From: Clostridioides difficile ATCC 9689 = DSM 1296
GTDB taxonomy: Bacteria > Bacillota > Clostridia > Peptostreptococcales > Peptostreptococcaceae
Direction: 5' to 3'
Length of the DNA: 64,000 bases
Assembly: GCF_001077535.1 (NCBI RefSeq)
Contig: NZ_CP011968.1
Span: forward strand, 1,984,001-2,048,000
In this document: positions 1 through 64,000 of the stretch, piece after piece
Numbering within the stretch: position 1 is the stretch's first letter
Layout: every line of letters begins with the position of its first letter
The notes under the pieces: generated by a model
What the model saw: the letters and a program-made list of their open reading frames with translations, nothing else
Told to the model about the DNA's origin: nothing
The model's database searches: none
Made by a program: the position numbers and the translations under genes

Positions 1-530
1 AAAAAGGTGTACCTAAAAAGGTAAATGGCGAAGAATTATCTCCAGTTGCACTGATTCATAAGTTAAATGAGTTGGGTTGTAAACATGGAATTGGTGTTAT
101 AGATATAGTTGAGAATAGACTTGTTGGTATGAAATCAAGAGGTATATATGAGACTCCAGGAGGAACAATCCTTTATGAAGCACATAATATTTTAGAAAGT
201 GCTACTTTAGACAAAGATACATTACATTTCAAACAAATGGTATCTTATAAATACGGAGAACTTATTTACAATGGACTATGGTATTGTAAATTAAGAGAAT
301 CTATAGATGCATTTATGGAACAAACTCAAGATAATGTTACAGGAACAGTAAAAGTTAAACTTTACAAAGGAAATATAAAACCTGCTGGAATATTTACTGA
401 AAATGCTCTTTATGATGAAGGAATATCTTCTTTTGGAAATAGTGAACTTTATGACCACAAAGATGCAGAAGGATTTATTAATTTATTCACTTTACCATTA
501 AAAATCAGAGCTATGAAAGCTGGAAAATAA
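1..530 (+). CDS. argG: Argininosuccinate synthase, C-terminal part (partial at window start)
   Basis: The reading frame is open from the window edge (frame beginning at base 3) to a TAA at 528-530, so the true start lies upstream. ArgG joins citrulline and aspartate with ATP to make argininosuccinate in arginine synthesis, in the cytoplasm. The visible 175 residues match the C-terminal synthetase domain: the stretches [27 protein letters not shown] and YNGLWY are typical of the family. The TTG at 72 is internal, because conserved sequence continues upstream of it. A strong terminator follows at once, so this is the last gene of its transcript; argH is not next to it on this side. Confidence 0.93.
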
Positions 531-545
531 TAAAATAAATTATTT

Positions 546-591
546 AAGAGTGTATAAAAACTATTTTTAGGTTTTTATATGCTCTTTTTTT
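546..591 (+). terminator. Rho-independent terminator of argG
   Basis: A 16-bp stem (546-561 with 571-586, two G-U pairs) with a 9-nt loop is followed by a T run, 15 nt after the argG stop codon. Confidence 0.9.
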
Positions 592-708
592 ATTTGAATT
601 TATTAAATTATACAGTAAATAGTATAAAAAAATATATTATAGTTCCAAATGGCTTAATAATGTGAAAATATAAGACCTAAAATATAAATTTTATAAATAC
701 AATAGTTA

Positions 709-739
709 TTGACTCTCTCATTGTAAGAGGGTTTATACT
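709..739 (+). promoter_or_regulatory. MerR-type promoter (19-nt spacer) of the BtrH-like gene
   Basis: TTGACT at 709-714 and TATACT at 734-739 are separated by 19 nt, the over-long spacer typical of promoters activated by MerR-family regulators. The spacer carries the dyad CTCT-cattgta-AGAG. The predicted transcript start (about 746) would make an ATG at 747 leaderless and supports translation from 777. The same design precedes the MerR gene at 1835-1865, which suggests that regulator controls both. Confidence 0.7.
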
Positions 740-776
740 GAATCTAATGAAAATTTATAGTGAGGAGATAGATTAT

Positions 777-1823
777 ATGAGAAAAATAATTGAAATTAAA
801 CATCATTCACATGATTATGAGTGTATGTGGAATGGTATAGAAGATTTATATATAAATAAAACCGGTGAATGCCTTCCAAACGATTTTTTCTTTTTACTGT
901 CAGGTTTTGGTTCATTTTGTTATATGAAAACAAATAAAGCTGATTTGAAAAGAATGGTAGCTTTGGGAGATGGAAGGACAAAACAGATGTATAAATTTTT
1001 AGCACCAATTGTTGGATTTGAATACAAACATCATGAGTTTAAAAAGTATGAGCAAGCATTAAAGAAAGCAAAATCTGAAATTGATGATGGATATCCAGTT
1101 ATTTTAGGAGCTTTAGATATGTATTATCTACCATATTATAAGAAGCTATATCATAAAGAACACATTCCTTTTCATTATATATTAATGGTAGGATATGATG
1201 ATGAAGGAATATATCTGTATGATTGTGGTAGAACAGAATTATTACATCTTTCTTATGATAAATTACGTGAAAGCATGAATTGAAATTCCCCTGGATTAAG
1301 CAAAGAAAATACTATTTGCACAATAAGAATGAATACTTCAAAGAATAAATATAACATTGCTAGAGAAGCTATTGCTATAAAGCGTGATATGTTTTTAAAT
1401 CCACCTAAAGGATTTTTGGGATATAAAGGTTTTGAAAAGTTTATTAAAGAGTTGCCACAGTGGAACACTGAATTGGATAAAGATGATTATGATAAGATTT
1501 TGACCAATATGGTTATGTTTTTTGGAACAGTACCAACAATTCCAAATGCAATCAAAGGAATTAAAGAACCAGATACTGTTCAATTTAAAGGTGGATTTGA
1601 TAAAATGAGTAGAATGCTCAACAGTATTGGGGAGGAATACAAAAACGACTCTTTTATACAAGTAGCTGATATTTTTGATAAAACTGCTATTATAATTGAG
1701 AAAATATCCAATATTATAATAGATTACTTAACTCAAACATGTGATGATACAGGACAACTTCCGTTATTGTTCTCTGAGGTCTTAGAGCATATGAAAACAG
1801 GATATTTAATCTTGGATGTATAA
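777..1823 (+). pseudogene. BtrH N-terminal domain/DUF4872-type protein interrupted by an in-frame TGA
   Basis: Two open segments in one frame (777-1283 and 1284-1823) are separated only by TGA at 1281-1283. Read through, they form one protein of about 348 residues: an N-terminal BtrH-like part (HHSHDYECMWNGIEDLY, then the HYILMVGYDDEGIYLYDCGR stretch, cysteine-peptidase/acyltransferase-like) and a C-terminal DUF4872-like part. The text after the stop (NSPGLSKEN) is the usual continuation at the domain junction, so one base change explains the break. ATG 777 is chosen because GAGGAG sits 9 nt upstream. BtrH itself moves an acyl group from a carrier protein onto butirosin; the substrate here is unknown. 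The second half could restart at ATG 1329 but has no good ribosome binding site. It may be a recent pseudogene or depend on readthrough. Confidence 0.75.
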
Positions 1824-1834
1824 AAAATATATTG

Positions 1835-1865
1835 TTGACCCTAACATTACGTAATAGTGTAATAT
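1835..1865 (+). promoter_or_regulatory. MerR-type promoter (19-nt spacer) of the MerR/TipAS gene
   Basis: TTGACC at 1835-1840 and TAATAT at 1860-1865 are separated by 19 nt. The dyad CTAACATTACGTAATAG fills the spacer. This is the classical autoregulated MerR-family arrangement, placed 65 nt before the regulator's start codon. Confidence 0.75.
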
Positions 1866-1930
1866 GAAAATATAGCTTGAATATATTAGTAGGTATTGAT
1901 GGCTGTAAAATTAAAATTTGAGGTGTGGAT

Positions 1931-3094
1931 ATGAGAACAGTGAAACAAGTTTCTGATTTAACTGGAATAAGTGTGAGGGCATTACATTATTATGATGAAA
2001 TAGGTCTTTTAAAACCAAATAAAATTACAGATGCAGGATATAGACTTTATGATGATGAATCTATTAAAACTCTTCAACAAATTTTATTTTTTAAGGAGAT
2101 TGATATTCCTTTAAGAGAGGTTAAGGAAATAATGTCAAGCCAATATTTTGATAAGGTTGAAGCTCTAAAAAATCAAAAAAAATTACTTATTTTAAAACGA
2201 AAGAGACTGGATGAATTGATAGAGCTTATAAATCAAACTCTAAGAGGAGAAGGAAATATTGATTTTAAAGAGTTTGATATGAGCGAGTATTTTGATGTTT
2301 TAGAAGAATTTAAAAGAGAGCATAGGAATAAGGTAATTAAAATTTATGGTAGTGTAGAAAAATACAATGAATATATAGAAAGAGTTAAGTCTAATGAAGA
2401 GAAAATTGCTAAAATGGCTATAAAACAATATGGAACTATTGAGAAGTTTGCCCAAGCTATAAAAACAAATTTTAGCAGTGATATATTGAATTTAGGAGAA
2501 AAATTTGATAGATATAAAAATGATTGTTTAAAAGAAAAACATCCAAAATTAAAAGAATTATATAGAAAGCTTGTAGAAGATTTAAGTAGGAATCATTCTT
2601 CAACAGACCTTCAAGAAATAGCAAAAGAGATAACAGATATATCTAAAAAAGATTATGAAATTTTCTCTATGGATACTGGTGATGACAACTGGTATTATAT
2701 GGTTCAAAATTATCTAGTAAATCCTATGTGGATAGAAGAAGTAGATAAAAAGTATGGAAGTGGAGCAGGTAAGTTTATTGGACAAGTACTAAAGACTTAT
2801 CTAAGAGATAGAAAACCAAAGATAAATACATTGTATGAAAAACTTGTAGAAGATTTGAGTAGAGATTGTTCTTCAAGGGAAGTTCAAAGCATTGTTGAAG
2901 AAATAGACAATGAAATGAAAAGAAGTAATGAATTTTATAAAATAGACAATGGTGAAAGATACTTTGATTATATGTCAGAGCTTTATTTACAAGATTCTAA
3001 CTATATAAAAGTAACTGATAAGAATTATGGTGATGGTGCATCTAAGTTTATTGGAGAAGCTTTTAAGATTTATTTTGATAATAATAATTGTTGA
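1931..3094 (+). CDS. MerR-family regulator with duplicated TipAS ligand-binding domain
   Basis: The N-terminal 70 residues are a MerR winged helix (TVKQVSDLTGISVRALHYYDEIGLL, then GYRLYDDESI), followed by a coiled-coil helix to about residue 115. The C-terminal part carries TipAS-like units. Two are clearly repeated: YRKLVEDLSRNHSS...KKYGSGAGKFIG and YEKLVEDLSRDCSS...KNYGDGASKFIG; a more diverged unit (residues about 120-185) precedes them. TipAS domains bind thiopeptide antibiotics and other drugs and switch the promoter on. The ATG at 1931 has GAGGTG 5 nt upstream; the in-frame GTG at 1925 overlaps that site and is unlikely. About 388 residues is longer than TipAL (about 250) because of the duplication. 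The gene is probably autoregulated and probably controls the upstream BtrH-like gene. Confidence 0.85.
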   Translation: MRTVKQVSDLTGISVRALHYYDEIGLLKPNKITDAGYRLYDDESIKTLQQILFFKEIDIPLREVKEIMSSQYFDKVEALKNQKKLLILKRKRLDELIELINQTLRGEGNIDFKEFDMSEYFDVLEEFKREHRNKVIKIYGSVEKYNEYIERVKSNEEKIAKMAIKQYGTIEKFAQAIKTNFSSDILNLGEKFDRYKNDCLKEKHPKLKELYRKLVEDLSRNHSSTDLQEIAKEITDISKKDYEIFSMDTGDDNWYYMVQNYLVNPMWIEEVDKKYGSGAGKFIGQVLKTYLRDRKPKINTLYEKLVEDLSRDCSSREVQSIVEEIDNEMKRSNEFYKIDNGERYFDYMSELYLQDSNYIKVTDKNYGDGASKFIGEAFKIYFDNNNC

Positions 3095-3136
3095 AAATTT
3101 GGAAGTAAAAAATATGTAAGTTTTATAAAAGCACAA

Positions 3137-3175
3137 AAATAAGGATGTAGATTAGCTCCATCTATATCCTTATTT
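3137..3175. terminator. Bidirectional terminator between convergent genes
   Basis: A 16-bp stem (3137-3152 with 3160-3175) with A-rich and T-rich flanks lies between the stop of the MerR gene and the stop of the convergent DUF4363 gene, so it can serve both strands. Confidence 0.8.
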
Positions 3176-3182
3176 AAAGTTA

Positions 3183-3563
3183 TTAAAATATATAGTTTAC
3201 ATCAAACTTAACACTTTCAATAATATTTCCCAAATATGTTTTTATACTTTCAACTTCTTCTAAAGATTTTAATTTATTTTCAGTATAAATTGCTTTGTCC
3301 AGAATATTAAACCTTAATCCTATTTCATCAAAGTACTCATGATTTAAAACTTTGTACCAATGGTTTTTTTCTTTATTCCAACTCGTAGATATTGAATCAG
3401 CTTCTTTTTGAGCTTTTTCCCAATCTTCATTTTCTATAGATTTTTCTAAAACAGATATATTGTCTTTATATCCTTCTGTAAAATCATATAGTTTATTGTT
3501 AACGTAAAATCCAAATAATACAAATAAGATAGTCCATAGTATAACAAATGTTGTAGATTTCAA
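3183..3563 (-). CDS. DUF4363 family protein, single N-terminal membrane anchor
   Basis: This 126-residue protein begins with one hydrophobic helix (residues 5-22, FVILWTILFVLFGFYV), followed by a charged, helical, outward-facing domain with conserved tryptophans (EDWEKAQKEAD, SWNKEKNHWYKVLNHEYFDEIG). The pattern fits DUF4363, a family of unknown function usually encoded beside a DUF421 membrane protein. That partner lies immediately upstream (2 nt gap), so the two are co-transcribed and probably act together in the membrane. Confidence 0.8.
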   Translation of the reverse strand: MKSTTFVILWTILFVLFGFYVNNKLYDFTEGYKDNISVLEKSIENEDWEKAQKEADSISTSWNKEKNHWYKVLNHEYFDEIGLRFNILDKAIYTENKLKSLEEVESIKTYLGNIIESVKFDVNYIF

Positions 3564-3565
3564 TA

Positions 3566-4234
3566 TTAATCACCCTTTTTATTTTGAATAAATATTTTGT
3601 CATTTTCATCTAAAACACAAATAAGAACATCTTTAAAAGTTTCTATGTGATTAGATTTTAAAATACCCATTAACCAGTTAGTATCTTTTTGAGCTATGTC
3701 TAGATTTTTATTTATTATTCTACCATCCAGTATAAGTGGGATAGGTAAATGATTAAAAGCTCTTGGAGGAGTACTATTGTAGCTTGATGCTGGTACAACA
3801 CTTAGATTACCATCAGTCTCCAAAATAGCATATTGTACATCTTTTAGGTTAAAGTATCCTTGAATCCTAAGTTGTTCTAATAATTCATCTATACTAATTC
3901 TTTCTTTTTTAAGCTCTTTATATACAATTTTTCCTTTATCTATTAATACAGAAGGTTTACCTGATAAAAATGAACTTAATTTTCTGCTTTTTAATGATAA
4001 GAATGAAATTAGAGTCTGCATGATTACAAGTCCAGATATTGCTGCAACACCATTTATGATTGGTATATTATTATTTTCCATTGGGACAGATGCAACTTCT
4101 GCAATTAATAGTGTTATAACTAAATCAAAACAGTTCATTTCAGCTATTTCACCTTTTCCCATGACTCTAAGTGCAATTAGCACTGTTATGTATAATATAA
4201 TACTTCTTATTAATACTACTGTCATATCTATCAA
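3566..4234 (-). CDS. DUF421 (YetF-like) membrane protein
   Basis: There are three predicted membrane helices in the first 90 residues (IILYITVLIALRVMGKGEIAEM is the characteristic N-terminal stretch), then the cytoplasmic DUF421 domain with the GYFNLKDVQYAILETDGNLSV motif. Length, about 220 residues, is normal for the family. YetF-like proteins occur widely in spore formers and their biochemical role is not settled. The start is ambiguous: TTG at 4234 has AAGGAG only 3 nt away, while ATG at 4225 (giving MTVVLIRSII, the usual family start) is 12 nt away. First gene of a two-gene operon with the DUF4363 gene. Confidence 0.85.
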   Translation of the reverse strand: MIDMTVVLIRSIILYITVLIALRVMGKGEIAEMNCFDLVITLLIAEVASVPMENNNIPIINGVAAISGLVIMQTLISFLSLKSRKLSSFLSGKPSVLIDKGKIVYKELKKERISIDELLEQLRIQGYFNLKDVQYAILETDGNLSVVPASSYNSTPPRAFNHLPIPLILDGRIINKNLDIAQKDTNWLMGILKSNHIETFKDVLICVLDENDKIFIQNKKGD

Positions 4235-4300
4235 TTACTCCTTTAAAAAATATTTACACTTAGTTAGTATATCCTATATAAAAAATTTAATTCAAAGTAT

Positions 4301-4343
4301 AAAAAACCTTAAATAATTGGATTCAACTATTTAAGGTTTTTTT
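4301..4343 (-). terminator. Terminator of the exonuclease operon
   Basis: An inverted repeat of about 15 bp (4301-4315 with 4328-4343) overlaps the stop codon of the exonuclease gene. On the minus strand it ends in six T, so it terminates the leftward transcript. Confidence 0.8.
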
Positions 4344-5305
4344 GATAATTTTAATATTAAATTTTTTATGGATTTTCTGTTACTTTTATTTATTTTAATA
4401 ACAGATTCAACAAAACTCTTTTTATCTCCTAATTTTAAGATAAAATCAGGATATTCTTCAAATTCATTGAGTTTTATTAATTTGAAAGAAGAAGATAGAT
4501 TTTTAAAGTTAATAATTTTAGAGTTATTCACTAATACACTTCTTTTTTTAAAATAAATTTCTTTTTTACTTATATTTAGTATAGTTAATATTTGTTTAAG
4601 ATATATTATTATATCTTCTGGAGTTCTATCAAATTTGAGTTCAAAATTTTCATCTTCAAAGTAGGGAATATAATATAAAGGTGTTTTGAGAGCAGGTAAT
4701 TTATTATATAATTCTTCAAGAATATCGATATTTTTAGGGGAGTTAAAGAAAAAGCATTTACACACATTCATTAAATCCACAGCATCTGAAAGTGAGTTAT
4801 GTTTAATATCTCCTTCTACAGAAAAAATTTTTTTCATATTCAGTAAAGATATTTGCTTAGATAAGATTCTATTATTGTATGTAATATGTTGAGATATAAA
4901 AGGTTGAATGTCAATCATCATATTAAATAACTCTAAGCATTTACCTGTATATTTATATACTCTAAATGAAGTTAGAAGGCCAGTTATATCAAAATCACCC
5001 CAATTATATATTGTAACATCATCAAATTTACAAAACCATTTATAAAAATCATCCATAACATATAAAAGATTAGGAGCATTATTGATATCTAGTTGGTTCA
5101 ATTTGGTTAAATTTTTACATTTATTTGAAAGTATTTTATTGTATTTTGGCTTAACTAAAGAGTAATAATTATCTATTGTATTAAATTCGTTATCAACTAA
5201 AACTCCACCAATAGAAATTAATTCCGCACCATTATATTCTTTTGGTTTATTTTTATTATCATCTAGTATATTAAATTCAAAGTCTATAAATAACTTGTAT
5301 TTCAT
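4331..5305 (-). CDS. DEDDh-family 3'-5' exonuclease
   Basis: The N-terminal ~190 residues form an exonuclease fold of the DnaQ/RNase T type: FIDFEFN (ExoI Asp/Glu), NWGDFD (ExoII Asp) and HNSLSDAVDL (ExoIII His and Asp) supply the four acidic residues and the catalytic His. The C-terminal ~130 residues, lysine-rich, are not recognised. Family members trim DNA or RNA 3' ends; KapD-like relatives exist in spore formers. Start is uncertain: ATG 5320 directly abuts GAGG, whereas ATG 5305 (MKYKLFIDFEF) gives the usual short N-terminus but is 15 nt from that site. The small gene upstream ends about 25-40 nt away and is probably in the same operon. Confidence 0.8.
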   Translation of the reverse strand: MKYKLFIDFEFNILDDNKNKPKEYNGAELISIGGVLVDNEFNTIDNYYSLVKPKYNKILSNKCKNLTKLNQLDINNAPNLLYVMDDFYKWFCKFDDVTIYNWGDFDITGLLTSFRVYKYTGKCLELFNMMIDIQPFISQHITYNNRILSKQISLLNMKKIFSVEGDIKHNSLSDAVDLMNVCKCFFFNSPKNIDILEELYNKLPALKTPLYYIPYFEDENFELKFDRTPEDIIIYLKQILTILNISKKEIYFKKRSVLVNNSKIINFKNLSSSFKLIKLNEFEEYPDFILKLGDKKSFVESVIKINKSNRKSIKNLILKLSKKP

Positions 5306-5344
5306 AAATCTAAAGCACATCCTCAGGTAAATTATTTATTGAGC

Positions 5345-5692
5345 CTAAGCATCATAAGAATCAATAGATATAATGACTCTAAACATCAAAGGTTCATTAC
5401 AACTTTTATTTATTTCATAATTTAATTCAAATAAATCTTTTAAGATATAATTTATAAGTATTCTTTCCCAACCCATTTTTAAATTAACTTTAGAGTCTAT
5501 TAATATATTTTCTATCTTTTTAAATATTTCTATATTTGCTGGTATTATACTGAGCTCAATATTACTTTTAAACGGGTTAGACTGTAAATCTGTTATAAGT
5601 ATATTTTTTAATTCCTCTGTAAGTTCAGAAATTAAACTATCACCTATGTATTTTTTTATGATTTCCTCTCTAATTTCTTTTAAATTTAGCAA
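5345..5692 (-). CDS. Small hypothetical protein
   Basis: A 115-residue acidic, helical protein with no membrane segment or signal peptide and no motif I recognise. It begins MLNLKEIREEIIKKYIGDSL and ends near RVIISIDSYDA. It lies directly upstream of the exonuclease gene on the same strand with a short gap, so it is likely co-transcribed. Function unknown. The 218 nt upstream, up to the threonine dehydrogenase gene, are non-coding and contain a weak hairpin (about 5846-5880). Confidence 0.65.
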   Translation of the reverse strand: MLNLKEIREEIIKKYIGDSLISELTEELKNILITDLQSNPFKSNIELSIIPANIEIFKKIENILIDSKVNLKMGWERILINYILKDLFELNYEINKSCNEPLMFRVIISIDSYDA

Positions 5693-5909
5693 TATTAGTA
5701 CCTGCTACTTACATAGTAGCTTTTCCTTTCCTTTTAATACTATTATTCATTTTTGAATCTTATTTAGATATATTTTAAGATTAAAAGTCTTTAGCTATAT
5801 AATTTTTTACCCATTTTTAACTTATATTAACATATTACAGGCTTATATCTCCACCCTGCTTACATTGAGGATGGAGTATATTGCCTATTTTGATAAAAAT
5901 GATAGGTTG

Positions 5910-6866
5910 TTATTTGCCTATTCCTTTTTCTGATAATTTTTCTAACATATCTTTGGTCATTTTATCTAAATCATAACTAAACTTAAAGTTCCATTCTTTT
6001 ACTGCACTACTACTGTCTAGAGAGTTAGGCCAAGAATCAGCTATACTTTGTCTTACAGGGTCTACATCATATTCTATCACAAAATCAGGAATATATTTTT
6101 TTATAGAATCAGCTATTTCTTCAGGAGAAAAGCTCATAGCAGTAATATTAAAAGCATTTCTATGGATGAGTTTATCAGCTGGAGCTTCGATTAAATCCAC
6201 TATTGATTGAAGTGCATCAGGCATATACATCATATCCATTTTTGTACCTTCTGCTATATAAGATTTATATCTCTTATTTTTTAATGCCTCATAATATATA
6301 TCAACTGCATAATCTGTAGTTCCTCCACCAGGAGGCGTAACATAAGAAATAAGACCTGGAAATCTAACACCTCTAGTGTCTACTCCAAATTTTGAGTGAT
6401 AATAATCACATAGTAATTCTCCAGAAACTTTAGTCACACCATACATAGTATTAGGTCTTTGTAATGTATCTTGAGGAGTCATATTTTTTGGAGAATTTTC
6501 ACCAAAAGCAGCAATTGAACTAGGTGTAAAAAATTTACAATCCAATTCTTTGGCTATTTCAAGACCATTTATTAATCCATTCATATTTAAGTTCCAAGCT
6601 TCTAGAGGTTTACTTTCAGCAACTGCAGAAAGTAAAGATGCTAGATGAATTATAGTATCTACATCATATTTTTTTGCAATTTCAAAAAAACGATTCTTAT
6701 CTGTAACATCTAATATCTCAAATATACCAGATTCACATACTGGATTACCTTCTTTTACTCTCCTTGAACTAGCGATTACATTTTGTTCTCCATACTCATT
6801 TCTAAGCTTTATTGTTAATTCTGAACCTATTTGTCCTAATGCACCTGTTATAAGTATTTTTTTCAA
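5910..6866 (-). CDS. tdh: L-threonine 3-dehydrogenase, epimerase (short-chain) type
   Basis: This is an extended short-chain dehydrogenase: the Rossmann motif GALGQIG follows the first strand, DVTD and HLASLLSA mark NAD binding, and the catalytic triad appears as S-S-I-A-A-F with YGVTK (Tyr and Lys). The stretches PGLISYVTPPGGGTTDYAVDI and MMYMPDALQS are characteristic of the UDP-galactose-epimerase-like threonine dehydrogenases, which oxidise threonine to 2-amino-3-oxobutyrate on the way to glycine. Length, about 318 residues, is normal. I prefer the TTG at 6866 (MKKILITGALG), 7-8 nt after AGGAGG; GTG at 6872 is only 2 nt from it. A Kbl partner is not adjacent. Confidence 0.85.
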   Translation of the reverse strand: MKKILITGALGQIGSELTIKLRNEYGEQNVIASSRRVKEGNPVCESGIFEILDVTDKNRFFEIAKKYDVDTIIHLASLLSAVAESKPLEAWNLNMNGLINGLEIAKELDCKFFTPSSIAAFGENSPKNMTPQDTLQRPNTMYGVTKVSGELLCDYYHSKFGVDTRGVRFPGLISYVTPPGGGTTDYAVDIYYEALKNKRYKSYIAEGTKMDMMYMPDALQSIVDLIEAPADKLIHRNAFNITAMSFSPEEIADSIKKYIPDFVIEYDVDPVRQSIADSWPNSLDSSSAVKEWNFKFSYDLDKMTKDMLEKLSEKGIGK

Positions 6867-7070
6867 TTTCACAACCTCCTAAGGGTTTAATTTATGTAGT
6901 ACTACTTATTTTTATTTTAGCAAATCTTTTGTTTAAATACAAAGAATTAAAGATAATAATATACGACTTAATTGAATGAAGTGCAGTAAGTGCCTAAAAA
7001 TTTAAAGCTAATATATAATGGTCTATTGTATAACAATAAAAGAGTAGATTAAATTATTATATATAGATTG

Positions 7071-7085
7071 TGTGACTAAGTCACA
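7071..7085. promoter_or_regulatory. Perfect 15-nt palindrome, candidate operator
   Basis: TGTGACT-A-AGTCACA lies in the 442-nt gap between divergent tdh and the GCAxxG gene. It resembles Crp/Fnr-type half-sites (TGTGA...TCACA) but with a 5-nt rather than 6-nt centre. No other strong element is visible in the gap, which is otherwise AT-rich non-coding DNA. Which gene it controls is unclear. Confidence 0.45.
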
Positions 7086-7308
7086 GAAAATAGAGTTAAT
7101 TTAATATATAATAAAAGCATATCAAGTAAAGCTTTAAATTAAAGTAACTTTATATAAAAAGTAATATAAATTGATAAAATTATAAATTTATTTATAGTGA
7201 ATATAGGTTGGATTTTATAGATACAAAAATAGTATATATGATATGTAGACCATTAGCATGTTTAAAGTAGCAAAACATATAAAATAAAATTTGAAAGGAA
7301 GTATAAAA

Positions 7309-7677
7309 ATGACAAGACCATCAATATATCATAGCCAAGGATACACTTGTGCAGAGGCATTAATAAAGTCTTATAATGAGGAACACAACACAGATATACC
7401 AATCTCAATAGGAAGTGGTATGGGGGTTGGAATGAATGTTGGAAGTGTTTGTGGAGCTGTAAATGCTGCTGTTGTTATAATAGGGTATTTAAATGGGCGA
7501 AATAGTAATTTAGATGAAAATATAGCAAGGAAGTATTCAAGAGAGCTATTGAATAGAGTAAGAAATAAATACAGCTCAGAAATATGTGTATCTCTTAAAA
7601 AAAATAAAGTAACTTGTGAAGAAATAATAAATTTCACATATGATGCTCTAAATGATATGCTAAAAAATCAAAAATAA
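7309..7677 (+). CDS. C_GCAxxG_C_C family redox protein
   Basis: The 122-residue protein has the family pattern: an early Cys in YTCAEALI, the SVCGAVNAAVV core (the GCA-type motif), and two later cysteines (EICVSLK, VTCEEII). Members are predicted redox-active cytoplasmic proteins that may bind a metal or cluster; some sit next to oxidoreductases. I chose ATG 7309, preceded by AAAGGAAG at 8 nt, over the upstream TTG at 7291, which overlaps the ribosome binding site. Monocistronic: a strong terminator follows. Confidence 0.8.
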   Translation: MTRPSIYHSQGYTCAEALIKSYNEEHNTDIPISIGSGMGVGMNVGSVCGAVNAAVVIIGYLNGRNSNLDENIARKYSRELLNRVRNKYSSEICVSLKKNKVTCEEIINFTYDALNDMLKNQK

Positions 7678-7684
7678 TTCTAAG

Positions 7685-7723
7685 AAACAAGTATTTTACA
7701 TTCGATAGAATACTTGTTTTTTT
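7685..7723 (+). terminator. Rho-independent terminator
   Basis: An 11-bp perfect stem (7685-7695 with 7709-7719) is followed by seven T. Confidence 0.9.
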
Positions 7724-8101
7724 ATGATATTTTTAATAAGTATTAGTTTATTATAATTTTTAAATCAATTTTATTATATTTTAATTGAAACAATCTACTT
7801 TGAAAATTACTAACTGACAAAAGAATATGATTATAGTATAGAAAAAATGTAAATTATTTAATATTAAGTGAGAGTATATGTTTACCTATATAAAATCGTA
7901 TAAATTAATGGCTAAATTTATAAATTATAAAGAAATATATAGGAAAACAAAAGAATTAATTAGTATAATATAAAGTTAAAAAGTTAAAATTTATATAATT
8001 TATTTATAAAGTAAAGAAAAAATAGAAATTTGTAATAAAATAAAAAGTTTATGACATAATATGGTATAATTAGTAAAAATATAGAGATTGGAGGAATTGC
8101 T
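7724..8101 (+). other. AT-rich intergenic region with a probable extended -10 promoter
   Basis: No coding potential is visible. Near the end, TGGTATAAT (TATAAT at 8065-8070 with an upstream TG) is a good extended -10 element for the next gene; no convincing -35 is present. Confidence 0.4.
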
Positions 8102-8347
8102 TTGTTTATAGATGAAGAATTAGAAGGTTATATATTAACATGTAAAATATCTGAAGACTTTAAAAATATACCTGAATATAGTGATGAAGAGTTTTATGTT
8201 ACAGTCTATAAAGATGAAAGTTCTGACTCTGGGTACTATGCTTTATTAGAAAATAAAGAAGAAAGAGTTGTATGGGATGGAGAAGTTGTTGCCAATAATA
8301 TTTTTAATAACCTTTGGATTGTAGTAAATAAGGTTAAAACTGGATAA
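8102..8347 (+). CDS. Small acidic hypothetical protein
   Basis: An 81-residue protein starting at TTG, with GGAGG 7 nt upstream and a probable promoter at 8062-8070, which supports that it is expressed. It is acidic (many Asp/Glu, for example EYSDEEFYVTVYKDESSDSG), with no signal peptide or membrane segment. I do not recognise the family. It is followed after about 100 nt by the DUF1883 gene on the same strand. Confidence 0.65.
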   Translation: MFIDEELEGYILTCKISEDFKNIPEYSDEEFYVTVYKDESSDSGYYALLENKEERVVWDGEVVANNIFNNLWIVVNKVKTG

Positions 8348-8445
8348 TAGTCTAATTATATAGTATTTGTAATATTTTAAATGAATTTTTACATATTTGA
8401 GATGAGTAAATAACAAAGATTATTCGATACTGGAGGAGTAATTCA

Positions 8446-8709
8446 ATGGAATATAGTTATAGTAAGATGAACTTAAAAAAAGGGGATATTGTAGAGGTAA
8501 ATTTAGAGAAACAAGCCAATGTAATATTGTTAGACCATATAAATTATGTGAAATTTAAAAATCAAAGAAATTATGATTACTATGGTGGATTTGCAAAGAA
8601 AAATCCATGTAGAATGAGAGTTCCTAATACTGGAACATGGTATCTAGTAGTAAATCAAGATGGAAATAGTGGAATAGTAAACTTTTCAATCAATACAATT
8701 CAAAATTAA
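8446..8709 (+). CDS. DUF1883 domain protein
   Basis: The 87-residue protein matches the DUF1883 pattern along its whole length: NLKKGDIVEVNLEKQANVILLD, then YDYYGGFAKKNPCRMRVPNTGTWYLVV, and a final beta strand with SGIVNF. The family is a small beta-rich domain of unknown function, sometimes fused to TIR domains in other bacteria. GGAGG lies 7-9 nt before the ATG. No partner gene is obvious besides the small acidic protein upstream. Confidence 0.8.
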   Translation: MEYSYSKMNLKKGDIVEVNLEKQANVILLDHINYVKFKNQRNYDYYGGFAKKNPCRMRVPNTGTWYLVVNQDGNSGIVNFSINTIQN

Positions 8710-8795
8710 TTTTAGAATATTGGATATTCTTACTTTTTGTACTTTTTATATAGTTAAAATAAAATTAATAAGCAATTATTATAAAATAATGTGGG

Positions 8796-8907
8796 TGCCT
8801 CAAAATGAATTTTATAATTCACGAGACACTCTTTTTTATATGAACTCAAATATACTTTATCATTTCAACAATGAAAAAGAGGCGTATCTGTGTTTTGAGA
8901 TAGCCTC
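8796..8907 (-). repeat. Dispersed intergenic repeat, copy A (minus orientation)
   Basis: Read on the minus strand, this begins GAGGCTATCTCAAAA, contains ATTGTTGAAATGAT, and ends with a second hairpin (GTGTCTC...GAGGCAC). Two related copies lie on the plus strand at 22451 and 36671. It consists of two terminator-like hairpins, each followed by or preceded by T-rich DNA, so it may also terminate transcripts from either side. The short open frame over it (8720-8929) is not a gene. Confidence 0.6.
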
Positions 8908-8993
8908 ATTTATCATATATCATATATAGAATTTTAATTATTCTTAACTAAAATTTTTTCCATAGGTTATCTGTACAATTAAAATATTTATTG

Positions 8994-9941
8994 TTAGCAT
9001 ACAGCTCCACCTGTAAGGTGTAAAAGAGCCTCTAGTATCTCTTCTTTTCTTTCCAAAACTTCATCTGATAAAAGCATTTCTATAAATTTATCAGCACCGA
9101 TTCTATCGATAGTTATTCCAAAACGTTCACCTGTGTTACCCTGTTCTCTAAATAAAAGAATTGCTTTTTCAATTAAAGTCATAAGTTCCTCTTTTGAAAA
9201 TAATCTATCAATCTGTGTTCCAGGACGAACTGATTTTCCCCATTTCCCTCCTATATAGACTTTATAACCAGATTCTTTTTCTTCAATACTATCAAAATTA
9301 CAACTTTCTATACACTTACCACAGTTATTACATAGATTACTATCTATTTCAAGTTTACCTTTATCTGTTAATTTAGCTGCTTTAACAGGACAGACCTCTA
9401 CAACAGCACATTTTTTACAACCAACACAAAGCTCTGAATCATAGTCAGGTACACGTTGACCAACAATTCCAAGATCATTTAGGTCAGGTTTAATACAGTT
9501 ATTAGGGCATCCACCAACACCAATTTTGAACTTATGAGGTAGTTTTACATCATACCAATTTTTGTAAAATTCTTCGTGTATTTCAGCAGCAAGTGCCTGT
9601 GTATCAGCTAGACCATGAACACAAACAGTACCTTTACAAGCCACAACAGGACGAACCCTTGATCCAGTTCCACCTGTTATTAGATTTTCGCTAGCAATAA
9701 ATTCACTTAGAGCTTCAATATCTTCAAATTTTACACCAGGTAATTCTACTGTTAGTCTAGTAGTAAATGCTAACTGACCGTTTCCGAATTTTTCAGCAGC
9801 TTCTGCAATTTTTTTTGCTTGTGATGCATTTATTACACCATTTACAGTTATTATACGTGCTGCAAAATGTTCTCCATCCCTGCTTGGTAGAAAACCTCTA
9901 CCTTTTACTTCCTTTTTTTGTTCTGCTGTAACATTACTCAT
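8994..9941 (-). CDS. Siroheme-type nitrite/sulfite reductase-like protein with 2x[4Fe-4S] ferredoxin domain
   Basis: The N-terminal ~60 residues are the nitrite/sulfite reductase ferredoxin-like half domain. A siroheme/[4Fe-4S] half follows with CKGTVC and GGCPNNC supplying four cysteines. At about residues 165-215 is a two-cluster ferredoxin (CVGCKKCAVVEVCP and CNNCGKCIESC), and the last ~100 residues are a C-terminal helical part. At 315 residues it is the small, single-copy type, like AsrC/dissimilatory reductase subunits. The substrate, sulfite or nitrite, cannot be told from sequence. The next gene upstream (2 nt gap) makes a CoA-disulfide reductase-rhodanese, favouring sulfur chemistry. 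Confidence 0.85.
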   Translation of the reverse strand: MSNVTAEQKKEVKGRGFLPSRDGEHFAARIITVNGVINASQAKKIAEAAEKFGNGQLAFTTRLTVELPGVKFEDIEALSEFIASENLITGGTGSRVRPVVACKGTVCVHGLADTQALAAEIHEEFYKNWYDVKLPHKFKIGVGGCPNNCIKPDLNDLGIVGQRVPDYDSELCVGCKKCAVVEVCPVKAAKLTDKGKLEIDSNLCNNCGKCIESCNFDSIEEKESGYKVYIGGKWGKSVRPGTQIDRLFSKEELMTLIEKAILLFREQGNTGERFGITIDRIGADKFIEMLLSDEVLERKEEILEALLHLTGGAVC

Positions 9942-9943
9942 AT

Positions 9944-11575
9944 TTACTCCTCCATTACCTTAAGATTTGGATAAAATAGTGTTCCACCTTCAAGAACTTT
10001 CGTATTTGTATAGCCAAAGCGTCTTAAGCGATTTTGCGCCATATAGCTATTTTTACCTTTAGCACATATAAGAAGAATTTTTTCATCCTTAGCAAGGCCT
10101 TCAATTTCTCCATTAATTTCACCAACAGGAATATAACGTAAACTAGGAATAGAAGGAGCTTTTGAAACATCAAGTTTAGTCCAACTGTCAAAATCCTCAA
10201 TTTCGTCAAGTAAAACACTATCAAGTTCTCCATTAAGTTTATTTTGTAAAACATTTACTGCCACTACAAAAGGGTGAATAGCTGTTGAAAAAGGTGGTGC
10301 ATATGCAAGGTCCATACTTTCTAATGAATAAAGGTCAGCGCCTAAAGTTATTGCAGTAGCAGCGATATCTACTATTTTATCAACCGCTCCAGGTCCCATA
10401 ACTTGAACACCTAATAATTTTCTAGTATTTTTTTCAGCAACCATTCTTATAATAAAATTAGATGCACCTGGATAATAATGAGCTTTATCATCAGTAGCTA
10501 TGGTTACAGAGCAAACATTATAACCTTCTTTTTCAGCTATTTCTTTACTTAGACCTGTTTTTCCTGCATTGAGCTCAGGTAATTTTACTACTGTTGTTCC
10601 AAGAACACCATTGTAAGTTTTAGATTTTCCAGATATATTTTGTGCGCAAATTCTACCCTCATGATTTGCAGATGACCCCATAGGTGACCATGTAGGTTTA
10701 TTTGTTAAAGAATTTTTTACAAAAGCACAGTCTCCAACTACGTATATATCTTTGTCATTTGTAAGCATATATTCATCTGCAATAATTGTATTATTAGGGG
10801 CAAATTCTAAACCTGTGTCTTTTAGAAAACCTGTGTTAGGACGGATTCCAACTGACATAACCACTAAATCTGTTTTAATAGCTCTATTTTTAGTACGAAG
10901 TTTTTCAACTTTATTTTCACCTTCAATACCTACAACCTGGTCACCTGTAAAAATCATTATGCCTTTATCAGCCATATGATTTTCAACGTATTCAGCAAAA
11001 TCAGTATCAAATCCAGGCATAACATGTTCAGCCATATCAACAACACTTACACGTATACCCATTGCAGAAAGATTTTCAGCAATTTCAAGACCAATGAAAC
11101 CTCCACCAATAACAACAGCTCTCTTAATACCGTTTTCAATAGAATCTCTTAGTTTTATAGCATCATTTGGAGTACGCATAAAGAATACTCCAGGTAAATC
11201 TATTCCAGGTATTGGTGGTTTTATTGGGTCTGCCCCTGTAGCAATTACAAGTTTGTCATAGCTTAGATTTTCTTTTTCTCCTGTTGAAAGCGTTTTCAAA
11301 GTTACTTGTTTTGCATTTCTATCAATAGATGTAACTTCAACTCCACAACGAACTTCTGCTCCTGTTAGTTTAGAAAAACTTTCAGGTGTATTTACGATTA
11401 AAGATGATTTATCTTCAATTATCTTACCAACGTAATATGGAAGACCACAACCTGCATAAGAAATATCATCACCTTTATTTAGTATTGTAACAGAGCAATT
11501 ATCACCCATTTCACGTTTTATTTTTGCAGCAGTTTTTGTTCCAGCAGCAACTCCACCTATAATTAATACTTTCAC
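9944..11575 (-). CDS. CoA-disulfide (polysulfide) reductase fused to rhodanese domain
   Basis: A flavoprotein of the pyridine nucleotide-disulfide family: FAD motif GGVAAGTKTAAK, the single active-site Cys in SYAGCGLPYYVG (about residue 43), NAD motif GGGFIGLEIAENL, and the FAD-binding VGDCA. The dimerisation domain runs to about residue 450. The last ~80 residues are a rhodanese domain with its sulfur-carrying Cys in ICAKGKNSY. Proteins of this layout reduce CoA disulfide or CoA persulfide/polysulfide with NADH. The operon with the siroheme-type reductase, and the divergent LysR gene, suggest a sulfur-responsive module. A perfect cre site lies inside the gene (11285-11298). Confidence 0.9.
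   Translation of the reverse strand: MKVLIIGGVAAGTKTAAKIKREMGDNCSVTILNKGDDISYAGCGLPYYVGKIIEDKSSLIVNTPESFSKLTGAEVRCGVEVTSIDRNAKQVTLKTLSTGEKENLSYDKLVIATGADPIKPPIPGIDLPGVFFMRTPNDAIKLRDSIENGIKRAVVIGGGFIGLEIAENLSAMGIRVSVVDMAEHVMPGFDTDFAEYVENHMADKGIMIFTGDQVVGIEGENKVEKLRTKNRAIKTDLVVMSVGIRPNTGFLKDTGLEFAPNNTIIADEYMLTNDKDIYVVGDCAFVKNSLTNKPTWSPMGSSANHEGRICAQNISGKSKTYNGVLGTTVVKLPELNAGKTGLSKEIAEKEGYNVCSVTIATDDKAHYYPGASNFIIRMVAEKNTRKLLGVQVMGPGAVDKIVDIAATAITLGADLYSLESMDLAYAPPFSTAIHPFVVAVNVLQNKLNGELDSVLLDEIEDFDSWTKLDVSKAPSIPSLRYIPVGEINGEIEGLAKDEKILLICAKGKNSYMAQNRLRRFGYTNTKVLEGGTLFYPNLKVMEE
11285..11298. promoter_or_regulatory. Perfect CcpA cre site within the CoA-disulfide reductase gene
   Basis: TGAAAGCGTTTTCA matches the cre consensus TGWAANCGNTNWCA at every position. 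It lies about 280 nt inside the leftward gene. CcpA bound at internal cre sites is known to block elongation in other Firmicutes. Confidence 0.55.
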
Positions 11576-11704
11576 AATATATCACACTCCAATCTACTTT
11601 ATAACTCTATAATAAAATTATACTTCTTGACAATATATTTGTAAAATACTAAAATATTAATAAAATCATAAGCATTTACTAATGTTTGCTAAGGTTGTGA
11701 TAAT

Positions 11705-12622
11705 ATGACAATTCGTAGTCTTGAAATCTTTGTTAAGGTTGCTGAATGTGGTAAAATGAGTGAAGTAGCAAGAAATATGTATATTACCCAGTCATCAGTT
11801 AGCCAAGCTATTTCAGAAATAGAAAAAGAGTATGGTGTTAAGCTATTTGATAGAATTTCAAAAAAATTATATTTAACTGAGGCAGGGAAAAAACTTCTTG
11901 GATATGGGAGGCATCTTTTAGCTGTAAATGAAGAAATGAATGATTGTATGAAGCATTGTGCAAAAAATATCCGTATAAGAGTTGGGGCAACAGTAACTGT
12001 TGGTACATGTGTAATAAGTCCAATAATGTTAGAATTATACAAGGTAAATCCTCTTATAGAACCTGAAGTATTTGTAGAAGATACAAGACTGATTGCAAAA
12101 AAATTACTTAATAGTGAATTAGATATTGCGATTGTAGAAGGAAAAATTAAGCACCCAGATATTGTTACAAAAAGCATTATTAATGATAATCTTGTACTTA
12201 TATGTTCACACAAGCATGAGTTCTACAAAAGAGACTCTATAAAAGTTTCAGAACTTTCAAATCAACCATTAATTATGCGTGAATTAGGAAGTGGTACAAG
12301 AGCACAATTAGAAAAGCAATTAAAAGAATTAAAAATCCCAATGAATATTAGATGGTCATGTTATAACTCTGAAGCTATATTAAGAGCAGTTGTAGATAAT
12401 TTTGGCATTGCAGTTATATCCGAATTACTTATTGAGGATTATTTAAAAAAGCATCTTTTGTGGGCTTGTGATATTGAAGGTATTAATTTACATAGGACAT
12501 TTGATATTGCATATCATAGAAGCAAGTTTTTTACAGAAAATATTTCAGCATTTTTTGATATTTCAGTAGAATATGGGAAAAAACAAGCGAGAAAGAAGAG
12601 TAGAAGTGTAAACAGTTTATAA
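11705..12622 (+). CDS. LysR-family transcriptional regulator (CysL-like)
   Basis: An N-terminal winged helix-turn-helix (SLEIFVKVAECGKMSEVARNMYITQSSVSQAISEIEKEYGVKLFDR) is followed by a LysR substrate-binding domain (VGATVTVGTCVISPIMLELY; LDIAIVEG; LIMRELGSGTRAQLE). It is 305 residues, normal for the family, and closest in character to CysL/YwfK/CysB-type regulators. It is transcribed divergently from the sulfur reductase operon, with a 129-nt shared regulatory region, so it most likely controls that operon. The effector is unknown. The stop codon overlaps the long palindrome that follows. Confidence 0.88.
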   Translation: MTIRSLEIFVKVAECGKMSEVARNMYITQSSVSQAISEIEKEYGVKLFDRISKKLYLTEAGKKLLGYGRHLLAVNEEMNDCMKHCAKNIRIRVGATVTVGTCVISPIMLELYKVNPLIEPEVFVEDTRLIAKKLLNSELDIAIVEGKIKHPDIVTKSIINDNLVLICSHKHEFYKRDSIKVSELSNQPLIMRELGSGTRAQLEKQLKELKIPMNIRWSCYNSEAILRAVVDNFGIAVISELLIEDYLKKHLLWACDIEGINLHRTFDIAYHRSKFFTENISAFFDISVEYGKKQARKKSRSVNSL

Positions 12623-12680
12623 TATATCTAAATAAAAATAAGAGTATATAAATATACTCTTATTTTTATTTAGATATATT
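12621..12680. terminator. 60-bp perfect palindrome, bidirectional terminator
   Basis: Arms 12621-12649 and 12652-12680 are perfect 29-bp inverted repeats around 2 nt. The arms contain the last bases of the LysR stop codon and of the convergent TerD stop codon. A-rich and T-rich tracts within each arm let it terminate both strands. Confidence 0.88.
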
Positions 12681-13260
12681 AGCCTATATTAACGCCAAAA
12701 TTTTTACACAATCCTGCAAGTCCATCCTCAAATCCAGAACCTAAAGCATTAAATTTCCACTCTCCATTATGTCTATATAGTTCTGCCACAACTATTGCTG
12801 TTTCTATGCTAAAATCTTCACCCAATTCATATTTAATAAGTTCCTCATTAGTTTCTTCATTATATATTCTTATATATGAATTTTCAACTTGTCCGAAATT
12901 TTGTCTTCTTGTAATTGCTTCGTTTATAGTAACACTAAATGATATTTTAGCAATATTTTGAGGTATTTTAGATAAGTCTACATTTATTTGTTCATCATCA
13001 CCATCACCAACACCTGTTCTATTATCACCCATATATTCAACAGCTCCAGAAGCGTGTTTTAAATTATTATAGAATATAAAGTCTCCATCATTCGTTACTT
13101 TTCCATCAGTTCCAGTTAAAAATGCAGAGGCATCTAAATCGAAATCAAAGCCACCATCATATTTATTAATATCCCATCCTAGTCCTACTATTACTTTTTT
13201 TAGACCAGGGTTACTTTTTGTTAAACTTACTTTTTGTCCTTTTGCTAAAGTTATACCCAT
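12679..13260 (-). CDS. terD: TerD-family stress protein
   Basis: The 193-residue protein is TerD along its whole length: [15 protein letters not shown] start, [19 protein letters not shown] and [12 protein letters not shown] (calcium-binding acidic loops), [12 protein letters not shown], and the [14 protein letters not shown] ending. TerD proteins bind calcium and are linked to tellurite, phage and oxidative stress resistance. It follows a second TerD gene (40 nt gap) in a two-gene operon. None of terA, terB, terC or terZ is beside it. The symbol is by family; terE would be equally defensible. Confidence 0.85.
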
Positions 13261-13299
13261 TTAAACCAACTCCTCATTATAAATTTTTTATTGTAATTA

Positions 13300-13866
13300 T
13301 TACTTATATGTATTAATTAATTCACGAAGCTCTTCATTTTGACCAATTCCTAAAGCATTAAATTTCCATTCTTCATTTCTACGATAAATTTCTCCTGCCA
13401 AAACTGTTACTTTACCAGAAAAGTCTTCTTGAAGATTATATTTAAATAATTCTTGCTTGGAATTTGAATCAATTAATCTTATAAAAGAGTTGTTCATTTG
13501 ACCAAAATCCTGGTCTCTTTTTTTAGCTTTGTATATAGAAACTCCAAAAACTATTTTATGTACATATTCAGGTATGTCTTCTAAATTAACAATTATTTGT
13601 TCATCATCACCTTCACCTTTTCCAGTTAAGTTATCTCCAGTGTGTATAATAGCTTTAGAAGGGTGTTTAAGATTTCCAAAATAAACCAAGTCACCTCTAA
13701 CATTCATTTTATCTTGGTTAGTCAATGCTATTGCAAATGCATCTAGGTCATAATTTTTTTTACCCAATTTATTCATATCCCATCCTAAGCCTACTACTAG
13801 ATTTTTTACAGGATTATTATCTTTTACTAAGCTAACTCTTTGTCCTTTTTGTAAACTAACACTCAT
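13300..13866 (-). CDS. TerD-family stress protein, diverged paralogue
   Basis: The 188-residue TerD domain is clearly homologous to the downstream gene (VGLGWDMN, YDLDAFAI, GEGDDEQIIVNL, FGQMNNSFIRL, WKFNALGIG) but more diverged, with KKNYDLDAFAIAL replacing the usual LDASAF loop. First gene of the pair: AAAGGAG lies 8 nt before ATG 13866. A minus-strand TATAAT lies about 90 nt upstream. The two proteins may form a heteromeric calcium-dependent assembly, as proposed for other Ter proteins; that is inference. Confidence 0.85.
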   Translation of the reverse strand: MSVSLQKGQRVSLVKDNNPVKNLVVGLGWDMNKLGKKNYDLDAFAIALTNQDKMNVRGDLVYFGNLKHPSKAIIHTGDNLTGKGEGDDEQIIVNLEDIPEYVHKIVFGVSIYKAKKRDQDFGQMNNSFIRLIDSNSKQELFKYNLQEDFSGKVTVLAGEIYRRNEEWKFNALGIGQNEELRELINTYK

Positions 13867-14227
13867 TTTAAGTTCTCCTTTTTATATTTTTAGTTTTATT
13901 GATGGTATCAAGTATAAGAACCATATTAGCTATATTATATACGTATTTAGGCTAAGTTGGCTATATTTATAAATTATTTATTATATAACTACATGAATAT
14001 TTTATAATTTAAACATATTGACATTATATGCTTTAAATTATTTTGTAGTTTTATAATATTTAAATTTGTATTTGATTGTTATAAAGTAAAGTAAGTAATA
14101 AAGTTAGACTCAATAATTCTAAAATTTCTAAGCATACTATCTAAATGAGAACGGATTTGGAAATACTTGTATAAAACAATAATTGATACATTTAATTTTT
14201 ATCTTAAAAACAACAATTATAATATAT
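13867..14227. other. Intergenic region upstream of the TerD pair
   Basis: No coding potential is seen. A minus-strand -10-like TATAAT sits near 13935-13945 and probably belongs to the TerD operon. The rest is plain AT-rich DNA up to the long hairpin at 14228. Confidence 0.35.
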
Positions 14228-14292
14228 AAATAGCAAGTATAATATAACATATAAAAAGTTGAATTTGTATATGTTAATTATACTTGCTATTT
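14228..14292 (-). terminator. Long hairpin after the YitT gene
   Basis: Arms of about 25 nt (14228-14252 with 14268-14292) pair with a single bulge. It lies 10 nt beyond the stop of the leftward YitT gene, in terminator position, though the T tract after it is poor. Confidence 0.6.
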
Positions 14293-14301
14293 ATTTGTTA
14301 G

Positions 14302-15156
14302 TTATTCTATTTTTTTAAATCCATTACCTAAAGCTTCATGTATATCTGTAATTATAATAAAAGCATTAGGGTCGACATTTTTTACTAATTTTTTCAATTC
14401 GACAACTTCTTTCTTTTCAACTACTACTAAAAGTACATTTTTATTTTCTCCAGTATATGCACCTTCTCCTTTTAGAATAGTTGCACCTCTATCTAAATCT
14501 TCCATTATTTTTTTACTTATATCTTTTGAAAGGTCAGATATAATAGTGAATGATTTGGAATAATTAAATCCTTCAATAAGCAAGTCACTAACTTTTACTA
14601 AAATGTATAAAGCCACAGTTGAATAAAGTGCAATTTCAACCTGTCTATTTACTATACCTGATAAAACAACTACAACGCAGTCTACAATACCCATTAAAAC
14701 AGGTATACTAAATGTAGGAAAATATTTATTTAGTAGGAGTGCCATTAAATCAGTTCCACCTGTAGAGCCATTTATTCTAAAAATAAGTCCTTGACCAACT
14801 CCCATTAAAATAGAACCAGATATAATTGCAAGATACATATCATTTGTTATATCTAATGTAGCCATATTTGCAGTAAGCTTAAGTGCTATGGTAAGAAAAA
14901 TTATTCCTAAAACCGTTTTAAAACAATCTTTTTTTGAAAGTATTTTGTAAGCAAATATGAATAATGGAACATTTAAAAGTAAATTGACAATCCAAAGTTC
15001 TACACCGAATAATGAATTTAAAACAACTCCAAGTCCTGTTATACCACCAGCAGCGATTGCATGTGGATTAAAAAATAAGTTAAGAGAAATGGCCATTAAT
15101 ATACAGCCTACAATTAATATTAAAATTTCTGAAAAAGTTATTCTATCTTTTTTCAA
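14302..15156 (-). CDS. YitT family membrane protein (DUF161/DUF2179)
   Basis: Five to six hydrophobic segments cover residues 8-180, with the YitT hallmark FFNPHAIAAGGITGLGVVLN and RINGSTGGTDLMALLLNKYF. A C-terminal soluble DUF2179 domain follows (DRGATILKGEGAYTGENKNVLLVVVEKKEV...VDPNAFIIITDIHEALGNGF). Function in the family is unknown; some members affect export or antibiotic tolerance. I prefer the TTG start at 15156 (MKKDRITF): AAGGAG lies 8 nt before it but only 2 nt before the ATG at 15162. The gene is divergent from the MBL-fold gene. Confidence 0.85.
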   Translation of the reverse strand: MKKDRITFSEILILIVGCILMAISLNLFFNPHAIAAGGITGLGVVLNSLFGVELWIVNLLLNVPLFIFAYKILSKKDCFKTVLGIIFLTIALKLTANMATLDITNDMYLAIISGSILMGVGQGLIFRINGSTGGTDLMALLLNKYFPTFSIPVLMGIVDCVVVVLSGIVNRQVEIALYSTVALYILVKVSDLLIEGFNYSKSFTIISDLSKDISKKIMEDLDRGATILKGEGAYTGENKNVLLVVVEKKEVVELKKLVKNVDPNAFIIITDIHEALGNGFKKIE

Positions 15157-15255
15157 TAACATCACTCCTTATATATAGATTATAATATATATTATATAGT
15201 TTTTCCAATTTTTAATAAAAGAAATAAAAATATATTATAAAAACAATTTGATTGG

Positions 15256-15270
15256 AATTTTCAGAAAATT
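15256..15270. promoter_or_regulatory. Perfect CodY box upstream of the MBL-fold gene
   Basis: AATTTTCAGAAAATT equals the 15-nt CodY consensus AATTTTCWGAAAATT at all positions. It fills the gap between a possible -35 (TTGGAA 15252-15257) and an extended -10 (TGCTATAAT, TATAAT at 15276-15281), a position that would block the polymerase. It also lies about 100 nt upstream of the divergent YitT gene. Confidence 0.7.
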
Positions 15271-15310
15271 AATGCTATAATTAAAAGTAAATTTAAAGGG
15301 AGGTTATAAA

Positions 15311-16201
15311 ATGGCTAAATTAACTCTAGAACATATAAAAGGAAATACATATTATATTCCACTCCCTACAATAGTAGGTGTATACGTAGATGGTAAAGAT
15401 GCAATTTTAATTGACAGTGGAAATAATAAGGATACAGCTAGACAAGTTTTAAGATTATTAGAAGAACATAATTTAATTCCTAAATTAATAATAAACACTC
15501 ATTCAAATGCAGACCATATAGGAGGAAATGCATATTTGAAGAATCAAACAAAATGCAAGATTGCTACGACTAAAATTGAAGGATATTTTACAGAAAATCC
15601 AATATTAGAATCAGCATTTTTATATGGTGGCTATCCAAGTAAAGCACTGAAGAATAAATTTTTATTAGCAAAGGAAAGTGAAGTTGATTATATTATACCT
15701 CCAAATGGCAAAATTGTAGATACAGAACTTGAAGCGATTTCTCTTCCAGGTCATTATTTTGAAATGATTGGTGTTAGAACTCCAGATAATGTTTTGTTTG
15801 TTGCAGATAGTCTTACACCAGAGAATATAATTACTAAATATCATTTTTTCTTCCTACTGGATATAGATTCACAGTTTAAGACACTAGAAAAATTGAGAAT
15901 GTTAGAGGCTGATTTCTTTGTTCCAAGTCACTCTGTCAAAACTACAGATATAAAAAGTTTGATTAATATTAATAAGAAGAAGATGGAAGAAATAATAGAT
16001 AATATTAAAAAGGTTTGTTATGAGCCAGTTATGATTGATGAAGTTATTGAAAAAATGTGTGATTTGTACAATGTCAAGCTTGATGCTAATCAATATGTGT
16101 TGGTTGGAAGTACAATACGTTCTTATATAACTTATTTATATGAGAATAATATGGTTGAATATATATTTGATGGTGGTAAGATGATGATAAAAGCTGTGTA
16201 A
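15311..16201 (+). CDS. MBL-fold metallohydrolase-like protein with altered metal motif
   Basis: The first ~200 residues are a metallo-beta-lactamase fold: GVYVDGKDAILIDSG, INTHSNADHIGGN, SLPGHYFEMIG, VADS and VPSHS give the five expected motif blocks. In the central motif HxHxDH, the second His is Asn (HSNADH), so the zinc site may be incomplete or different. The last ~80 residues are a helical extension. The substrate cannot be predicted. The promoter carries a perfect CodY box, so it is probably repressed when branched-chain amino acids and GTP are plentiful. GGGAGG precedes the ATG. Confidence 0.8.
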   Translation: MAKLTLEHIKGNTYYIPLPTIVGVYVDGKDAILIDSGNNKDTARQVLRLLEEHNLIPKLIINTHSNADHIGGNAYLKNQTKCKIATTKIEGYFTENPILESAFLYGGYPSKALKNKFLLAKESEVDYIIPPNGKIVDTELEAISLPGHYFEMIGVRTPDNVLFVADSLTPENIITKYHFFFLLDIDSQFKTLEKLRMLEADFFVPSHSVKTTDIKSLININKKKMEEIIDNIKKVCYEPVMIDEVIEKMCDLYNVKLDANQYVLVGSTIRSYITYLYENNMVEYIFDGGKMMIKAV

Positions 16202-16418
16202 ATAGTAATAATTTTCAAATTATATGATGAAATTGTTTTAGTATGACTGTTATTTGAAAAGTAATATAAAAAAATTTATATAAATAAGCTAAGATGATTG
16301 ATATAAAGTTACTGATAATTTTAAGGTAATATATACGTTACTATAATATTATGTTATTATTTGTAAATAAGGGGATAATTTATAAGCAAATTAAAGACCT
16401 TAATTTACAGGAGGAATA

Positions 16419-18173
16419 GTGTATATTATGAATAAAAAATTCAAAAAATTCAGTAAAAAACTAAGTATATTAATTTTAGTTTTGACTATGTTTCTTTTTA
16501 ATAATTTAACTGCAAATGCACAGATTAAAGAAGATTCAATAATAGGAATTGATAGATATGAAACAGCAGGACTTATAGCAGATAGACAAACTTATGATAC
16601 TGTAATATTAGTTAATGGAGATAAAAATTTATCTGATGGGCTTTCATCAAGTGGATTAGCTGGAGCTATTAACGCACCAATACTTTTGACTAAAAAAAGT
16701 GAAATACCAAAAGCTACTTTAAATAGACTAGATAATAAGAGTTTAAATGTTGTAAAAAAAGTATATATAATTGGTGGTTATAATACTATTGAAAATTCAG
16801 TAGAAAAAGATATAAAAAGAAAAGGTATTCAAGTGGAAAGAATAAATGGTAACAATAGAATTGAAACTAGTTATAATGTAGCTAAAAAAATAAATGAAGT
16901 AAGTAGTGTAAAAGAGGTAATGCTTACAAATGGATTTGTAGGAGAGGCTGATGCTATGAGTATAGCACCTGTAGTTGCAAAAAATAAAGGAGCTATAATA
17001 CTTACAGATGGGAAATCAGTTCCATTTAAGACTGAAGGTTTAAATGTTTACGCTATAGGTGGCAAATCTGCGATAAATGAGGATTTAGTAAATGAAACTA
17101 AAGCAATTAGAATCGGAGGAAATGATAGATTTGAGACCAATAAAAAGGTAATGGAAAAGTTTTATAATGGAGCTACAGATTTTTATATAACAAATGGATA
17201 TCAATTAGTAGATGCACTAACATTATCTCCTTTAGCCAAAGAAAAACCAATCGTTTTAGTTGCTGATGGAAGTAATAAAGGTATTTTAAAAGGAGCTAAA
17301 AGTATAACAAAAGTTGGAGGTATTGATGCCAATATATATAAACAGTGTTTAGATATGATTAAATATAATAATATGGATATGACTCCAAATATTTTAAAAC
17401 ACTTAACTTCAGTTGAAGGAAATGAAGTTTCTGAAATACTTATAGAATCAGATAATTTAGGTGTGGTTGTTGAAAAGACGAATACCAATAAATTTGAGTT
17501 TGATTACGTAAGTGTAACTAATGAAAAAAATTGTACTTTTTCTGTATATAAAGAAAATTCTTCTAATAATATAAAAAATGGAAAGCTAGTTGTAAGTGCT
17601 AAGAAAAAAATAGATAAGAAAGATAGTGATTTGCAAGATATGAATGGCGACAATATGATAAATGCAAATAAAGATAGGATGGTAAATGTGATAAAAATTG
17701 GAGTTCCCGATAAAATGTATTCTAATTTTAAAGTAGATGTTGAAAGTGGTTCAGTAGAACTTTATAATATTAAAGGAGGAGCTACTGTTGATGTCAATGA
17801 CGGGATTGCTAACATTGTTGATAACAATGTAACAAATCCTTTCAATATAAATACTAATAGTGGGATTTCAGGTGTAACAGCTGAAACTATATCATCTGAA
17901 ATAAAATTTAGAGCAAACAATGGAATTGTAAATGTAACAGCTACGAATATAAATGGCAATATAAGTTTATTTGGAAGCGATAATAAAGGTACCTTTGATG
18001 GAATATTTAAATTAAATCTGAAAAAAGAACCATCAAATTTACACTTGAAGTTAATTGGAAATGGGATAAATAAATTGCCAGAAGGTTGGTCTAAAAATTA
18101 TATTTTAGGAAATGGACAACCAATTATTGAAGTTAAAAATAATGGCATAAATAATATATCAATTGGAGAATAA
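16419..18173 (+). CDS. Secreted cell wall protein with three CWB2 repeats (Cwp family, possibly Cwp23)
   Basis: A signal peptide (MNKKFKKFSKKLSILILVLTM core, likely cleavage after TANA) is followed by three CWB2 units marked by IIGIDRYETA, RINGNNRIETS and RIGGNDRFETN, each with an ILVNG/MLTNG/YITNG and an IGGY/IGGK/VGGI strand. CWB2 triplets bind the anionic polymer PSII and hold proteins in the C. difficile S-layer. The C-terminal ~250 residues are a beta-rich, adhesin-like domain (VDVESGSVELYNIKGGATVDV, INTNSGISGVTAETISSEI) resembling DUF4097-type repeats. The start could be GTG 16419 (4 nt from AGGAGG) or ATG 16428 (13 nt). The Cwp23 identity is from memory of the genomic neighbourhood, not a match. 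Confidence 0.87.
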   Translation: MYIMNKKFKKFSKKLSILILVLTMFLFNNLTANAQIKEDSIIGIDRYETAGLIADRQTYDTVILVNGDKNLSDGLSSSGLAGAINAPILLTKKSEIPKATLNRLDNKSLNVVKKVYIIGGYNTIENSVEKDIKRKGIQVERINGNNRIETSYNVAKKINEVSSVKEVMLTNGFVGEADAMSIAPVVAKNKGAIILTDGKSVPFKTEGLNVYAIGGKSAINEDLVNETKAIRIGGNDRFETNKKVMEKFYNGATDFYITNGYQLVDALTLSPLAKEKPIVLVADGSNKGILKGAKSITKVGGIDANIYKQCLDMIKYNNMDMTPNILKHLTSVEGNEVSEILIESDNLGVVVEKTNTNKFEFDYVSVTNEKNCTFSVYKENSSNNIKNGKLVVSAKKKIDKKDSDLQDMNGDNMINANKDRMVNVIKIGVPDKMYSNFKVDVESGSVELYNIKGGATVDVNDGIANIVDNNVTNPFNINTNSGISGVTAETISSEIKFRANNGIVNVTATNINGNISLFGSDNKGTFDGIFKLNLKKEPSNLHLKLIGNGINKLPEGWSKNYILGNGQPIIEVKNNGINNISIGE

Positions 18174-18284
18174 AAACATATGAAAATAAAGTTTATATAG
18201 TTTTAAAAATTATAGAATTTTAAAATATTTATATATATTCTTTAAATAAAAAATTATTTTTTAAGTGATAATTAAGTATTTATC

Positions 18285-18322
18285 AATAAGGCTATGGTTG
18301 TAAAAATCATAGCCTTATTTTT
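18285..18322 (+). terminator. Rho-independent terminator of the cell wall protein gene
   Basis: A perfect 12-bp stem (18285-18296 with 18308-18319) with an 11-nt loop ends in a T-rich tract. The remaining ~230 nt to scrR are AT-rich; TTGACT at 18475-18480 may be its -35. Confidence 0.88.
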
Positions 18323-18556
18323 ATATTATAAATAAATTAGAGTATTTATCAATTCATAGTAGATAAAATTGAAATTAAATATAACAACAAAAAATGAAAA
18401 TTACAATTAATTTAATGTTAAAGACTCAATTATTTGGATGTGGAATGGATAGTACAAGTAGTATATAAAAAGTATTGACTGGACAAATAACTATATTTTA
18501 TTTTAAATATATAATATAATGTAATAAAATATATCAAATGTAGAAGGTGATAACCT

Positions 18557-19543
18557 ATGAAAAAAATAACAATAAATGATATTGCTAACTTGGCAGGAGT
18601 ATCTAAAAGTACTGTATCAAGATATCTAAACAATAAAGATATCAGTGATTCTACTAAAGAGAAAATAAAGACAATAATAGATGAATATGGATATGAGCCG
18701 AATGCATTTGCTCAAAGTTTGAGAGCTAAAAAAACATACTTTATTGGTATTATAACACCGTGTTTAGATTCTTTTGTAAAATCTAAAATTATGATGGCAA
18801 TAGATGAAGAACTCAAAGAATTAAAATATACATCACTAATTATTAATACTAATAGAAAAATAAGGTCAGAAATAGATAGTATATCAAAGTTAGCTAGTCT
18901 AAAAGTTGATGGAATAATACTAATTGGTACCGAAATAACTAAAGAACATAAGAATGAAATTGAAAAGTTAGATATACCGATAGTTGTAGTTGGACAAAAA
19001 GTTGATGGTATCAATAGCATAGTGAATGATGATTATGGAGCAGGATATAAAATGGGTCAATATATTGCTAATAAAGGTTACAAAAACATTGTATATTTAG
19101 GTGTTGATGAAAGTGATATATCAGTTGGTTTAAATAGAAAAAATGGAGTACTTAATGGGTTAAAAGATAAAGGGTATGATGCAAAAGTATTTTATACTGA
19201 CTTTGACCAAGAAACGTCTATACAAAGAAGTGGAGAAATGCTAGAAAGTGAAAATCCAGATATAATAATATGTGCAACTGATAATATAGCAATAGCAACA
19301 ATGAAAGAAATCAATAAGAGAGGTAAAAGTATACCACAAGATATATCTGTAGCTGGATTTGGGGGATATGATGTATTGTCTATTATAAGCCCTAAACTTA
19401 CAACAATAAAGTTTGAAAATAAAAATGCAGGTAAAGTAGCAGCAAATACGATAGTAAACTTAATACAAGAAAGAAAAGAACCACTATTAAAGGAGATTAA
19501 ATTTGAATTAATAGAAGGTGAAAGTACAATAAATAAAAATTAA
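18557..19543 (+). CDS. scrR: LacI-family repressor of sucrose genes
   Basis: The N-terminal helix-turn-helix (TINDIANLAGVSKSTVSRYLNN, hinge NAFAQSLRAKKTYFIGII) is followed by a periplasmic-binding-type sensor domain (DGIILIGTEIT, GYKMGQYIANKGYKNIVYLG, AGFGGYDVLSIISPKLTTI). The 328-residue length is normal. Its place before GH32 hydrolase and fructokinase genes, and the double AAACCGGTTT site just upstream of them, identify it as a ScrR/SacR-type repressor, probably released by fructose or sucrose-6-phosphate. It has its own terminator, so it is transcribed separately from scrB. Confidence 0.85.
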   Translation: MKKITINDIANLAGVSKSTVSRYLNNKDISDSTKEKIKTIIDEYGYEPNAFAQSLRAKKTYFIGIITPCLDSFVKSKIMMAIDEELKELKYTSLIINTNRKIRSEIDSISKLASLKVDGIILIGTEITKEHKNEIEKLDIPIVVVGQKVDGINSIVNDDYGAGYKMGQYIANKGYKNIVYLGVDESDISVGLNRKNGVLNGLKDKGYDAKVFYTDFDQETSIQRSGEMLESENPDIIICATDNIAIATMKEINKRGKSIPQDISVAGFGGYDVLSIISPKLTTIKFENKNAGKVAANTIVNLIQERKEPLLKEIKFELIEGESTINKN

Positions 19544-19544
19544 G

Positions 19545-19580
19545 ATACACATTACATATATTAGTAATGTGTATTTTTTT
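19545..19580 (+). terminator. Rho-independent terminator of scrR
   Basis: A perfect 11-bp stem (19545-19555 with 19564-19574) is followed by seven T, immediately after the scrR stop. Confidence 0.92.
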
Positions 19581-19631
19581 ACTAAAAAAACTATAATTCT
19601 AAAAATTAGGAAAACTTTTTTGAAAGAAATA

Positions 19632-19660
19632 TTGCATCTGAAATAAATTTATGCTAATCT
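19632..19660 (+). promoter_or_regulatory. Promoter of the scr operon
   Basis: TTGCAT (19632-19637), a 17-nt spacer and TAATCT (19655-19660) with an upstream TG form an extended -10 promoter. The ScrR operator starts at the next base and covers the expected transcript start. Confidence 0.65.
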
Positions 19661-19694
19661 TTAATTAAACCGGTTTCGAAACCGGTTTAATTAA
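19661..19694. promoter_or_regulatory. Double ScrR operator, 34-bp perfect palindrome
   Basis: Two copies of the self-complementary decamer AAACCGGTTT (19667-19676 and 19679-19688) lie 12 nt apart centre to centre inside a perfect 34-bp palindrome. CCGG-centred or CG-centred dyads of this kind are typical LacI-family operators. A further half-site-like TTAAACCG overlaps its right end. Confidence 0.75.
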
Positions 19695-19711
19695 ACCGAT
19701 AGAATAGCAAA

Positions 19712-19860
19712 ATGAGTGCAAAAATAACTGATTGTAACAAAGTATCAAAGTAATTATTGGAGTACATAGGAATAAACAAAATATAAAAGATGTAGCACAT
19801 TGTGTAATAAGACTAAGAATTGTTTTAGATAGCAATAATAAAGCAAATATAAAATTATAA
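19712..19860 (+). pseudogene. scrA: Remnant of a sucrose PTS transporter gene (EIIB start, scrA)
   Basis: From ATG 19712 the frame reads MSAKITDCNKVSK, meets TAA, continues LLEYIGIN, then in a shifted frame reads NIKDVAHCVIRLRIVLDSNN to a TAA at 19858-19860. This is the N-terminus of a PTS EIIB domain, including the phosphorylated Cys in AHCVIRLR. The rest of EIIB and all of EIIC are missing. The fragment sits exactly where scrA is expected, between operator and scrB. It contains at least one stop codon and one frameshift and cannot encode a transporter. Confidence 0.8.
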
Positions 19861-19878
19861 AAGAAAAGGAATAAAAAT

Positions 19879-21360
19879 ATGTACAAAGAGCCTAAATATA
19901 GAACCATATTAGAATCGACAAAAGAAGAATTAAATAAATTAAGAAATATATCTTTAAATGATAAATATAAACCACTATTTCATATACATCCACAACATGG
20001 ACTACTTAATGACCCAAATGGATTAGCATATTATAATGGTAAGTATCATGTATTTTATCAATGGTATCCATATGATGCAACTCATGGAATGAAGCATTGG
20101 GCTTATGTAAGTTCTGATGATTTTGTAAACTGGAATAGAGAAGATGTAGCATTAATACCAATCGAAAGTTATGAATCTCATGGAGCATATTCAGGTAATG
20201 CGATAGAGGTAGATGGAAAATTGCATATGTATTATACAGGGAATATAAAATATAGTGCAGAAGATAGATATGCATATCAAAACTTAGCTATAATGAACAA
20301 GGATGGTAAAATAACTAAATATGAAAATAATCCAATAGTAAGTGAAATACCAAAAGGATATACAGGACATGTAAGAGACCCAAAAGTATTTAAAAGAAAG
20401 GATAAATACTTTATGTTACTTGGAGCACAAACAAGTGATAAAAAAGGAGTTATAATAGTATATGAATCTAAAAACTCTATAGATTGGAATTTTAAAGGAG
20501 AATTAAATGTAAAAAACATAGATGAAGATTTTGGTTACATGTGGGAATGTCCAGATTATATTAATATAGATGAAAAAGATATATTAATATTTTCACCACA
20601 AGGAGTAGAACCTAAAGGATTTGATTATCAAAATATATATAATGTAGTATATGCTATTGGTAATATGGATTTAGATAATTTAACATTTGAAATAGATACA
20701 ATGAAAGAACTGGAAAAAGGATTTGATTTCTATGCTCCACAAACATTTATAAAGGACTCACAAATAATACTATTTGCATGGGCTGGAATGGGAGAAGTTT
20801 TATACCCTACAGATAAAAACAAATGGGCACATTGTCTAACTGTTCCAAGAAAATTAAATATAAAAAATAATAAGCTATTGCAAATGCCTGTAGATGAATT
20901 AATTAAATTAAGATATGATGAAACAAGTGGGCAAAATACTATAAAGAATAATATCAATATTATAGAAAATAATGAAAATTTATATGAGCTTAATATTAAT
21001 ATAAAAAATATTGACAGCAATAAATTTGGGCTGGAATTATTTTCATCACAAGATGAAGGTGTAAAATTAGAATTTAACAAATTAGGAAACATTGTAACTT
21101 TAGACAGAAGCAACTTTAAAAAAGTTTTCGGTGTTGAATATGGAACAAATAGAAAAGAATATATAAATATTGATGAAAATACTAATATCAAAGTACTAGC
21201 GGATAGAAGTATTTTAGAAATTTTTATAAATGATGGAGAAGTAGTATTTACTAGTAGAATATTTGCTAAAGAAAATTCTAATCAAATAAGGGTTTATAGT
21301 GATAAAATAGTAGAGTATGAGTATACTAAATTTAAATTAAAGCAAGGTATTGAATTATAA
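19879..21360 (+). CDS. scrB: Sucrose-6-phosphate hydrolase, GH32
   Basis: The N-terminal five-bladed propeller holds the three GH32 acidic motifs: HGLLNDPNG (nucleophile Asp, about residue 45), GHVRDPKVF (transition-state Asp) and MWECPDY (acid/base Glu). The C-terminal beta sandwich follows (LNINIKNIDSNKFGLELF, LADRSILEIFINDGEVVFTSRIF). At 493 residues it is full length. There is no signal peptide, so it acts in the cytoplasm on phosphorylated sucrose or fructosides. AAAAGGA precedes the ATG. It follows the scrA remnant and is co-transcribed with fructokinase. With its own PTS gene lost, it would need a transporter encoded elsewhere. Confidence 0.92.
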   Translation: MYKEPKYRTILESTKEELNKLRNISLNDKYKPLFHIHPQHGLLNDPNGLAYYNGKYHVFYQWYPYDATHGMKHWAYVSSDDFVNWNREDVALIPIESYESHGAYSGNAIEVDGKLHMYYTGNIKYSAEDRYAYQNLAIMNKDGKITKYENNPIVSEIPKGYTGHVRDPKVFKRKDKYFMLLGAQTSDKKGVIIVYESKNSIDWNFKGELNVKNIDEDFGYMWECPDYINIDEKDILIFSPQGVEPKGFDYQNIYNVVYAIGNMDLDNLTFEIDTMKELEKGFDFYAPQTFIKDSQIILFAWAGMGEVLYPTDKNKWAHCLTVPRKLNIKNNKLLQMPVDELIKLRYDETSGQNTIKNNINIIENNENLYELNINIKNIDSNKFGLELFSSQDEGVKLEFNKLGNIVTLDRSNFKKVFGVEYGTNRKEYINIDENTNIKVLADRSILEIFINDGEVVFTSRIFAKENSNQIRVYSDKIVEYEYTKFKLKQGIEL

Positions 21361-21385
21361 AAACACATTATAAGGGGTAGAAAAG

Positions 21386-22357
21386 ATGAAAAAAGTAATT
21401 AGCATAGGAGAAGCTTTAATAGACTTTATACCGAATCAAAATGGTGGTAAATTAAAAAATGTATCAGAATTTAGAAGAGTAGCAGGAGGAGCTCCAGCAA
21501 ATGTTAGTGCTGTTGTAGCAAAGCTTGGAGGAAAATCGAGTTTTATATCTAAGTTAGGAAAAGATGCATTTGGTGATTATATAATAGATGTATTAAATGA
21601 AGTAAATGTAAATACTGATTATGTATTGAGAACAAGTAAAGCAAATACAGGACTTGCTTTTGTATCATTAAAAGAAGATGGTAATCGTGATTTCTCATTT
21701 TATAGAAATCCAAGTGCAGATATGCTTTTAGAAGCTGATGAAGTTAAAAAAGAGTGGTTTAATAATTGTCATATCCTACATTTTTGTTCAGTAGATTTAA
21801 TAGATAGTCCAATGAAATTAGCACATAAAAAAGCAATAGAATACGCACTTGAAAGTAATAGTATAATAAGCTTTGACCCTAATATAAGATTACCTTTATG
21901 GGATAGTGAGCAATCTTGTAAAAAGGCAATATCAGAATTTTTACCTTTTGCTCATATTGTTAAGATATCTGATGAAGAATTAGAATTTATAACAGGAGAA
22001 AATGATATAGAAAAATCATTACATAAACTCTTTGTGGGGAATGTTGAACTAGTATTATATACAAAAGGAAAAGATGGAGTAGATGCATACACTAAAAAAG
22101 TAAAAGGTATGTGTAAAGGGGTTAAAGTAAATGCAATAGATACAACCGGAGCAGGAGATTCTTATATAGGTTCATTTTTATACACCTTATTGTATAAACA
22201 AATAACATTGAATGATATAAAAGAAATGAAACAAGAAACGTTAAATGAGTATTTAGAATTTTCTAATTATTATGCAGCTCGTAGTACAACTATTAAAGGT
22301 GCGATAAGTTCATATGCAACAAAGGAAGAAATAACTGAATTTATAAAAAATTTATAG
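21386..22357 (+). CDS. scrK: Fructokinase, PfkB family
   Basis: A 323-residue PfkB-type sugar kinase: GEALIDFIP at the N-terminus, signature 1 in GGAPANVSAVVAKLGG, and signature 2 DTTGAGDSYIGSFLYTLL with the catalytic Asp. It phosphorylates the fructose released by ScrB to fructose-6-phosphate. It lies 25 nt after scrB with its own ribosome binding site (AAGGGG) and is the last gene of the operon. Confidence 0.92.
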   Translation: MKKVISIGEALIDFIPNQNGGKLKNVSEFRRVAGGAPANVSAVVAKLGGKSSFISKLGKDAFGDYIIDVLNEVNVNTDYVLRTSKANTGLAFVSLKEDGNRDFSFYRNPSADMLLEADEVKKEWFNNCHILHFCSVDLIDSPMKLAHKKAIEYALESNSIISFDPNIRLPLWDSEQSCKKAISEFLPFAHIVKISDEELEFITGENDIEKSLHKLFVGNVELVLYTKGKDGVDAYTKKVKGMCKGVKVNAIDTTGAGDSYIGSFLYTLLYKQITLNDIKEMKQETLNEYLEFSNYYAARSTTIKGAISSYATKEEITEFIKNL

Positions 22358-22450
22358 TAGGAATGAGTAATAGGTTTTGAAGGAAGTAACATGTAAAGAG
22401 TTTTTAAGGATGTTTACTATGAAAATAATTAACATATAAAAAGCAATAAA

Positions 22451-22508
22451 GAGGCTGTCTCAAAATAGAGATAAGCCTCTTTATCATTGTTGAAATGATA
22501 AAAAATAT
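22451..22508 (+). repeat. Dispersed intergenic repeat, copy B (truncated)
   Basis: It begins GAGGCTGTCTCAAAATAG, forms a hairpin with GATAAGCCTC plus TTT, and carries the shared ATTGTTGAAATGAT block. Only the first half of the element is present. It lies about 95 nt after scrK and probably serves as its terminator. Confidence 0.6.
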
Positions 22509-22612
22509 TTTAATTATTGTTACTTTTTAGAAGAATATATATCTTATTTTAAATAAGCAAATTATGTAAGATTTATTTATATTATCAATACTTTACTTGG
22601 AGTATTATGTCT

Positions 22613-23215
22613 TTAGCAGTTATCTACTTCAATTGAATTATCTAAAATATAATAAATTTGTTTTGCAAATTGACGAGAATCTTCTTCTTTTTCTTTATTC
22701 ATAAAATTAGGTTTACCTAAATCACGTTCAACAAGCATTCCTATATATTTTAACTGTGAATGCTTACAGTAGCGCTTCATACCATTTTCCCAAATATCAG
22801 CACCCTTTTCAGGTCTATATCCACATGTTGTAATAAGTGCTACTGGTTTTCCTGCCCATAGAGCGGGGCCTTTCTCATTACCATAGTATTTATTCATTCC
22901 ATACACCAATCTGTCAAGTAGTGCTTTCATTGGAGAAGTGCAGTACCAAGAATAAATTGGAGTAGCAAAAACAATTAAATCACACATAAGAATTTTCTTG
23001 AAAATTTTCTGAACATCATCTTTACAATAACATCCAAAATCAAATAAGTTATCCTGACACTTTTTACAAGCAATACATGGCTCTATTTTACAATCATATA
23101 ACCATATTACTTCAATATTTGAATTATAATTTTCTAATTCCTCAATAAAAGGTTTTAAAATAGCAGCAGTATTACCTTTTTTCTTAGGACTTCCCATAAG
23201 AATGCATACTTCCAT
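22613..23215 (-). CDS. Iron-sulfur flavoprotein/NADPH-dependent FMN reductase family
   Basis: The flavodoxin-like fold begins LMGSPKKKGNTAAIL (FMN phosphate loop). The motif CIACKKC followed by further cysteines (FGCYC) matches the compact Cys cluster of iron-sulfur flavoproteins. FATPIYSWYCTSPMKALLDRL is the second FMN loop. At 200 residues it is normal for the family, which transfers electrons from NAD(P)H or ferredoxin in anaerobes. It is monocistronic and convergent with scrK. Confidence 0.82.
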   Translation of the reverse strand: MEVCILMGSPKKKGNTAAILKPFIEELENYNSNIEVIWLYDCKIEPCIACKKCQDNLFDFGCYCKDDVQKIFKKILMCDLIVFATPIYSWYCTSPMKALLDRLVYGMNKYYGNEKGPALWAGKPVALITTCGYRPEKGADIWENGMKRYCKHSQLKYIGMLVERDLGKPNFMNKEKEEDSRQFAKQIYYILDNSIEVDNC

Positions 23216-23495
23216 ATTGATACCTCCACAGTATTTTAAAATAGTTTTTAGTGCTTAATATAGTTTTAGGATACTATGAGAATACGTTAACAACAATACA
23301 CTTTGTATATTTGTAATAAAATTGAAACAAATTGTTTTATCAATAAAAGTTGGAATGTATCTATAATTAAAAATATTTTAGGTATGTTTTTACATATATG
23401 TGTGTAGTTAACTATGGTAATTTATTGTAAAATTATCTTATAGGATTATAATTGCTTAATTTATGATTATATTTAAAATCTTGGAGGTAAAAAAT

Positions 23496-24707
23496 ATGTA
23501 CTCAAATGAAGACTATAAATTTATAGAAGAAAATGCACCATGTTATATATATGATGAGACTAATATAATTGAAAAATGTAAGGAATTGAAAAATAATATT
23601 TTAGGTTTTGATTTTTTATATTCTATAAAAACAAATCCATATAACAAAATTGTAAAAAGCATTGCAGAGCAAGGTTTTGGAGCAGATGCTTCTTCAACTA
23701 ATGAAGTTATGATTTCATCAAAATGTGGAGTTTCTAAAGATGATATTTATTATTCATCACCAGGCAAAACAGAGATTGATATAGAAACTGTTTTAGATAA
23801 ATGCATAATTATTGCAGATAGTATTACAGAAATAGAACTTATAAATAAGATATCTAAAAAGCATAATCAGAAAGTTAAAATAGGAATAAGAATAAATCCT
23901 GATTTTACTATGGATGATGATAGTGCTAAATCAAGCAAATTTGGTATAGATATAGAAGATATGAGCAGTGTTTTTAAGATGTTAAGTATGTGTGATTATG
24001 TATCTGTAGTTGGTATTCATATACATATTAAATCTCAGGTATTGGATTTTGAAAAGTTAGGACATTATTATGAAAAATGTTTTTTTATAGCTTTAAATTT
24101 AAATAAAAGTAAGTATATTAATATTGAATTTATAAATTTTGGTAGTGGACTTGGAGTAGCTTATGATAATCTTAGAGAAAATCCACTTAATCTTAAAGAG
24201 CTTTCAAAATTAACTCAAAAGATTGCTTTTACTAATTCAAACACACTAAAATCAAGACTTCTTATTGAATCAGGACGTTTCATAGTTTGTAAATCAGGTA
24301 ATTATTATGTTAAAATTGTAGATATTAAAGTATCAAGAGGGAAAAAATATCTTATTGTAAAAAATGGACTTAATGGATTTATGAGACCTATTATTTCTAA
24401 TTTAATTGAAAATATTACTTGTGGAGTAGAATTAGAAGGTCAAGAGCCATTATATACATCAAATCATGCCTTTTCTCTTTCAGTATTAAATAATTTAAAA
24501 GAAGAAGAGTATGTAAATGTTGTTGGGAATCTCTGTACATCATTAGATGTAATTGCAAATAATATTAAATTGAAAAAAGCAAACATAGGAGATTTGATTT
24601 CAATTAGTAATGCTGGAAGTTACTCCTATTCTTTATCACCACTATTATTTTCGAGTTATGAATTTCCTAAACAATATTATAAAAGAAAAGATGGATATAT
24701 TGAGTAA
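23496..24707 (+). CDS. PLP-dependent decarboxylase, ornithine/diaminopimelate (fold III) family
   Basis: The fold-III barrel starts with the PLP lysine in LYSIKTNPYNK and continues GFGADASSTNEV, GIHIHIKSQ, FGSGLG and ESGRFIVCKSG. The C-terminal sheet domain has the conserved Cys in VGNLCTSLDVIA and the Tyr in NAGSYSYSLSP. These are the landmarks of LysA-like decarboxylases, but it is diverged and not placed with lysine genes. Related enzymes work in siderophore or opine-like pathways. The ATG at 23496 follows GGAGGT at 7 nt. An MFS transporter gene (now broken) lies 67 nt downstream, suggesting the product or substrate was transported. Confidence 0.82.
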   Translation: MYSNEDYKFIEENAPCYIYDETNIIEKCKELKNNILGFDFLYSIKTNPYNKIVKSIAEQGFGADASSTNEVMISSKCGVSKDDIYYSSPGKTEIDIETVLDKCIIIADSITEIELINKISKKHNQKVKIGIRINPDFTMDDDSAKSSKFGIDIEDMSSVFKMLSMCDYVSVVGIHIHIKSQVLDFEKLGHYYEKCFFIALNLNKSKYINIEFINFGSGLGVAYDNLRENPLNLKELSKLTQKIAFTNSNTLKSRLLIESGRFIVCKSGNYYVKIVDIKVSRGKKYLIVKNGLNGFMRPIISNLIENITCGVELEGQEPLYTSNHAFSLSVLNNLKEEEYVNVVGNLCTSLDVIANNIKLKKANIGDLISISNAGSYSYSLSPLLFSSYEFPKQYYKRKDGYIE

Positions 24708-24774
24708 ACAATAGCATAAATTAATAAACTTAGTATTATTGAAAAAATTTAAAATGCAGGGGGTGTAATTCTAT

Positions 24775-25977
24775 ATGGAATTGTGGAAAAGAAATTTATT
24801 TGTATGTTGGATAGGTATGTTTTTTAGTTCTATAGGGATGAGCCAAATAGCACCTATACTTCCATTATATATTAAACAGTTGGGGGTAACTGATGTTAGT
24901 TTAATACAACAGTATTCAGGTATAATTTTTGGATGTACCTTTGTAGTAGCAGCAATCTTTTCGCCAATTTGAGGGAAAGCTGCTGATAAATATGGAAGAA
25001 AATCAATGCTTTTACGTGCAAGTATTGGGATGGGAATAGTTATATTTACCATGGCGTTTGTTCAAAATGTCTATCAGTTATTAGGATTAAGAATACTTCA
25101 AGGAGTTTTTACGGGTTATGCTACTGCATGTACTACTCTTATTGCAACACAGACAGATAAAAATCATTCAGGATGGGCTTTGGGTACTCTTGCAACTGCA
25201 TCAACTACTGGCTCATTAATTGGTCCAACAGTAGGAGGATATATAGAATCAATCTTAGGTCTTAAAAGTACATTTATTATAACAGGAGGATTGTTGTTTG
25301 TATCATTTATCATCTCTATTTTATTTGTAGTAGATAATTTTAAACCTAAAGAAATAAAAGAATCAATTTCTATACCTAAAGAACAATTAAATATATTGCC
25401 AAATAAATTTTTAATTGCATCTATTTTTGTAACCACATTCATTACTCAACTAGCTTTATACTCTATAGAACCAATTGTAACCATATATATATCACAACTT
25501 ACAAATTTTGCATCAAATGTAGCTTTAATAGCTGGATTGACATTTTCTGCATCAGGATTAGCAAATTTATTAGCAGCTCAAAAACTTGGAAAAATGTCAG
25601 ATAAAATAGGCCCTCAAAAAGTATTGTTAATTTCACTTTTATGGGCTGGGATTATATTTATACCACAAGCTTTTGTAAAAACTGCATGGCAACTGATGTT
25701 GTTGAGATTTTTATTAGGGTTGTCAGTTGCAGGGCTTAATCCTTCTGTTAACAGCTTGCTTAAAAAAATTGCACCAGAAGAATATGTGGGAAAAATATTT
25801 GGATATAATGCATCTGCCCAGTATATAGGCTGTTCATCAGGAGCATTTTTAGGGGGACAAATATCAGCACATTTAGGTATTAGAACAGTATTTTTTTCAA
25901 CAAGTTTATTGTTGTTTATGAATGCACTTTGGATGTATAAATTTACTGGATTGTTTATTAAAGATAAGACTAAATAA
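24775..25977 (+). pseudogene. MFS efflux transporter interrupted by in-frame TGA
   Basis: Two open segments in one frame (24775-24972 and 25006-25977) join into a normal 12-helix MFS protein of 400 residues. The stop TGA at 24970-24972 falls in motif A: FSPI-stop-GKAADKYGRK, where the family usually has Trp (PIWGKLADKYGRK). A single TGG to TGA change explains it. The second motif A-like loop (LGKMSDKIGPQK) and drug-efflux-like LIGPTVGGYIES are intact, and the remainder shows no other damage, so the mutation looks recent. Efflux of a small molecule made by the upstream decarboxylase is possible but unproven. Confidence 0.85.
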
Positions 25978-26100
25978 TCATACTATTTACATTTCTAATT
26001 TTATGATGTAAAATAAATATTTTTTATGTAATTTATCATAAAATTATATAAAAAATAACCCTATGGTAAAAATTGGAAAATATTATTATCGACAAAATCT

Positions 26101-26129
26101 TTGACTTAAAAACTATATTGCGATAGTAT
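26101..26129 (+). promoter_or_regulatory. Promoter of the BlaI-like gene with an overlapping dyad
   Basis: TTGACT (26101-26106), 17 nt, TAGTAT (26124-26129). The dyad ACTAT-attgcg-ATAGT (26112-26127) lies between the elements and overlaps the -10, a likely autoregulatory operator for a BlaI-type repressor. Confidence 0.6.
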
Positions 26130-26163
26130 TAATTTAATAAAAGTTTGAGAGGGGCGTAAGGTT

Positions 26164-26541
26164 ATGACAATTTCAAAAATACCACAAGCAGAATTAAAAG
26201 TTATGAAGTTTATTTGGGAAAAAAATGATACAGTAACATCAAAAGAAACTATTGAAGCTATGGAACGAAAATATGGTTGGAAACAAACAACTACATTGAC
26301 ACTTTTATCAAGACTTGTTAAAAAACATTTTTTAAGTGCAGAAAAAATAGATAGATACACTCATTATACAATAGTTGTTGGACATAAGGAGTATTTAAGT
26401 GTTGAGACAAAAGATTTTTTAAGCAATATACACGACAATTCTTTACAGAGTTTAATTTCAGCACTACATGATGATGAAGTTGTTGATAAAGATATGTTGG
26501 ATTTATTTGAAAGTCATTTTAAAAATTTAGAAGAAGAGTAA
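26164..26541 (+). CDS. BlaI/MecI-family repressor, orphan
   Basis: The winged helix of the Penicillinase_R family covers residues 1-80 (IPQAELKVMKFIWEKNDTVTSKETIEAMERKYGWKQTTTLTLLSRLVKKHFL), followed by the dimerisation tail. At 125 residues it is full length. BlaI proteins repress beta-lactamase and penicillin-binding protein genes and are inactivated by the membrane protease BlaR. No BlaR or beta-lactamase gene is adjacent, so its partner and targets must be elsewhere. It probably represses itself through the dyad in its promoter. Confidence 0.85.
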   Translation: MTISKIPQAELKVMKFIWEKNDTVTSKETIEAMERKYGWKQTTTLTLLSRLVKKHFLSAEKIDRYTHYTIVVGHKEYLSVETKDFLSNIHDNSLQSLISALHDDEVVDKDMLDLFESHFKNLEEE

Positions 26542-27071
26542 TTATATCAGGATAGAACTCTAAGAATTTAATTAATCTATGGCTGAAAACCATAAATGGT
26601 ATTATTTAATCAGCTACTCACTATTCATAAAGTAATATTAAATAGGTTCTCTAATTAGTAAAATGCCTAAAATAATTGGAATAGGGAGTATCAAGTTAAA
26701 TGATACCACTTATTTAAATAAGAAATGATTTTTAAAATTTAAAATAATTTTATAACTTGTCAATATTCATTAATCTAAAGTATTATTTCTATTTAACCAT
26801 ATCAAAATATATTTTACTATTTTTAATTATTACAATATAAACCTGTCTTTTGTTATTATAGGTAAACTAAAAGTAAGAAATGATTTTTATATTTTTAAAC
26901 TTTATTATTGGTAACTTATCTGTAAATATTTTAAAATGTACTATAGAAAGTTGTTAAAAATATTAAATAATTATATTAAATTTAAGTGTGTTTTTTATGC
27001 TATAATTAGTATGTATTTTTTATGATATATTTTATAAAAAATATAATTTAATCATTTTTGAGGATATTATT
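26542..27071. other. Non-coding region after the BlaI-like gene
   Basis: These 530 nt have no plausible reading frame. They hold a perfect 14-nt palindrome, CTTATTTAAATAAG (26709-26722), a short GTATC/GATAC hairpin before it, and a repeated TAAGAAATGATTTTTA (near 26719 and 26873). None of these forms an obvious terminator or promoter. Confidence 0.4.
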
Positions 27072-27731
27072 ATGTTAGATGCATTTATAACAATTGTTTC
27101 TTCTATTATAGAAATATGGTCATGTAAAAAAGTTTTTGATTATACTAGTCAGTCAAAGACCGACTTAAAAAAACTAAATATGTATTTTCTCTTTTCTGTT
27201 TTTCTCATTATTTCTTCTTTATATATAAATATAGGAGCTAATAGTAGAATATTGATATGTATATTTGTAATGTTCGTTTTCTATAAGTCTAACTATAAGG
27301 TTAATATATATAAATGTCTGGTAATCTCATTTTTTTATTGGTTAATATTAATAGGTATAAATGGATTAAGTATGTTATTAGTAGCAACAGTAAGCAATTT
27401 GGATAATATGAATGTTTTACTTAGTGGCAGTTTATATAGATATGAAGCAATATTCTTGGGAAAGCTAATGTTAGGTATATTACTTTATGTTTATAAGGCT
27501 TCTTTTAAAAATTTTAAAATAAGTAAAAAAGAGATATACATATGTATTCCTATGATAGCAAATTTATTGTCATTTTTTGTACTTTATGATTATATTATTA
27601 ATCTTGTAAAAATCTCTCCTGAAAGAAGAACTGCTTTTTTAGTAATAGTTTTACTATTAATATTATCTAACATTTCAATCTTTGTATTAATACATATAAT
27701 ACTTAAGATTAAAATTAGGAAAATAAGATAA
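27072..27731 (+). CDS. Six-helix membrane protein resembling the sensor half of AgrC-type kinases
   Basis: About 219 residues with six hydrophobic segments and a basic C-terminal end (IHIILKIKIRKIR). The arrangement resembles the membrane sensor domain of AgrC-like histidine kinases, but no dimerisation/His domain or GHKL ATPase follows in any frame before the next gene. It may be a truncated kinase or a complete membrane regulator. The next gene on the same strand encodes a stand-alone LytTR DNA-binding protein, and membrane inhibitor-LytTR pairs are known in streptococci. GAGG precedes the ATG. Confidence 0.6.
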   Translation: MLDAFITIVSSIIEIWSCKKVFDYTSQSKTDLKKLNMYFLFSVFLIISSLYINIGANSRILICIFVMFVFYKSNYKVNIYKCLVISFFYWLILIGINGLSMLLVATVSNLDNMNVLLSGSLYRYEAIFLGKLMLGILLYVYKASFKNFKISKKEIYICIPMIANLLSFFVLYDYIINLVKISPERRTAFLVIVLLLILSNISIFVLIHIILKIKIRKIR

Positions 27732-28024
27732 ATTTTAATACGATTCATTTAAATTAAAAGTTAATAATTACTTTTTTATGTATAATTTTACATGAATTTC
27801 TATAAAAGTTATTTTATTAAAGATAGATATACTTATATATACGGATATGATTAAAAAAAGTCTTTTTAACTTTAAAAATTAATGTTAAAAAATAAACTTA
27901 TACATTAATATTAATAATAATTATTTAAATATCTTAAGTAAATCAGTCTTACATATATTTCCGATAGATTATATTGATAAAAAACACTAAAATTAAATTA
28001 ATAAAAGTACTTGGAGGGATGGAA

Positions 28025-28366
28025 ATGAAAGAGGAAAATTTTATTAATGTTGAATACGAGGATAAACGTTTTTCAATTAATAGTAAAGAAGTTTTGTACA
28101 TAGAAAAGCAAGAGTATGAAGTAAAGATTTATACTGAAAGTGGTAATTATGAAGTTGGAGAAAATGCTCCTTGTATAAGAAAACTATTGAAAGAAGAAAA
28201 TTTTTTCAAATGCAGTAATAGTTATATTGTAAATCTAGACAAGTGTGAATTTTATCTCAGCAATAATTGTATTTTTGTGAATAATAATTTTATAAGAATT
28301 TTAGGTTCAGAAAGAAAAAAGAAATTAAAAAAGAAATTAGAAAAATTATATGATTATGAAGATTAA
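28025..28366 (+). CDS. Stand-alone LytTR DNA-binding protein
   Basis: The 113-residue protein is essentially one LytTR domain: FINVEYEDKRFSINSKEVLYIEKQEYEVKIYTESG, then FFKCSNSYIVNLDKC and a basic C-terminal helix. There is no receiver domain, unlike AgrA. ATG 28025 is 7 nt from GGAGG; the upstream ATG at 28019 is only 1 nt from it. It is followed by a strong terminator. It may act on its own promoter or with the membrane protein encoded 293 nt upstream. Confidence 0.82.
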   Translation: MKEENFINVEYEDKRFSINSKEVLYIEKQEYEVKIYTESGNYEVGENAPCIRKLLKEENFFKCSNSYIVNLDKCEFYLSNNCIFVNNNFIRILGSERKKKLKKKLEKLYDYED

Positions 28367-28372
28367 TATTGG

Positions 28373-28398
28373 GAGGCTGTATTTTATACAGCCTCTTT
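28373..28398 (+). terminator. Rho-independent terminator of the LytTR gene
   Basis: A perfect 10-bp stem, GAGGCTGTAT with ATACAGCCTC, around a 3-nt loop is followed by TTTATTTATT. Confidence 0.9.
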
Positions 28399-28498
28399 AT
28401 TTATTGATTGTATTATTAATAAATTTTAAATTATGATAAAATATAAAACAAGTAACTTATTTCAGAATAAAATACTTTTTAAAAGAAAGGGACGAGAT

Positions 28499-28930
28499 AT
28501 GGGAGATTATAATAAAATGATTGAATTAAAGAATAACTTAGGTATCAGTGAAAGAAAGTTAAAATATCCTTGTATCTATAAACATTTTAAAGGAAAATAT
28601 TATGCTACAATGGGTCTTAGCAAGGCTATTGATGATATAGAAAACATATGTGAAATATATGGTAAAGAAAATTTAATCCAAAACAGAAATAAATATAAAT
28701 TAGTTATTAGACATACTGAAAGAGAAGAAGATATCTATGTTTATAGGGATTTAGATGGAAACTTTTATCATAAAAAAGAAGAAGATACTAATGATTTAGT
28801 TTTATACAAGACCTTATATGATGATACAGGAATATTTGCAAGACCTTTGGATATGTTTTTAGAAAAAGTAGATACAGATAAGTATGTCAATTCAATTCAA
28901 GAATACAGATTTGAAGAAGTATATAAATAA
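28499..28930 (+). CDS. DUF1653 domain protein
   Basis: The DUF1653 domain begins at YKHFKGKYYATMGLSK and, after a ~60-residue insert, resumes with DIYVYRDLDGNFYHKK, DLVLYKTLYDDTGIFARPLDMFLEKV and the C-terminal YRFEEV. The N-terminal ~25 residues are not recognised. The family is small, cytoplasmic and of unknown function. ATG 28499 is preferred because AAAGG lies about 9 nt upstream; the ATG at 28433 has no ribosome binding site. Confidence 0.75.
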   Translation: MGDYNKMIELKNNLGISERKLKYPCIYKHFKGKYYATMGLSKAIDDIENICEIYGKENLIQNRNKYKLVIRHTEREEDIYVYRDLDGNFYHKKEEDTNDLVLYKTLYDDTGIFARPLDMFLEKVDTDKYVNSIQEYRFEEVYK

Positions 28931-29131
28931 TATGAGAGAAATATGCTTATAAATTTAGAAAAATTCTTTAACAGTACAATAATTTGCAGAAATACAAATG
29001 AGATTTATTGTAAATAATATGTTAGATTAGATTATAAAATAGAAACAAAGTAAAGTATTATATGATATAATTAAGTTTTGAGAAGTGATAATTTATATTT
29101 AATAAAAAATAGGCATATATTAGGAGGACAT

Positions 29132-29773
29132 ATGGGAAATACTTTTTATATAGTAAGACATGGACAAACGGATTGGAATATATTGGGAAAAACACAAGGT
29201 CATGGTAATTCTGACCTTACGCCTCAAGGTATAGAACAGGCAAAAGAACTTTCTGAAGATATTGGCAAGTATTCAATTGATTATATTTTTAGTAGCGACC
29301 TTGGGAGAGCAATGCAAACAGCTCAAATTTTAGGAGATAAGCTCAATATTGAAGTTCAAAAAACTGAGGCACTTAGAGAAATGGGATTCGGAGTTTGGGA
29401 AGGCCTTTTAATAAAAGAAATTCAAAAAGATTATTCAGATATATATGCAACATGGAGAAATGAACCACACTTAGTAAATATACCAGAAGGCGAAACTCTT
29501 AAGATTATAAAGGAAAGAGTAGATGCTTTTATAAAGGAACTAAATGAAAAATATGATAATAAAAATATAATTCTTGTTACACATTCAATTACATTGAGGG
29601 TTATGTTGTTGTCATTTTTAGAATCAGGTATGGAAAATATATATAGAATTAAGCAAGATAATACTGCTTTAAATATAGTAGAATTTAAAGATTATGGACC
29701 TGTTATAGTAAAAATGAATGATACAAGTCATATAAAAAATCATGTAAAGATAAATAATTCTGCACTGGAGTAG
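29132..29773 (+). CDS. Histidine phosphatase family protein (phosphoglycerate mutase-like)
   Basis: The phosphate-accepting motif YIVRHGQTDWN opens the protein. FSSDLGRAMQTAQI, REMGFGVWEG and VTHSITLRVM provide the remaining active-site residues. At 213 residues it is typical of GpmB/CobC/PhoE-like cytoplasmic phosphatases, whose substrate is not predictable. ATG 29132 follows AGGAGG at 4 nt; the upstream TTG start adds an unrelated 18 residues. It is 23 nt before the flavoprotein gene and probably co-transcribed with it. Confidence 0.86.
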   Translation: MGNTFYIVRHGQTDWNILGKTQGHGNSDLTPQGIEQAKELSEDIGKYSIDYIFSSDLGRAMQTAQILGDKLNIEVQKTEALREMGFGVWEGLLIKEIQKDYSDIYATWRNEPHLVNIPEGETLKIIKERVDAFIKELNEKYDNKNIILVTHSITLRVMLLSFLESGMENIYRIKQDNTALNIVEFKDYGPVIVKMNDTSHIKNHVKINNSALE

Positions 29774-29796
29774 GAATCAATTATAAGGAGAAATTT

Positions 29797-31050
29797 ATGA
29801 GTAAAGTTATAGTAGTTGGTGGAGGAGCTTCTGGAATGATGGCAGCTTTGTCAGCTTCAAAAAACAATAATGAAGTAATATTAGTTGAGAGAAATGGAGA
29901 ATTAGGAAGAAAACTTAGGGCAACTGGTGGCGGTAGATGCAATTTTACCAATAATAGAGAGATAGAAGATTTTTTTGATAAAGTTGTCAGTAATAAAAAA
30001 TTTCTCTATAGTAGTTTCTATACATTTACAAATAAAGACCTTATTTCGTATTTTGAAAGTAGAAATTTGGAATATAAGATTGAAGAAGAAAATGACCACA
30101 AAGTATACACTAAAAATGATAAATCTATAGAAGTAATAGAAGTATTAAATAAAGATTTACTCAATCACAATGTAAAGATAATGTATAATAAGAAAGTTAT
30201 AGATATTATAACTGAAGAAATTGCTCTAAAAGATGATTCTAATAAGGACAAGTCAAAGTATCTAATAAAAGGGATTATTTTAGATAATGGAGATAAAATA
30301 CTAGGAGACAAGGTTATTATATCAACTGGAGGAGTGAGTTATTCAAAGACGGGTTCAGATGGTTCAATGTATAAGATTCTTAAAAAGCATGGACATACAT
30401 TAAACAAACTATATCCTGCTTTAGTTCCACTTACAATAGAGGAAAAATGGATTAAAGATTTACAAGGAATATCCATGAAGAATGTGGAAATATCTTGTAA
30501 GATTAAGAAAAGGAAAATATCAAAATCTGGAGACATGCTATTTGCCCATTTTGGGATAACAGGGCCTTGTGTTCTTATAATGTCTTCTTATATTAACAAG
30601 ATTATTGAAAAGGAAAAGGTAGAATTAAATATAGATTTCTTACCAAATTTAAGTACTGATGAAATCTCTAGTATAATCAGAGCATTTCCAAATAAAAATG
30701 TTCTAAATAATCTTAAGCAAATACTACCTCAAAATTTCTTAAAAGAGATTTTTTCTCTATTATCTTTAGTTGATAAAAAGGCAAGTGATTTGTCTAAGGC
30801 AGATGAAATTAGAATTATTGAGTATATAAAAAATATGAAGCTAACTTGTAATGGGACTACAGGTATAAACACTGGTATGGTTACTTCTGGTGGTATTTCA
30901 GTTAAAGAAATTAATTCTTCTACTATGGAATCTAAATTAGTTAAGAACTTATTTTTTACAGGTGAAGTAATTGATATAGATGCAGAAACTGGTGGATATA
31001 ATTTACAAATAGCATTTTCAACTGGATATCTTGCGGGTATAAGTGTATAA
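29797..31050 (+). CDS. HI0933/YhiN/BaiN-type FAD-dependent oxidoreductase
   Basis: The FAD motif VVGGGASGMMAAL begins the protein, followed by ELGRKLRATGGGRCNFTN, the family hallmark, and the C-terminal LFFTGEVIDIDAETGGYNLQIAFSTGYLAG. The central part is an inserted substrate domain. At 417 residues it is full length. Relatives include BaiN of bile-acid-converting clostridia, but the natural substrate of most members is unknown. It precedes cmk in a run of same-strand genes. Confidence 0.9.
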   Translation: MSKVIVVGGGASGMMAALSASKNNNEVILVERNGELGRKLRATGGGRCNFTNNREIEDFFDKVVSNKKFLYSSFYTFTNKDLISYFESRNLEYKIEEENDHKVYTKNDKSIEVIEVLNKDLLNHNVKIMYNKKVIDIITEEIALKDDSNKDKSKYLIKGIILDNGDKILGDKVIISTGGVSYSKTGSDGSMYKILKKHGHTLNKLYPALVPLTIEEKWIKDLQGISMKNVEISCKIKKRKISKSGDMLFAHFGITGPCVLIMSSYINKIIEKEKVELNIDFLPNLSTDEISSIIRAFPNKNVLNNLKQILPQNFLKEIFSLLSLVDKKASDLSKADEIRIIEYIKNMKLTCNGTTGINTGMVTSGGISVKEINSSTMESKLVKNLFFTGEVIDIDAETGGYNLQIAFSTGYLAGISV

Positions 31051-31095
31051 ATATAATTTTTTAATAATTAAATATGAATAAATAGAGGTGTATAT

Positions 31096-31746
31096 ATGGG
31101 TAATTTAGTTATAGCTGTAGATGGTCCAGCAGGAGCTGGAAAAAGTACAATAGCCAAGATAGTAGCAAAAAAGCTAAATATAAATTATATAGATACAGGT
31201 GCTATGTACAGAGCAGTTACTTATAAGTGTTTAAAAAGTGGTATTGATGTCAATAATGCAAAAGAAGTTATTCAAATAGCTGAAAATTCGGATATAGATT
31301 TTAAAGATAACAATATATATTTGGACAACGAAGTTATAAATGAAGAAATAAGAACAATAGAAGTAAGCAATAATGTTTCTAATGTAGCAAAAATAAAAGA
31401 AGTAAGACAGTTGATGGTTGAAGTTCAACGAAAAATAGGAATGAAAAGTTCAGTAATACTAGATGGTAGAGATATAGGTTCATATGTTTTCCCAGATGCA
31501 GATTACAAATTCTTTTTAGTAGCTACTCCAGAAGAAAGAGGAAATAGACGCTATAAAGAACTTTGTAATAAAGGATATAATACTACTTTAGAAGAAGTAA
31601 TTGAGGATATAATAAGACGAGATGAAATTGATTCAAATAGAGAATTTGCACCATTGGTAAAAGCTAATGATGCACTAGAAATAGATACTACAGGAAAAAC
31701 TATAGAAGAAGTTGTAGAAGAAGTTGTATCTAAAATAAATCTTTAG
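31096..31746 (+). CDS. cmk: Cytidylate kinase
   Basis: The P-loop DGPAGAGKSTIAK, DTGAMYRAVTY, LDGRDIGSYVFPDADYKFFL and the lid region RGNRRYKEL are diagnostic. It phosphorylates CMP and dCMP to the diphosphates. At 216 residues it is the normal bacterial length. GAGGTG precedes the ATG. It is followed by plsC and ispH, a cluster often seen in clostridia. Confidence 0.95.
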   Translation: MGNLVIAVDGPAGAGKSTIAKIVAKKLNINYIDTGAMYRAVTYKCLKSGIDVNNAKEVIQIAENSDIDFKDNNIYLDNEVINEEIRTIEVSNNVSNVAKIKEVRQLMVEVQRKIGMKSSVILDGRDIGSYVFPDADYKFFLVATPEERGNRRYKELCNKGYNTTLEEVIEDIIRRDEIDSNREFAPLVKANDALEIDTTGKTIEEVVEEVVSKINL

Positions 31747-31796
31747 TTTTTTATGCATCATAATGAAAATAAATGTAGTGTTGAAGGGAGATAAAC

Positions 31797-32393
31797 GTGA
31801 ATTTTTATAGATTTGTAATAAATATTTTTAAGGGTTTTTCTAAAATATTTTTTAAATATGAAGTTATAGGTGCAGAAAATATTCCAGATAGAGGAAATAT
31901 AGTAATAGCATCAAATCATAAATCGAATCTTGACCCTATATTCTTGGCTGCTGCCATAGAAAATAGAGAAATAGCTGCAATTGCAAAGAAAGAATTGTTT
32001 AAAGTAAAACCCTTGGGATTTATATTAAAAAAATTGCATGTTATGCCTATAAATAGAGAAAAACCAGATGTATCTACAATAAAAACTATTTTAAGGTCAG
32101 TTAGAGATGGTTATGTATTAGGAATATTTCCAGAGGGTACTAGAATAAAAGGAGATTCTTTTGGTAAGGCTAAGGCAGGTCTTTCTGTATTTACAATAAA
32201 AAGTAAATCTAAAGTTGTTCCAGTATCAATAATATCTAAATATAAACTTTTTAGTAAAGTAATTGTATATATTGGAGAACCAATATCATTTGAAGAACAT
32301 TTTAAGGAAAAATTGAGTAATGATGACCATGAAAGGATATCACAAGAGATTTTAGAAGTGATAAAACAAAATTACTTTAAATATTCAAAATAA
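31797..32393 (+). CDS. plsC: 1-acyl-sn-glycerol-3-phosphate acyltransferase
   Basis: The acyltransferase motifs are complete: SNHKSNLDP (HX4D), the MPINREKPDVSTI region and FPEGTRIKGD, then VPVSII. It adds the second acyl chain to lysophosphatidic acid at the membrane. At 198 residues it is short but normal for Firmicutes PlsC. It starts at GTG 31797 with GGGAG 9 nt upstream, and lies 12 nt before ispH. Confidence 0.92.
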   Translation: MNFYRFVINIFKGFSKIFFKYEVIGAENIPDRGNIVIASNHKSNLDPIFLAAAIENREIAAIAKKELFKVKPLGFILKKLHVMPINREKPDVSTIKTILRSVRDGYVLGIFPEGTRIKGDSFGKAKAGLSVFTIKSKSKVVPVSIISKYKLFSKVIVYIGEPISFEEHFKEKLSNDDHERISQEILEVIKQNYFKYSK

Positions 32394-32405
32394 GGGGGTA
32401 AAGTT

Positions 32406-33245
32406 ATGAACATAAAAATAGCAAAAAATGCTGGCTTTTGTTTTGGAGTAAAAAGAGCAATGAAAATGGCATGGGATGAAGTTGAAAAAAATGATTCTGG
32501 CATATATGCTTTAGGTCCTCTTATTCATAACAAGCAAGCAGTAGCAAAATATGAAGAAAAAGGTCTTAAGACTGTGAATGAAATTGATACAATACCAAAT
32601 CATGAAAATATGATAATAAGGTCTCATGGAGTTCCTGAAAATATATATAAGGAAGCCAAAGATAAAAAATTAAAAATTGTGGATACTACATGTCCATTTG
32701 TAAAGAAAATACATACAGTAGTAAGTGAATATCATAATAAAGGCTATGAAATAATAGTTATTGGAGATATGAAGCATCCAGAAGTTATAGGTATAAATGG
32801 ATGGTGTGAAAATTCAGCTATAATAATAAAGACCTTAGAACAAATGGAAAATATGGAATTTGATAACTCCAAAAGATATTGTCTTGTTGCACAGACTACA
32901 ATAAATCCAGAGTTGTATATAAGTATAGTTAATAAACTATCAGATAAATTAGAAGAAATAGTATTTAATGATACAATTTGTTCAGCTACAAAAACAAGAC
33001 AAGAATCAGCTAAAGAGTTAGCTAAAGAAGTTGATTGTATGATAGTTATAGGAGGTAAACACAGTTCAAATACTCAAAAGTTAGTAAAGGTTTGTGAAGA
33101 CTTAGTACCAACTTTTGCAATAGAGACTAAAGATGAATTGGATGTAAATACGCTTAAAAAATATAAAAATTTGGGTATTACAGCAGGGGCATCTACACCT
33201 AATTGGATAATAGAAGAAGTTGTAACATTCCTTGAAAATTTATAA
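32406..33245 (+). CDS. ispH: 4-hydroxy-3-methylbut-2-enyl diphosphate reductase
   Basis: The three cluster cysteines appear in AGFCFGVKRAM, DTTCPFVKK and DTICSATKTRQ. The conserved RSHGVPE, GDMKHPEV and KHSSNTQKL are present. It makes the final step of the MEP isoprenoid pathway, giving IPP and DMAPP. At 279 residues it is the stand-alone form; the C-terminal ribosomal S1 fusion found in many clostridia is absent. It is the last gene before two consecutive terminators. Confidence 0.95.
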   Translation: MNIKIAKNAGFCFGVKRAMKMAWDEVEKNDSGIYALGPLIHNKQAVAKYEEKGLKTVNEIDTIPNHENMIIRSHGVPENIYKEAKDKKLKIVDTTCPFVKKIHTVVSEYHNKGYEIIVIGDMKHPEVIGINGWCENSAIIIKTLEQMENMEFDNSKRYCLVAQTTINPELYISIVNKLSDKLEEIVFNDTICSATKTRQESAKELAKEVDCMIVIGGKHSSNTQKLVKVCEDLVPTFAIETKDELDVNTLKKYKNLGITAGASTPNWIIEEVVTFLENL

Positions 33246-33264
33246 TTTGATAGGTAATAAAAAT

Positions 33265-33303
33265 AGGTGGACATTGTTATAATTTATCATAATATCCACC
33301 TTT
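33265..33303 (+). terminator. Terminator after ispH
   Basis: A stem AGGTGGA/TCCACCT (33265-33271 with 33295-33301), extended by weaker pairs, ends in TTT. Confidence 0.75.
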
Positions 33304-33342
33304 GATTTCATATTACATGTGGTAAATAGATAACCTAATATC

Positions 33343-33395
33343 AAAAAGTGTGTATCTTAAGATGAAAAACTAATAGTATAAGATGCGCACTTTTT
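33343..33395. terminator. Second hairpin, tandem terminator
   Basis: A 16-bp stem with two wobble pairs (33343-33358 with 33380-33395) flanked by A5 and T5, so it can stop transcription on either strand. It insulates the next gene. Confidence 0.75.
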
Positions 33396-33424
33396 AATAT
33401 TAGAAATTCAAAAGAAATGTTGAT

Positions 33425-33454
33425 ATTGATTATCAATAGAAAATAAAATATAAT
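33425..33454 (+). promoter_or_regulatory. Promoter with Fur-like operator upstream of the metal exporter
   Basis: TTGATT (33426-33431), 17 nt, TATAAT (33449-33454). The perfect palindrome ATTGATTATCAAT (33425-33437) covers the -35 and resembles the core of a Fur-family box (GATAATxATTATC type). Confidence 0.6.
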
Positions 33455-33489
33455 ATAATTGTTGCAAAATTAGTCTAGGAGGTAAATTA

Positions 33490-34644
33490 ATGGAAATGTT
33501 GATATCCGCTTCTGAAGAGGCGTTTTTACATGTAGGTTCTATGATTGGATTTTTTATTTTGTTATTTGGATATATTAATTATAAAACTAGTGGAAATTTT
33601 ACTAATATCATATCAAAAAACAGAAAATTTCAACCATTAATAGGTGCTTTAATTGGAGCTATACCAGGTTGTGGCGGAAGCTTGGCAATAATGCCATTGT
33701 ATATAAATGGAAAATTAAGCTTTGGAGCAATAATTGCAAGTTTAATAGCTAGTATGGGAGATGCAGCATTTGTACTTATTTCATCAAATATTAAAATGTA
33801 TTTTTTTGTCACTATAGTTAGTACAATTACAGGAATAATAACTGGACAATTAGTGGATTACTTTAAACTAGAAGAAAAATTAGGGTTAAAAAACCGTAGA
33901 AAATCAGATAAATACGATATAAGTAAAAATAACTCTAAAGAAAATAAAGAACAACATAATCATGATGAAATAATTTTAGACACTCTAGCTAAATCTCATG
34001 GAAATACAAATAGACTTGCATTTATAATAACACATGGAAAGGGATATAAAATTTATATAGGAATTATAGTAATCGGTTTTATATTTATGTCACTTGCTCA
34101 CTCTGGACTTAATCTTCCTATAATTGAGAAGTTACATTCATTGGAAGAGGTAATAGCAGTGATTGGAATATTATTTTCAATAATTTATATGTGGTGTTTT
34201 AAAAAGGTATTTAAAAATTCTAATCAAAAAGAGGAAGAAAATAAAAAGATTTCTTTGCGAGAAATGCTTATCCATTCTGTTGGAGAAATATCATTTGTAA
34301 TTACATGGATTTTTATTGCATATCTTATTTACGATTTGATAATATTAATTTTAGGTGGAGATGAATACTTAGTTAAATTAGTATTATCAACAGGTGTAAT
34401 AAGTGTATTTATAGGTGCAGGTCTTGGACTTATTCCAGGTTGTGGGATACAAATTGTGCTTATGTCATTTTATTTGAAGGGAACTATACCACTTGGTGCA
34501 GTGATAGCCAACTCTATTTCTCAAGATGGAGATGCACTTTTCCCACTTTTAGCAATGGATAAAAAATCTTCTTTATGGGCTATGATTATTACTACTATAC
34601 CAGCAATACTTGTAGGTATGATAGTTTATGCATTTTTAGGTTAA
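33490..34644 (+). CDS. Putative 10-TM heavy-metal exporter (ArsP_2/putative manganese transporter family)
   Basis: A 384-residue membrane protein with two homologous halves. The repeated signature is GALIGAIPGCGGSLAIMPLY...GAIIASLIASMGDAAF in the first half and GAGLGLIPGCGIQIVLMSFY...GAVIANSISQDGDALF in the second. The halves are joined by a cytoplasmic, charged, His-containing linker (NSKENKEQHNHDE). This matches the PF11449-type family, sometimes annotated as manganese exporters. A Fur-like palindrome in its promoter supports metal control. GGAGG precedes the ATG. Metal specificity is not established. Confidence 0.8.
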   Translation: MEMLISASEEAFLHVGSMIGFFILLFGYINYKTSGNFTNIISKNRKFQPLIGALIGAIPGCGGSLAIMPLYINGKLSFGAIIASLIASMGDAAFVLISSNIKMYFFVTIVSTITGIITGQLVDYFKLEEKLGLKNRRKSDKYDISKNNSKENKEQHNHDEIILDTLAKSHGNTNRLAFIITHGKGYKIYIGIIVIGFIFMSLAHSGLNLPIIEKLHSLEEVIAVIGILFSIIYMWCFKKVFKNSNQKEEENKKISLREMLIHSVGEISFVITWIFIAYLIYDLIILILGGDEYLVKLVLSTGVISVFIGAGLGLIPGCGIQIVLMSFYLKGTIPLGAVIANSISQDGDALFPLLAMDKKSSLWAMIITTIPAILVGMIVYAFLG

Positions 34645-34770
34645 ATATAATTATGAATAAAGAAGTATTAAAAAAATAATAAAGCACATAAATTTATTTA
34701 TAAGAATAGTGAAGATTAAATATAAAAATAAAAAATTCAATATGAATTAAATTATTGCTTAAATATTAAT

Positions 34771-34813
34771 GAGAACATGGGAGATAATATTATTCCTCAT
34801 GTTCTCTCTATTT
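34771..34813 (+). terminator. Terminator of the metal exporter gene
   Basis: The stem GAGAACATG/CATGTTCTC (34771-34779 with 34798-34806), extended by further pairs with one bulge, precedes TCTATTT. The remaining ~140 nt before ade show no purine riboswitch. Confidence 0.75.
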
Positions 34814-34949
34814 AATTAAAGGAATTATGGAACAAATTTCAAGTGATACTTTCTATCAAAACTCATATATAATATATATTAATAAATTAAACTATAATAC
34901 GTAATACAGCCAGTATATTGATATAAAAAACTTAGGAGGAGTTGTAAAA

Positions 34950-36647
34950 ATGGGTAATTTAAAAAGACAGTGTGATGTTTCAAGTGGAAGAGAAAAAGCT
35001 GACATTGTACTAAAAAATGGGACAATCATAAATGTATTTACAGAAGAGTTAATAACAGGAGATGTAGCAATAGTAGGAGACACTATCGTTGGCATTGGCG
35101 ATTACAAGGGCAATGTAGAAATTGATTGTAGTAACAAATATATATCACCTGGCTTTATTGATGCACATATGCATATTGAATCTACAATGGTAATGCCAAT
35201 TGAATTATCGAAAAAATTATTAAAATCAGGTACGACAACTATCATAGCCGACCCACATGAGTTGGTCAATGTAAAAGGAGCTAGTGCAATAGATTTTTTA
35301 TTAGAATCGACAAAAGATATACCACTTAATGTATATATTATGGTGCCTTCATCCGTACCTGCAACAAGTTTTGAAACTAATGGAGTTGGTAAATTTAGTG
35401 CAAAAGACATGGAGAGTTATGTAAATAATCCTAGAATTTTAGGTTTAGGAGAGGTAATGTGTTTTAATGATGTTATAAATTCTGAAAATGAAATCTTGGA
35501 TAAACTAGAGCTTTTTAAAAATAAAGTTGTAGATGGACATGCACCTAATATAAATGGTAAATCACTTCAGACATATGTATGTGCAGGAATAGAAAATGAC
35601 CATGAATGTATAACTTTTGATGAAGTATATGAAAAATTGAGAGCAGGATTAAAAATTTTAATAAGAGAAGGAAGCGCAGCAAAAAATTTAAAGTCTATAG
35701 TAAGTGGTATGCTAAAGCATAACTTGCCAATTGAAGAATTTATGTTTTGCACAGATGATAAGCACTTAGATGATATAGAAAAACAAGGTCACATAAGATG
35801 GAATATAAAATGTGCGATTGATTTAGGTATGGAACCTGTTAGGGCTATAAAAGTTGCAACTTATAATTCTGCAAAAGCATATGGGTTAAGGAAAATTGGA
35901 GCAATAGGTGCGGGTTATAAGGCAGATATTGTTGTATTGAATGATTTAGACAAAATGGAAGTGGATAGTGTATATAAAGATGGTAATTTGGTAAACGAAG
36001 AGATGTTTTCTAATTACAATTATGAGATTAAAGATAAAGAATTGCTTAATACAGTCAAGTTTAAATATATTAATAAAGAAAAAATACAGTTAAAAGTAAG
36101 TGAAAAAAATTATGTAATGGAGATTGTACCTTATCAAATTTTGACAAATAAGGTATATGAATCTTTACCATGTGCAGATGGATATTTTGTTCCAAATAAA
36201 GAGTATTCAAAACTTTGTGTTGTTGAGAGACATAGAATGACTGGAAATGTAGCAATTGCTCCATTAAAAGGATTTGGCATAAAAAATGGAGCAATTGCTA
36301 CTACTGTGGCCCATGATTCTCATAATATTATAGTTGCAGGGGATAATGATGATGATATTCTAGTAGCTATAAATTACTTAAAGGAAATACAAGGTGGTTA
36401 TGTAATTGTATCAAATGGAAAAGTTCTTGCACACCTAAGTCTTCAAGTAGCTGGATTAATTAGTACTTTTACAGCTGAAGAAGTACAAGAAATTACTGAT
36501 AATATGTTGGAGATAGCAAGAAAAATGGGAGTTCCAGAGTATGTAGACCCTTTTATTACACTTTCTTTTATGGCACTTCCAGTTGTTCCACAAATAAGAC
36601 TTACAGATTTAGGTCTATTTGATGTTGAGGAATTTAAATTTATATAG
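34950..36647 (+). CDS. ade: Adenine deaminase
   Basis: An amidohydrolase-fold enzyme: PGFIDAHMHIEST supplies the first metal ligands, ADPHELVNVKG the next, then DGHAP and CTDDKH with its metal-binding Asp. The C-terminal Ade domain contains VVERHRMTGN, AHDSHNI and VPQIRLTDLGLFDV. It converts adenine to hypoxanthine and ammonia. At 565 residues it is the normal length. AGGAGG lies 10 nt before the ATG. It stands alone, and the dispersed repeat follows it. Confidence 0.95.
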   Translation: MGNLKRQCDVSSGREKADIVLKNGTIINVFTEELITGDVAIVGDTIVGIGDYKGNVEIDCSNKYISPGFIDAHMHIESTMVMPIELSKKLLKSGTTTIIADPHELVNVKGASAIDFLLESTKDIPLNVYIMVPSSVPATSFETNGVGKFSAKDMESYVNNPRILGLGEVMCFNDVINSENEILDKLELFKNKVVDGHAPNINGKSLQTYVCAGIENDHECITFDEVYEKLRAGLKILIREGSAAKNLKSIVSGMLKHNLPIEEFMFCTDDKHLDDIEKQGHIRWNIKCAIDLGMEPVRAIKVATYNSAKAYGLRKIGAIGAGYKADIVVLNDLDKMEVDSVYKDGNLVNEEMFSNYNYEIKDKELLNTVKFKYINKEKIQLKVSEKNYVMEIVPYQILTNKVYESLPCADGYFVPNKEYSKLCVVERHRMTGNVAIAPLKGFGIKNGAIATTVAHDSHNIIVAGDNDDDILVAINYLKEIQGGYVIVSNGKVLAHLSLQVAGLISTFTAEEVQEITDNMLEIARKMGVPEYVDPFITLSFMALPVVPQIRLTDLGLFDVEEFKFI

Positions 36648-36670
36648 ATAATATAAAAGTAATAATAAAT

Positions 36671-36782
36671 GAGGCTTTCTCAAAATAGGGATAAGTCTCT
36701 TTTTATTGTTGAAATGATGAAAATATATTTGATTTCATACAAAAAAGAGCATCTCATGAACTAAAAATTTTATTTTTAGATA
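36671..36782 (+). repeat. Dispersed intergenic repeat, copy C
   Basis: It begins GAGGCTTTCTCAAAATAG, contains ATTGTTGAAATGAT and AAAAAAGAGCATCTCATGAA, and parallels copy A over about 100 nt. The first hairpin plus T run probably terminates ade. The remaining ~215 nt to bcp are AT-rich with no clear element. Confidence 0.6.
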
Positions 36783-36998
36783 TCCTTATTTTAATTAATC
36801 TATCATTTAACCTTGTTTTAAGCATAGATATCTTAATAAAACTATTTTCAGTCTATTTTAACATATAAATACATGAAAATTATATATTTATGAAACTTTA
36901 TACATAAAAAATAAAATATTTTATTTATATATAGATTTATAGGGTAATAATATAAGCATAGTATAAAATTATTAATAAAAACAAAAGGAGAGATATTT

Positions 36999-37463
36999 AT
37001 GTTGAGTATAGGAACAAAAGCACCAGAATTTACACTAGAAGATAAAGATGGAAATAAGGTAAGTATGTCAGATTTTAAAGGTAAAAAAGTAGTAGTATAT
37101 TTTTATCCTAAAGATAATACACCAGGATGTACACGTCAAGCTTGTGCTTTTAGAAATGCATATGATGGATTTAAAAAGGAAGATATACAAGTTATTGGGA
37201 TAAGTAAAGATAGTATAAAATCACATCAAAAATTTGCAGAAAAGCATGAACTTCCTTTTATTTTACTTTCTGACCCTGACTTAGTTGCTATAAAAGCTTT
37301 TGATGTATGGAAAGAGAAAAAAATGTATGGAAAAACTGCATTGGGAGTTGTACGTGCGACATATATTATAGATGAAAATGGAATTATTGAAAAAGTCTTT
37401 GAAAAAGCAAAACCAGACACAAATGCACAAGAGATTCTTGAATATTTGGAAAAACAGGAGTAA
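36999..37463 (+). CDS. bcp: Thiol peroxidase, Bcp/PrxQ type
   Basis: A peroxiredoxin with YPKDNTPGCTRQACAFRN: the peroxidatic Cys and the resolving Cys five residues later define the PrxQ/Bcp class. FILLSDPDLVAIKAFDVW and RATYIIDENGIIEKVF complete the fold. It reduces hydrogen peroxide and organic peroxides with thioredoxin. At 154 residues it is normal. It lies 9 nt before yaaA, so the pair is a peroxide-defence operon. Confidence 0.93.
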   Translation: MLSIGTKAPEFTLEDKDGNKVSMSDFKGKKVVVYFYPKDNTPGCTRQACAFRNAYDGFKKEDIQVIGISKDSIKSHQKFAEKHELPFILLSDPDLVAIKAFDVWKEKKMYGKTALGVVRATYIIDENGIIEKVFEKAKPDTNAQEILEYLEKQE

Positions 37464-37472
37464 TAAGAATTT

Positions 37473-38216
37473 ATGATTATAATGTTATCACCAGCTAAAA
37501 ATATGAAGAATATAGAAGTATTTGATAGAGATTTGAGTTTGCCTTGCTTTATAGATAACACAAAAGAAATAGTGGAAAATATAAAGACATTTGGTATAGA
37601 AGATTTTAAAAATAAAATGAAAATTAATGAAAAATTAGCTGTATTAAATAAAAATAGATTTGAAAGCATTAAATTTGATAGATTAGGAAACCCTGCAATC
37701 TTAACTTATGATGGAATACAATATAAAAATATAGAAGCAGAAAATTTTACAAGGAAAGATGAAGAGTTTGCAAATAGCTGTATTCGAATCATAAGTGGAT
37801 TGTATGGTGTTGTAAAACCATATGATAGTATATATGAATATAGATTAGAAATGCAGACAAAATTACAAGTAGGTGAGTTTAAGAATTTATACGAATATTG
37901 GGGAAATCGTATATATAAAGAACTAATCAAAGAAAAAACAGCTATCGTTAATCTTTCATCAAATGAATACAGCAAATCCATAGAAAAATTTATTAAAGAT
38001 AGTGATACATATATTACATGTACTTTTAAAGTAAATAAAAATGGCATATTGAAAGTGGAATCTACACAAGCAAAGAAAGCTAGAGGTATGATGACAAAAT
38101 ACATTGTAAAAAATAGGATAAGAGATATTGAAGAACTGAAAAAGTTTGATTTAGAAGGTTATAAGTATAAAGAAAACTTATCTAACAATAGTGAATACAT
38201 ATTTGTAAAAGAGTAG
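37473..38216 (+). CDS. yaaA: YaaA family peroxide stress protein
   Basis: The family start MLSPAKNM, then LTYDGIQYKNIEAENF, RIISGLYGVVKPYDSIYEYRLEM, NLSSNEYSKSI and KKARGMMTKYIVKN are diagnostic of YaaA/DUF328. In E. coli YaaA limits intracellular free iron during peroxide stress and binds DNA. At 247 residues it is full length. It is co-transcribed with bcp. Confidence 0.92.
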   Translation: MIIMLSPAKNMKNIEVFDRDLSLPCFIDNTKEIVENIKTFGIEDFKNKMKINEKLAVLNKNRFESIKFDRLGNPAILTYDGIQYKNIEAENFTRKDEEFANSCIRIISGLYGVVKPYDSIYEYRLEMQTKLQVGEFKNLYEYWGNRIYKELIKEKTAIVNLSSNEYSKSIEKFIKDSDTYITCTFKVNKNGILKVESTQAKKARGMMTKYIVKNRIRDIEELKKFDLEGYKYKENLSNNSEYIFVKE

Positions 38217-38343
38217 AAGTTTTGTTAAATATTAAATGGCATTGTTAAATTTAGGTAAAATATACTTAGTGTGTATTGAATTGAACTTGATTTTAAAATA
38301 TAATTATTCTTAAATTAAAAAAAGAAAGGAGTGGTCTTCCAAA

Positions 38344-41001
38344 ATGGAAAATCACAAACAGATGCCTTGGCATTCAAGAGCAACGCATGAAATTTTAGAA
38401 AGTCTAGATTCATCAGAGGAGGGGCTCACCGATACCGAGGCGGAAAAACGGCTTAAAGAGAATGGCTTAAATGAACTTAGAAAAAAACCACCTAGAACAA
38501 CTTTACAAATGCTTTGGAGTCAAATTACAGATGCTATGGTTATGATACTAATAGGAGCAGCAATATTATCTTTGATATTTGGCGAATTTACAGAAGCTTT
38601 TGTAATACTAATAATTGTAACAGTAAATGCAGTTATTGGAATTGTTCAAGAGAAAAAAGCAGAATCATCATTAGAAGCATTAAAAAATATGAATTCACCT
38701 ACAGCTCGTGTTATGCGTGATGGTGAAGAAAATGTTATTCCAGCAAGTAATCTTGTAGTAGGAGATATTGTTTTTTTAGAAGATGGAGCTATGGTTCCAG
38801 CAGACCTTCGTTTAATAGAAACATCAAGTTTAAAAATTCAAGAGGCTTCTTTAACAGGAGAATCTGTTCCATCAGAAAAAGATGCAGATACAATCTTACC
38901 TAAAGAATGTGTATTAGGAGACCGTAGCAATATGGCGTATACATCTTCAATAGTCACATATGGTAGAGGTGTAGGTGTTGTAGTAGCAACTGGTATGGAT
39001 ACAGAAGTGGGTAACATAGCACATCTTTTAGATTCACAAGATGATTTTGATACTCCTATAAAACGTAAACTTAATACTGTTGGAAAGACATTAAGTGTCA
39101 TAGGTATTATTGTATGCGTTGTTATATTTGCAATAGGTGCATTTTATCAGAGACCTCTCTTGCCAATGTTTATGATTGCAATTTCCCTTGCCATATCAAT
39201 TATTCCAGAGGGATTACCTGCAACAGCTACTATTGTAATGGCTTTAGGCGTACAGCGTATGGCTAAAAGAAATGCTTTAATTAGAAAATTACCTGCTGTT
39301 GAAACATTAGGAGGAGCTACAGTAATATGTTGTGATAAAACTGGTACATTAACCTTAAATAAAATGACTGTTACACATATTGCTGTCAATGGAGATTTTG
39401 AATCTGGAAAAGTGACATCAATAGATACTGCATCTGAAAAACATCCATTAGTGTATAAAGAGATTGTTTATGCTGGTGCACTTTGTAATGATGCATGTAT
39501 TAATCCAGATAAAACAGATGAAATATTAGGTGACCCAACAGAGGGCGCATTAATTTTTATGGCCAAAAAATTTGGAATAGATCAAGAAGCTCTTGAAGAA
39601 GAATATCCACGTGTATTTGAACAGCCTTTTGATTCAGATAGAAAATGTATGACAACTGTTCATAATATAGATGAAAAGATTATTGCTTATACTAAAGGAG
39701 CAGTAGACGAAATTCTTGACCTATGTACTAAAATATTAACTTCAAAAGGTGAAAGAAACATTACCGAAGTGGATAAAAAGAATATACACGAATTATGTCT
39801 TAACATGTCTAAAGATGCATTGCGTGTACTTGGTTTTGCTAAGCGTGAGATTTCATCTATACCAAAAGAAGATAGTGAAAATATAGAATATGATTTAACA
39901 TTTATAGGTATGGTTGGTATGATTGACCCACCAAGAACTGAGGTAATTGATGCAGTAAGTACTTGTAAAGAAGCAGGTATAAGAACCATAATGATAACAG
40001 GTGACCATAAAGTTACTGCCACAACAATCGCTCATGAGTTAGGAATATGGAGTGAAGAAAATACTGTGATATCTGGTGATGAACTTGATAATTTGAGTGA
40101 TGATGAACTAGATGAAGCTGTTAAAAATACTACAGTATTTGCTCGTGTATCCCCATTTGATAAACTTAGAATTATACAATCTCTAAAAAGAATTGGAGAA
40201 GTACCAGCAATGACTGGGGATGGTGTAAATGACTCTCCTGCCTTAAAGTCTGCTGATATTGGTATAGCCATGGGTATAAGTGGTACAGATGTTGCAAAAG
40301 ATTCTTCTGACATGATTTTAATGGACGATAGTTTTACAACAATTGCTTATGCAATAAAAGAAGGTAGACGTGTATATAGAAACATACAAAAAGTTATACA
40401 ATTTTTGCTTGTTGGTAATATAGCAGAGATACTTACGTTGTTTGTAGCAATATTATTAAATTGGGATACTCCGCTTCTTGCTGTTCATATTCTATGGGTA
40501 AACCTTGCAACTGCTACGCTTCCAGCCCTTGCTCTTGGAGTTGACCCACCAAGCAGAAATATAATGAAGCACCAGCCAGTGAAATCAACCACTTTGTTTG
40601 AAAAAAATCTTATACAAAGAGTTGTTACCCAAGGTATATTTGTGGCAATAATGACTATTTTAGCATATAAAATTGGTCTTAATATAGAAAATCATTCTGT
40701 AGGTCAAACAATGGCATTTTGTGTATTAGCATTTTCACAGATGTTACGAGCATTTAGTCAGCGTTCAAATACAGATTCAATGTTTAATAGAAATAATGGT
40801 AAAAATCCATTTCTTTTAATCTCATTTTTAACTTCTGCATTTTTAATAGCAGTAATACTATTTGTACCTGTTTTTAGAAATGCTTTTAACTTAACAGTTT
40901 TAAATAACTTAGAGTGGCTTATAACGATTGTTTTAGCCATAATGTCTGTAATTCAAGTAGAGGTTGGGAAAATTATTAAAAGAAAAAAATTAAAAAAATA
41001 G
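38344..41001 (+). CDS. Cation-transporting P-type ATPase (P2 type, Ca2+-ATPase-like)
   Basis: An 885-residue P2 ATPase: N-terminal cation-ATPase domain (WHSRATHEILESLDSSEEGLT), SLTGESVP in the actuator domain, ISIIPEGLPATATIVMALGV in M4, phosphorylation motif CDKTGTLTLNKM (Asp about residue 331), and hinge MTGDGVNDSPALKSADIGIAMG. The M5 residues GNIAEI match the Asn and Glu of calcium pumps. In M6 the usual NLVTDGLPA is NLATATLPA, so the calcium-binding Asp is missing. The ion may therefore differ from Ca2+. GGAG precedes the ATG. The SAM riboswitch begins 54 nt after the stop. Confidence 0.87.
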   Translation: MENHKQMPWHSRATHEILESLDSSEEGLTDTEAEKRLKENGLNELRKKPPRTTLQMLWSQITDAMVMILIGAAILSLIFGEFTEAFVILIIVTVNAVIGIVQEKKAESSLEALKNMNSPTARVMRDGEENVIPASNLVVGDIVFLEDGAMVPADLRLIETSSLKIQEASLTGESVPSEKDADTILPKECVLGDRSNMAYTSSIVTYGRGVGVVVATGMDTEVGNIAHLLDSQDDFDTPIKRKLNTVGKTLSVIGIIVCVVIFAIGAFYQRPLLPMFMIAISLAISIIPEGLPATATIVMALGVQRMAKRNALIRKLPAVETLGGATVICCDKTGTLTLNKMTVTHIAVNGDFESGKVTSIDTASEKHPLVYKEIVYAGALCNDACINPDKTDEILGDPTEGALIFMAKKFGIDQEALEEEYPRVFEQPFDSDRKCMTTVHNIDEKIIAYTKGAVDEILDLCTKILTSKGERNITEVDKKNIHELCLNMSKDALRVLGFAKREISSIPKEDSENIEYDLTFIGMVGMIDPPRTEVIDAVSTCKEAGIRTIMITGDHKVTATTIAHELGIWSEENTVISGDELDNLSDDELDEAVKNTTVFARVSPFDKLRIIQSLKRIGEVPAMTGDGVNDSPALKSADIGIAMGISGTDVAKDSSDMILMDDSFTTIAYAIKEGRRVYRNIQKVIQFLLVGNIAEILTLFVAILLNWDTPLLAVHILWVNLATATLPALALGVDPPSRNIMKHQPVKSTTLFEKNLIQRVVTQGIFVAIMTILAYKIGLNIENHSVGQTMAFCVLAFSQMLRAFSQRSNTDSMFNRNNGKNPFLLISFLTSAFLIAVILFVPVFRNAFNLTVLNNLEWLITIVLAIMSVIQVEVGKIIKRKKLKK

Positions 41002-41054
41002 TTGACAAAATTAGGAAAAATATATAAGATATAAAACATAGAAAAATTAAATAA

Positions 41055-41207
41055 ATCTTATCCAGAGAGGTGGAGGGACTGGCCCTATGAAACCCGGCAA
41101 CCAGTATATTTATATACATTGGTGCTAAATCCTGCGGCGAAAGCTGAGAGATGAGTATAATTAAGCTTATACAGAGCCTGAGTTATATACTCAGGCTTTA
41201 TTTATTT
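41055..41207 (+). promoter_or_regulatory. SAM-I (S-box) riboswitch
   Basis: The aptamer core is complete: CTTATCCAGAGAGGTGGAGG at its 5' end, then ACTGGCCCTATGAAACCCGGCA, ACCAG...TGGTGCTAAATCC, and GAAAGCTGAGAGATGAG closing P1 near 41155. The expression platform ends in the terminator at 41174-41206. With SAM bound, the terminator forms and metY-metA are switched off. Confidence 0.96.
41174..41206 (+). terminator. Intrinsic terminator of the SAM riboswitch
   Basis: GAGCCTGAGT (41174-41183) pairs with ACTCAGGCTT (41189-41198), followed by TTATTTATTTT. Confidence 0.92.
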
Positions 41208-41266
41208 TAACTCTCATCTGGTAAATAGTTTAATTTTTTTTACTAAAATCTAAGGGGGATACAAGA

Positions 41267-42532
41267 ATGTATAATAAAGAAACAATATGTGTGCAAGGAA
41301 ATTATAAACCAGGTAATGGAGAACCAAGAGTACTACCTTTATATCAAAGTACAACTTTTAAATATAGCAGTATAGACCAACTTGCTGAATTATTTGATTT
41401 AAAAGTTGATGGACATATATATTCAAGAATAAGCAATCCTACTATTCAAGCTTTTGAAGAAAAAATAAGTTTACTAGAGGGTGGAGTATCTTCTGTAGCT
41501 GTATCATCAGGGCAATCTGCAAATATGTTGGCAGTTTTAAATATATGTAAATCAGGAGATAGTATACTTTGTTCTTCAAAAGTATATGGAGGAACATTCA
41601 ATTTACTAGGACCTAGTCTTAAAAAATTTGGTATAGATTTAATATCGTTTGACTTAGATTCAAGTGAAGATGAGATAGTAGAACTTGCAAAGGAAAATAC
41701 TAAGGTTGTGTTTGCAGAAACACTTGCAAATCCAACTCTTGAAGTCATAGATTTTGAAAAAATAGCAAATGTAGCTAAGAGAATTAATGTTCCATTTATT
41801 GTTGATAATTCATTAGCATCTCCAGTGCTTTGTAACCCTTTAAAGTATGGAGCAAATATAGTTACTCATTCTACCACAAAATATTTAGATGGGCATGCTT
41901 CAAGTGTTGGAGGAATTATAGTGGATGGTGGAAACTTTAACTGGGATAATGGAAAATTTCCAGAATTAGTTGAGCCAGACCCAACATATCATGGTATAAG
42001 CTATACTCAAAAATTTGGAAATGCCGCATATGCAACTAAAGCAAGAGTTCAGTTGCTTAGAGACTATGGAAATTGTTTAAGCCCATTCAATGCATATCTT
42101 ACTAATTTAAATGTTGAAACACTACATCTTAGAATGGAGAGACATAGTGAAAATGCACTTAAAATAGCTAGATTTTTAGAAAAACATGAAAATGTAGATT
42201 GGATTAATTACCCAGGACTTGAAGATAACAAGTATTATGAGAATGCCAAAAAGTATTTATCAAGAGGATGTAGTGGTGTTTTATCATTTGGAGTAAGAGG
42301 TGGGTTAGAAAATGCCAAAAAATTTGTGGAAAAATTACAGATAGCATCTTTGGTTACACATGTTTCAGATGTAAGAACTTGTGTTATACATCCAGCTTCA
42401 ACTACTCATAGACAATTAACAGAAGAACAATTAATTGCATCTGGAGTATTGCCTTCACTAATAAGATTATCTGTTGGAATAGAAAATGTAGAGGATTTAA
42501 TAGCTGATTTAAATCAAGCTTTAAATTTCTAA
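41267..42532 (+). CDS. metY: O-acetylhomoserine sulfhydrylase
   Basis: A Cys/Met metabolism PLP enzyme: SVAVSSGQSANMLAVLNI, the PLP phosphate-binding YSRISNPT, and the lysine in THSTTKYLDGHASSVGG. The insertion around PDPTYHGISYTQKFG marks the O-acetylhomoserine sulfhydrylase group rather than cystathionine synthases. It makes homocysteine from O-acetylhomoserine and sulfide. At 421 residues it is normal. It is controlled by the SAM riboswitch and followed by metA, which makes its substrate. Confidence 0.92.
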   Translation: MYNKETICVQGNYKPGNGEPRVLPLYQSTTFKYSSIDQLAELFDLKVDGHIYSRISNPTIQAFEEKISLLEGGVSSVAVSSGQSANMLAVLNICKSGDSILCSSKVYGGTFNLLGPSLKKFGIDLISFDLDSSEDEIVELAKENTKVVFAETLANPTLEVIDFEKIANVAKRINVPFIVDNSLASPVLCNPLKYGANIVTHSTTKYLDGHASSVGGIIVDGGNFNWDNGKFPELVEPDPTYHGISYTQKFGNAAYATKARVQLLRDYGNCLSPFNAYLTNLNVETLHLRMERHSENALKIARFLEKHENVDWINYPGLEDNKYYENAKKYLSRGCSGVLSFGVRGGLENAKKFVEKLQIASLVTHVSDVRTCVIHPASTTHRQLTEEQLIASGVLPSLIRLSVGIENVEDLIADLNQALNF

Positions 42533-42561
42533 TATTCTAAGAGAAAGAGAAGTGAAAAGAT

Positions 42562-43452
42562 ATGGCTTTAATACTACCAAAGGGATTACCTGTTATTAAT
42601 AAATTATTAGATGAAGGAATAGATGTAATTTATAAAGAAGATTTTAAAAAGGAATTAAAATATGAAGAAAACATAGACACTAAGATAGCTATACTAAATC
42701 TAATGCCTATAAAGATAGATACAGAATTAGATTTACTAAGAAGGATAGATAAAACAGGATTCAACGTGTCTGTGGAATTTATTAAAATTTCAACAAGAGA
42801 AAGTAAAAGAAGTTGTAATGAATATGTTAAAGAATTTTATAAAACATTTGATGAAGCCAAAGGAGAGTATTTTGATGGCTTTATAATAACAGGAGCTCCA
42901 GTTGAACAAATGGAGTTTGAAGAAGTTGATTATTGGAATGAACTAGAAGAAATTATGGATTATTCTAAGAGAAAAACTAAATCTACATTATATATATGTT
43001 GGGCAGCTCAAGCAAGTCTTTACAAATACTACAATGTAAAAAAACTTCCACTAAGTCAAAAATGTTTTGGAGTATTTAAGCATAAGGTAGATAAAGATAG
43101 TAAAATAGTAGATGGATTTGAAAATGAATTTTTTGCTCCACATTCAAGACATACTACTGTAAATATTGAAGCTTTGAAAGAGAATAAAGAGTTGAGCATT
43201 GTGAGTCATTCTAAAGAAGCTGGTCCCTATATAATTACAAATTCAAGAGATGTGTTCGTAATGGGTCATAGCGAGTATGACAAATACACTCTTGATAAAG
43301 AATATAAGAGGGATATAAATAAAGGAGATAAAATATCTATACCTCAAAATTACTATATTAATGATGACCCTTCAGAAGAGCCAACTGTAAAATGGAAAAA
43401 ACATTCAGAATTGTTGTTTAGAAATTGGATAAAAAACTATTTGATACAATAA
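42562..43452 (+). CDS. metA: Homoserine O-acetyltransferase (MetA family)
   Basis: The MetA fold is shown by MPIKIDTELDLLRRID, TGAPVEQMEFEEVDYW, the nucleophile Cys in YICWAAQAS and the His of FAPHSRHTTV, with a later VMGHSEYD. In APVEQM, a Glu replaces the Gly of succinyl-specific E. coli MetA; this Glu is known to mark acetyl-CoA specificity. That agrees with metY just upstream. At 296 residues it is normal. Under SAM riboswitch control with metY. Confidence 0.93.
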   Translation: MALILPKGLPVINKLLDEGIDVIYKEDFKKELKYEENIDTKIAILNLMPIKIDTELDLLRRIDKTGFNVSVEFIKISTRESKRSCNEYVKEFYKTFDEAKGEYFDGFIITGAPVEQMEFEEVDYWNELEEIMDYSKRKTKSTLYICWAAQASLYKYYNVKKLPLSQKCFGVFKHKVDKDSKIVDGFENEFFAPHSRHTTVNIEALKENKELSIVSHSKEAGPYIITNSRDVFVMGHSEYDKYTLDKEYKRDINKGDKISIPQNYYINDDPSEEPTVKWKKHSELLFRNWIKNYLIQ

Positions 43453-43498
43453 ATTTTAAGAGTATATAAATGTTAACTAAAAAAATATAGAAATTTAT

Positions 43499-43542
43499 AG
43501 GTATAAAGTTAATCTTAATGATACTTTATACCTTATTTTTTT
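43499..43542 (+). terminator. Terminator of metY-metA
   Basis: An 11-bp stem AGGTATAAAGT with ACTTTATACCT (43499-43509 with 43523-43533) is followed by TATTTTTTT. The following ~280 nt are AT-rich without a gene. Confidence 0.9.
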
Positions 43543-43820
43543 AAAATTTGACCTTATAATAGTAGTTTTATATTTTAAGAAAATCACTTTAGGTGTATGT
43601 AGATAGAGGTGGCTTTAATTTTATATATGGTGCGATAATGGGAGACTAAACCTTTATAGTATCAATAAATTTGTATTTTAACTTTTAAAAGAGATTAAAA
43701 AGGGAGAAATCAGTGTAAAATATATATATAGATTTTTTATTAAATTTTATTAAAAATATCCTGTATAAAATTAAATATCAATAAGATAACAAAATTTCAA
43801 TTGAAGTTACAATATTGTAA

Positions 43821-43885
43821 TTGACAATAAATACTTAATACTATAATATTTAATACATTAAACATTATAGTGTTAAGTATTTATT
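43821..43885. promoter_or_regulatory. Promoter embedded in a long dyad, candidate MarR operator
   Basis: TTGACA (43821-43826), 17 nt, TAATAT (43844-43849). A 22-nt inverted repeat (43826-43847 with 43864-43885, one wobble mismatch) starts inside the -35, spans the -10 and continues past the transcript start. It lies 58 nt before the MarR gene, the classic place for an autorepressor site. Confidence 0.7.
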
Positions 43886-43942
43886 TACAGTATGCACTTC
43901 AGCCTAAATTTGAAATAAAGTATTTTCGTAGGGAGCGTTTGT

Positions 43943-44386
43943 ATGGATGAGATGAGTTTTAAGAAAGAGCTACTAGAGTTGACTAGAGATATAAATATGA
44001 AATTTACAACTTTATTAAGTGATTTTTATCAGCCACTTGGTATTACAGCAGTGCAAGCTTTGATTTTATCTGAGTTATGTGAACATGGAGAAAAAAAAAT
44101 AAGCGATTTAGGGAAGAACTTAAACATGACAAATAGTAATGTATCAGTAATCTGTCAAAGGCTTGAAAAAAATGGCTTTTTAAATCGCATAAGAGATATA
44201 GAAGACCAACGAATTGTAAAAGTAAAAGTTACAAATAAATCATTGGATATACAAGAACATATTTCAAGTAGTATTTTTGATAGTTATTTTGAAAATATGA
44301 CCAGTGAAAAATTGCAAGATATGGAAGATATAATAGAAGGTTTAGAGAAATTAAATAAACTTTTAACTTACATTGATTGCAAATAA
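43943..44386 (+). CDS. MarR-family transcriptional regulator
   Basis: The winged helix shows GITAVQALILSELCEHGEKKISDLGKNLNMTNSNVSVICQRLEKNGFLNRIRDIEDQRIVKVKVT, with the DxR wing typical of MarR. Flanking helices form the dimer interface. At 147 residues it is full length. It is followed after 30 nt by an ftsH gene and probably controls both itself and ftsH through the long dyad. The ligand is unknown. Confidence 0.88.
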   Translation: MDEMSFKKELLELTRDINMKFTTLLSDFYQPLGITAVQALILSELCEHGEKKISDLGKNLNMTNSNVSVICQRLEKNGFLNRIRDIEDQRIVKVKVTNKSLDIQEHISSSIFDSYFENMTSEKLQDMEDIIEGLEKLNKLLTYIDCK

Positions 44387-44416
44387 CATAAAAATAATTT
44401 AAAGGAGAATAAAATT

Positions 44417-46234
44417 ATGGATGAACATAAACCCCAAAAAAGGTCAGCACTCTATTATTATACAGTTATAATAATAGTAGTAATGTTTTTAAATGCTTTA
44501 ATATTTCCAAGTTTAATGGATAAAAAAATGGTTGAGATTGACTATGGAAAGTTTCTCACAATGTTGGATACAGGAAAGGTTAAATCTGTTGAGATAGAAA
44601 ATAATAGAATAGCAATAAATCCATCTAGTAGCAAGGATAAGAATATATACATAACTGGTAGAATGGATGACCCAGAATTGGTAGATAGACTAAAAAATGC
44701 AAAAGTAGAATTTACTAAGGTTATTCCTAAGGAAAATTCACCTCTTTTAAGTATTTTACTTACATGGATAATACCTATAGGTATTCTTATGCTATTTGGT
44801 AACTTAATGATGAAGTCTATGCAAAAGCGAATGGGTGGTAATGCTATGCAATTTGGAAAAAGCAACGCCAAAATGTATGTATCTGCTCAAAGTGGAAAAA
44901 GATTTAATGATGTAGCTGGTCAAGATGAGGCAAAAGAAGCTTTAACTGAAATAGTAGATTTCTTACACAATCCAGAAAAGTATAAAAAGATAGGAGCACA
45001 AATGCCTAAAGGAGCACTTTTAGTAGGACCTCCAGGTACAGGAAAAACACTCCTTGCAAAAGCTGTAGCAGGTGAAGCAAATGTACCATTTTTCTCAATA
45101 TCTGGTTCTGAGTTTGTTGAGATGTTTGTAGGAATGGGAGCTTCTAGGATTCGTGATTTATTTAAACAAGCAAAAGAAAAAGCTCCATGTATAGTGTTTA
45201 TAGATGAGATTGATACTATTGGTAAAAAGCGTGATAATGGAAGTGGATTAGGTGGAAATGATGAACGTGAACAAACTTTAAATCAGTTGTTAAGTGAGAT
45301 GGATGGTTTTGATGGTGGAATTGGAGTAGTAATACTTGCTGCTACAAATAGACCTGACAGTCTTGACAAAGCATTACTTCGTCCAGGAAGATTTGATAGA
45401 CGTATACCAGTTGAACTTCCAGACCTTGGAGGACGTGAAGCTATATTAAAGGTACATGCTCAAAATGTAAATGTAAGCTCAGATATAGATTATAATGCAA
45501 TTGCAAGGTCTACATCAGGAGCATCAGGTGCAGAACTTGCAAATATTGTAAACGAAGCAGCACTTTTAGCAGTTAAGTCTGGCAGAGATATAGTAGAACA
45601 ACAGGATTTTGATGAATCTGTTGAAACTGTAATTGCTGGGTATCAACGTAAAGGAGCTGTAATTTCAGATAAGGAAAAGAAAATTATAGCATATCATGAA
45701 ATAGGTCATGCACTTGTTGCTGCTATGCAAAAACATTCTGCACCTGTCCATAAGATTACTATAATACCTAGAACTTCAGGAGCATTGGGATATACTATGC
45801 AAGTTGCTGAAGATGAGAGTGTACTTATGTCTAAAGAAGAAGCAATTGATAAAATAACTACTTTTACAGGTGGTCGTGCTGCTGAAGAGGTTATCTTTAA
45901 CACTTGTACATCAGGAGCATCAAATGATATAGAACAAGCTACTAAAATTGCAAGAGCTATGGTTACTCGCCTTGGTATGAGTGAAGAGTTTGATATGGTC
46001 GCTCTTGAAACTGTAAGCAATCAATATTTAGGAGGAGATACTTCTCTTGCTTGTTCTTCCGACACTGCTGCTAAAATAGATGAAGAGGTATTTAAAATAG
46101 TAAAGGCTTGTCACAAAAATGCAATTGAAATCTTAGAAAATAATATTGATAAATTGCATGAACTTGCTAATTATTTATTAGAAAAAGAAACTATTACAGG
46201 TGATGAGTTTATGGAAATACTTAACTTAAACTAA
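44417..46234 (+). CDS. ftsH: ATP-dependent zinc metalloprotease FtsH, probable second copy
   Basis: Two membrane helices (residues about 12-31 and 110-130) flank a small outer domain. The AAA domain has Walker A GPPGTGKT (204-211), Walker [10 protein letters not shown], and the second region of homology [10 protein letters not shown]. The zinc site HEIGH is near residue 425, with Ile in place of the usual Ala. At 605 residues it is normal but ends sooner than many. Clostridial chromosomes normally carry ftsH beside tilS-hpt; this copy instead sits with a MarR regulator, which suggests a stress-induced accessory protease. The claim of a second copy is inference from context. Confidence 0.9.
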
Positions 46235-46252
46235 AATGATTATACACAAGAT

Positions 46253-46281
46253 AAAAATGCCTATTGTTAGGCATTTTTATT
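46253..46281 (+). terminator. Rho-independent terminator of marR-ftsH
   Basis: A perfect 11-bp stem, AAAAATGCCTA with TAGGCATTTTT, around 4 nt is followed by ATTTT. Confidence 0.92.
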
Positions 46282-46411
46282 TTACAACTAAATTTTTTAA
46301 ATTCATATTTAAATCTTTACATAATCTTAATCATTAAAAATACATCTTAACTACAATTTTATATCGGAATTGATATTATAATAGTAATGAATGGTGTAAG
46401 GAGGTTTTTTA

Positions 46412-49114
46412 ATGGATAGACCTAATCCTGATATTCTATTAGAAAAAATTAAAAATGAAGAAGAAAAACTAAGTAGAGGTCAATTAAAAATATTCTTTGG
46501 TTATGCAGCTGGAGTAGGAAAAACCTACTCTATGTTGGAATCTGCACAAAATTTAAAAAAAGTGGGTGTAGATGTAGTAGTTGGATATATTGAACCACAC
46601 ACTAGACCAGAAACATTGGCTTTACTTGATGGCTTGGAAATTCTTCCTGTAAAGGAGATAGAATATAAATCTATAAAACTAAAAGAATTTGATTTAGATG
46701 CTGCTTTAGCAAGAAAACCAGAAGTTATATTAGTAGATGAATTTGCCCATTCTAATGTTGCTGGGTTAAGGCATACAAAAAGATGGCAAGATATAGAAGA
46801 ATTGCTGTTAGCAGGCATAAATGTCTACACTACTGTAAATGTACAACATTTAGAAAGTCTAAATGACATTGTTGAGATAATTACAAACGTATCAGTTAAA
46901 GAGACTATACCAGATAAGTTTTTGGATACAAATACACAGTTAGAACTTATAGATGTTGAACCTGATGTACTTCTTGAAAGGTTCAATGAAGGTAAGATAT
47001 ATAAGAAAGAACAAGCTACTAGAGCAAAAAATAATTTTTTTATAAAAGATAACCTGGTTGCACTTAGAGAAATCGCACTTAGAAAAACTGCAGAGAGAGT
47101 TAATAAAGAAGTTCAAATGACCAGACTATCAAAGGGTGATGTAACTGTAATACCTACATCAGATACACTTCTTGCATGTATAAGTCCATCTCCATCTTCA
47201 GCAAAAGTTATTAGAACTGCATCCAGAATATCAGACAGTACATTTGCAAAATGGATAGCTTTATATGTTGAAACTCCAAACACAGCAAGACTTCCATTTG
47301 ATGAACAAAAACAACTACAAAATAACCTAAAATTAGCTAAGAAATTAGGTGGAGAAATAATTGTTTTACATGGTGAAAATATAATAGAGCAAATACTTAG
47401 AATTGCAAAGCTGAGAAATGTAACAAAAATTGTAATAGGTAGAAATCATTCAAGTAATAAAAGATTTAGTAAAAGATTTAAAAAAGATATAGTTGACAAA
47501 TTAATTGATGAAGTTGATTATATAGATATACATATAATTCCATATAAATTTGCCTCAGATGTTAAATACAAACCTAAAAAGGATAAATCATCAATAAAAT
47601 CTAAATTTAAAATTAGCAAAGTTGATTTTATAAAACTTATATTTATTACTTTGATGATAAGTATTTTAGCATATGCAGTACAAAGCATGGGATTTATAAG
47701 AGAAAATATATTGTTAATATATATGTTGGGTGTAGTTTTAGTTTCTATGTGGACTAAAGGGTATAGTACAGGTATAATAAGTTCTGTATTTAATATAGTT
47801 CTTTTAAATTATTTTTTTACAGCACCATTATATACATTATCTATAGCAGATTCAAACTATATAGTAACACTGGTTGTATTCTCAATAGTAGGTATAATAA
47901 CTAGCACTCTTACGTCTAAGATACAGCATGAAGCAGAAACTGCTGCTAAAAGAGAAGAAAATACAAAAATGATATATCAAATAATTAAGGGATTTTTAAG
48001 ATTATCAAATAAAGATGATATAGTAAACAAAGGTATAGAACTTTTGTCTCTTAGCTTAAGTAGAGATGTAATTTGTTATTTAAATGTAGATAAGCATAAT
48101 AAATCAAAGCTTTACAAAAAAAATACTAATAATAAGGATAAAAATGATTTGGATAGTGAAGATGAAAAAGCTGTTGCAAGTTGGGTTTTATCCAATTCAA
48201 CAGTGGCAGGAAATGACACGGATACACTTCCTGGTTCAAAGGGATACTATATACCAATTGTAGGAATGAATTTAACTTTAGGAGTAGTGGGAATATCATG
48301 TATTGATTCAAAATTGGATACAGAAGATATAAGCTTAATTGAAACAATAATTGCTCAAATGGCAATAGCGCTTGATAGAGAAATCTTGTCAGAAGCTAAA
48401 GAAAATACCAATCTTGAGATTGAAAGGGAAAGATTAAGAAGTAATCTTTTAAGAGCAGTTTCGCATGACCTTAGAACTCCACTAGCAGGAATATCTGGTG
48501 CAGTAAGTACAATTATAAAAAACAAGGGCACTATAGGTCAAGATATAATAGATGAATTACTTAGTGGTGTATATGAAGATACTCAGTGGTTAATAAGACT
48601 TGTTGAAAATTTACTTAGTATGACCAAGATAGATGAAGGGAAATTGGAAGTTAAAAAACATTCTGAACTGGTTGAGGAAATTATATCAGAAGCGTTACAA
48701 AAAATAAAAAAAAGAATTGAAAATGCACTTATAGATATTAATATACCAGAACAGATATTATTTGTTCCTATGGATGCAAAATTAATAGAACAAGTTTTAA
48801 TTAATTTAATAGATAATTCTTTGAAATATTCAAAGGAAGATTGTAAGATAGAGATAAATGTATATGAGAAAGATGATTATGTTTGGTTTGAAGTATCTGA
48901 TAATGGTCCTGGTATATCAAAGGAACTTAAAAAGCATATCTTTGACAGATTTTTTACTGGAGAAGAAGGAGCTAAAGATTCCAGAAAGGGTGTTGGACTT
49001 GGATTATCAATTTGTAAATCTATAATTCAAGCTCATAAAGGTGAAATTATGGTAGAAAACAATAAAGATAAGGGTTCAACTTTTAAGTTTAGTTTGCCTA
49101 AGGAAAATGAATAG
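46412..49114 (+). CDS. kdpD: Osmosensitive K+ channel histidine kinase KdpD
   Basis: The N-terminal KdpD domain has the Walker A-like GYAAGVGKT (residues 30-38) and VDEFAHSNVAG, then a Usp-like domain to about 360 (VVIGRNHSSN region). Four membrane helices lie near 405-500, followed by a GAF-like domain. The kinase core has the H-box RAVSHDLRTPLAG (His about 685), N-box LINLIDNSLKYS and G boxes DNGPGIS and GVGLGLSI. At 900 residues it is complete. It senses K+ limitation and c-di-AMP in other bacteria. kdpE follows, but no kdpFABC transporter genes are in the window. Confidence 0.95.
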   Translation: MDRPNPDILLEKIKNEEEKLSRGQLKIFFGYAAGVGKTYSMLESAQNLKKVGVDVVVGYIEPHTRPETLALLDGLEILPVKEIEYKSIKLKEFDLDAALARKPEVILVDEFAHSNVAGLRHTKRWQDIEELLLAGINVYTTVNVQHLESLNDIVEIITNVSVKETIPDKFLDTNTQLELIDVEPDVLLERFNEGKIYKKEQATRAKNNFFIKDNLVALREIALRKTAERVNKEVQMTRLSKGDVTVIPTSDTLLACISPSPSSAKVIRTASRISDSTFAKWIALYVETPNTARLPFDEQKQLQNNLKLAKKLGGEIIVLHGENIIEQILRIAKLRNVTKIVIGRNHSSNKRFSKRFKKDIVDKLIDEVDYIDIHIIPYKFASDVKYKPKKDKSSIKSKFKISKVDFIKLIFITLMISILAYAVQSMGFIRENILLIYMLGVVLVSMWTKGYSTGIISSVFNIVLLNYFFTAPLYTLSIADSNYIVTLVVFSIVGIITSTLTSKIQHEAETAAKREENTKMIYQIIKGFLRLSNKDDIVNKGIELLSLSLSRDVICYLNVDKHNKSKLYKKNTNNKDKNDLDSEDEKAVASWVLSNSTVAGNDTDTLPGSKGYYIPIVGMNLTLGVVGISCIDSKLDTEDISLIETIIAQMAIALDREILSEAKENTNLEIERERLRSNLLRAVSHDLRTPLAGISGAVSTIIKNKGTIGQDIIDELLSGVYEDTQWLIRLVENLLSMTKIDEGKLEVKKHSELVEEIISEALQKIKKRIENALIDINIPEQILFVPMDAKLIEQVLINLIDNSLKYSKEDCKIEINVYEKDDYVWFEVSDNGPGISKELKKHIFDRFFTGEEGAKDSRKGVGLGLSICKSIIQAHKGEIMVENNKDKGSTFKFSLPKENE

Positions 49115-49147
49115 TTTTAAATTTTAAAATTAGTTTTGGAGGAAGAA

Positions 49148-49846
49148 ATGAGTAAAAAACTTATATTGTTAGTAGAGGATGATAAGACAATAAGAAAATT
49201 TATATCTACTGCACTTTTAACACAGGATTATGATGTCAAGGAGGCTATAACTGGAAAAGAAGGTATATCTATAGCTGTCTCATATTCTCCAGATGTTGTT
49301 CTTTTAGATTTAGGCTTAGAAGATATGGATGGAATAGAGGTAATAAAAGCTATCAGACAATTTTCAAATATACCAATAATTGTAGTTTCAGCTAGAGAGC
49401 AAGATAGAGACAAGGTAGAAGTATTTGATGCAGGGGCAGATGATTACTTAACAAAACCATTTTCCATAGTAGAGTTATTAGCAAGAGTAAGAGTAGCATT
49501 TAGACATTCACAAGTAGAAGCTCAACAAAAAGATGATGTTAAATCTACGTTTGAAGTAGATAAATTATTGATTGATTTTGATAAAAGAAAAGTTATTGTT
49601 GATGATGTTGAAGTCCATTTGACACCTATTGAATATAATATTCTTTCATTACTTGCAAAGCATCATGGAAAAGTGCTTACTCATAATTTTATAATAAAAG
49701 AAATATGGGGTAGTGTTATAGGGAATGAGACTAAGTCTTTAAGGGTTTTTATGGCAACGTTAAGACGAAAAATAGAAAAACAACCTGCAAACCCAAGATA
49801 TATAATTACAGAAGTTGGTGTAGGATACAGATTAAATGATGAATAG
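49148..49846 (+). CDS. kdpE: Response regulator KdpE
   Basis: An OmpR-type regulator: receiver domain with LLVEDDKTIRKFI, phospho-acceptor Asp in DVVLLDLGLEDMDG and the Lys in DDYLTKPF, then a winged-helix DNA-binding domain (VHLTPIEYNILSLLAKHHGKVLTHNFIIKEIWG, ITEVGVGYRL). ATG 49148 follows GGAGGAAG; the TTG at 49136 lies in that site. Length 232 residues. Paired with kdpD 33 nt upstream. Confidence 0.95.
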   Translation: MSKKLILLVEDDKTIRKFISTALLTQDYDVKEAITGKEGISIAVSYSPDVVLLDLGLEDMDGIEVIKAIRQFSNIPIIVVSAREQDRDKVEVFDAGADDYLTKPFSIVELLARVRVAFRHSQVEAQQKDDVKSTFEVDKLLIDFDKRKVIVDDVEVHLTPIEYNILSLLAKHHGKVLTHNFIIKEIWGSVIGNETKSLRVFMATLRRKIEKQPANPRYIITEVGVGYRLNDE

Positions 49847-49922
49847 TTGTAATATATTAATTATTAGATTATGTGCTTATTAATATATATTAAAATTATA
49901 TAGTTTAGTTAAAATAAGAATG

Positions 49923-49967
49923 AAGTGTATGTGCTTGTTGTCAGTTTAGCACATGCATTTTATTTTT
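49923..49967 (+). terminator. Terminator of kdpDE
   Basis: A 13-bp stem with two wobble pairs (49923-49935 with 49948-49960) is followed by TATTTTTT. Confidence 0.85.
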
Positions 49968-49971
49968 TAGC

Positions 49972-50005
49972 TTTTTTAGTATCAATAATTTTTTAGTATC
50001 AATAA
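49972..50005 (+). repeat. 17-nt perfect tandem duplication
   Basis: TTTTTTAGTATCAATAA occurs twice in direct succession just beyond the kdpE terminator, consistent with a slippage duplication. The rest of the gap to corA is AT-rich without a clear promoter. Confidence 0.7.
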
Positions 50006-50202
50006 TATGAAATATGTTTTAAAATAAGTATATAGTGTAATCTGTAATAAAAACTTTGGTTAAATAATAAATGTATTTAACACTTACCTTATAATAAATT
50101 TAATATAAATATTAAATAATAATTATTAAAATAGTGTAAAATAATTACAGTAAGGATTATAAAAAATTTTTAGAATGTAAATTGAAATTTAGGAGTAGAT
50201 GT

Positions 50203-51159
50203 ATGTATATACTGAATTTAAATACAAGAGAGACTATTGAAGATTTTAGAGATAAATTTTATGTAGCAGAAAATTCTTATCTTATATTAAGTGCTCCAAA
50301 AAATTTAAAATTGCTTAAGGAAACTTTGGATATAGATGAAATAACTTTTAATGATTGTCTTAAATTTGATGAAATAACCAAACTTGATTTATTTGATAAT
50401 TACGATTTTTTAAGCCTAAATACATTTGAACTAAGAGATGGAGAAGCTGTTATAGAAGAGGTAAATATGTATTTATCAGATAATTTTATATTGGTTGTAG
50501 TGAATGAAGAACACTTTTTATTTGAATTTGTAAAAAATATTATTTTGAAGAACTCTCAACTTGAAAAAAATCCAGTTATTAATCTATTTAAGATAAACTA
50601 CTTGATTCTTAGAGAAGTTATAAAAAATGGTTTTGAGTCTTTGGAAAAAGTTGAAGAGTTAATTCTTCAAATAGAAGATGAAATGATGGACAACATTAAT
50701 AAGAATCATGTATCTAGAATAAGTGATGTAAGAGGATTAACAAGAATTATAGTTAAGAATACTAGACCTCTTTTGTATATTGGGGATAGAATAGTTAAGG
50801 AAAATATAAGATATTTAAAATATTCAAATGTAAAAAAATATAATTTAGAAAATTTTCAAGGTATAGATTTTGGAATTGACAAATTATACAATTTCGCATT
50901 GTCAACACGAGAGTTAGCAGATAAATTATTAGATATTTATTCTTCCAGAGTAGGTGAGAAAACAAATAACTTAATTACAAAATTAACCTTGTTAACAGCC
51001 ATATCAGCACCACTTACAATTATAACTGGTATATATGGAATGAACTTTAGATATATGCCAGAATTAAACTGGATTTATGGATATCCAGCAACTTTATTTT
51101 TTATGCTATGTATAATTTTTGTTGGAATTATAATATTTAAAATAAAAAAATTATTGTAA
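50203..51159 (+). CDS. CorA-family magnesium/cobalt transporter
   Basis: An N-terminal cytoplasmic alpha/beta domain and long helices (residues 1-250) are followed by two C-terminal membrane helices. The first ends with the family signature YGMNF, and an acidic loop (RYMPELNW) follows. At 318 residues it is normal for CorA pores, which take up Mg2+ as pentamers. ATG 50203 lies 7 nt after TAGGAG; the TTG at 50182 is upstream of that site. Monocistronic. Confidence 0.88.
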   Translation: MYILNLNTRETIEDFRDKFYVAENSYLILSAPKNLKLLKETLDIDEITFNDCLKFDEITKLDLFDNYDFLSLNTFELRDGEAVIEEVNMYLSDNFILVVVNEEHFLFEFVKNIILKNSQLEKNPVINLFKINYLILREVIKNGFESLEKVEELILQIEDEMMDNINKNHVSRISDVRGLTRIIVKNTRPLLYIGDRIVKENIRYLKYSNVKKYNLENFQGIDFGIDKLYNFALSTRELADKLLDIYSSRVGEKTNNLITKLTLLTAISAPLTIITGIYGMNFRYMPELNWIYGYPATLFFMLCIIFVGIIIFKIKKLL

Positions 51160-51261
51160 ATTACAGATGATGTTTAATTGATTTTATAAAAATACATCAA
51201 TTGAGAAGCTGATTTAAGTAAATAAAAAAATATTTTAAATTGAAAATATTTATAGAAAATA

Positions 51262-51289
51262 TTGACAATTATATTTTCTTTGTTATAAT
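51262..51289 (+). promoter_or_regulatory. Promoter of the aromatic amino acid operon leader
   Basis: TTGACA (51262-51267), a 16-nt spacer and TATAAT (51284-51289) are both consensus. The transcript would start near 51296, about 325 nt before aroF. No usable promoter is visible between the terminator at 51553 and aroF. Confidence 0.85.
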
Positions 51290-51334
51290 TATTAAACAAG
51301 AAGAATAATAAATTATAAAAATGGAGGATAATAC

Positions 51335-51421
51335 TATGAAAGGAATATTAAAAGAACTAACAGCAAAACTTTATAGCTTTTTTTACTTTATGTTCTGGGG
51401 CTTTTATTTTAGCGCTGGCTA
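51335..51421 (+). CDS. Aromatic-rich leader peptide of the aro operon (attenuator)
   Basis: ATG 51335 is preceded by GGAGG at 8 nt and opens a 28-codon frame ending in TAA at 51419-51421. Residues 13-25 read YSFFYFMFWGFYF: six Phe, three Tyr and one Trp in 13 codons. The frame lies between the consensus promoter and a strong terminator that ends 40 nt before aroF, first gene of an operon making Phe and Tyr from chorismate. This is the layout of leader-peptide attenuation as in E. coli pheA and trp: ribosomes would stall here when charged aromatic tRNAs are scarce and let transcription pass the terminator. A TTAGC/GCTAA hairpin overlaps the stop codon. I could not find a convincing antiterminator by eye, so the mechanism is inferred. 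A small membrane peptide is the main alternative. Confidence 0.75.
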
Positions 51422-51552
51422 TTTCTTTTACAAAAATATATGTACTTCCTTTCTGGTGAGGCCTTATTTTAGTGATTTTGAGCATAAGTAAATTTTATAA
51501 AAATGATTATTTTATATATTTATATAAGATTTAGTGCTTGATAGATTATTTT

Positions 51553-51584
51553 AGAGAACTCATTAGTGAGTTCTCTTTTTTATT
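51553..51584 (+). terminator. Attenuator terminator before aroF
   Basis: A perfect 10-bp stem, AGAGAACTCA (51553-51562) with TGAGTTCTCT (51567-51576), with a 4-nt loop is followed by TTTTTATTTT. It lies inside the aro transcript, downstream of the leader peptide and upstream of aroF. Confidence 0.92.
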
Positions 51585-51620
51585 TTAAATATAAAATTAT
51601 AATATTGGGAGGTAGTAAAA

Positions 51621-52634
51621 ATGATAGTAGTATTAAAAATGGGAGCAGATAAAAATGAAGTTAAAAAATTAATTGAGGCTATTGGGAGAGAAGGAGTAGA
51701 AGTTAATCCCATAGATGGAACAGAATTAACTGTTTTAGGTTTAGTTGGAGATACTAGTAAAATAGATGCCAAAAGAATAGAAGCAAATAAGGTAGTTGAA
51801 AAAGTTATGCATGTGGTAGAGCCTTTTAAAAAGGCCAATAGAAAATTTCATCCAGAACCTTCAATCATAAATGTTAATGGAATGGAAATTGGTTCAAAGA
51901 AAATTGCTATGATAGCTGGGCCTTGTTCTGTTGAAACAGAAGACCAAATAGTATCTATAGCTAAAGATGTGAAAAAATCAGGTGCAGGATTTTTGAGAGG
52001 TGGAGCATTCAAACCAAGAACATCACCATACGCTTTCCAAGGATTGAAATATGATGGATTGGATTTATTAAAAAAAGCAAAAGAAAAAACAGGGCTTCCT
52101 ATAGTTACAGAAATAATGTCAACACAAGATATAGATATATTTGAAGAAAATGTAGATGTAATTCAAGTTGGAGCTAGAAACATGCAAAACTTTGATTTAT
52201 TAAAAGAATTAGGTAAAACAAATAAAACAATACTTTTAAAAAGAGGATTATCTGCTACAATTGAAGAGTGGCTAATGTCAGCAGAGTATATAATGGCTGG
52301 AGGAAATGAAAATGTAGTTCTTTGTGAAAGAGGTATAAGAACTTTTGAAACATATACTAGAAATACTTTGGATTTAAGTGCAATTTTAGCTGTGAAGAAA
52401 CTTAGTCATTTACCAGTTATAGTTGACCCAAGTCATGCAGCAGGTAAATCATGGATGGTTGACTCTTTATCTAAGGCAGCAATTGCAGTTGGAGCAGATG
52501 GTCTAATAATCGAAGTTCATAATGACCCAGCACATGCACTTTGTGATGGAAAACAATCGATTAAGCCAAATGAATATGATGAATTGATAAGTGAATTAAA
52601 GACTATCGCATCAGCAGTTGGTAGAGAAATATAA
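51621..52634 (+). CDS. aroF: 3-deoxy-7-phosphoheptulonate (DAHP) synthase, type I beta
   Basis: An N-terminal ferredoxin-like regulatory domain (residues 1-70, MIVVLKMGADKNEVKKLIEA) precedes the DAHP synthase barrel: IAGPCSVETEDQI, RGGAFKPRTSPYAFQG, TEIMSTQDI, LLKRGLSATIEEWL and PVIVDPSHAAGKS. It condenses phosphoenolpyruvate with erythrose-4-phosphate, the entry to the shikimate pathway. The extra domain makes it the Thermotoga-like class inhibited by Tyr or Phe. At 337 residues it is normal. GGGAGG precedes the ATG. First structural gene behind the leader peptide and attenuator. Confidence 0.95.
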   Translation: MIVVLKMGADKNEVKKLIEAIGREGVEVNPIDGTELTVLGLVGDTSKIDAKRIEANKVVEKVMHVVEPFKKANRKFHPEPSIINVNGMEIGSKKIAMIAGPCSVETEDQIVSIAKDVKKSGAGFLRGGAFKPRTSPYAFQGLKYDGLDLLKKAKEKTGLPIVTEIMSTQDIDIFEENVDVIQVGARNMQNFDLLKELGKTNKTILLKRGLSATIEEWLMSAEYIMAGGNENVVLCERGIRTFETYTRNTLDLSAILAVKKLSHLPVIVDPSHAAGKSWMVDSLSKAAIAVGADGLIIEVHNDPAHALCDGKQSIKPNEYDELISELKTIASAVGREI

Positions 52635-52655
52635 TCTATAAAAGGATGGTTAAAC

Positions 52656-53720
52656 GTGGAAGAAAAACTATTAGTAAATTTAAAAGAAAATAGCTACAAT
52701 ATATTTATTAAAAAAAATATACTAAAGAATATAGGAGAAGAAATAAAAAAAATATATTTTGGAAATAAGATTTTTATTGTAACTGATGAAAATATAGCAA
52801 AATTATACTTGGATAAAGTAAAAAATAATTTAAGTGAATCTGGATTTGAAATTAAATCTTTAATATTAAAATCTGGTGAAGAAACAAAATCATTTAATAC
52901 TCTTCCTAAAATATACGATAGTTTACTTGACTTTAAGTTAACTAGAAAAGATTTGATTATTACTTTAGGAGGAGGGGTAATAGGTGATTTAGGTGGATTT
53001 GCAGCAGCAACTTTTTTAAGAGGTATAAGTTTTATTCAAATTCCAACATCTTTATTAGCACAAGTTGATAGTTCTGTAGGTGGAAAAGTTGGAGTTGACC
53101 TTGAGAGAGGCAAAAACTTAGTGGGAAGCTTTTACCAACCAAAGGCTGTGTTTATCGACCCAAATGTATTATTATCACTTCCAGAAAAATTCTATAGAGA
53201 TGGAATGGCAGAAGTTATAAAATATGGATGTATAAAAGACAAAACTTTTTTCAATAAACTTTTAAGTTTAAAAAATAGAGAAGAAGTAATGCAACATATA
53301 GAATACATTATACATAAATGTTGCTTTATTAAAAAAACTGTAGTTGAAGCTGATGAAAAAGACTTTGGAGATAGAATGCTTCTAAACTTTGGCCATACAT
53401 TAGGTCATGCTATTGAGAAATACTACAATTTTACGGGTTATACCCATGGAGAAGCTGTTGCCATAGGAATGTATAAGATAACTTTAGAAAGTGAAAAGAT
53501 AGGAATTACAAAAAAAGGGACATCAGAACTTATAAAATCAATTTTAATGAATTATAATTTGCCTTATGAGATTGAATTAAGAGATAATAAATCTATAGTA
53601 GATGCTATATCTCTTGATAAAAAAAATCTAGGTGATACATTAAAAATAATACTTTTAAAAGATATTGGAGAGAGTATTATATATAATACTACTTCTAAAT
53701 TTTTTCAGGAGGTAAGATAA
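52656..53720 (+). CDS. aroB: 3-dehydroquinate synthase
   Basis: The NAD-binding GGGVIGDLGGFAAATFLRGI, the substrate stretch PTSLLAQVDSSVGGKVGVD, and metal ligands in GMAEVIKYG (Glu) and NFGHTLGHAIE (His) with YTHGEAVAIGM are all present. It cyclises DAHP to 3-dehydroquinate using NAD and a divalent metal. At 354 residues it is normal. It starts at GTG 52656 with AAAGGATGG upstream. Its stop overlaps the aroA start (TAATG), so the two are translationally coupled. Confidence 0.96.
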   Translation: MEEKLLVNLKENSYNIFIKKNILKNIGEEIKKIYFGNKIFIVTDENIAKLYLDKVKNNLSESGFEIKSLILKSGEETKSFNTLPKIYDSLLDFKLTRKDLIITLGGGVIGDLGGFAAATFLRGISFIQIPTSLLAQVDSSVGGKVGVDLERGKNLVGSFYQPKAVFIDPNVLLSLPEKFYRDGMAEVIKYGCIKDKTFFNKLLSLKNREEVMQHIEYIIHKCCFIKKTVVEADEKDFGDRMLLNFGHTLGHAIEKYYNFTGYTHGEAVAIGMYKITLESEKIGITKKGTSELIKSILMNYNLPYEIELRDNKSIVDAISLDKKNLGDTLKIILLKDIGESIIYNTTSKFFQEVR

Positions 53721-55033
53721 TGGGAAGTCTAAAAATATATCCAAGTAAATTATCTGGAGATGTAAAAATACCACCATCAAAAAGTATGGCACATAGGGCA
53801 GTTATTTGTTCATCTCTAAGCAATGGAAAAAGTAGAATTTCTAATATAGATTTTTCTGATGATATAATAGCTACTATAAGAGCAATGACATCATTAGGAG
53901 CTATTATAGAAAAGAAAGAAGATATTTTAGAAATTTCGGGAATTTTTTCTAAAGAAGGTATTTTAAATAGAGAGAATCAGTTGAATCAACCTAAATTGAC
54001 AATAGATTGTAATGAATCAGGCTCTACATTGAGATTTTTAGTACCTATATCTTTAGCATTTGATGGTGTAAAAAGGTTTATAGGTAGAGGAAATCTTGGA
54101 AAAAGACCACTTGATACTTATTATGAGATATTTGACAGACAGAATATAAAATATAGTTACAAAGAAAATCAGTTAGATTTGATTATATCAGGTAAGCTTA
54201 AACCAGATGAATTTAGAGTAAAAGGAAATATAAGTTCTCAGTTTATCACAGGTTTACTGTTTATATTGCCTACGCTAGAGAGTGATTCAAAGATAATAAT
54301 TACTACTGAGCTAGAATCTAAAGGATATTTAGATTTAACTCTTTCAACGATAAAAGATTTTGGGGTAGAAATTATAAACAATAACTATAAAGAATTTATT
54401 ATAAAAGGAAATCAAACGTATAAAGCGAGAGATTATAAAGTAGAAGGAGATTATTCTCAAGGAGCATTTTATTTATCAGCAGATGCTATAGGAGAAGATA
54501 TTAGCATATTAGACCTTAAAGAAGATTCTCTTCAAGGGGATAGTGAAGTAGTTGAAATTTTATCTAGGATGGGAATGGAAATATTAAGAGAAGGCAACAA
54601 AATAAAAGGAATAACAAATGGTTTAAATGGTACTTTGATAGATGCATCTCAATGCCCAGATATAATACCTGTATTATCTGTAGTAGCATCCTTAAGTATA
54701 GGGAGGACTACAATAATTAATGCTGGTAGGCTTAGAATTAAAGAATGTGATAGACTTCATGCAATAAATGTTGAGTTAAATAAACTTGGAGCAAATATAG
54801 AGGAGAAAGAGGATAGTTTGATAATCGAAGGAGTAAGCAAGTTAAATGGTGGAGTAGAGGTGTGGAGTCACAAAGACCATAGAATTGCTATGACACTTGC
54901 AATTGCTTCTTGTAGATGTGATAAACCAATAATATTAAAAGATTTTGAGTGTGTATCAAAATCTTATCCACATTTTTTTAAAGATTTTAAGATGTTAGGA
55001 GGTCGAATTGATGAGTGGAATATGGGGAAATAA
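53720..55033 (+). CDS. aroA: 3-phosphoshikimate 1-carboxyvinyltransferase (EPSP synthase)
   Basis: The two-domain EPSP fold shows KIPPSKSMAHRAVICSSLS at the N-terminus, DCNESGSTLRFLVPISLAF, KRPLDTYYEIF, VEGDYSQGAFYLSADAI, RLRIKECDRLHAI and HKDHRIAMTLAIAS. It joins shikimate-3-phosphate and phosphoenolpyruvate. In the conserved active-site segment the usual GNAGTA is NESGST, typical of class II-like Firmicutes enzymes. At 437 residues it is normal. The last 23 nt overlap aroC in another frame. Confidence 0.95.
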   Translation: MGSLKIYPSKLSGDVKIPPSKSMAHRAVICSSLSNGKSRISNIDFSDDIIATIRAMTSLGAIIEKKEDILEISGIFSKEGILNRENQLNQPKLTIDCNESGSTLRFLVPISLAFDGVKRFIGRGNLGKRPLDTYYEIFDRQNIKYSYKENQLDLIISGKLKPDEFRVKGNISSQFITGLLFILPTLESDSKIIITTELESKGYLDLTLSTIKDFGVEIINNNYKEFIIKGNQTYKARDYKVEGDYSQGAFYLSADAIGEDISILDLKEDSLQGDSEVVEILSRMGMEILREGNKIKGITNGLNGTLIDASQCPDIIPVLSVVASLSIGRTTIINAGRLRIKECDRLHAINVELNKLGANIEEKEDSLIIEGVSKLNGGVEVWSHKDHRIAMTLAIASCRCDKPIILKDFECVSKSYPHFFKDFKMLGGRIDEWNMGK

Positions 55034-56090
55034 TTTAAAAGTATCAATTTTTGGAGAATCTCATGGAAATGCTATAGGTATAAATATAGATGGTCTTCCT
55101 TCGGGGATTGAACTTGACCTTGATAATATTGATAAAGAAATGAAGAGAAGAGCACCTGGAAAAAATTCTATATCTACTTCAAGAAATGAAAGTGATATAC
55201 CAGAAATTCTAAGTGGATATTTTAATGGAAGAACTACAGGAACGCCATTATGTGCAATCATAAGAAATAGTGATACTCGTTCAAAAGATTATGGAGAGCT
55301 TAAAAACTTAATGAGACCAGGACATGCAGATTTCACAGGTAATGTGAGATATTCTGGATTTAATGACTATAGAGGTGGAGGTCATTTTTCAGGTAGGATA
55401 ACAGCTCCATTAGTATTTTGTGGGGCTATATGTAAACAAATTTTATCACAAAAAGGAATAGAGATAGGAGCACACATAAAAAAAATTAAAAATATAGAAG
55501 ATATGAGTTTTGATTATGTAAATATTTCAAAACAACAGTTATCAAATTTGCAAACTTTGGAACTACCTTTACTTGATTTATCAAAGGAAGAAGCCATGAA
55601 AAATACGATTATAGATGCAAAAAATCAAGGAGATTCAGTTGGTGGTATAATTGAGTGTGCAGTAGTAGGTATTAATGTAGGGCTTGGAAATCCATTTTTT
55701 GACTCTGTTGAATCTACTTTATCACATTTATTGTTTTCTGTTCCTGCTGTAAAAGGTGTAGAGTTTGGTTTAGGTTTTGAACTTGCAGATATGTATGGCT
55801 CTCAAAGTAATGATGAAATGTATTATGAAGGAAATCAAGTTAAGAGCAAAACAAATAACAATGGAGGAATTATAGGAGGGATTACTACTGGAATGCCAAT
55901 AATTTTCAAAGTGGCAATTAAGCCAACTCCATCAATTAGCAGACAACAAAACACAGTTAATATAAAAGATAAAAAGGACGATATTTTATATATTAAAGGC
56001 AGACATGACCCTTGTATAGTTCAAAGGGCTATACCTGTAATAGAAGCAGTAACAGCCATTGGAATTTTTGATTTGATGAAAGGACGATAA
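55011..56090 (+). CDS. aroC: Chorismate synthase
   Basis: Family signatures are complete: FGESHGNAIGINIDGLPSG, RRAPGKNSISTSRNESD, MRPGHADFTGNVRY, DYRGGGHFSGRITAP, GDSVGGIIEC, GITTGMPIIFKVAIKPTPSI and GRHDPCIVQRAIPVIEA. It forms chorismate from EPSP with reduced FMN. ATG 55011 is preferred to TTG 55008 and follows GGAGGT inside the end of aroA, so translation is coupled. No flavin reductase domain is fused. Confidence 0.96.
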   Translation: MSGIWGNNLKVSIFGESHGNAIGINIDGLPSGIELDLDNIDKEMKRRAPGKNSISTSRNESDIPEILSGYFNGRTTGTPLCAIIRNSDTRSKDYGELKNLMRPGHADFTGNVRYSGFNDYRGGGHFSGRITAPLVFCGAICKQILSQKGIEIGAHIKKIKNIEDMSFDYVNISKQQLSNLQTLELPLLDLSKEEAMKNTIIDAKNQGDSVGGIIECAVVGINVGLGNPFFDSVESTLSHLLFSVPAVKGVEFGLGFELADMYGSQSNDEMYYEGNQVKSKTNNNGGIIGGITTGMPIIFKVAIKPTPSISRQQNTVNIKDKKDDILYIKGRHDPCIVQRAIPVIEAVTAIGIFDLMKGR

Positions 56091-56092
56091 TA

Positions 56093-57289
56093 ATGGAGGA
56101 TTTAACGAGATATAGAAATGAGATTGACAATATAGATAAAGAGCTTATTCAATTATTTGAAAAGAGAATGAATACAGTTCTTGAAATTGCCAGACATAAA
56201 ATGAAAAATAACACTACTATACTTCAAAAAGATAGAGAAGAAAAAGTACTAAGTAGAGCCGTAGATAATTTAGATAATAAAGCATATTCACAAGAAACGG
56301 TACAGTTTTTTAATTCTATAATGGAAATTAGTAGAGGATTACAAAAAAGATTTATAGATAATGATGGTGAGCAGAAAATCGAGTTTAGTTTAGATTCATC
56401 AAATAAGAATTTTGATTTGTCAAATGTAAATAAATATAAGTCTTTAAAAGATGAATTAAATAAAAAAAATATCCTAGTAGGCTTTCCTGGAAAATCAGGT
56501 TCATTTACAGAAGAAGCACTAAATAAATTCTTCAACAAAAAAATATCAAAAAAACAATTTAAAGAATTTGAAGATGTTTTCATAGCACTTAAAAATAAAG
56601 AAATAAACTATGGAATAATCCCCATAGAAAATTCATCTACAGGAGCTATCTCTGAAACTTATGACCTTTTGAGAAAGTACGGTTTTTATATAGTTGGAGA
56701 AGAATGTATAAAAATAGACCAAAATTTAATAGGGATAAAAGACACAAAGCTTGAAGATATAAAAGAAATATATTCTCATCCACAAGGTATAGGACAATGT
56801 AGTGAATTTTTAAAACAAAATAGTACATGGAAATTGATACCATTTAATAACACAGCAACAAGTGCAGAACTTGTAAGAAAACTTCAAGATAAAACAAAAG
56901 CAGCAATTGCAAGCAAAAAAGCTGCAAGTATTTATGGATTAGAAATAATAAGTCCTTGTATAAATGATATAGCAAACAACTATACAAGATTTGTAGTAAT
57001 CAGTAATCAAATACACATTGAAGAAGAATCAAACAAAATGAGTGTAGTATTTTCTGTTGAACATGAAGCAGGAAAACTTTATAAAGTACTTGGATACTTT
57101 GCTAAAAATAATATAAATATGACAAAAATAGAATCAAGACCTATGAAAAATGCCTCATGGAGATATTTCTTTTATATAGATTTTGAGTGTTCTATATACA
57201 ATGCTAAAGTGTACGATTTATTAGAATTGATAGAACATAATACAGCATATTTTAAATTTATGGGAGTATATAAAAATAAAACTGAATAG
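56093..57289 (+). CDS. pheA: Bifunctional chorismate mutase/prephenate dehydratase (P-protein)
   Basis: Residues 1-85 are an AroQ-type chorismate mutase (YRNEIDNIDKELIQLFEKRMN). A prephenate dehydratase domain covers about 115-300 (GKSGSFTEEALNKFF, IPIENSSTGAISETYDLL, and NNYTRFVVIS with the catalytic Thr-Arg-Phe). An ACT domain follows (GKLYKVLGYFAKNNINMTKIESRPMK), with ESRP the Phe-binding motif for feedback inhibition. It converts chorismate to phenylpyruvate. At 398 residues it is slightly long because of the linker at 90-115. It starts 2 nt after aroC. Confidence 0.95.
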   Translation: MEDLTRYRNEIDNIDKELIQLFEKRMNTVLEIARHKMKNNTTILQKDREEKVLSRAVDNLDNKAYSQETVQFFNSIMEISRGLQKRFIDNDGEQKIEFSLDSSNKNFDLSNVNKYKSLKDELNKKNILVGFPGKSGSFTEEALNKFFNKKISKKQFKEFEDVFIALKNKEINYGIIPIENSSTGAISETYDLLRKYGFYIVGEECIKIDQNLIGIKDTKLEDIKEIYSHPQGIGQCSEFLKQNSTWKLIPFNNTATSAELVRKLQDKTKAAIASKKAASIYGLEIISPCINDIANNYTRFVVISNQIHIEEESNKMSVVFSVEHEAGKLYKVLGYFAKNNINMTKIESRPMKNASWRYFFYIDFECSIYNAKVYDLLELIEHNTAYFKFMGVYKNKTE

Positions 57290-57335
57290 ATAAGATAAAT
57301 TTTTATTTAATTTATAATTATTAGGAGGTGTAAGT

Positions 57336-58145
57336 ATGAATTTTTTCGGTCTAGTAGGTGAAAAACTCTCTCACAGTGTTTCACCTCAAATCCACAAGAG
57401 AGTATTCGAGATATTGAATATTGAAAGTGCTTATAAAAACTTTGAAATTTCAAAAGAAGATATATCTAAGCTAGACGGTGCTATAAAATTATTAGGAATA
57501 CAAGGGGTAAATGTTACTGTACCATATAAGGAGCGTATTATGAAATATCTTGATTTTATATCACCAGAGGCAAAACGTATAGGAGCAGTTAATACAATTT
57601 TACTCAGAGAAAATATGTTATATGGTTACAATACAGATTACTTTGGTCTTGATAGTATGTTTAAAATGGCTAATATTGATGTTCAAGGAAAAGTAGCAGT
57701 TATATTAGGAACTGGAGGTGCTTCTAAAGCTGCTCTTACATATTTTATTGATTCTGGTATAGAAAAGCTTTATGTTTCAACTAGAAAAAAGGATGATAAA
57801 AAATTATTAAATAGTAAAGCTATATTAATAGATTATGAAGAACTTAAACATATAAAAGGAGATATAATATTAAATGCTACACCAGTAGGTATGTACCCTA
57901 ATGTAGGAATTTCACCAGTGTCAAAATCTATTATACAAAATTTTGATATATTAATAGATTTAATTTACAATCCTGGAGAAACAGAGTTTTTAAGAATTGG
58001 TAATAGTATGGGTAAAAAAACTTGTGATGGATTATATATGCTGGTGGGGCAAGCAATAAAATCTCAGGAAATTTGGCAAGATACTAAAATAGATAATAGT
58101 ATTTTAGATGTTATATATAATGAACTAAAATTAGAATTTTTGTAA
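57336..58145 (+). CDS. aroE: Shikimate dehydrogenase
   Basis: The substrate-binding KLSHSVSPQIHKRVF and GVNVTVPYKERIM (catalytic Lys), then GAVNTIL and YNTDYFG, with the NADP-binding GTGGASKAAL and NATPVGMYPN. It reduces 3-dehydroshikimate to shikimate. At 269 residues it is normal. GGAGGTG precedes the ATG after a 46-nt gap. Confidence 0.95.
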   Translation: MNFFGLVGEKLSHSVSPQIHKRVFEILNIESAYKNFEISKEDISKLDGAIKLLGIQGVNVTVPYKERIMKYLDFISPEAKRIGAVNTILLRENMLYGYNTDYFGLDSMFKMANIDVQGKVAVILGTGGASKAALTYFIDSGIEKLYVSTRKKDDKKLLNSKAILIDYEELKHIKGDIILNATPVGMYPNVGISPVSKSIIQNFDILIDLIYNPGETEFLRIGNSMGKKTCDGLYMLVGQAIKSQEIWQDTKIDNSILDVIYNELKLEFL

Positions 58146-58156
58146 GGGAGATTGTT

Positions 58157-58690
58157 ATGATAAATAAAACAAAAGAAAAATTGATATTAATAGGTATGCC
58201 AGGTAGTGGAAAAACTACAATTGGTAAACTTTTGGCCAAAGAATATAATTGTAGTTTCTGTGATATGGATGATTATATAATTCAAATATCTCAAAAAAGT
58301 ATAGCAGAGTTGTTTTCAGAAGGAGAAGATATCTTTAGGAACTATGAGACTCAAGCATGTAGAGAACTTTCTATAAGTGATAAAACAGTGATATCTACAG
58401 GTGGAGGTGTAATAAAAAAGGATGTTAATATGGAAATACTAAAAGAAACAGGTATAATAATTTTTATTGATAGACCTATACAAAAGATTTTGGAAGATAT
58501 AAATATTAATTCAAGACCATTATTAAAAAACGGAAAAGATAGATTGTATAATCTTTATAATGAGAGAATAAATCTTTATAAAAAATTTTCAGATATAGAG
58601 ATTTTAAATGATAAATCATTAAATAATGCTGTATATAATATTACAAATGCAGTCAGTGAAAATTTTAAATTTGACTTTAAAGAAAAATAA
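58157..58690 (+). CDS. aroK: Shikimate kinase
   Basis: P-loop GMPGSGKTTIGKLLAKE, DMDDYI (Mg/shikimate), AELFSEGEDIFRNYE, and STGGGVIKKD are the shikimate kinase landmarks, with the RPLL lid region near residue 118. It phosphorylates shikimate with ATP. At 177 residues it is normal. It lies 11 nt after aroE. Confidence 0.95.
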   Translation: MINKTKEKLILIGMPGSGKTTIGKLLAKEYNCSFCDMDDYIIQISQKSIAELFSEGEDIFRNYETQACRELSISDKTVISTGGGVIKKDVNMEILKETGIIIFIDRPIQKILEDININSRPLLKNGKDRLYNLYNERINLYKKFSDIEILNDKSLNNAVYNITNAVSENFKFDFKEK

Positions 58691-58710
58691 TCTAGGGGGA
58701 AGTAAAAATA

Positions 58711-59550
58711 ATGAATATTGTTATTGTAGGACTAGGAGTTATAGGAGGCTCTTTTGCTAAAGCATTAAAAAAAGCTGGATATGAAAATGTATTTGGAGTA
58801 GATGTAGATTTAGAAACTTTAAAAAAAGCAGAAAAAGCAAAAATCATAAAAAAAGGATGTACTACAGGTAAAGAGTTATTTAAAAAAGCTGATTTAATTA
58901 TACTATCTATATATCCTAGATTAGTTGTAGATTTTCTAAATAAGAATAAAAACTTTTTTAAAAAAGGGACTATAATTACTGATACTACAGGAATAAAAGA
59001 AACACTTATCAATGATGTGTTGCAAATTATTCCAGATGATATAGATTTTATATTTGGACATCCAATGGCAGGTAGGGAAAAAAAGGGTATTGATTTTGCA
59101 AGTGAACAAGTTTTTAATGGTGCAAATTATATAATTACTCCAACTGGCAGAAACAACATAAAAAATTTAGAGTTAGTTGAAAATTTAATTTTAGAGATTG
59201 GATTTAAAAGAGTAAAAAAGTTAACTTCACAAAAACATGATGAGATTATAGCTTTTACTTCTCAGTTACCTCATGTTATGGCAGTTGCTCTTATAAATAG
59301 TGATGAAGAAGGTAGAGATACGGGTAAATTTATTGGAGATAGTTATAGAGATTTAACTAGAATTGCAAATATGAATGAAGACTTATGGAGTGAACTTTTT
59401 TTAGGAAATAGAGATAATTTACTAAAAGTTATAGAAAACTTTGAATCAGAAGTAAATTTAGTAAAAGAAGCTATATTTAACAATGATAAAAATAAATTAA
59501 TAGAGTATTTTAAAAAATCATCAATAAGAAGAGAAGCTTTAGAAAAATAA
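58711..59550 (+). CDS. tyrA: Prephenate dehydrogenase
   Basis: The NAD-binding GLGVIGGSFAKALKKAG opens the protein. DTTGIKETL, FGHPMAGREKKGIDFA (catalytic His) and SQLPHVMAVALINS with GDSYRDLTRIA complete the fold. It oxidises prephenate to 4-hydroxyphenylpyruvate for tyrosine. At 279 residues it lacks the C-terminal ACT domain, so it may not be feedback-inhibited through that route. It is the last gene of the aromatic operon. No dehydroquinate dehydratase (aroD/aroQ) is in the cluster. Confidence 0.93.
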   Translation: MNIVIVGLGVIGGSFAKALKKAGYENVFGVDVDLETLKKAEKAKIIKKGCTTGKELFKKADLIILSIYPRLVVDFLNKNKNFFKKGTIITDTTGIKETLINDVLQIIPDDIDFIFGHPMAGREKKGIDFASEQVFNGANYIITPTGRNNIKNLELVENLILEIGFKRVKKLTSQKHDEIIAFTSQLPHVMAVALINSDEEGRDTGKFIGDSYRDLTRIANMNEDLWSELFLGNRDNLLKVIENFESEVNLVKEAIFNNDKNKLIEYFKKSSIRREALEK

Positions 59551-59577
59551 ATATTAATATTTAAGCTATATATAGAT

Positions 59578-59665
59578 GGGTATAAATATAAGCGATAGTG
59601 TATTTAATTGTATTAATAAATATGGATTCAATATAATTAAATATGCTATTGATATATTTGTACCC
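59578..59665. repeat. Long imperfect inverted repeat after the aro operon
   Basis: Arms of about 36 nt (59578-59614 and 59630-59665) pair almost completely, with several G-U pairs and one small internal loop, leaving about 15 nt in the loop. It begins 28 nt after tyrA. There is no T tract behind it, so it is not a standard terminator, though it could protect the mRNA end. The remaining ~150 nt before the next gene are AT-rich. Confidence 0.6.
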
Positions 59666-59817
59666 TTAACTATTGTTATCTTTTAAATGATAATGATATT
59701 TATTTAAATACTCTTTATTAACAATTTATAAAACTTAATTGTAAAAAATACTTATTAATAGTAAAATAAAGTGAATCAATTATATTATAATTGCTAAAGA
59801 GAGTGAGGTGTAGCTAT

Positions 59818-61299
59818 TTGAAAAAAAATAGATTAATAGCAAAGAATATATCAATAGCATTTATAGTACTATTCTTTTTTAGTGTATTTACATTTTTTTA
59901 TGTAGGTAATATTAATAGAGTGTTAGAATATGAAACAAATGACATAATAACAGTTACAATTGCTGGATGGATTATACTTTCATTTTTATTTTTAGGTATT
60001 ATAATTTACATATTATATTCAAAAGCAAATAGTCAAAAAACTATAGAAAAAGTAGCATATACGGATTTTGTAACAGGTTATTCCAACTGGAGAAAGTTTG
60101 AATTAGATGTTACAAATTTATTAAAGAAAACATCACAAAATAATAAATATGCAATGGTCATATTCGATATTGATAAATTTAAAGCAATTAATGATATATA
60201 TGGCCATAAAAAGGGAAATTTAATATTAAAAGATATTGCAGATACTTTAAATGAATTGACTGATATCAATGAAACTTTTGCTCGTGTAAGTGCTGATAAT
60301 TTCAATATATTATTAACATATAACAAAAAAGAGGATATAATAAATATTATCAAAAAGATTATGGCAAATAATGAACTTGTAAACTTATCTTTTGGAATTT
60401 ATGAAATCAAAGATAAGGATTTATCTGTAAGTGTATATAGTGATAGAGCTTCACTTGCAAAATCATCAATAAAAAATAATAGTGATGTAAATTTTGCATT
60501 TTTTAATGACAAATTAAGAGAGAAATTATTATTTGAAGATAAGATAGAAAAAGAAATGGAATATGCTCTTGAAAGTGGGCAATTCGTAATGTATTTACAA
60601 CCAAAATACAATATTAAATTAGATAAATTTTGTGGAAGTGAAGCCCTAGTCAGATGGCAATATACAGAAAAAGAGGTCATATATCCAGGTGATTTTATTC
60701 CTATATTTGAAAAAAATGGATTTATTAGAAAGATTGATATGTACATATTAGAACAAGCTTGTAAAGAAATCCGGTCTTTATTTGATAAAGGAATTTCACC
60801 TTTACCTATATCTGTAAACTTCTCAAGAGTTGATTTTTTTAAAAAAGATTTTATTGAAAACATAGTAAATATATGTGATAGATATAAAATACCATATAGT
60901 TTAATAGAAATTGAAATTACTGAATCTAGTATGTTTGGAGATACTGATACTCTATTTAATGTTAGTAGAAACCTACAGGATATTGGCTTTATAGTTGCAA
61001 TGGATGATTTTGGCTCTGGATATTCTTCTGTAAATATGCTTAAAAATATACCATTAAATGTAATAAAATTAGATAGAGGATTTTTTGTTGATGATAAAGA
61101 TGTTGATAAGAGTCAAATTGTTATAAAAAGCATAGTTTCTCTCATTAAGCAATTAGGAATAAGGGTTGTTGCTGAAGGAATTGAAACAAGAAGTCAAATA
61201 GAAATGTTAAAAAAAGCAAATTGTGATATTGTTCAAGGATATTATTTTTCAAAACCATTACCAATTAAAGAATTTGAAAAATTAGTCTATAAAATATAG
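59818..61299 (+). CDS. Membrane c-di-GMP phosphodiesterase: degenerate GGDEF plus EAL
   Basis: Two membrane helices (within residues 1-75) are followed by a GGDEF-fold domain. It has the early D-I-D-K-F loop, but the signature reads VSADNF instead of GGDEF, so cyclase activity is unlikely. The EAL domain (from about residue 250) has all key motifs: SEALVRW, VNFSRVDF, EIEITESSM, AMDDFGSGYSS, KLDRGF and AEGIETRSQ. It should therefore hydrolyse c-di-GMP, with the GGDEF part perhaps binding GTP. TTG 59818 is preferred: GAGGTG lies 7 nt upstream, while the TTG at 59791 has no such site. A second c-di-GMP gene follows 32 nt later, probably in one operon. Confidence 0.85.
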   Translation: MKKNRLIAKNISIAFIVLFFFSVFTFFYVGNINRVLEYETNDIITVTIAGWIILSFLFLGIIIYILYSKANSQKTIEKVAYTDFVTGYSNWRKFELDVTNLLKKTSQNNKYAMVIFDIDKFKAINDIYGHKKGNLILKDIADTLNELTDINETFARVSADNFNILLTYNKKEDIINIIKKIMANNELVNLSFGIYEIKDKDLSVSVYSDRASLAKSSIKNNSDVNFAFFNDKLREKLLFEDKIEKEMEYALESGQFVMYLQPKYNIKLDKFCGSEALVRWQYTEKEVIYPGDFIPIFEKNGFIRKIDMYILEQACKEIRSLFDKGISPLPISVNFSRVDFFKKDFIENIVNICDRYKIPYSLIEIEITESSMFGDTDTLFNVSRNLQDIGFIVAMDDFGSGYSSVNMLKNIPLNVIKLDRGFFVDDKDVDKSQIVIKSIVSLIKQLGIRVVAEGIETRSQIEMLKKANCDIVQGYYFSKPLPIKEFEKLVYKI

Positions 61300-61331
61300 T
61301 CAGCGAGTCTTAAATGGGAGGTGGTGATTAA

Positions 61332-64000
61332 GTGATAAGAGCAAAATCGTTAAAAAATGTACTGAGTATTGTTTTAATATTTTTATTTACAATAATTTCT
61401 TTTTCTGATTTTGCATTTAAAACTAATGTCCAGGAAGAAGAAAATAGTAAAATTAATTTAAGAGAAATATCCCTACAAAGTTCCAATGCTATAAAAATAA
61501 AATTAGATAGTTCTCTATCCTTTATTAAAAGTGTGGCAAATATGGTTTCTTATTTTAATACTATAGATAACTCAAAAATAGTTCCATTATTAGCTAATAT
61601 ATCAAAAGAATCTGACTTTCAAAGAATCTCTATTGTATCTCCTGATGGAATAAGTCATACCAGTGATGGCAAAATTATCAATGTGTCAAAGTATCAGTAT
61701 TTTAAGAAAGCTATTAAAGGAGAAAGTAATATATCTGAAGTTGTGAAATCTCCAATTGATGGAAAAGATACTTTTGTTATAGCTACTCCTGTATTTAATA
61801 AGAATAACAAAATAATTGGTGTTTTATACGGTTCTTACTACAATGATAAATTAGCTGAATTTATAGATATAACAAGTTTTAATAGTGAAGGGTACATAGA
61901 TATATTTGAATCTAGTGGTCAATTTGTTTTAAAATCTTCACATACAAACAAACTGATTAAGTCAAGTAGTAACATATATGATATATTTAAAAAAGCTTCT
62001 TTTAATGATGGTTATAGCTATAAAAAAATATATGAAGATACAAAAAATAACAAGAGTGGCTTTACCTCATATGAATACAAAGGAGAAAATCGTTATGCTA
62101 CTTATACACCCATTGGTGTAAATGACTGGTATGTAATTTCTGTGATACCACAATATACTGTAAGAAGAAACATTGATAAAATAAATCAATTAGCATTTTC
62201 TCTTATTTTCAAGGTATTCTTATTGTTTATTATGCTTATAATATATATTATTTATAAAAACAATAAATCTCAGAAAGATATACTAAAAGCTAACAAAGAA
62301 ATCTCATCTATTACAAATAGCATTCCTGGAGGAGTACAAAAGTGTACCCTGGGTGAGACATGCAATATTAATTTTTTAAGTGATGGATTTATAGAGTTGT
62401 TTGGTTATACAAGAGAAGAAATAAAAACATTGTTTAATAATGATTTTTATAGTTTAATACATAAAGATGATGTTGAAAGAATAAAAAAAGAAATTTTTAA
62501 ACAACTTTACAAAAATAAAACTGTTGAATTAGAATATAGGATTATAACAAAAAATGGTAATACAGTATGGGTTTTAGATAAAGGGGAGCTTATAACAGAA
62601 CCTGATGGAAAAGAGTATTTTTGTTGTGTAACTGTAGATATTACTAGAACAAAACAATTAGAACAAGAGATGGAACAAAAAAATCTAGAACTTGAAATGA
62701 TATCAGAAAATGTTTTAGGTGGTATAATTATAACAGAATTTAATGATGATTTTACTATAAAATACGCTAACTCTGGTTATCTTTCAATGATTGGATATAC
62801 ACGTGAACAATTAGAAAATGAACTTAAATACAAAGCTTGTAATCTTGTTTTTTATGAAGATAGAAAGAAGGCTCTTGAAAGTATACAACATCAATTAAAC
62901 ACAAAAGGAATAGCTGTATATCAACATAGAATAAGAAGAAGAGATGGTAATATTATTTGGGTTTCTATAAAAGGAAGGCTTATTGTTGATGATGATGGTA
63001 TTGAAAAAGGTATTTGGATTCTAAATGATATAACAGATTTAAAAAATGCAGAACAAAAACTTAAAATAAATGAAGAAAGATTTAGAATTGCATTAAAGCA
63101 AACATCAAACACTATATTTGAGTATGATATAAAAACAAAGTCACTTTTAAATACTAGTAAAGAGCTTGATAAATATAATATTTATAAAATTACTAAAAAT
63201 GTTCCATATTCTCTAGTAGAATCAGGAGTTATTCATAAAGATTTTAGTGATGATTTTATAAACATGTATGAAAATGTAATAAATGGAGCAAAAAAAGCAA
63301 GTTGTGTAGTTAAGATGAAACTTCCAGATGAAAATTATATATGGAATAAAGTTACCTTGACTACTATTTTTGATGAAGATGGTAATCCTGTAAGAGCAAT
63401 TGGTATACAGGAAGATATAAGCAAACAAAAGGAAGCAGAAATAAGATACAATCAAGAAGGTAAGTATCATTCAGCTATATTGTCGGAAGCAATGATAACC
63501 TATGAAATAAATGTATCAAAGGATACTTTTATCAAAGGAAATGAAAGTTGGCAAAAACCATTTGGAATTAAGCCTGACAATAACTATTCTCAAATGGTAA
63601 AAACTATAGCAAATAGTATTGTACATAAAGACAATAAAGAAACATTTTTAAATACATTTTTATGTGAAAACTTATTGGATGCATATAAAAATAATGTGAC
63701 TGAAATAAAATTAGAATATCAAAGAATGAATCAAGAAAATAAAATGATTTGGGTCATTTGTACAATGCACTTAATAAAAGATTCTATTACGAACGATATA
63801 AAAGCACTTGCTTATGTTAAAGATATTGACAAGCAAAAAAATGAAGAAATTAGATTGAAATTAAAAGCTGAAAGAGATACTCTTACAGGATTATATAATA
63901 AAGGTACTACAGAAAAATTGATTAATGATTTCTTGAACTCTGAGGAAGCAAGCTTAGGAATGCATGCATTTTTAATTGTTGATATAGATAATTTTAAATC
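61332..64000 (+). CDS. dCACHE-PAS-GGDEF sensor protein (partial at window end)
   Basis: An open frame runs from GTG 61332 (GGAGGTG 8 nt upstream) past the window end, 889 codons so far. A first membrane helix (residues 10-30), an extracellular double-CACHE domain (FQRISIVSPDGISHTSD, YFKKAIKGESNISEV, FVIATPVFNKNNKIIGVLYG) and a second helix (about 290-315) come first. At least three PAS/PAC repeats follow (FGYTREEIKTLF, TKNGNTVWVLD, MIGYTREQLENE, RRDGNIIWVSIKG, IGIQEDISKQKEAEI). Near the edge, ERDTLTGLYNKGTTEKLI and VDIDNFKS begin a GGDEF domain. Whether its GGDEF is intact or an EAL domain follows cannot be seen. It probably opposes or tunes the phosphodiesterase upstream. Confidence 0.88.
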   Translation, partial: MIRAKSLKNVLSIVLIFLFTIISFSDFAFKTNVQEEENSKINLREISLQSSNAIKIKLDSSLSFIKSVANMVSYFNTIDNSKIVPLLANISKESDFQRISIVSPDGISHTSDGKIINVSKYQYFKKAIKGESNISEVVKSPIDGKDTFVIATPVFNKNNKIIGVLYGSYYNDKLAEFIDITSFNSEGYIDIFESSGQFVLKSSHTNKLIKSSSNIYDIFKKASFNDGYSYKKIYEDTKNNKSGFTSYEYKGENRYATYTPIGVNDWYVISVIPQYTVRRNIDKINQLAFSLIFKVFLLFIMLIIYIIYKNNKSQKDILKANKEISSITNSIPGGVQKCTLGETCNINFLSDGFIELFGYTREEIKTLFNNDFYSLIHKDDVERIKKEIFKQLYKNKTVELEYRIITKNGNTVWVLDKGELITEPDGKEYFCCVTVDITRTKQLEQEMEQKNLELEMISENVLGGIIITEFNDDFTIKYANSGYLSMIGYTREQLENELKYKACNLVFYEDRKKALESIQHQLNTKGIAVYQHRIRRRDGNIIWVSIKGRLIVDDDGIEKGIWILNDITDLKNAEQKLKINEERFRIALKQTSNTIFEYDIKTKSLLNTSKELDKYNIYKITKNVPYSLVESGVIHKDFSDDFINMYENVINGAKKASCVVKMKLPDENYIWNKVTLTTIFDEDGNPVRAIGIQEDISKQKEAEIRYNQEGKYHSAILSEAMITYEINVSKDTFIKGNESWQKPFGIKPDNNYSQMVKTIANSIVHKDNKETFLNTFLCENLLDAYKNNVTEIKLEYQRMNQENKMIWVICTMHLIKDSITNDIKALAYVKDIDKQKNEEIRLKLKAERDTLTGLYNKGTTEKLINDFLNSEEASLGMHAFLIVDIDNFK

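Follow-up and report, generated by a model that had tools for sequence, protein, structure and literature searches.

We found that the aromatic amino acid operon of Clostridioides difficile is preceded by a leader which, as judged from sequence comparison, is very probably (about 0.86) a ribosome-mediated transcription attenuator sensing the supply of Phe and Tyr. In the trp, phe and his operons of enteric bacteria, ribosome stalling on codons for the end product controls a terminator, and an initial annotation of this DNA had proposed a similar device rich in Phe, Tyr and Trp codons. That proposal was supported by the retention of aromatic codons in relatives and by an antiterminator that is present and covaries with the terminator. 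In particular, an open reading frame (ORF) with a ribosome binding site lies between the promoter and the first gene, as judged by sequence and frame conservation; codons for the end products are clustered in the relatives; and an intrinsic terminator precedes the first structural gene. Additionally, the predicted antiterminator, formed by regions 2 and 3 of the leader RNA, and the terminator, formed by regions 3 and 4, are mutually exclusive, and a protector pairing between regions 1 and 2 was also found.

The leader and the downstream operon in C. difficile

The window, which is the whole stretch of DNA that was analyzed, comprises 64,000 nt of C. difficile ATCC 9689 = DSM 1296 (contig NZ_CP011968.1, positions 1,984,001 to 2,048,000). 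Coordinates refer to the window, and leaders gathered from the database searches are given by L numbers where they need to be told apart. The locus contains the following features:

51262..51289, + strand: sigma-70-type promoter, TTGACA-16-TATAAT, extended (TG before the -10), with 12 of 12 consensus bases
51323..51327, + strand: Shine-Dalgarno (SD) sequence GGAGG of the leader ORF, read from the sequence
51336..51491, + strand: leader ORF of 51 codons, MKGILKELTAKLYSFFYFMFWGFYFSAGYFFYKNICTSFLVRPYFSDFEHK, from ORF analysis and homologues in other genomes
51372..51431, + strand: aromatic control codons 13-32, of which 14 of 20 encode Phe, Tyr or Trp, conserved across the leader family
51621..52634, + strand: aroF, 3-deoxy-7-phosphoheptulonate synthase, first gene of the operon (NF006421, E = 4e-156)
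52656..59550, + strand: aroB, aroA, aroC, pheA, aroE, aroK and tyrA (NCBIfam)

The promoter and the GGAGG sequence 5' of the ATG had both been pointed out in the initial annotation, and both were recovered, as was the perfect 10-bp terminator at 51553-51576 with its T tract. Both promoter hexamers were identical across eight aligned Clostridioides genomes, and the spacer differed at one position (T/C). Taken as a class, promoter-like sites were not above chance between 51000 and 51700 (7 versus 6.4 expected in shuffles), and 51262-51289 was the sole 12-of-12 site in this interval. Terminator-like sites numbered three in the same interval, versus 0.1 expected in shuffles, and two of them lay in the upstream gene.

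The leader ORF had been described as a frame of 28 codons; it is instead open from the ATG at 51336 to the TAA at 51489-51491 and comprises 51 codons, 18 of them for aromatic residues (11 Phe, 6 Tyr and 1 Trp). The earlier count of 10 aromatic residues in codons 13-25 (6 Phe, 3 Tyr and 1 Trp) was right. The order of the eight genes, aroF-aroB-aroA-aroC-pheA-aroE-aroK-tyrA, agreed with NCBIfam, and the pheA product was identified as a chorismate mutase/prephenate dehydratase; aroK and tyrA matched shikimate kinase and prephenate dehydrogenase models at scores below the cut-offs of those models. The AroF protein was 97-98% identical to the closest named loci, which are C. difficile strains.

The reported lack of a T-box was confirmed, as Rfam covariance models gave no match of any family, T-box included, to the window leader at E up to 5. 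Pfam and NCBIfam gave no match to two leader peptides. The sole Rfam match in the window at gathering scores was a SAM riboswitch at 41055-41157 (82.4 bits).

Distribution and gene context of the leader family

The 51-aa peptide was found in seven other genomes of the genus with E-values of 6e-28 to 3e-23, and by itself it matched 26 of 100 genomes searched at E ≤ 0.001, its own genome included. For the wider searches, a peptide model was built from 22 leader peptides. In the order, this model matched 81 of 297 genomes, from 51 of 135 genera, and left 216 of the 297 without a match; it also matched 49 of 391 genomes of the class and 13 of 398 in a phylum sample; the three genome samples overlap. 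The exact DNA core pattern was present in 13 of the 391 class genomes and in 18 of 71 genomes of the family, versus zero matches for the reversed control pattern in the same genomes, and it occurred once in the window's own genome.

Peptide searches, the core DNA pattern and an aroF search together yielded 167 distinct leaders, all of which were rescanned with the peptide model; four matches below 14.4 bits were dropped before counting (171 to 167). Because the loci were gathered and rescanned by a peptide model, the aromatic richness of these leaders is partly selected. Among the weakest rows retained, some (L213, L222 and L018) are doubtful or degenerate, and the leaders are phylogenetically related, the set being thinned for the covariation test by region-2 identity only. 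The leader of Asaccharospora irregularis is L051.

An aromatic-pathway gene was located downstream in 153 of the 167 leaders and was classed by a BLAST comparison with the eight enzymes of the window, the nearest match being taken. It was aroF in 134 leaders, pheA in 6, aroK in 6, aroE in 2, aroA in 2 (a tandem pair), tyrA in 2 and aroB in 1; most of the aroK cases resembled chorismate mutase-shikimate kinase fusions by eye. The other 14 leaders had no class by BLAST, in some cases because of a contig end or masking. An extra gene lay between the leader and aroF at L016, L025 and L079, where aroF was 827 to 890 nt away.

Several loci had an unusual arrangement. At L016, one leader precedes the extra gene and a second precedes aroF, and the protein of the extra gene (209 residues) showed a weak match to the tail of Iso_dh below the cut-off (E = 1.6e-4). 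Tandem leaders about 290 nt apart were found in two genomes of one genus, g16 (L118 and L130). At L018, the core looked degenerate (WDFYFRAG) and the stretch searched yielded no aromatic gene; this core is perhaps that of a decaying paralogue. At L045, a T-box leader (1018-1274) lies about 1.3 kb 5' of aroF, and no leader of the Phe/Tyr family was found there.

Other leaders stand before genes of a different kind. A LarA-like gene follows L027, L028 and L029 (Lar_N, E = 1.1e-54 for the L029 protein), and in the one genome checked (L236, 7349-8617 and 5865-7322) it is followed by a symporter-like gene whose product shares 47% identity over 400 residues with the SSF symporter following L139 in another family. 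A sodium symporter is the first gene after L129 (SBF family) and after L139 and L212 (SSF family), and the first genes after L133 and L204 resemble those of L139 and L212 by eye only. Aromatic amino acids, or acids related to them, are possible substrates of the symporters after these five leaders.

A predicted four-region RNA switch

Comparison across the family shows that the four predicted regions correspond to the classical alternatives 1:2, 2:3 and 3:4. In the window, they were assigned as follows:

51317..51346, + strand: region 1, the SD sequence, start codon and first codons; pairs with region 2 (-19.3 kcal/mol)
51445..51471, + strand: region 2, near the end of the ORF, with core CTGGTGAG at 51453-51460; from predicted pairing and the family test
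51553..51566, + strand: region 3, the terminator 5' arm and loop; 51559-51566 (CTCATTAG) pairs with 51453-51460
51567..51576, + strand: region 4, the terminator 3' arm, followed by a T tract from 51577; from the terminator scan

The initial annotation had left the antiterminator open and had noted a weak pairing of GTTCT (51391) with AGAAC. The antiterminator that we found is a different one, in which CUGGUGAG (51453-51460) pairs with CUCAUUAG (51559-51566). About 42 nt past the central Ser codon, many leaders carry CUUUUCUAAUGAGU, and the terminator 5' arm carries ACUCAUUAG. Taking the best pairing of the stretch before the terminator with the 5' half of the terminator, the antiterminator duplex had a mean energy of -11.5 kcal/mol in 161 leaders, versus -7.3 for shuffled sequences and -8.6 with the terminator of another leader, and it began in the +40 to +49 bin in 114 of the 161. 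The cognate duplex was in the best 5% in 61% of leaders against their own shuffles and in 26% against swapped terminators, the latter figure being low partly because many leaders share one consensus. The pairing was also kept with different letters, namely GGTAAAGCCCGTTTA in L209 and L217, AAGTATAATGAGC in L214, CAATCAAATGAGT in L046 and AAGTGAGGTTT in L230.

Region 2 has a second partner. Folding of the whole window leader placed region 2 in a duplex with the 5' end, and in other genera about 14 pairs join region 2 to the first codons, such as ACTTATTAGAAAGGGA in L021. The duplex between the start region and region 2 had a mean energy of -14.5 kcal/mol in 160 leaders, versus -9.1 when shuffled and versus -8.8 and -10.5 for the same start region against two other stretches of the leader. 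By this search, the 1:2 pairing was weak in L147, L214 and L046. Leaders with different region-2 sequences, such as L230, L016 and L149, retain both partners.

Covariation was assessed in 115 leaders, the set thinned to less than 75% region-2 identity. The cognate energies were -17.2 versus -11.8 kcal/mol for non-cognate pairs in R1:R2 and -10.6 versus -7.6 in R2:R3, with 0 of 5000 permutations as good in either case, whereas the R1:R3 control showed no signal (-6.3 versus -6.4). The cognate pairing fell in the best quintile in 82 of the 115 leaders for R1:R2 and in 70 for R2:R3.

A terminator of -6 kcal/mol or better was found in 161 of the 167 leaders, and the scan gave none in the other six. 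In a sample of 59 leaders, 58 had a terminator at ≤ -6 and 57 at ≤ -10 kcal/mol. The corresponding counts were 9 and 0 among 59 shuffled sequences, and 5 and 1 among 55 stretches taken from within the downstream gene.

A conserved hairpin inside the reading frame

We also found a conserved hairpin within the ORF, P1, of the form CUGGRGC-loop-GCNCYRG, in which the Phe/Tyr codons occupy the loop:

51395..51402, + strand: P1 5' arm CTGGGGCT, covering the Trp-Gly codons, from family pairing
51411..51418, + strand: P1 3' arm AGCGCTGG, covering the Ser-Ala-Gly codons, from family pairing
51429, + strand: candidate RNA polymerase pause at a U 11 nt past the P1 stem, inferred from family conservation

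The sequence around the central aromatic codons reads C-UGG-RGC-(aromatic codons)-AGC-NCY-RG, and the flanks form an eight-position stem, usually with a G-G mismatch. A 3-bp GCU...AGC hairpin and an AGCGCU palindrome, both seen by eye, were dropped in favor of this stem. The three copies of TTATTTTAG noted earlier are present at 51404, 51464 and 51546: the first makes up the loop of P1 and its 3' arm, the second shares bases with the end of region 2, and the third lies just 5' of, and extends into, region 3.

Codon choice in the arms was narrow. When leaders were selected by the peptide only, in a fixed register (108 matched and 59 did not), the Ser codon was AGC in 106 of 108, whereas 160 downstream genes used AGC for 17.6% of their Ser codons; the base 5' of TGG was C in 104 of 108, versus 42 of 312; and the Gly codon after Trp was GGC in 87 of 89, versus 18.5%. 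With Trp fixed by this selection, the arm-permutation signal was weak (72 of 5000 permutations as good), and the leaders without the Trp codon are therefore the main evidence for covariation of P1.

When P1 was placed by pairing alone, at least seven of eight pairs were formed in 142 of the 167 leaders, versus 41 with the 3' arm shuffled, and at least six in 159, versus 121; the loop was in frame in 153 of the 159, versus 46 of the 121. Since a six-of-eight match by itself is weak, being reached by 121 of 167 shuffles, the seven-of-eight count and the frame are more telling. The initial placement had instead given a bonus for AGC at the Ser codon and for in-frame loops; under these rules, 20 of the 167 leaders had their best hairpin elsewhere and 147 were used. 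This bonus inflates the P1 statistics of the 147 leaders, among them the paired fraction, which was 0.87 and fell to 0.49 or less when the register was slid by 1-3 nt. Among 48 distinct arm pairs, whose placement was partly optimized for pairing, 87.5% of positions were standard pairs, versus 78.8% (sd 1.1) with the 3' arms permuted, and 0 of 2000 permutations were as good.

The conserved TGG was replaced by TTG, CTG, CAA and others, and the opposite strand was often changed to match. Thus, TTG stands opposite GCA and CAA opposite TTT, and further compensations were CCAAAGCT opposite AGCTTTGG in L211, TTGGAGCT opposite AGCGCTGA in L165 and L169, CTGGGACT opposite GGTGCTGG in L115, and CTTAGGCT opposite AGCGTAAG in L046. 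In L152, the arm CTTGGGCT was retained despite another reading frame. The exceptions were L189, with TTG and GCT, and the CTG leaders L197, L196, L203 and L210, which are mismatched at the third pair.

P1 alone had an energy of -7.0 kcal/mol in the window. Its probability was 0.26-0.78 in shorter nascent stretches, 0.07 in RNA up to 51568 and 0.02 in the whole free leader; being low in the long leader and higher in nascent RNA, P1 would act early, if at all. Position +18, which is 11 nt past P1, was U in 140 of the 147 leaders, and the next base was G in 87 of the 147; in the window, the base after U 51429 is A. We take this spacing to be that of his-type pauses. TTNTTT, the NusG-type pause motif, was considered and rejected, as the T run is lost in leaders with Tyr codons at that place (L015 and L062).

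Control codons and the amino acids probably sensed

The frame of the core is kept: when the core pattern was allowed 0-3 nt inserts, 26 of 35 distinct places had 0 nt and 9 had 3 nt, and none had 1 or 2 nt. Aromatic codons are conserved in the relatives, with 98.8% of the core loop codons encoding Phe, Tyr or Trp in a set that is partly peptide-selected and under the placement bonus described above. The start codon is conserved as well, as a start with an SD-like 4-mer 5' of it was present in 160 of the 167 leaders, a figure from a permissive test, run without a control and inflated by the same bonus.

Over codons -45 to +20 around the Ser codon, with the P1 stem left out (2465 codons in 145 leaders), Phe accounted for 34.4%, Tyr for 28.1% and Trp for 1.1%. 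The stem Trp was present in 111 of the 145 leaders and was replaced elsewhere, often with compensation. The Trp-Gly and Ser-Ala-Gly codons appear to be held in place by the P1 stem, so Phe and Tyr probably constitute the signal, and Trp reflects mainly a constraint of the RNA. The Phe and Tyr parts of the earlier description of the leader thus stood, while Trp as a signal probably does not, given its rarity outside the stem and the replacement of TGG; ribosome stalling at the stem UGG could still occur. One tyrA-linked leader was counted and had 7 Tyr and 2 Phe codons, a sample too small to build on.

Proposed mechanism

To place the ribosome on the leader, we removed the RNA 5' of it and folded the remainder with the P site at every second codon; this procedure assumes that region 1 cannot reach region 2 round a stalled ribosome. 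In RNA extending to the terminator loop, the antiterminator had a probability of 0.98-0.99 with the ribosome at the scanned codons from the start to codon 35 (51438). At codon 37, two of the eight antiterminator pairs were available, and from codon 39 (51450) none were (P = 0). The aromatic cluster at 51372-51431 lies wholly within the antiterminator-permissive zone. Without a ribosome, region 1 held region 2, and the probability of the antiterminator was 0.11.

Once the 3' arm of the terminator was made, the terminator had a probability of 0.79-0.96 at equilibrium at every scanned ribosome position, and in the free window leader the terminator form was favored by 8.5 kcal/mol (-64.5 versus -56.0). 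As the terminator form wins at equilibrium, the switch must be kinetic and decided while polymerase moves. Region 1 (51317-51346) lies 5' of the footprint expected in the window for a ribosome on codons 13-32, so its masking would need a following ribosome or a steric block. The stop codon lies about 30 nt beyond the region 2 core in the window, so masking depends on timing.

We infer that tRNA charging throws the switch, and the kinetic steps, including pausing, are likewise presumed. RNA polymerase would pause just past P1 while a ribosome initiates, a pause that would help the decision, and the ribosome would then open P1. With plentiful charged tRNA-Phe and tRNA-Tyr, the ribosome would enter region 2 (51445-51471), the 3:4 terminator would form and transcription would end before aroF. 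With low charging, it would stall in codons 13-32, 5' of region 2; region 2 would capture region 3 on its emergence, and transcription would enter the eight genes. If the leader were not translated, region 1 would capture region 2 and the operon would stay off.

Alternative explanations

TnaC and SecM are sequence-specific arrest peptides, and the conserved FWGFYFSAGYF could similarly stall the ribosome as a nascent peptide with free Phe or Tyr as co-factor, in place of hungry codons. The core is indeed strongly conserved, with W and S invariant and Y, F, A and G nearly so in the 22 chosen rows. However, the W, G, S, A and G residues are explained by RNA pairing (AGC in 106/108 and C before TGG in 104/108), residues change along with the RNA, as where TTG faces GCA and CAA faces TTT, and the loop varies in length by whole codons. 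Conservation at the level of codons and the compensations led us to prefer an RNA hairpin, and arrest by the peptide appears quite improbable.

The same hairpin could be a binding site for a metabolite or protein, i.e., a riboswitch or antiterminator-protein site, with the ORF as a by-product. P1 is conserved and covaries, and the free window leader folds better than its own shuffles (z = -3.8), which would suit such a site, but the 98.8% aromatic loop codons, the use of both Phe and Tyr and the stepping of lengths by three point to translation, and no Rfam family matches the leader; we regard this explanation as very improbable. That the ORF is an ordinary gene for a small membrane protein beside an unrelated terminator is extremely improbable. 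Although the peptide is hydrophobic and conserved, its tail past region 2 varies even within the genus, where L007 and L008 have a frame eight codons shorter owing to a 1-nt insertion, and the covariation of regions 1, 2 and 3 would be needless for a protein-coding gene.

Comparison with known leaders

In Bacillota, amino-acid operons usually sense tRNA charging through T-boxes, whereas the window leader has no T-box match. A TRAP-regulated leader carries about 11 closely spaced (G/U)AG triplets. The attenuators of the enteric trp, phe and his operons share with the present leader an ORF of end-product codons, the 1:2, 2:3 and 3:4 pairings and a terminator before the first gene. Unlike these, the Clostridia leader uses its own start region as region 1, holds its control codons in the long 1:2 loop, has a separate conserved hairpin, P1, enclosing some of them, responds to two end products (Phe and Tyr) in the proposed scheme, and has mostly Clostridia as hosts.

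Leaders with related features have been described. The legend of Fig 6b in Stav et al. 2019 (PMC6429828) gives two candidate Phe/Tyr uORFs at shikimate genes, and the five genomes studied there include Clostridium novyi and the synergistete Thermovirga lienii. As in our leaders, these are F/Y uORFs before shikimate genes; the available part of that text gives no four-region switch or regulon. Our set holds one weak Synergistaceae row (L044, 14.5 bits), in which no terminator was found. Compared by description only, those uORFs may belong to the same family. In PMC8632094, uORFC-13-1 is represented by 24 sequences, from Acholeplasma and environmental samples only; by its description, it has a Phe-codon uORF, an extra base-paired substructure and a terminator before aroF. 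As both reports enter this comparison by description and not by consensus, the family may be partly described already.

Within Bacillota, a leucine-rich attenuator peptide at the branched-chain operon of Staphylococcus aureus (PMC5794164, 2018) and histidine leaders in bacilli (PMC2965389, 2010) concern other amino acids and genes. According to the available text of the latter, no leader-peptide attenuator had been known before it outside Proteobacteria and Actinobacteria, save the atypical ermC leader. The ilvB-II motif (uORFC-75-1) of Corynebacterium, as described in PMC11109978, is a uORF attenuator with a terminator and antiterminator, as here, but with Ile/Leu/Val codons and in another phylum. 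In a review of C. difficile riboswitches (PMC11477304), a term search of the accessible text found no mention of aroF. The strings WGFYFSAG, FYFSAGYF, WGYFYFSAG and FWGFYFS were absent from the literature searched, which comprised the main texts of mostly freely available papers, so this absence carries little weight.

Implications

We hold as a tentative joint reading, at somewhat under even odds, that a large leader class in Clostridia, present in none of the family libraries searched (Rfam, Pfam and NCBIfam), combines attenuation with hairpin-housed control codons, a pause at P1, the start region as region 1, and a regulon with transporters and a LarA-like gene. If this were true, a conserved hairpin within the ORF would hold control codons in its loop, and part of the peptide sequence would be dictated by RNA structure; the P1 pause would time the ribosome, with initiation and elongation both being read; and the leaders before transporters and the LarA-like gene would define a Phe/Tyr regulon.

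The same leader type stands before aromatic genes across many Clostridia, where it probably turns them on when Phe and Tyr are scarce. Given its presence in 81 of the 297 genomes of a single order, leader-peptide attenuation would seem to be a common means of controlling aromatic biosynthesis in Clostridia. The leader offers a searchable signature for predicting Phe/Tyr-regulated genes, including transporters with no assigned substrate, and it is a natural example of bases that serve RNA pairing and peptide coding at once.
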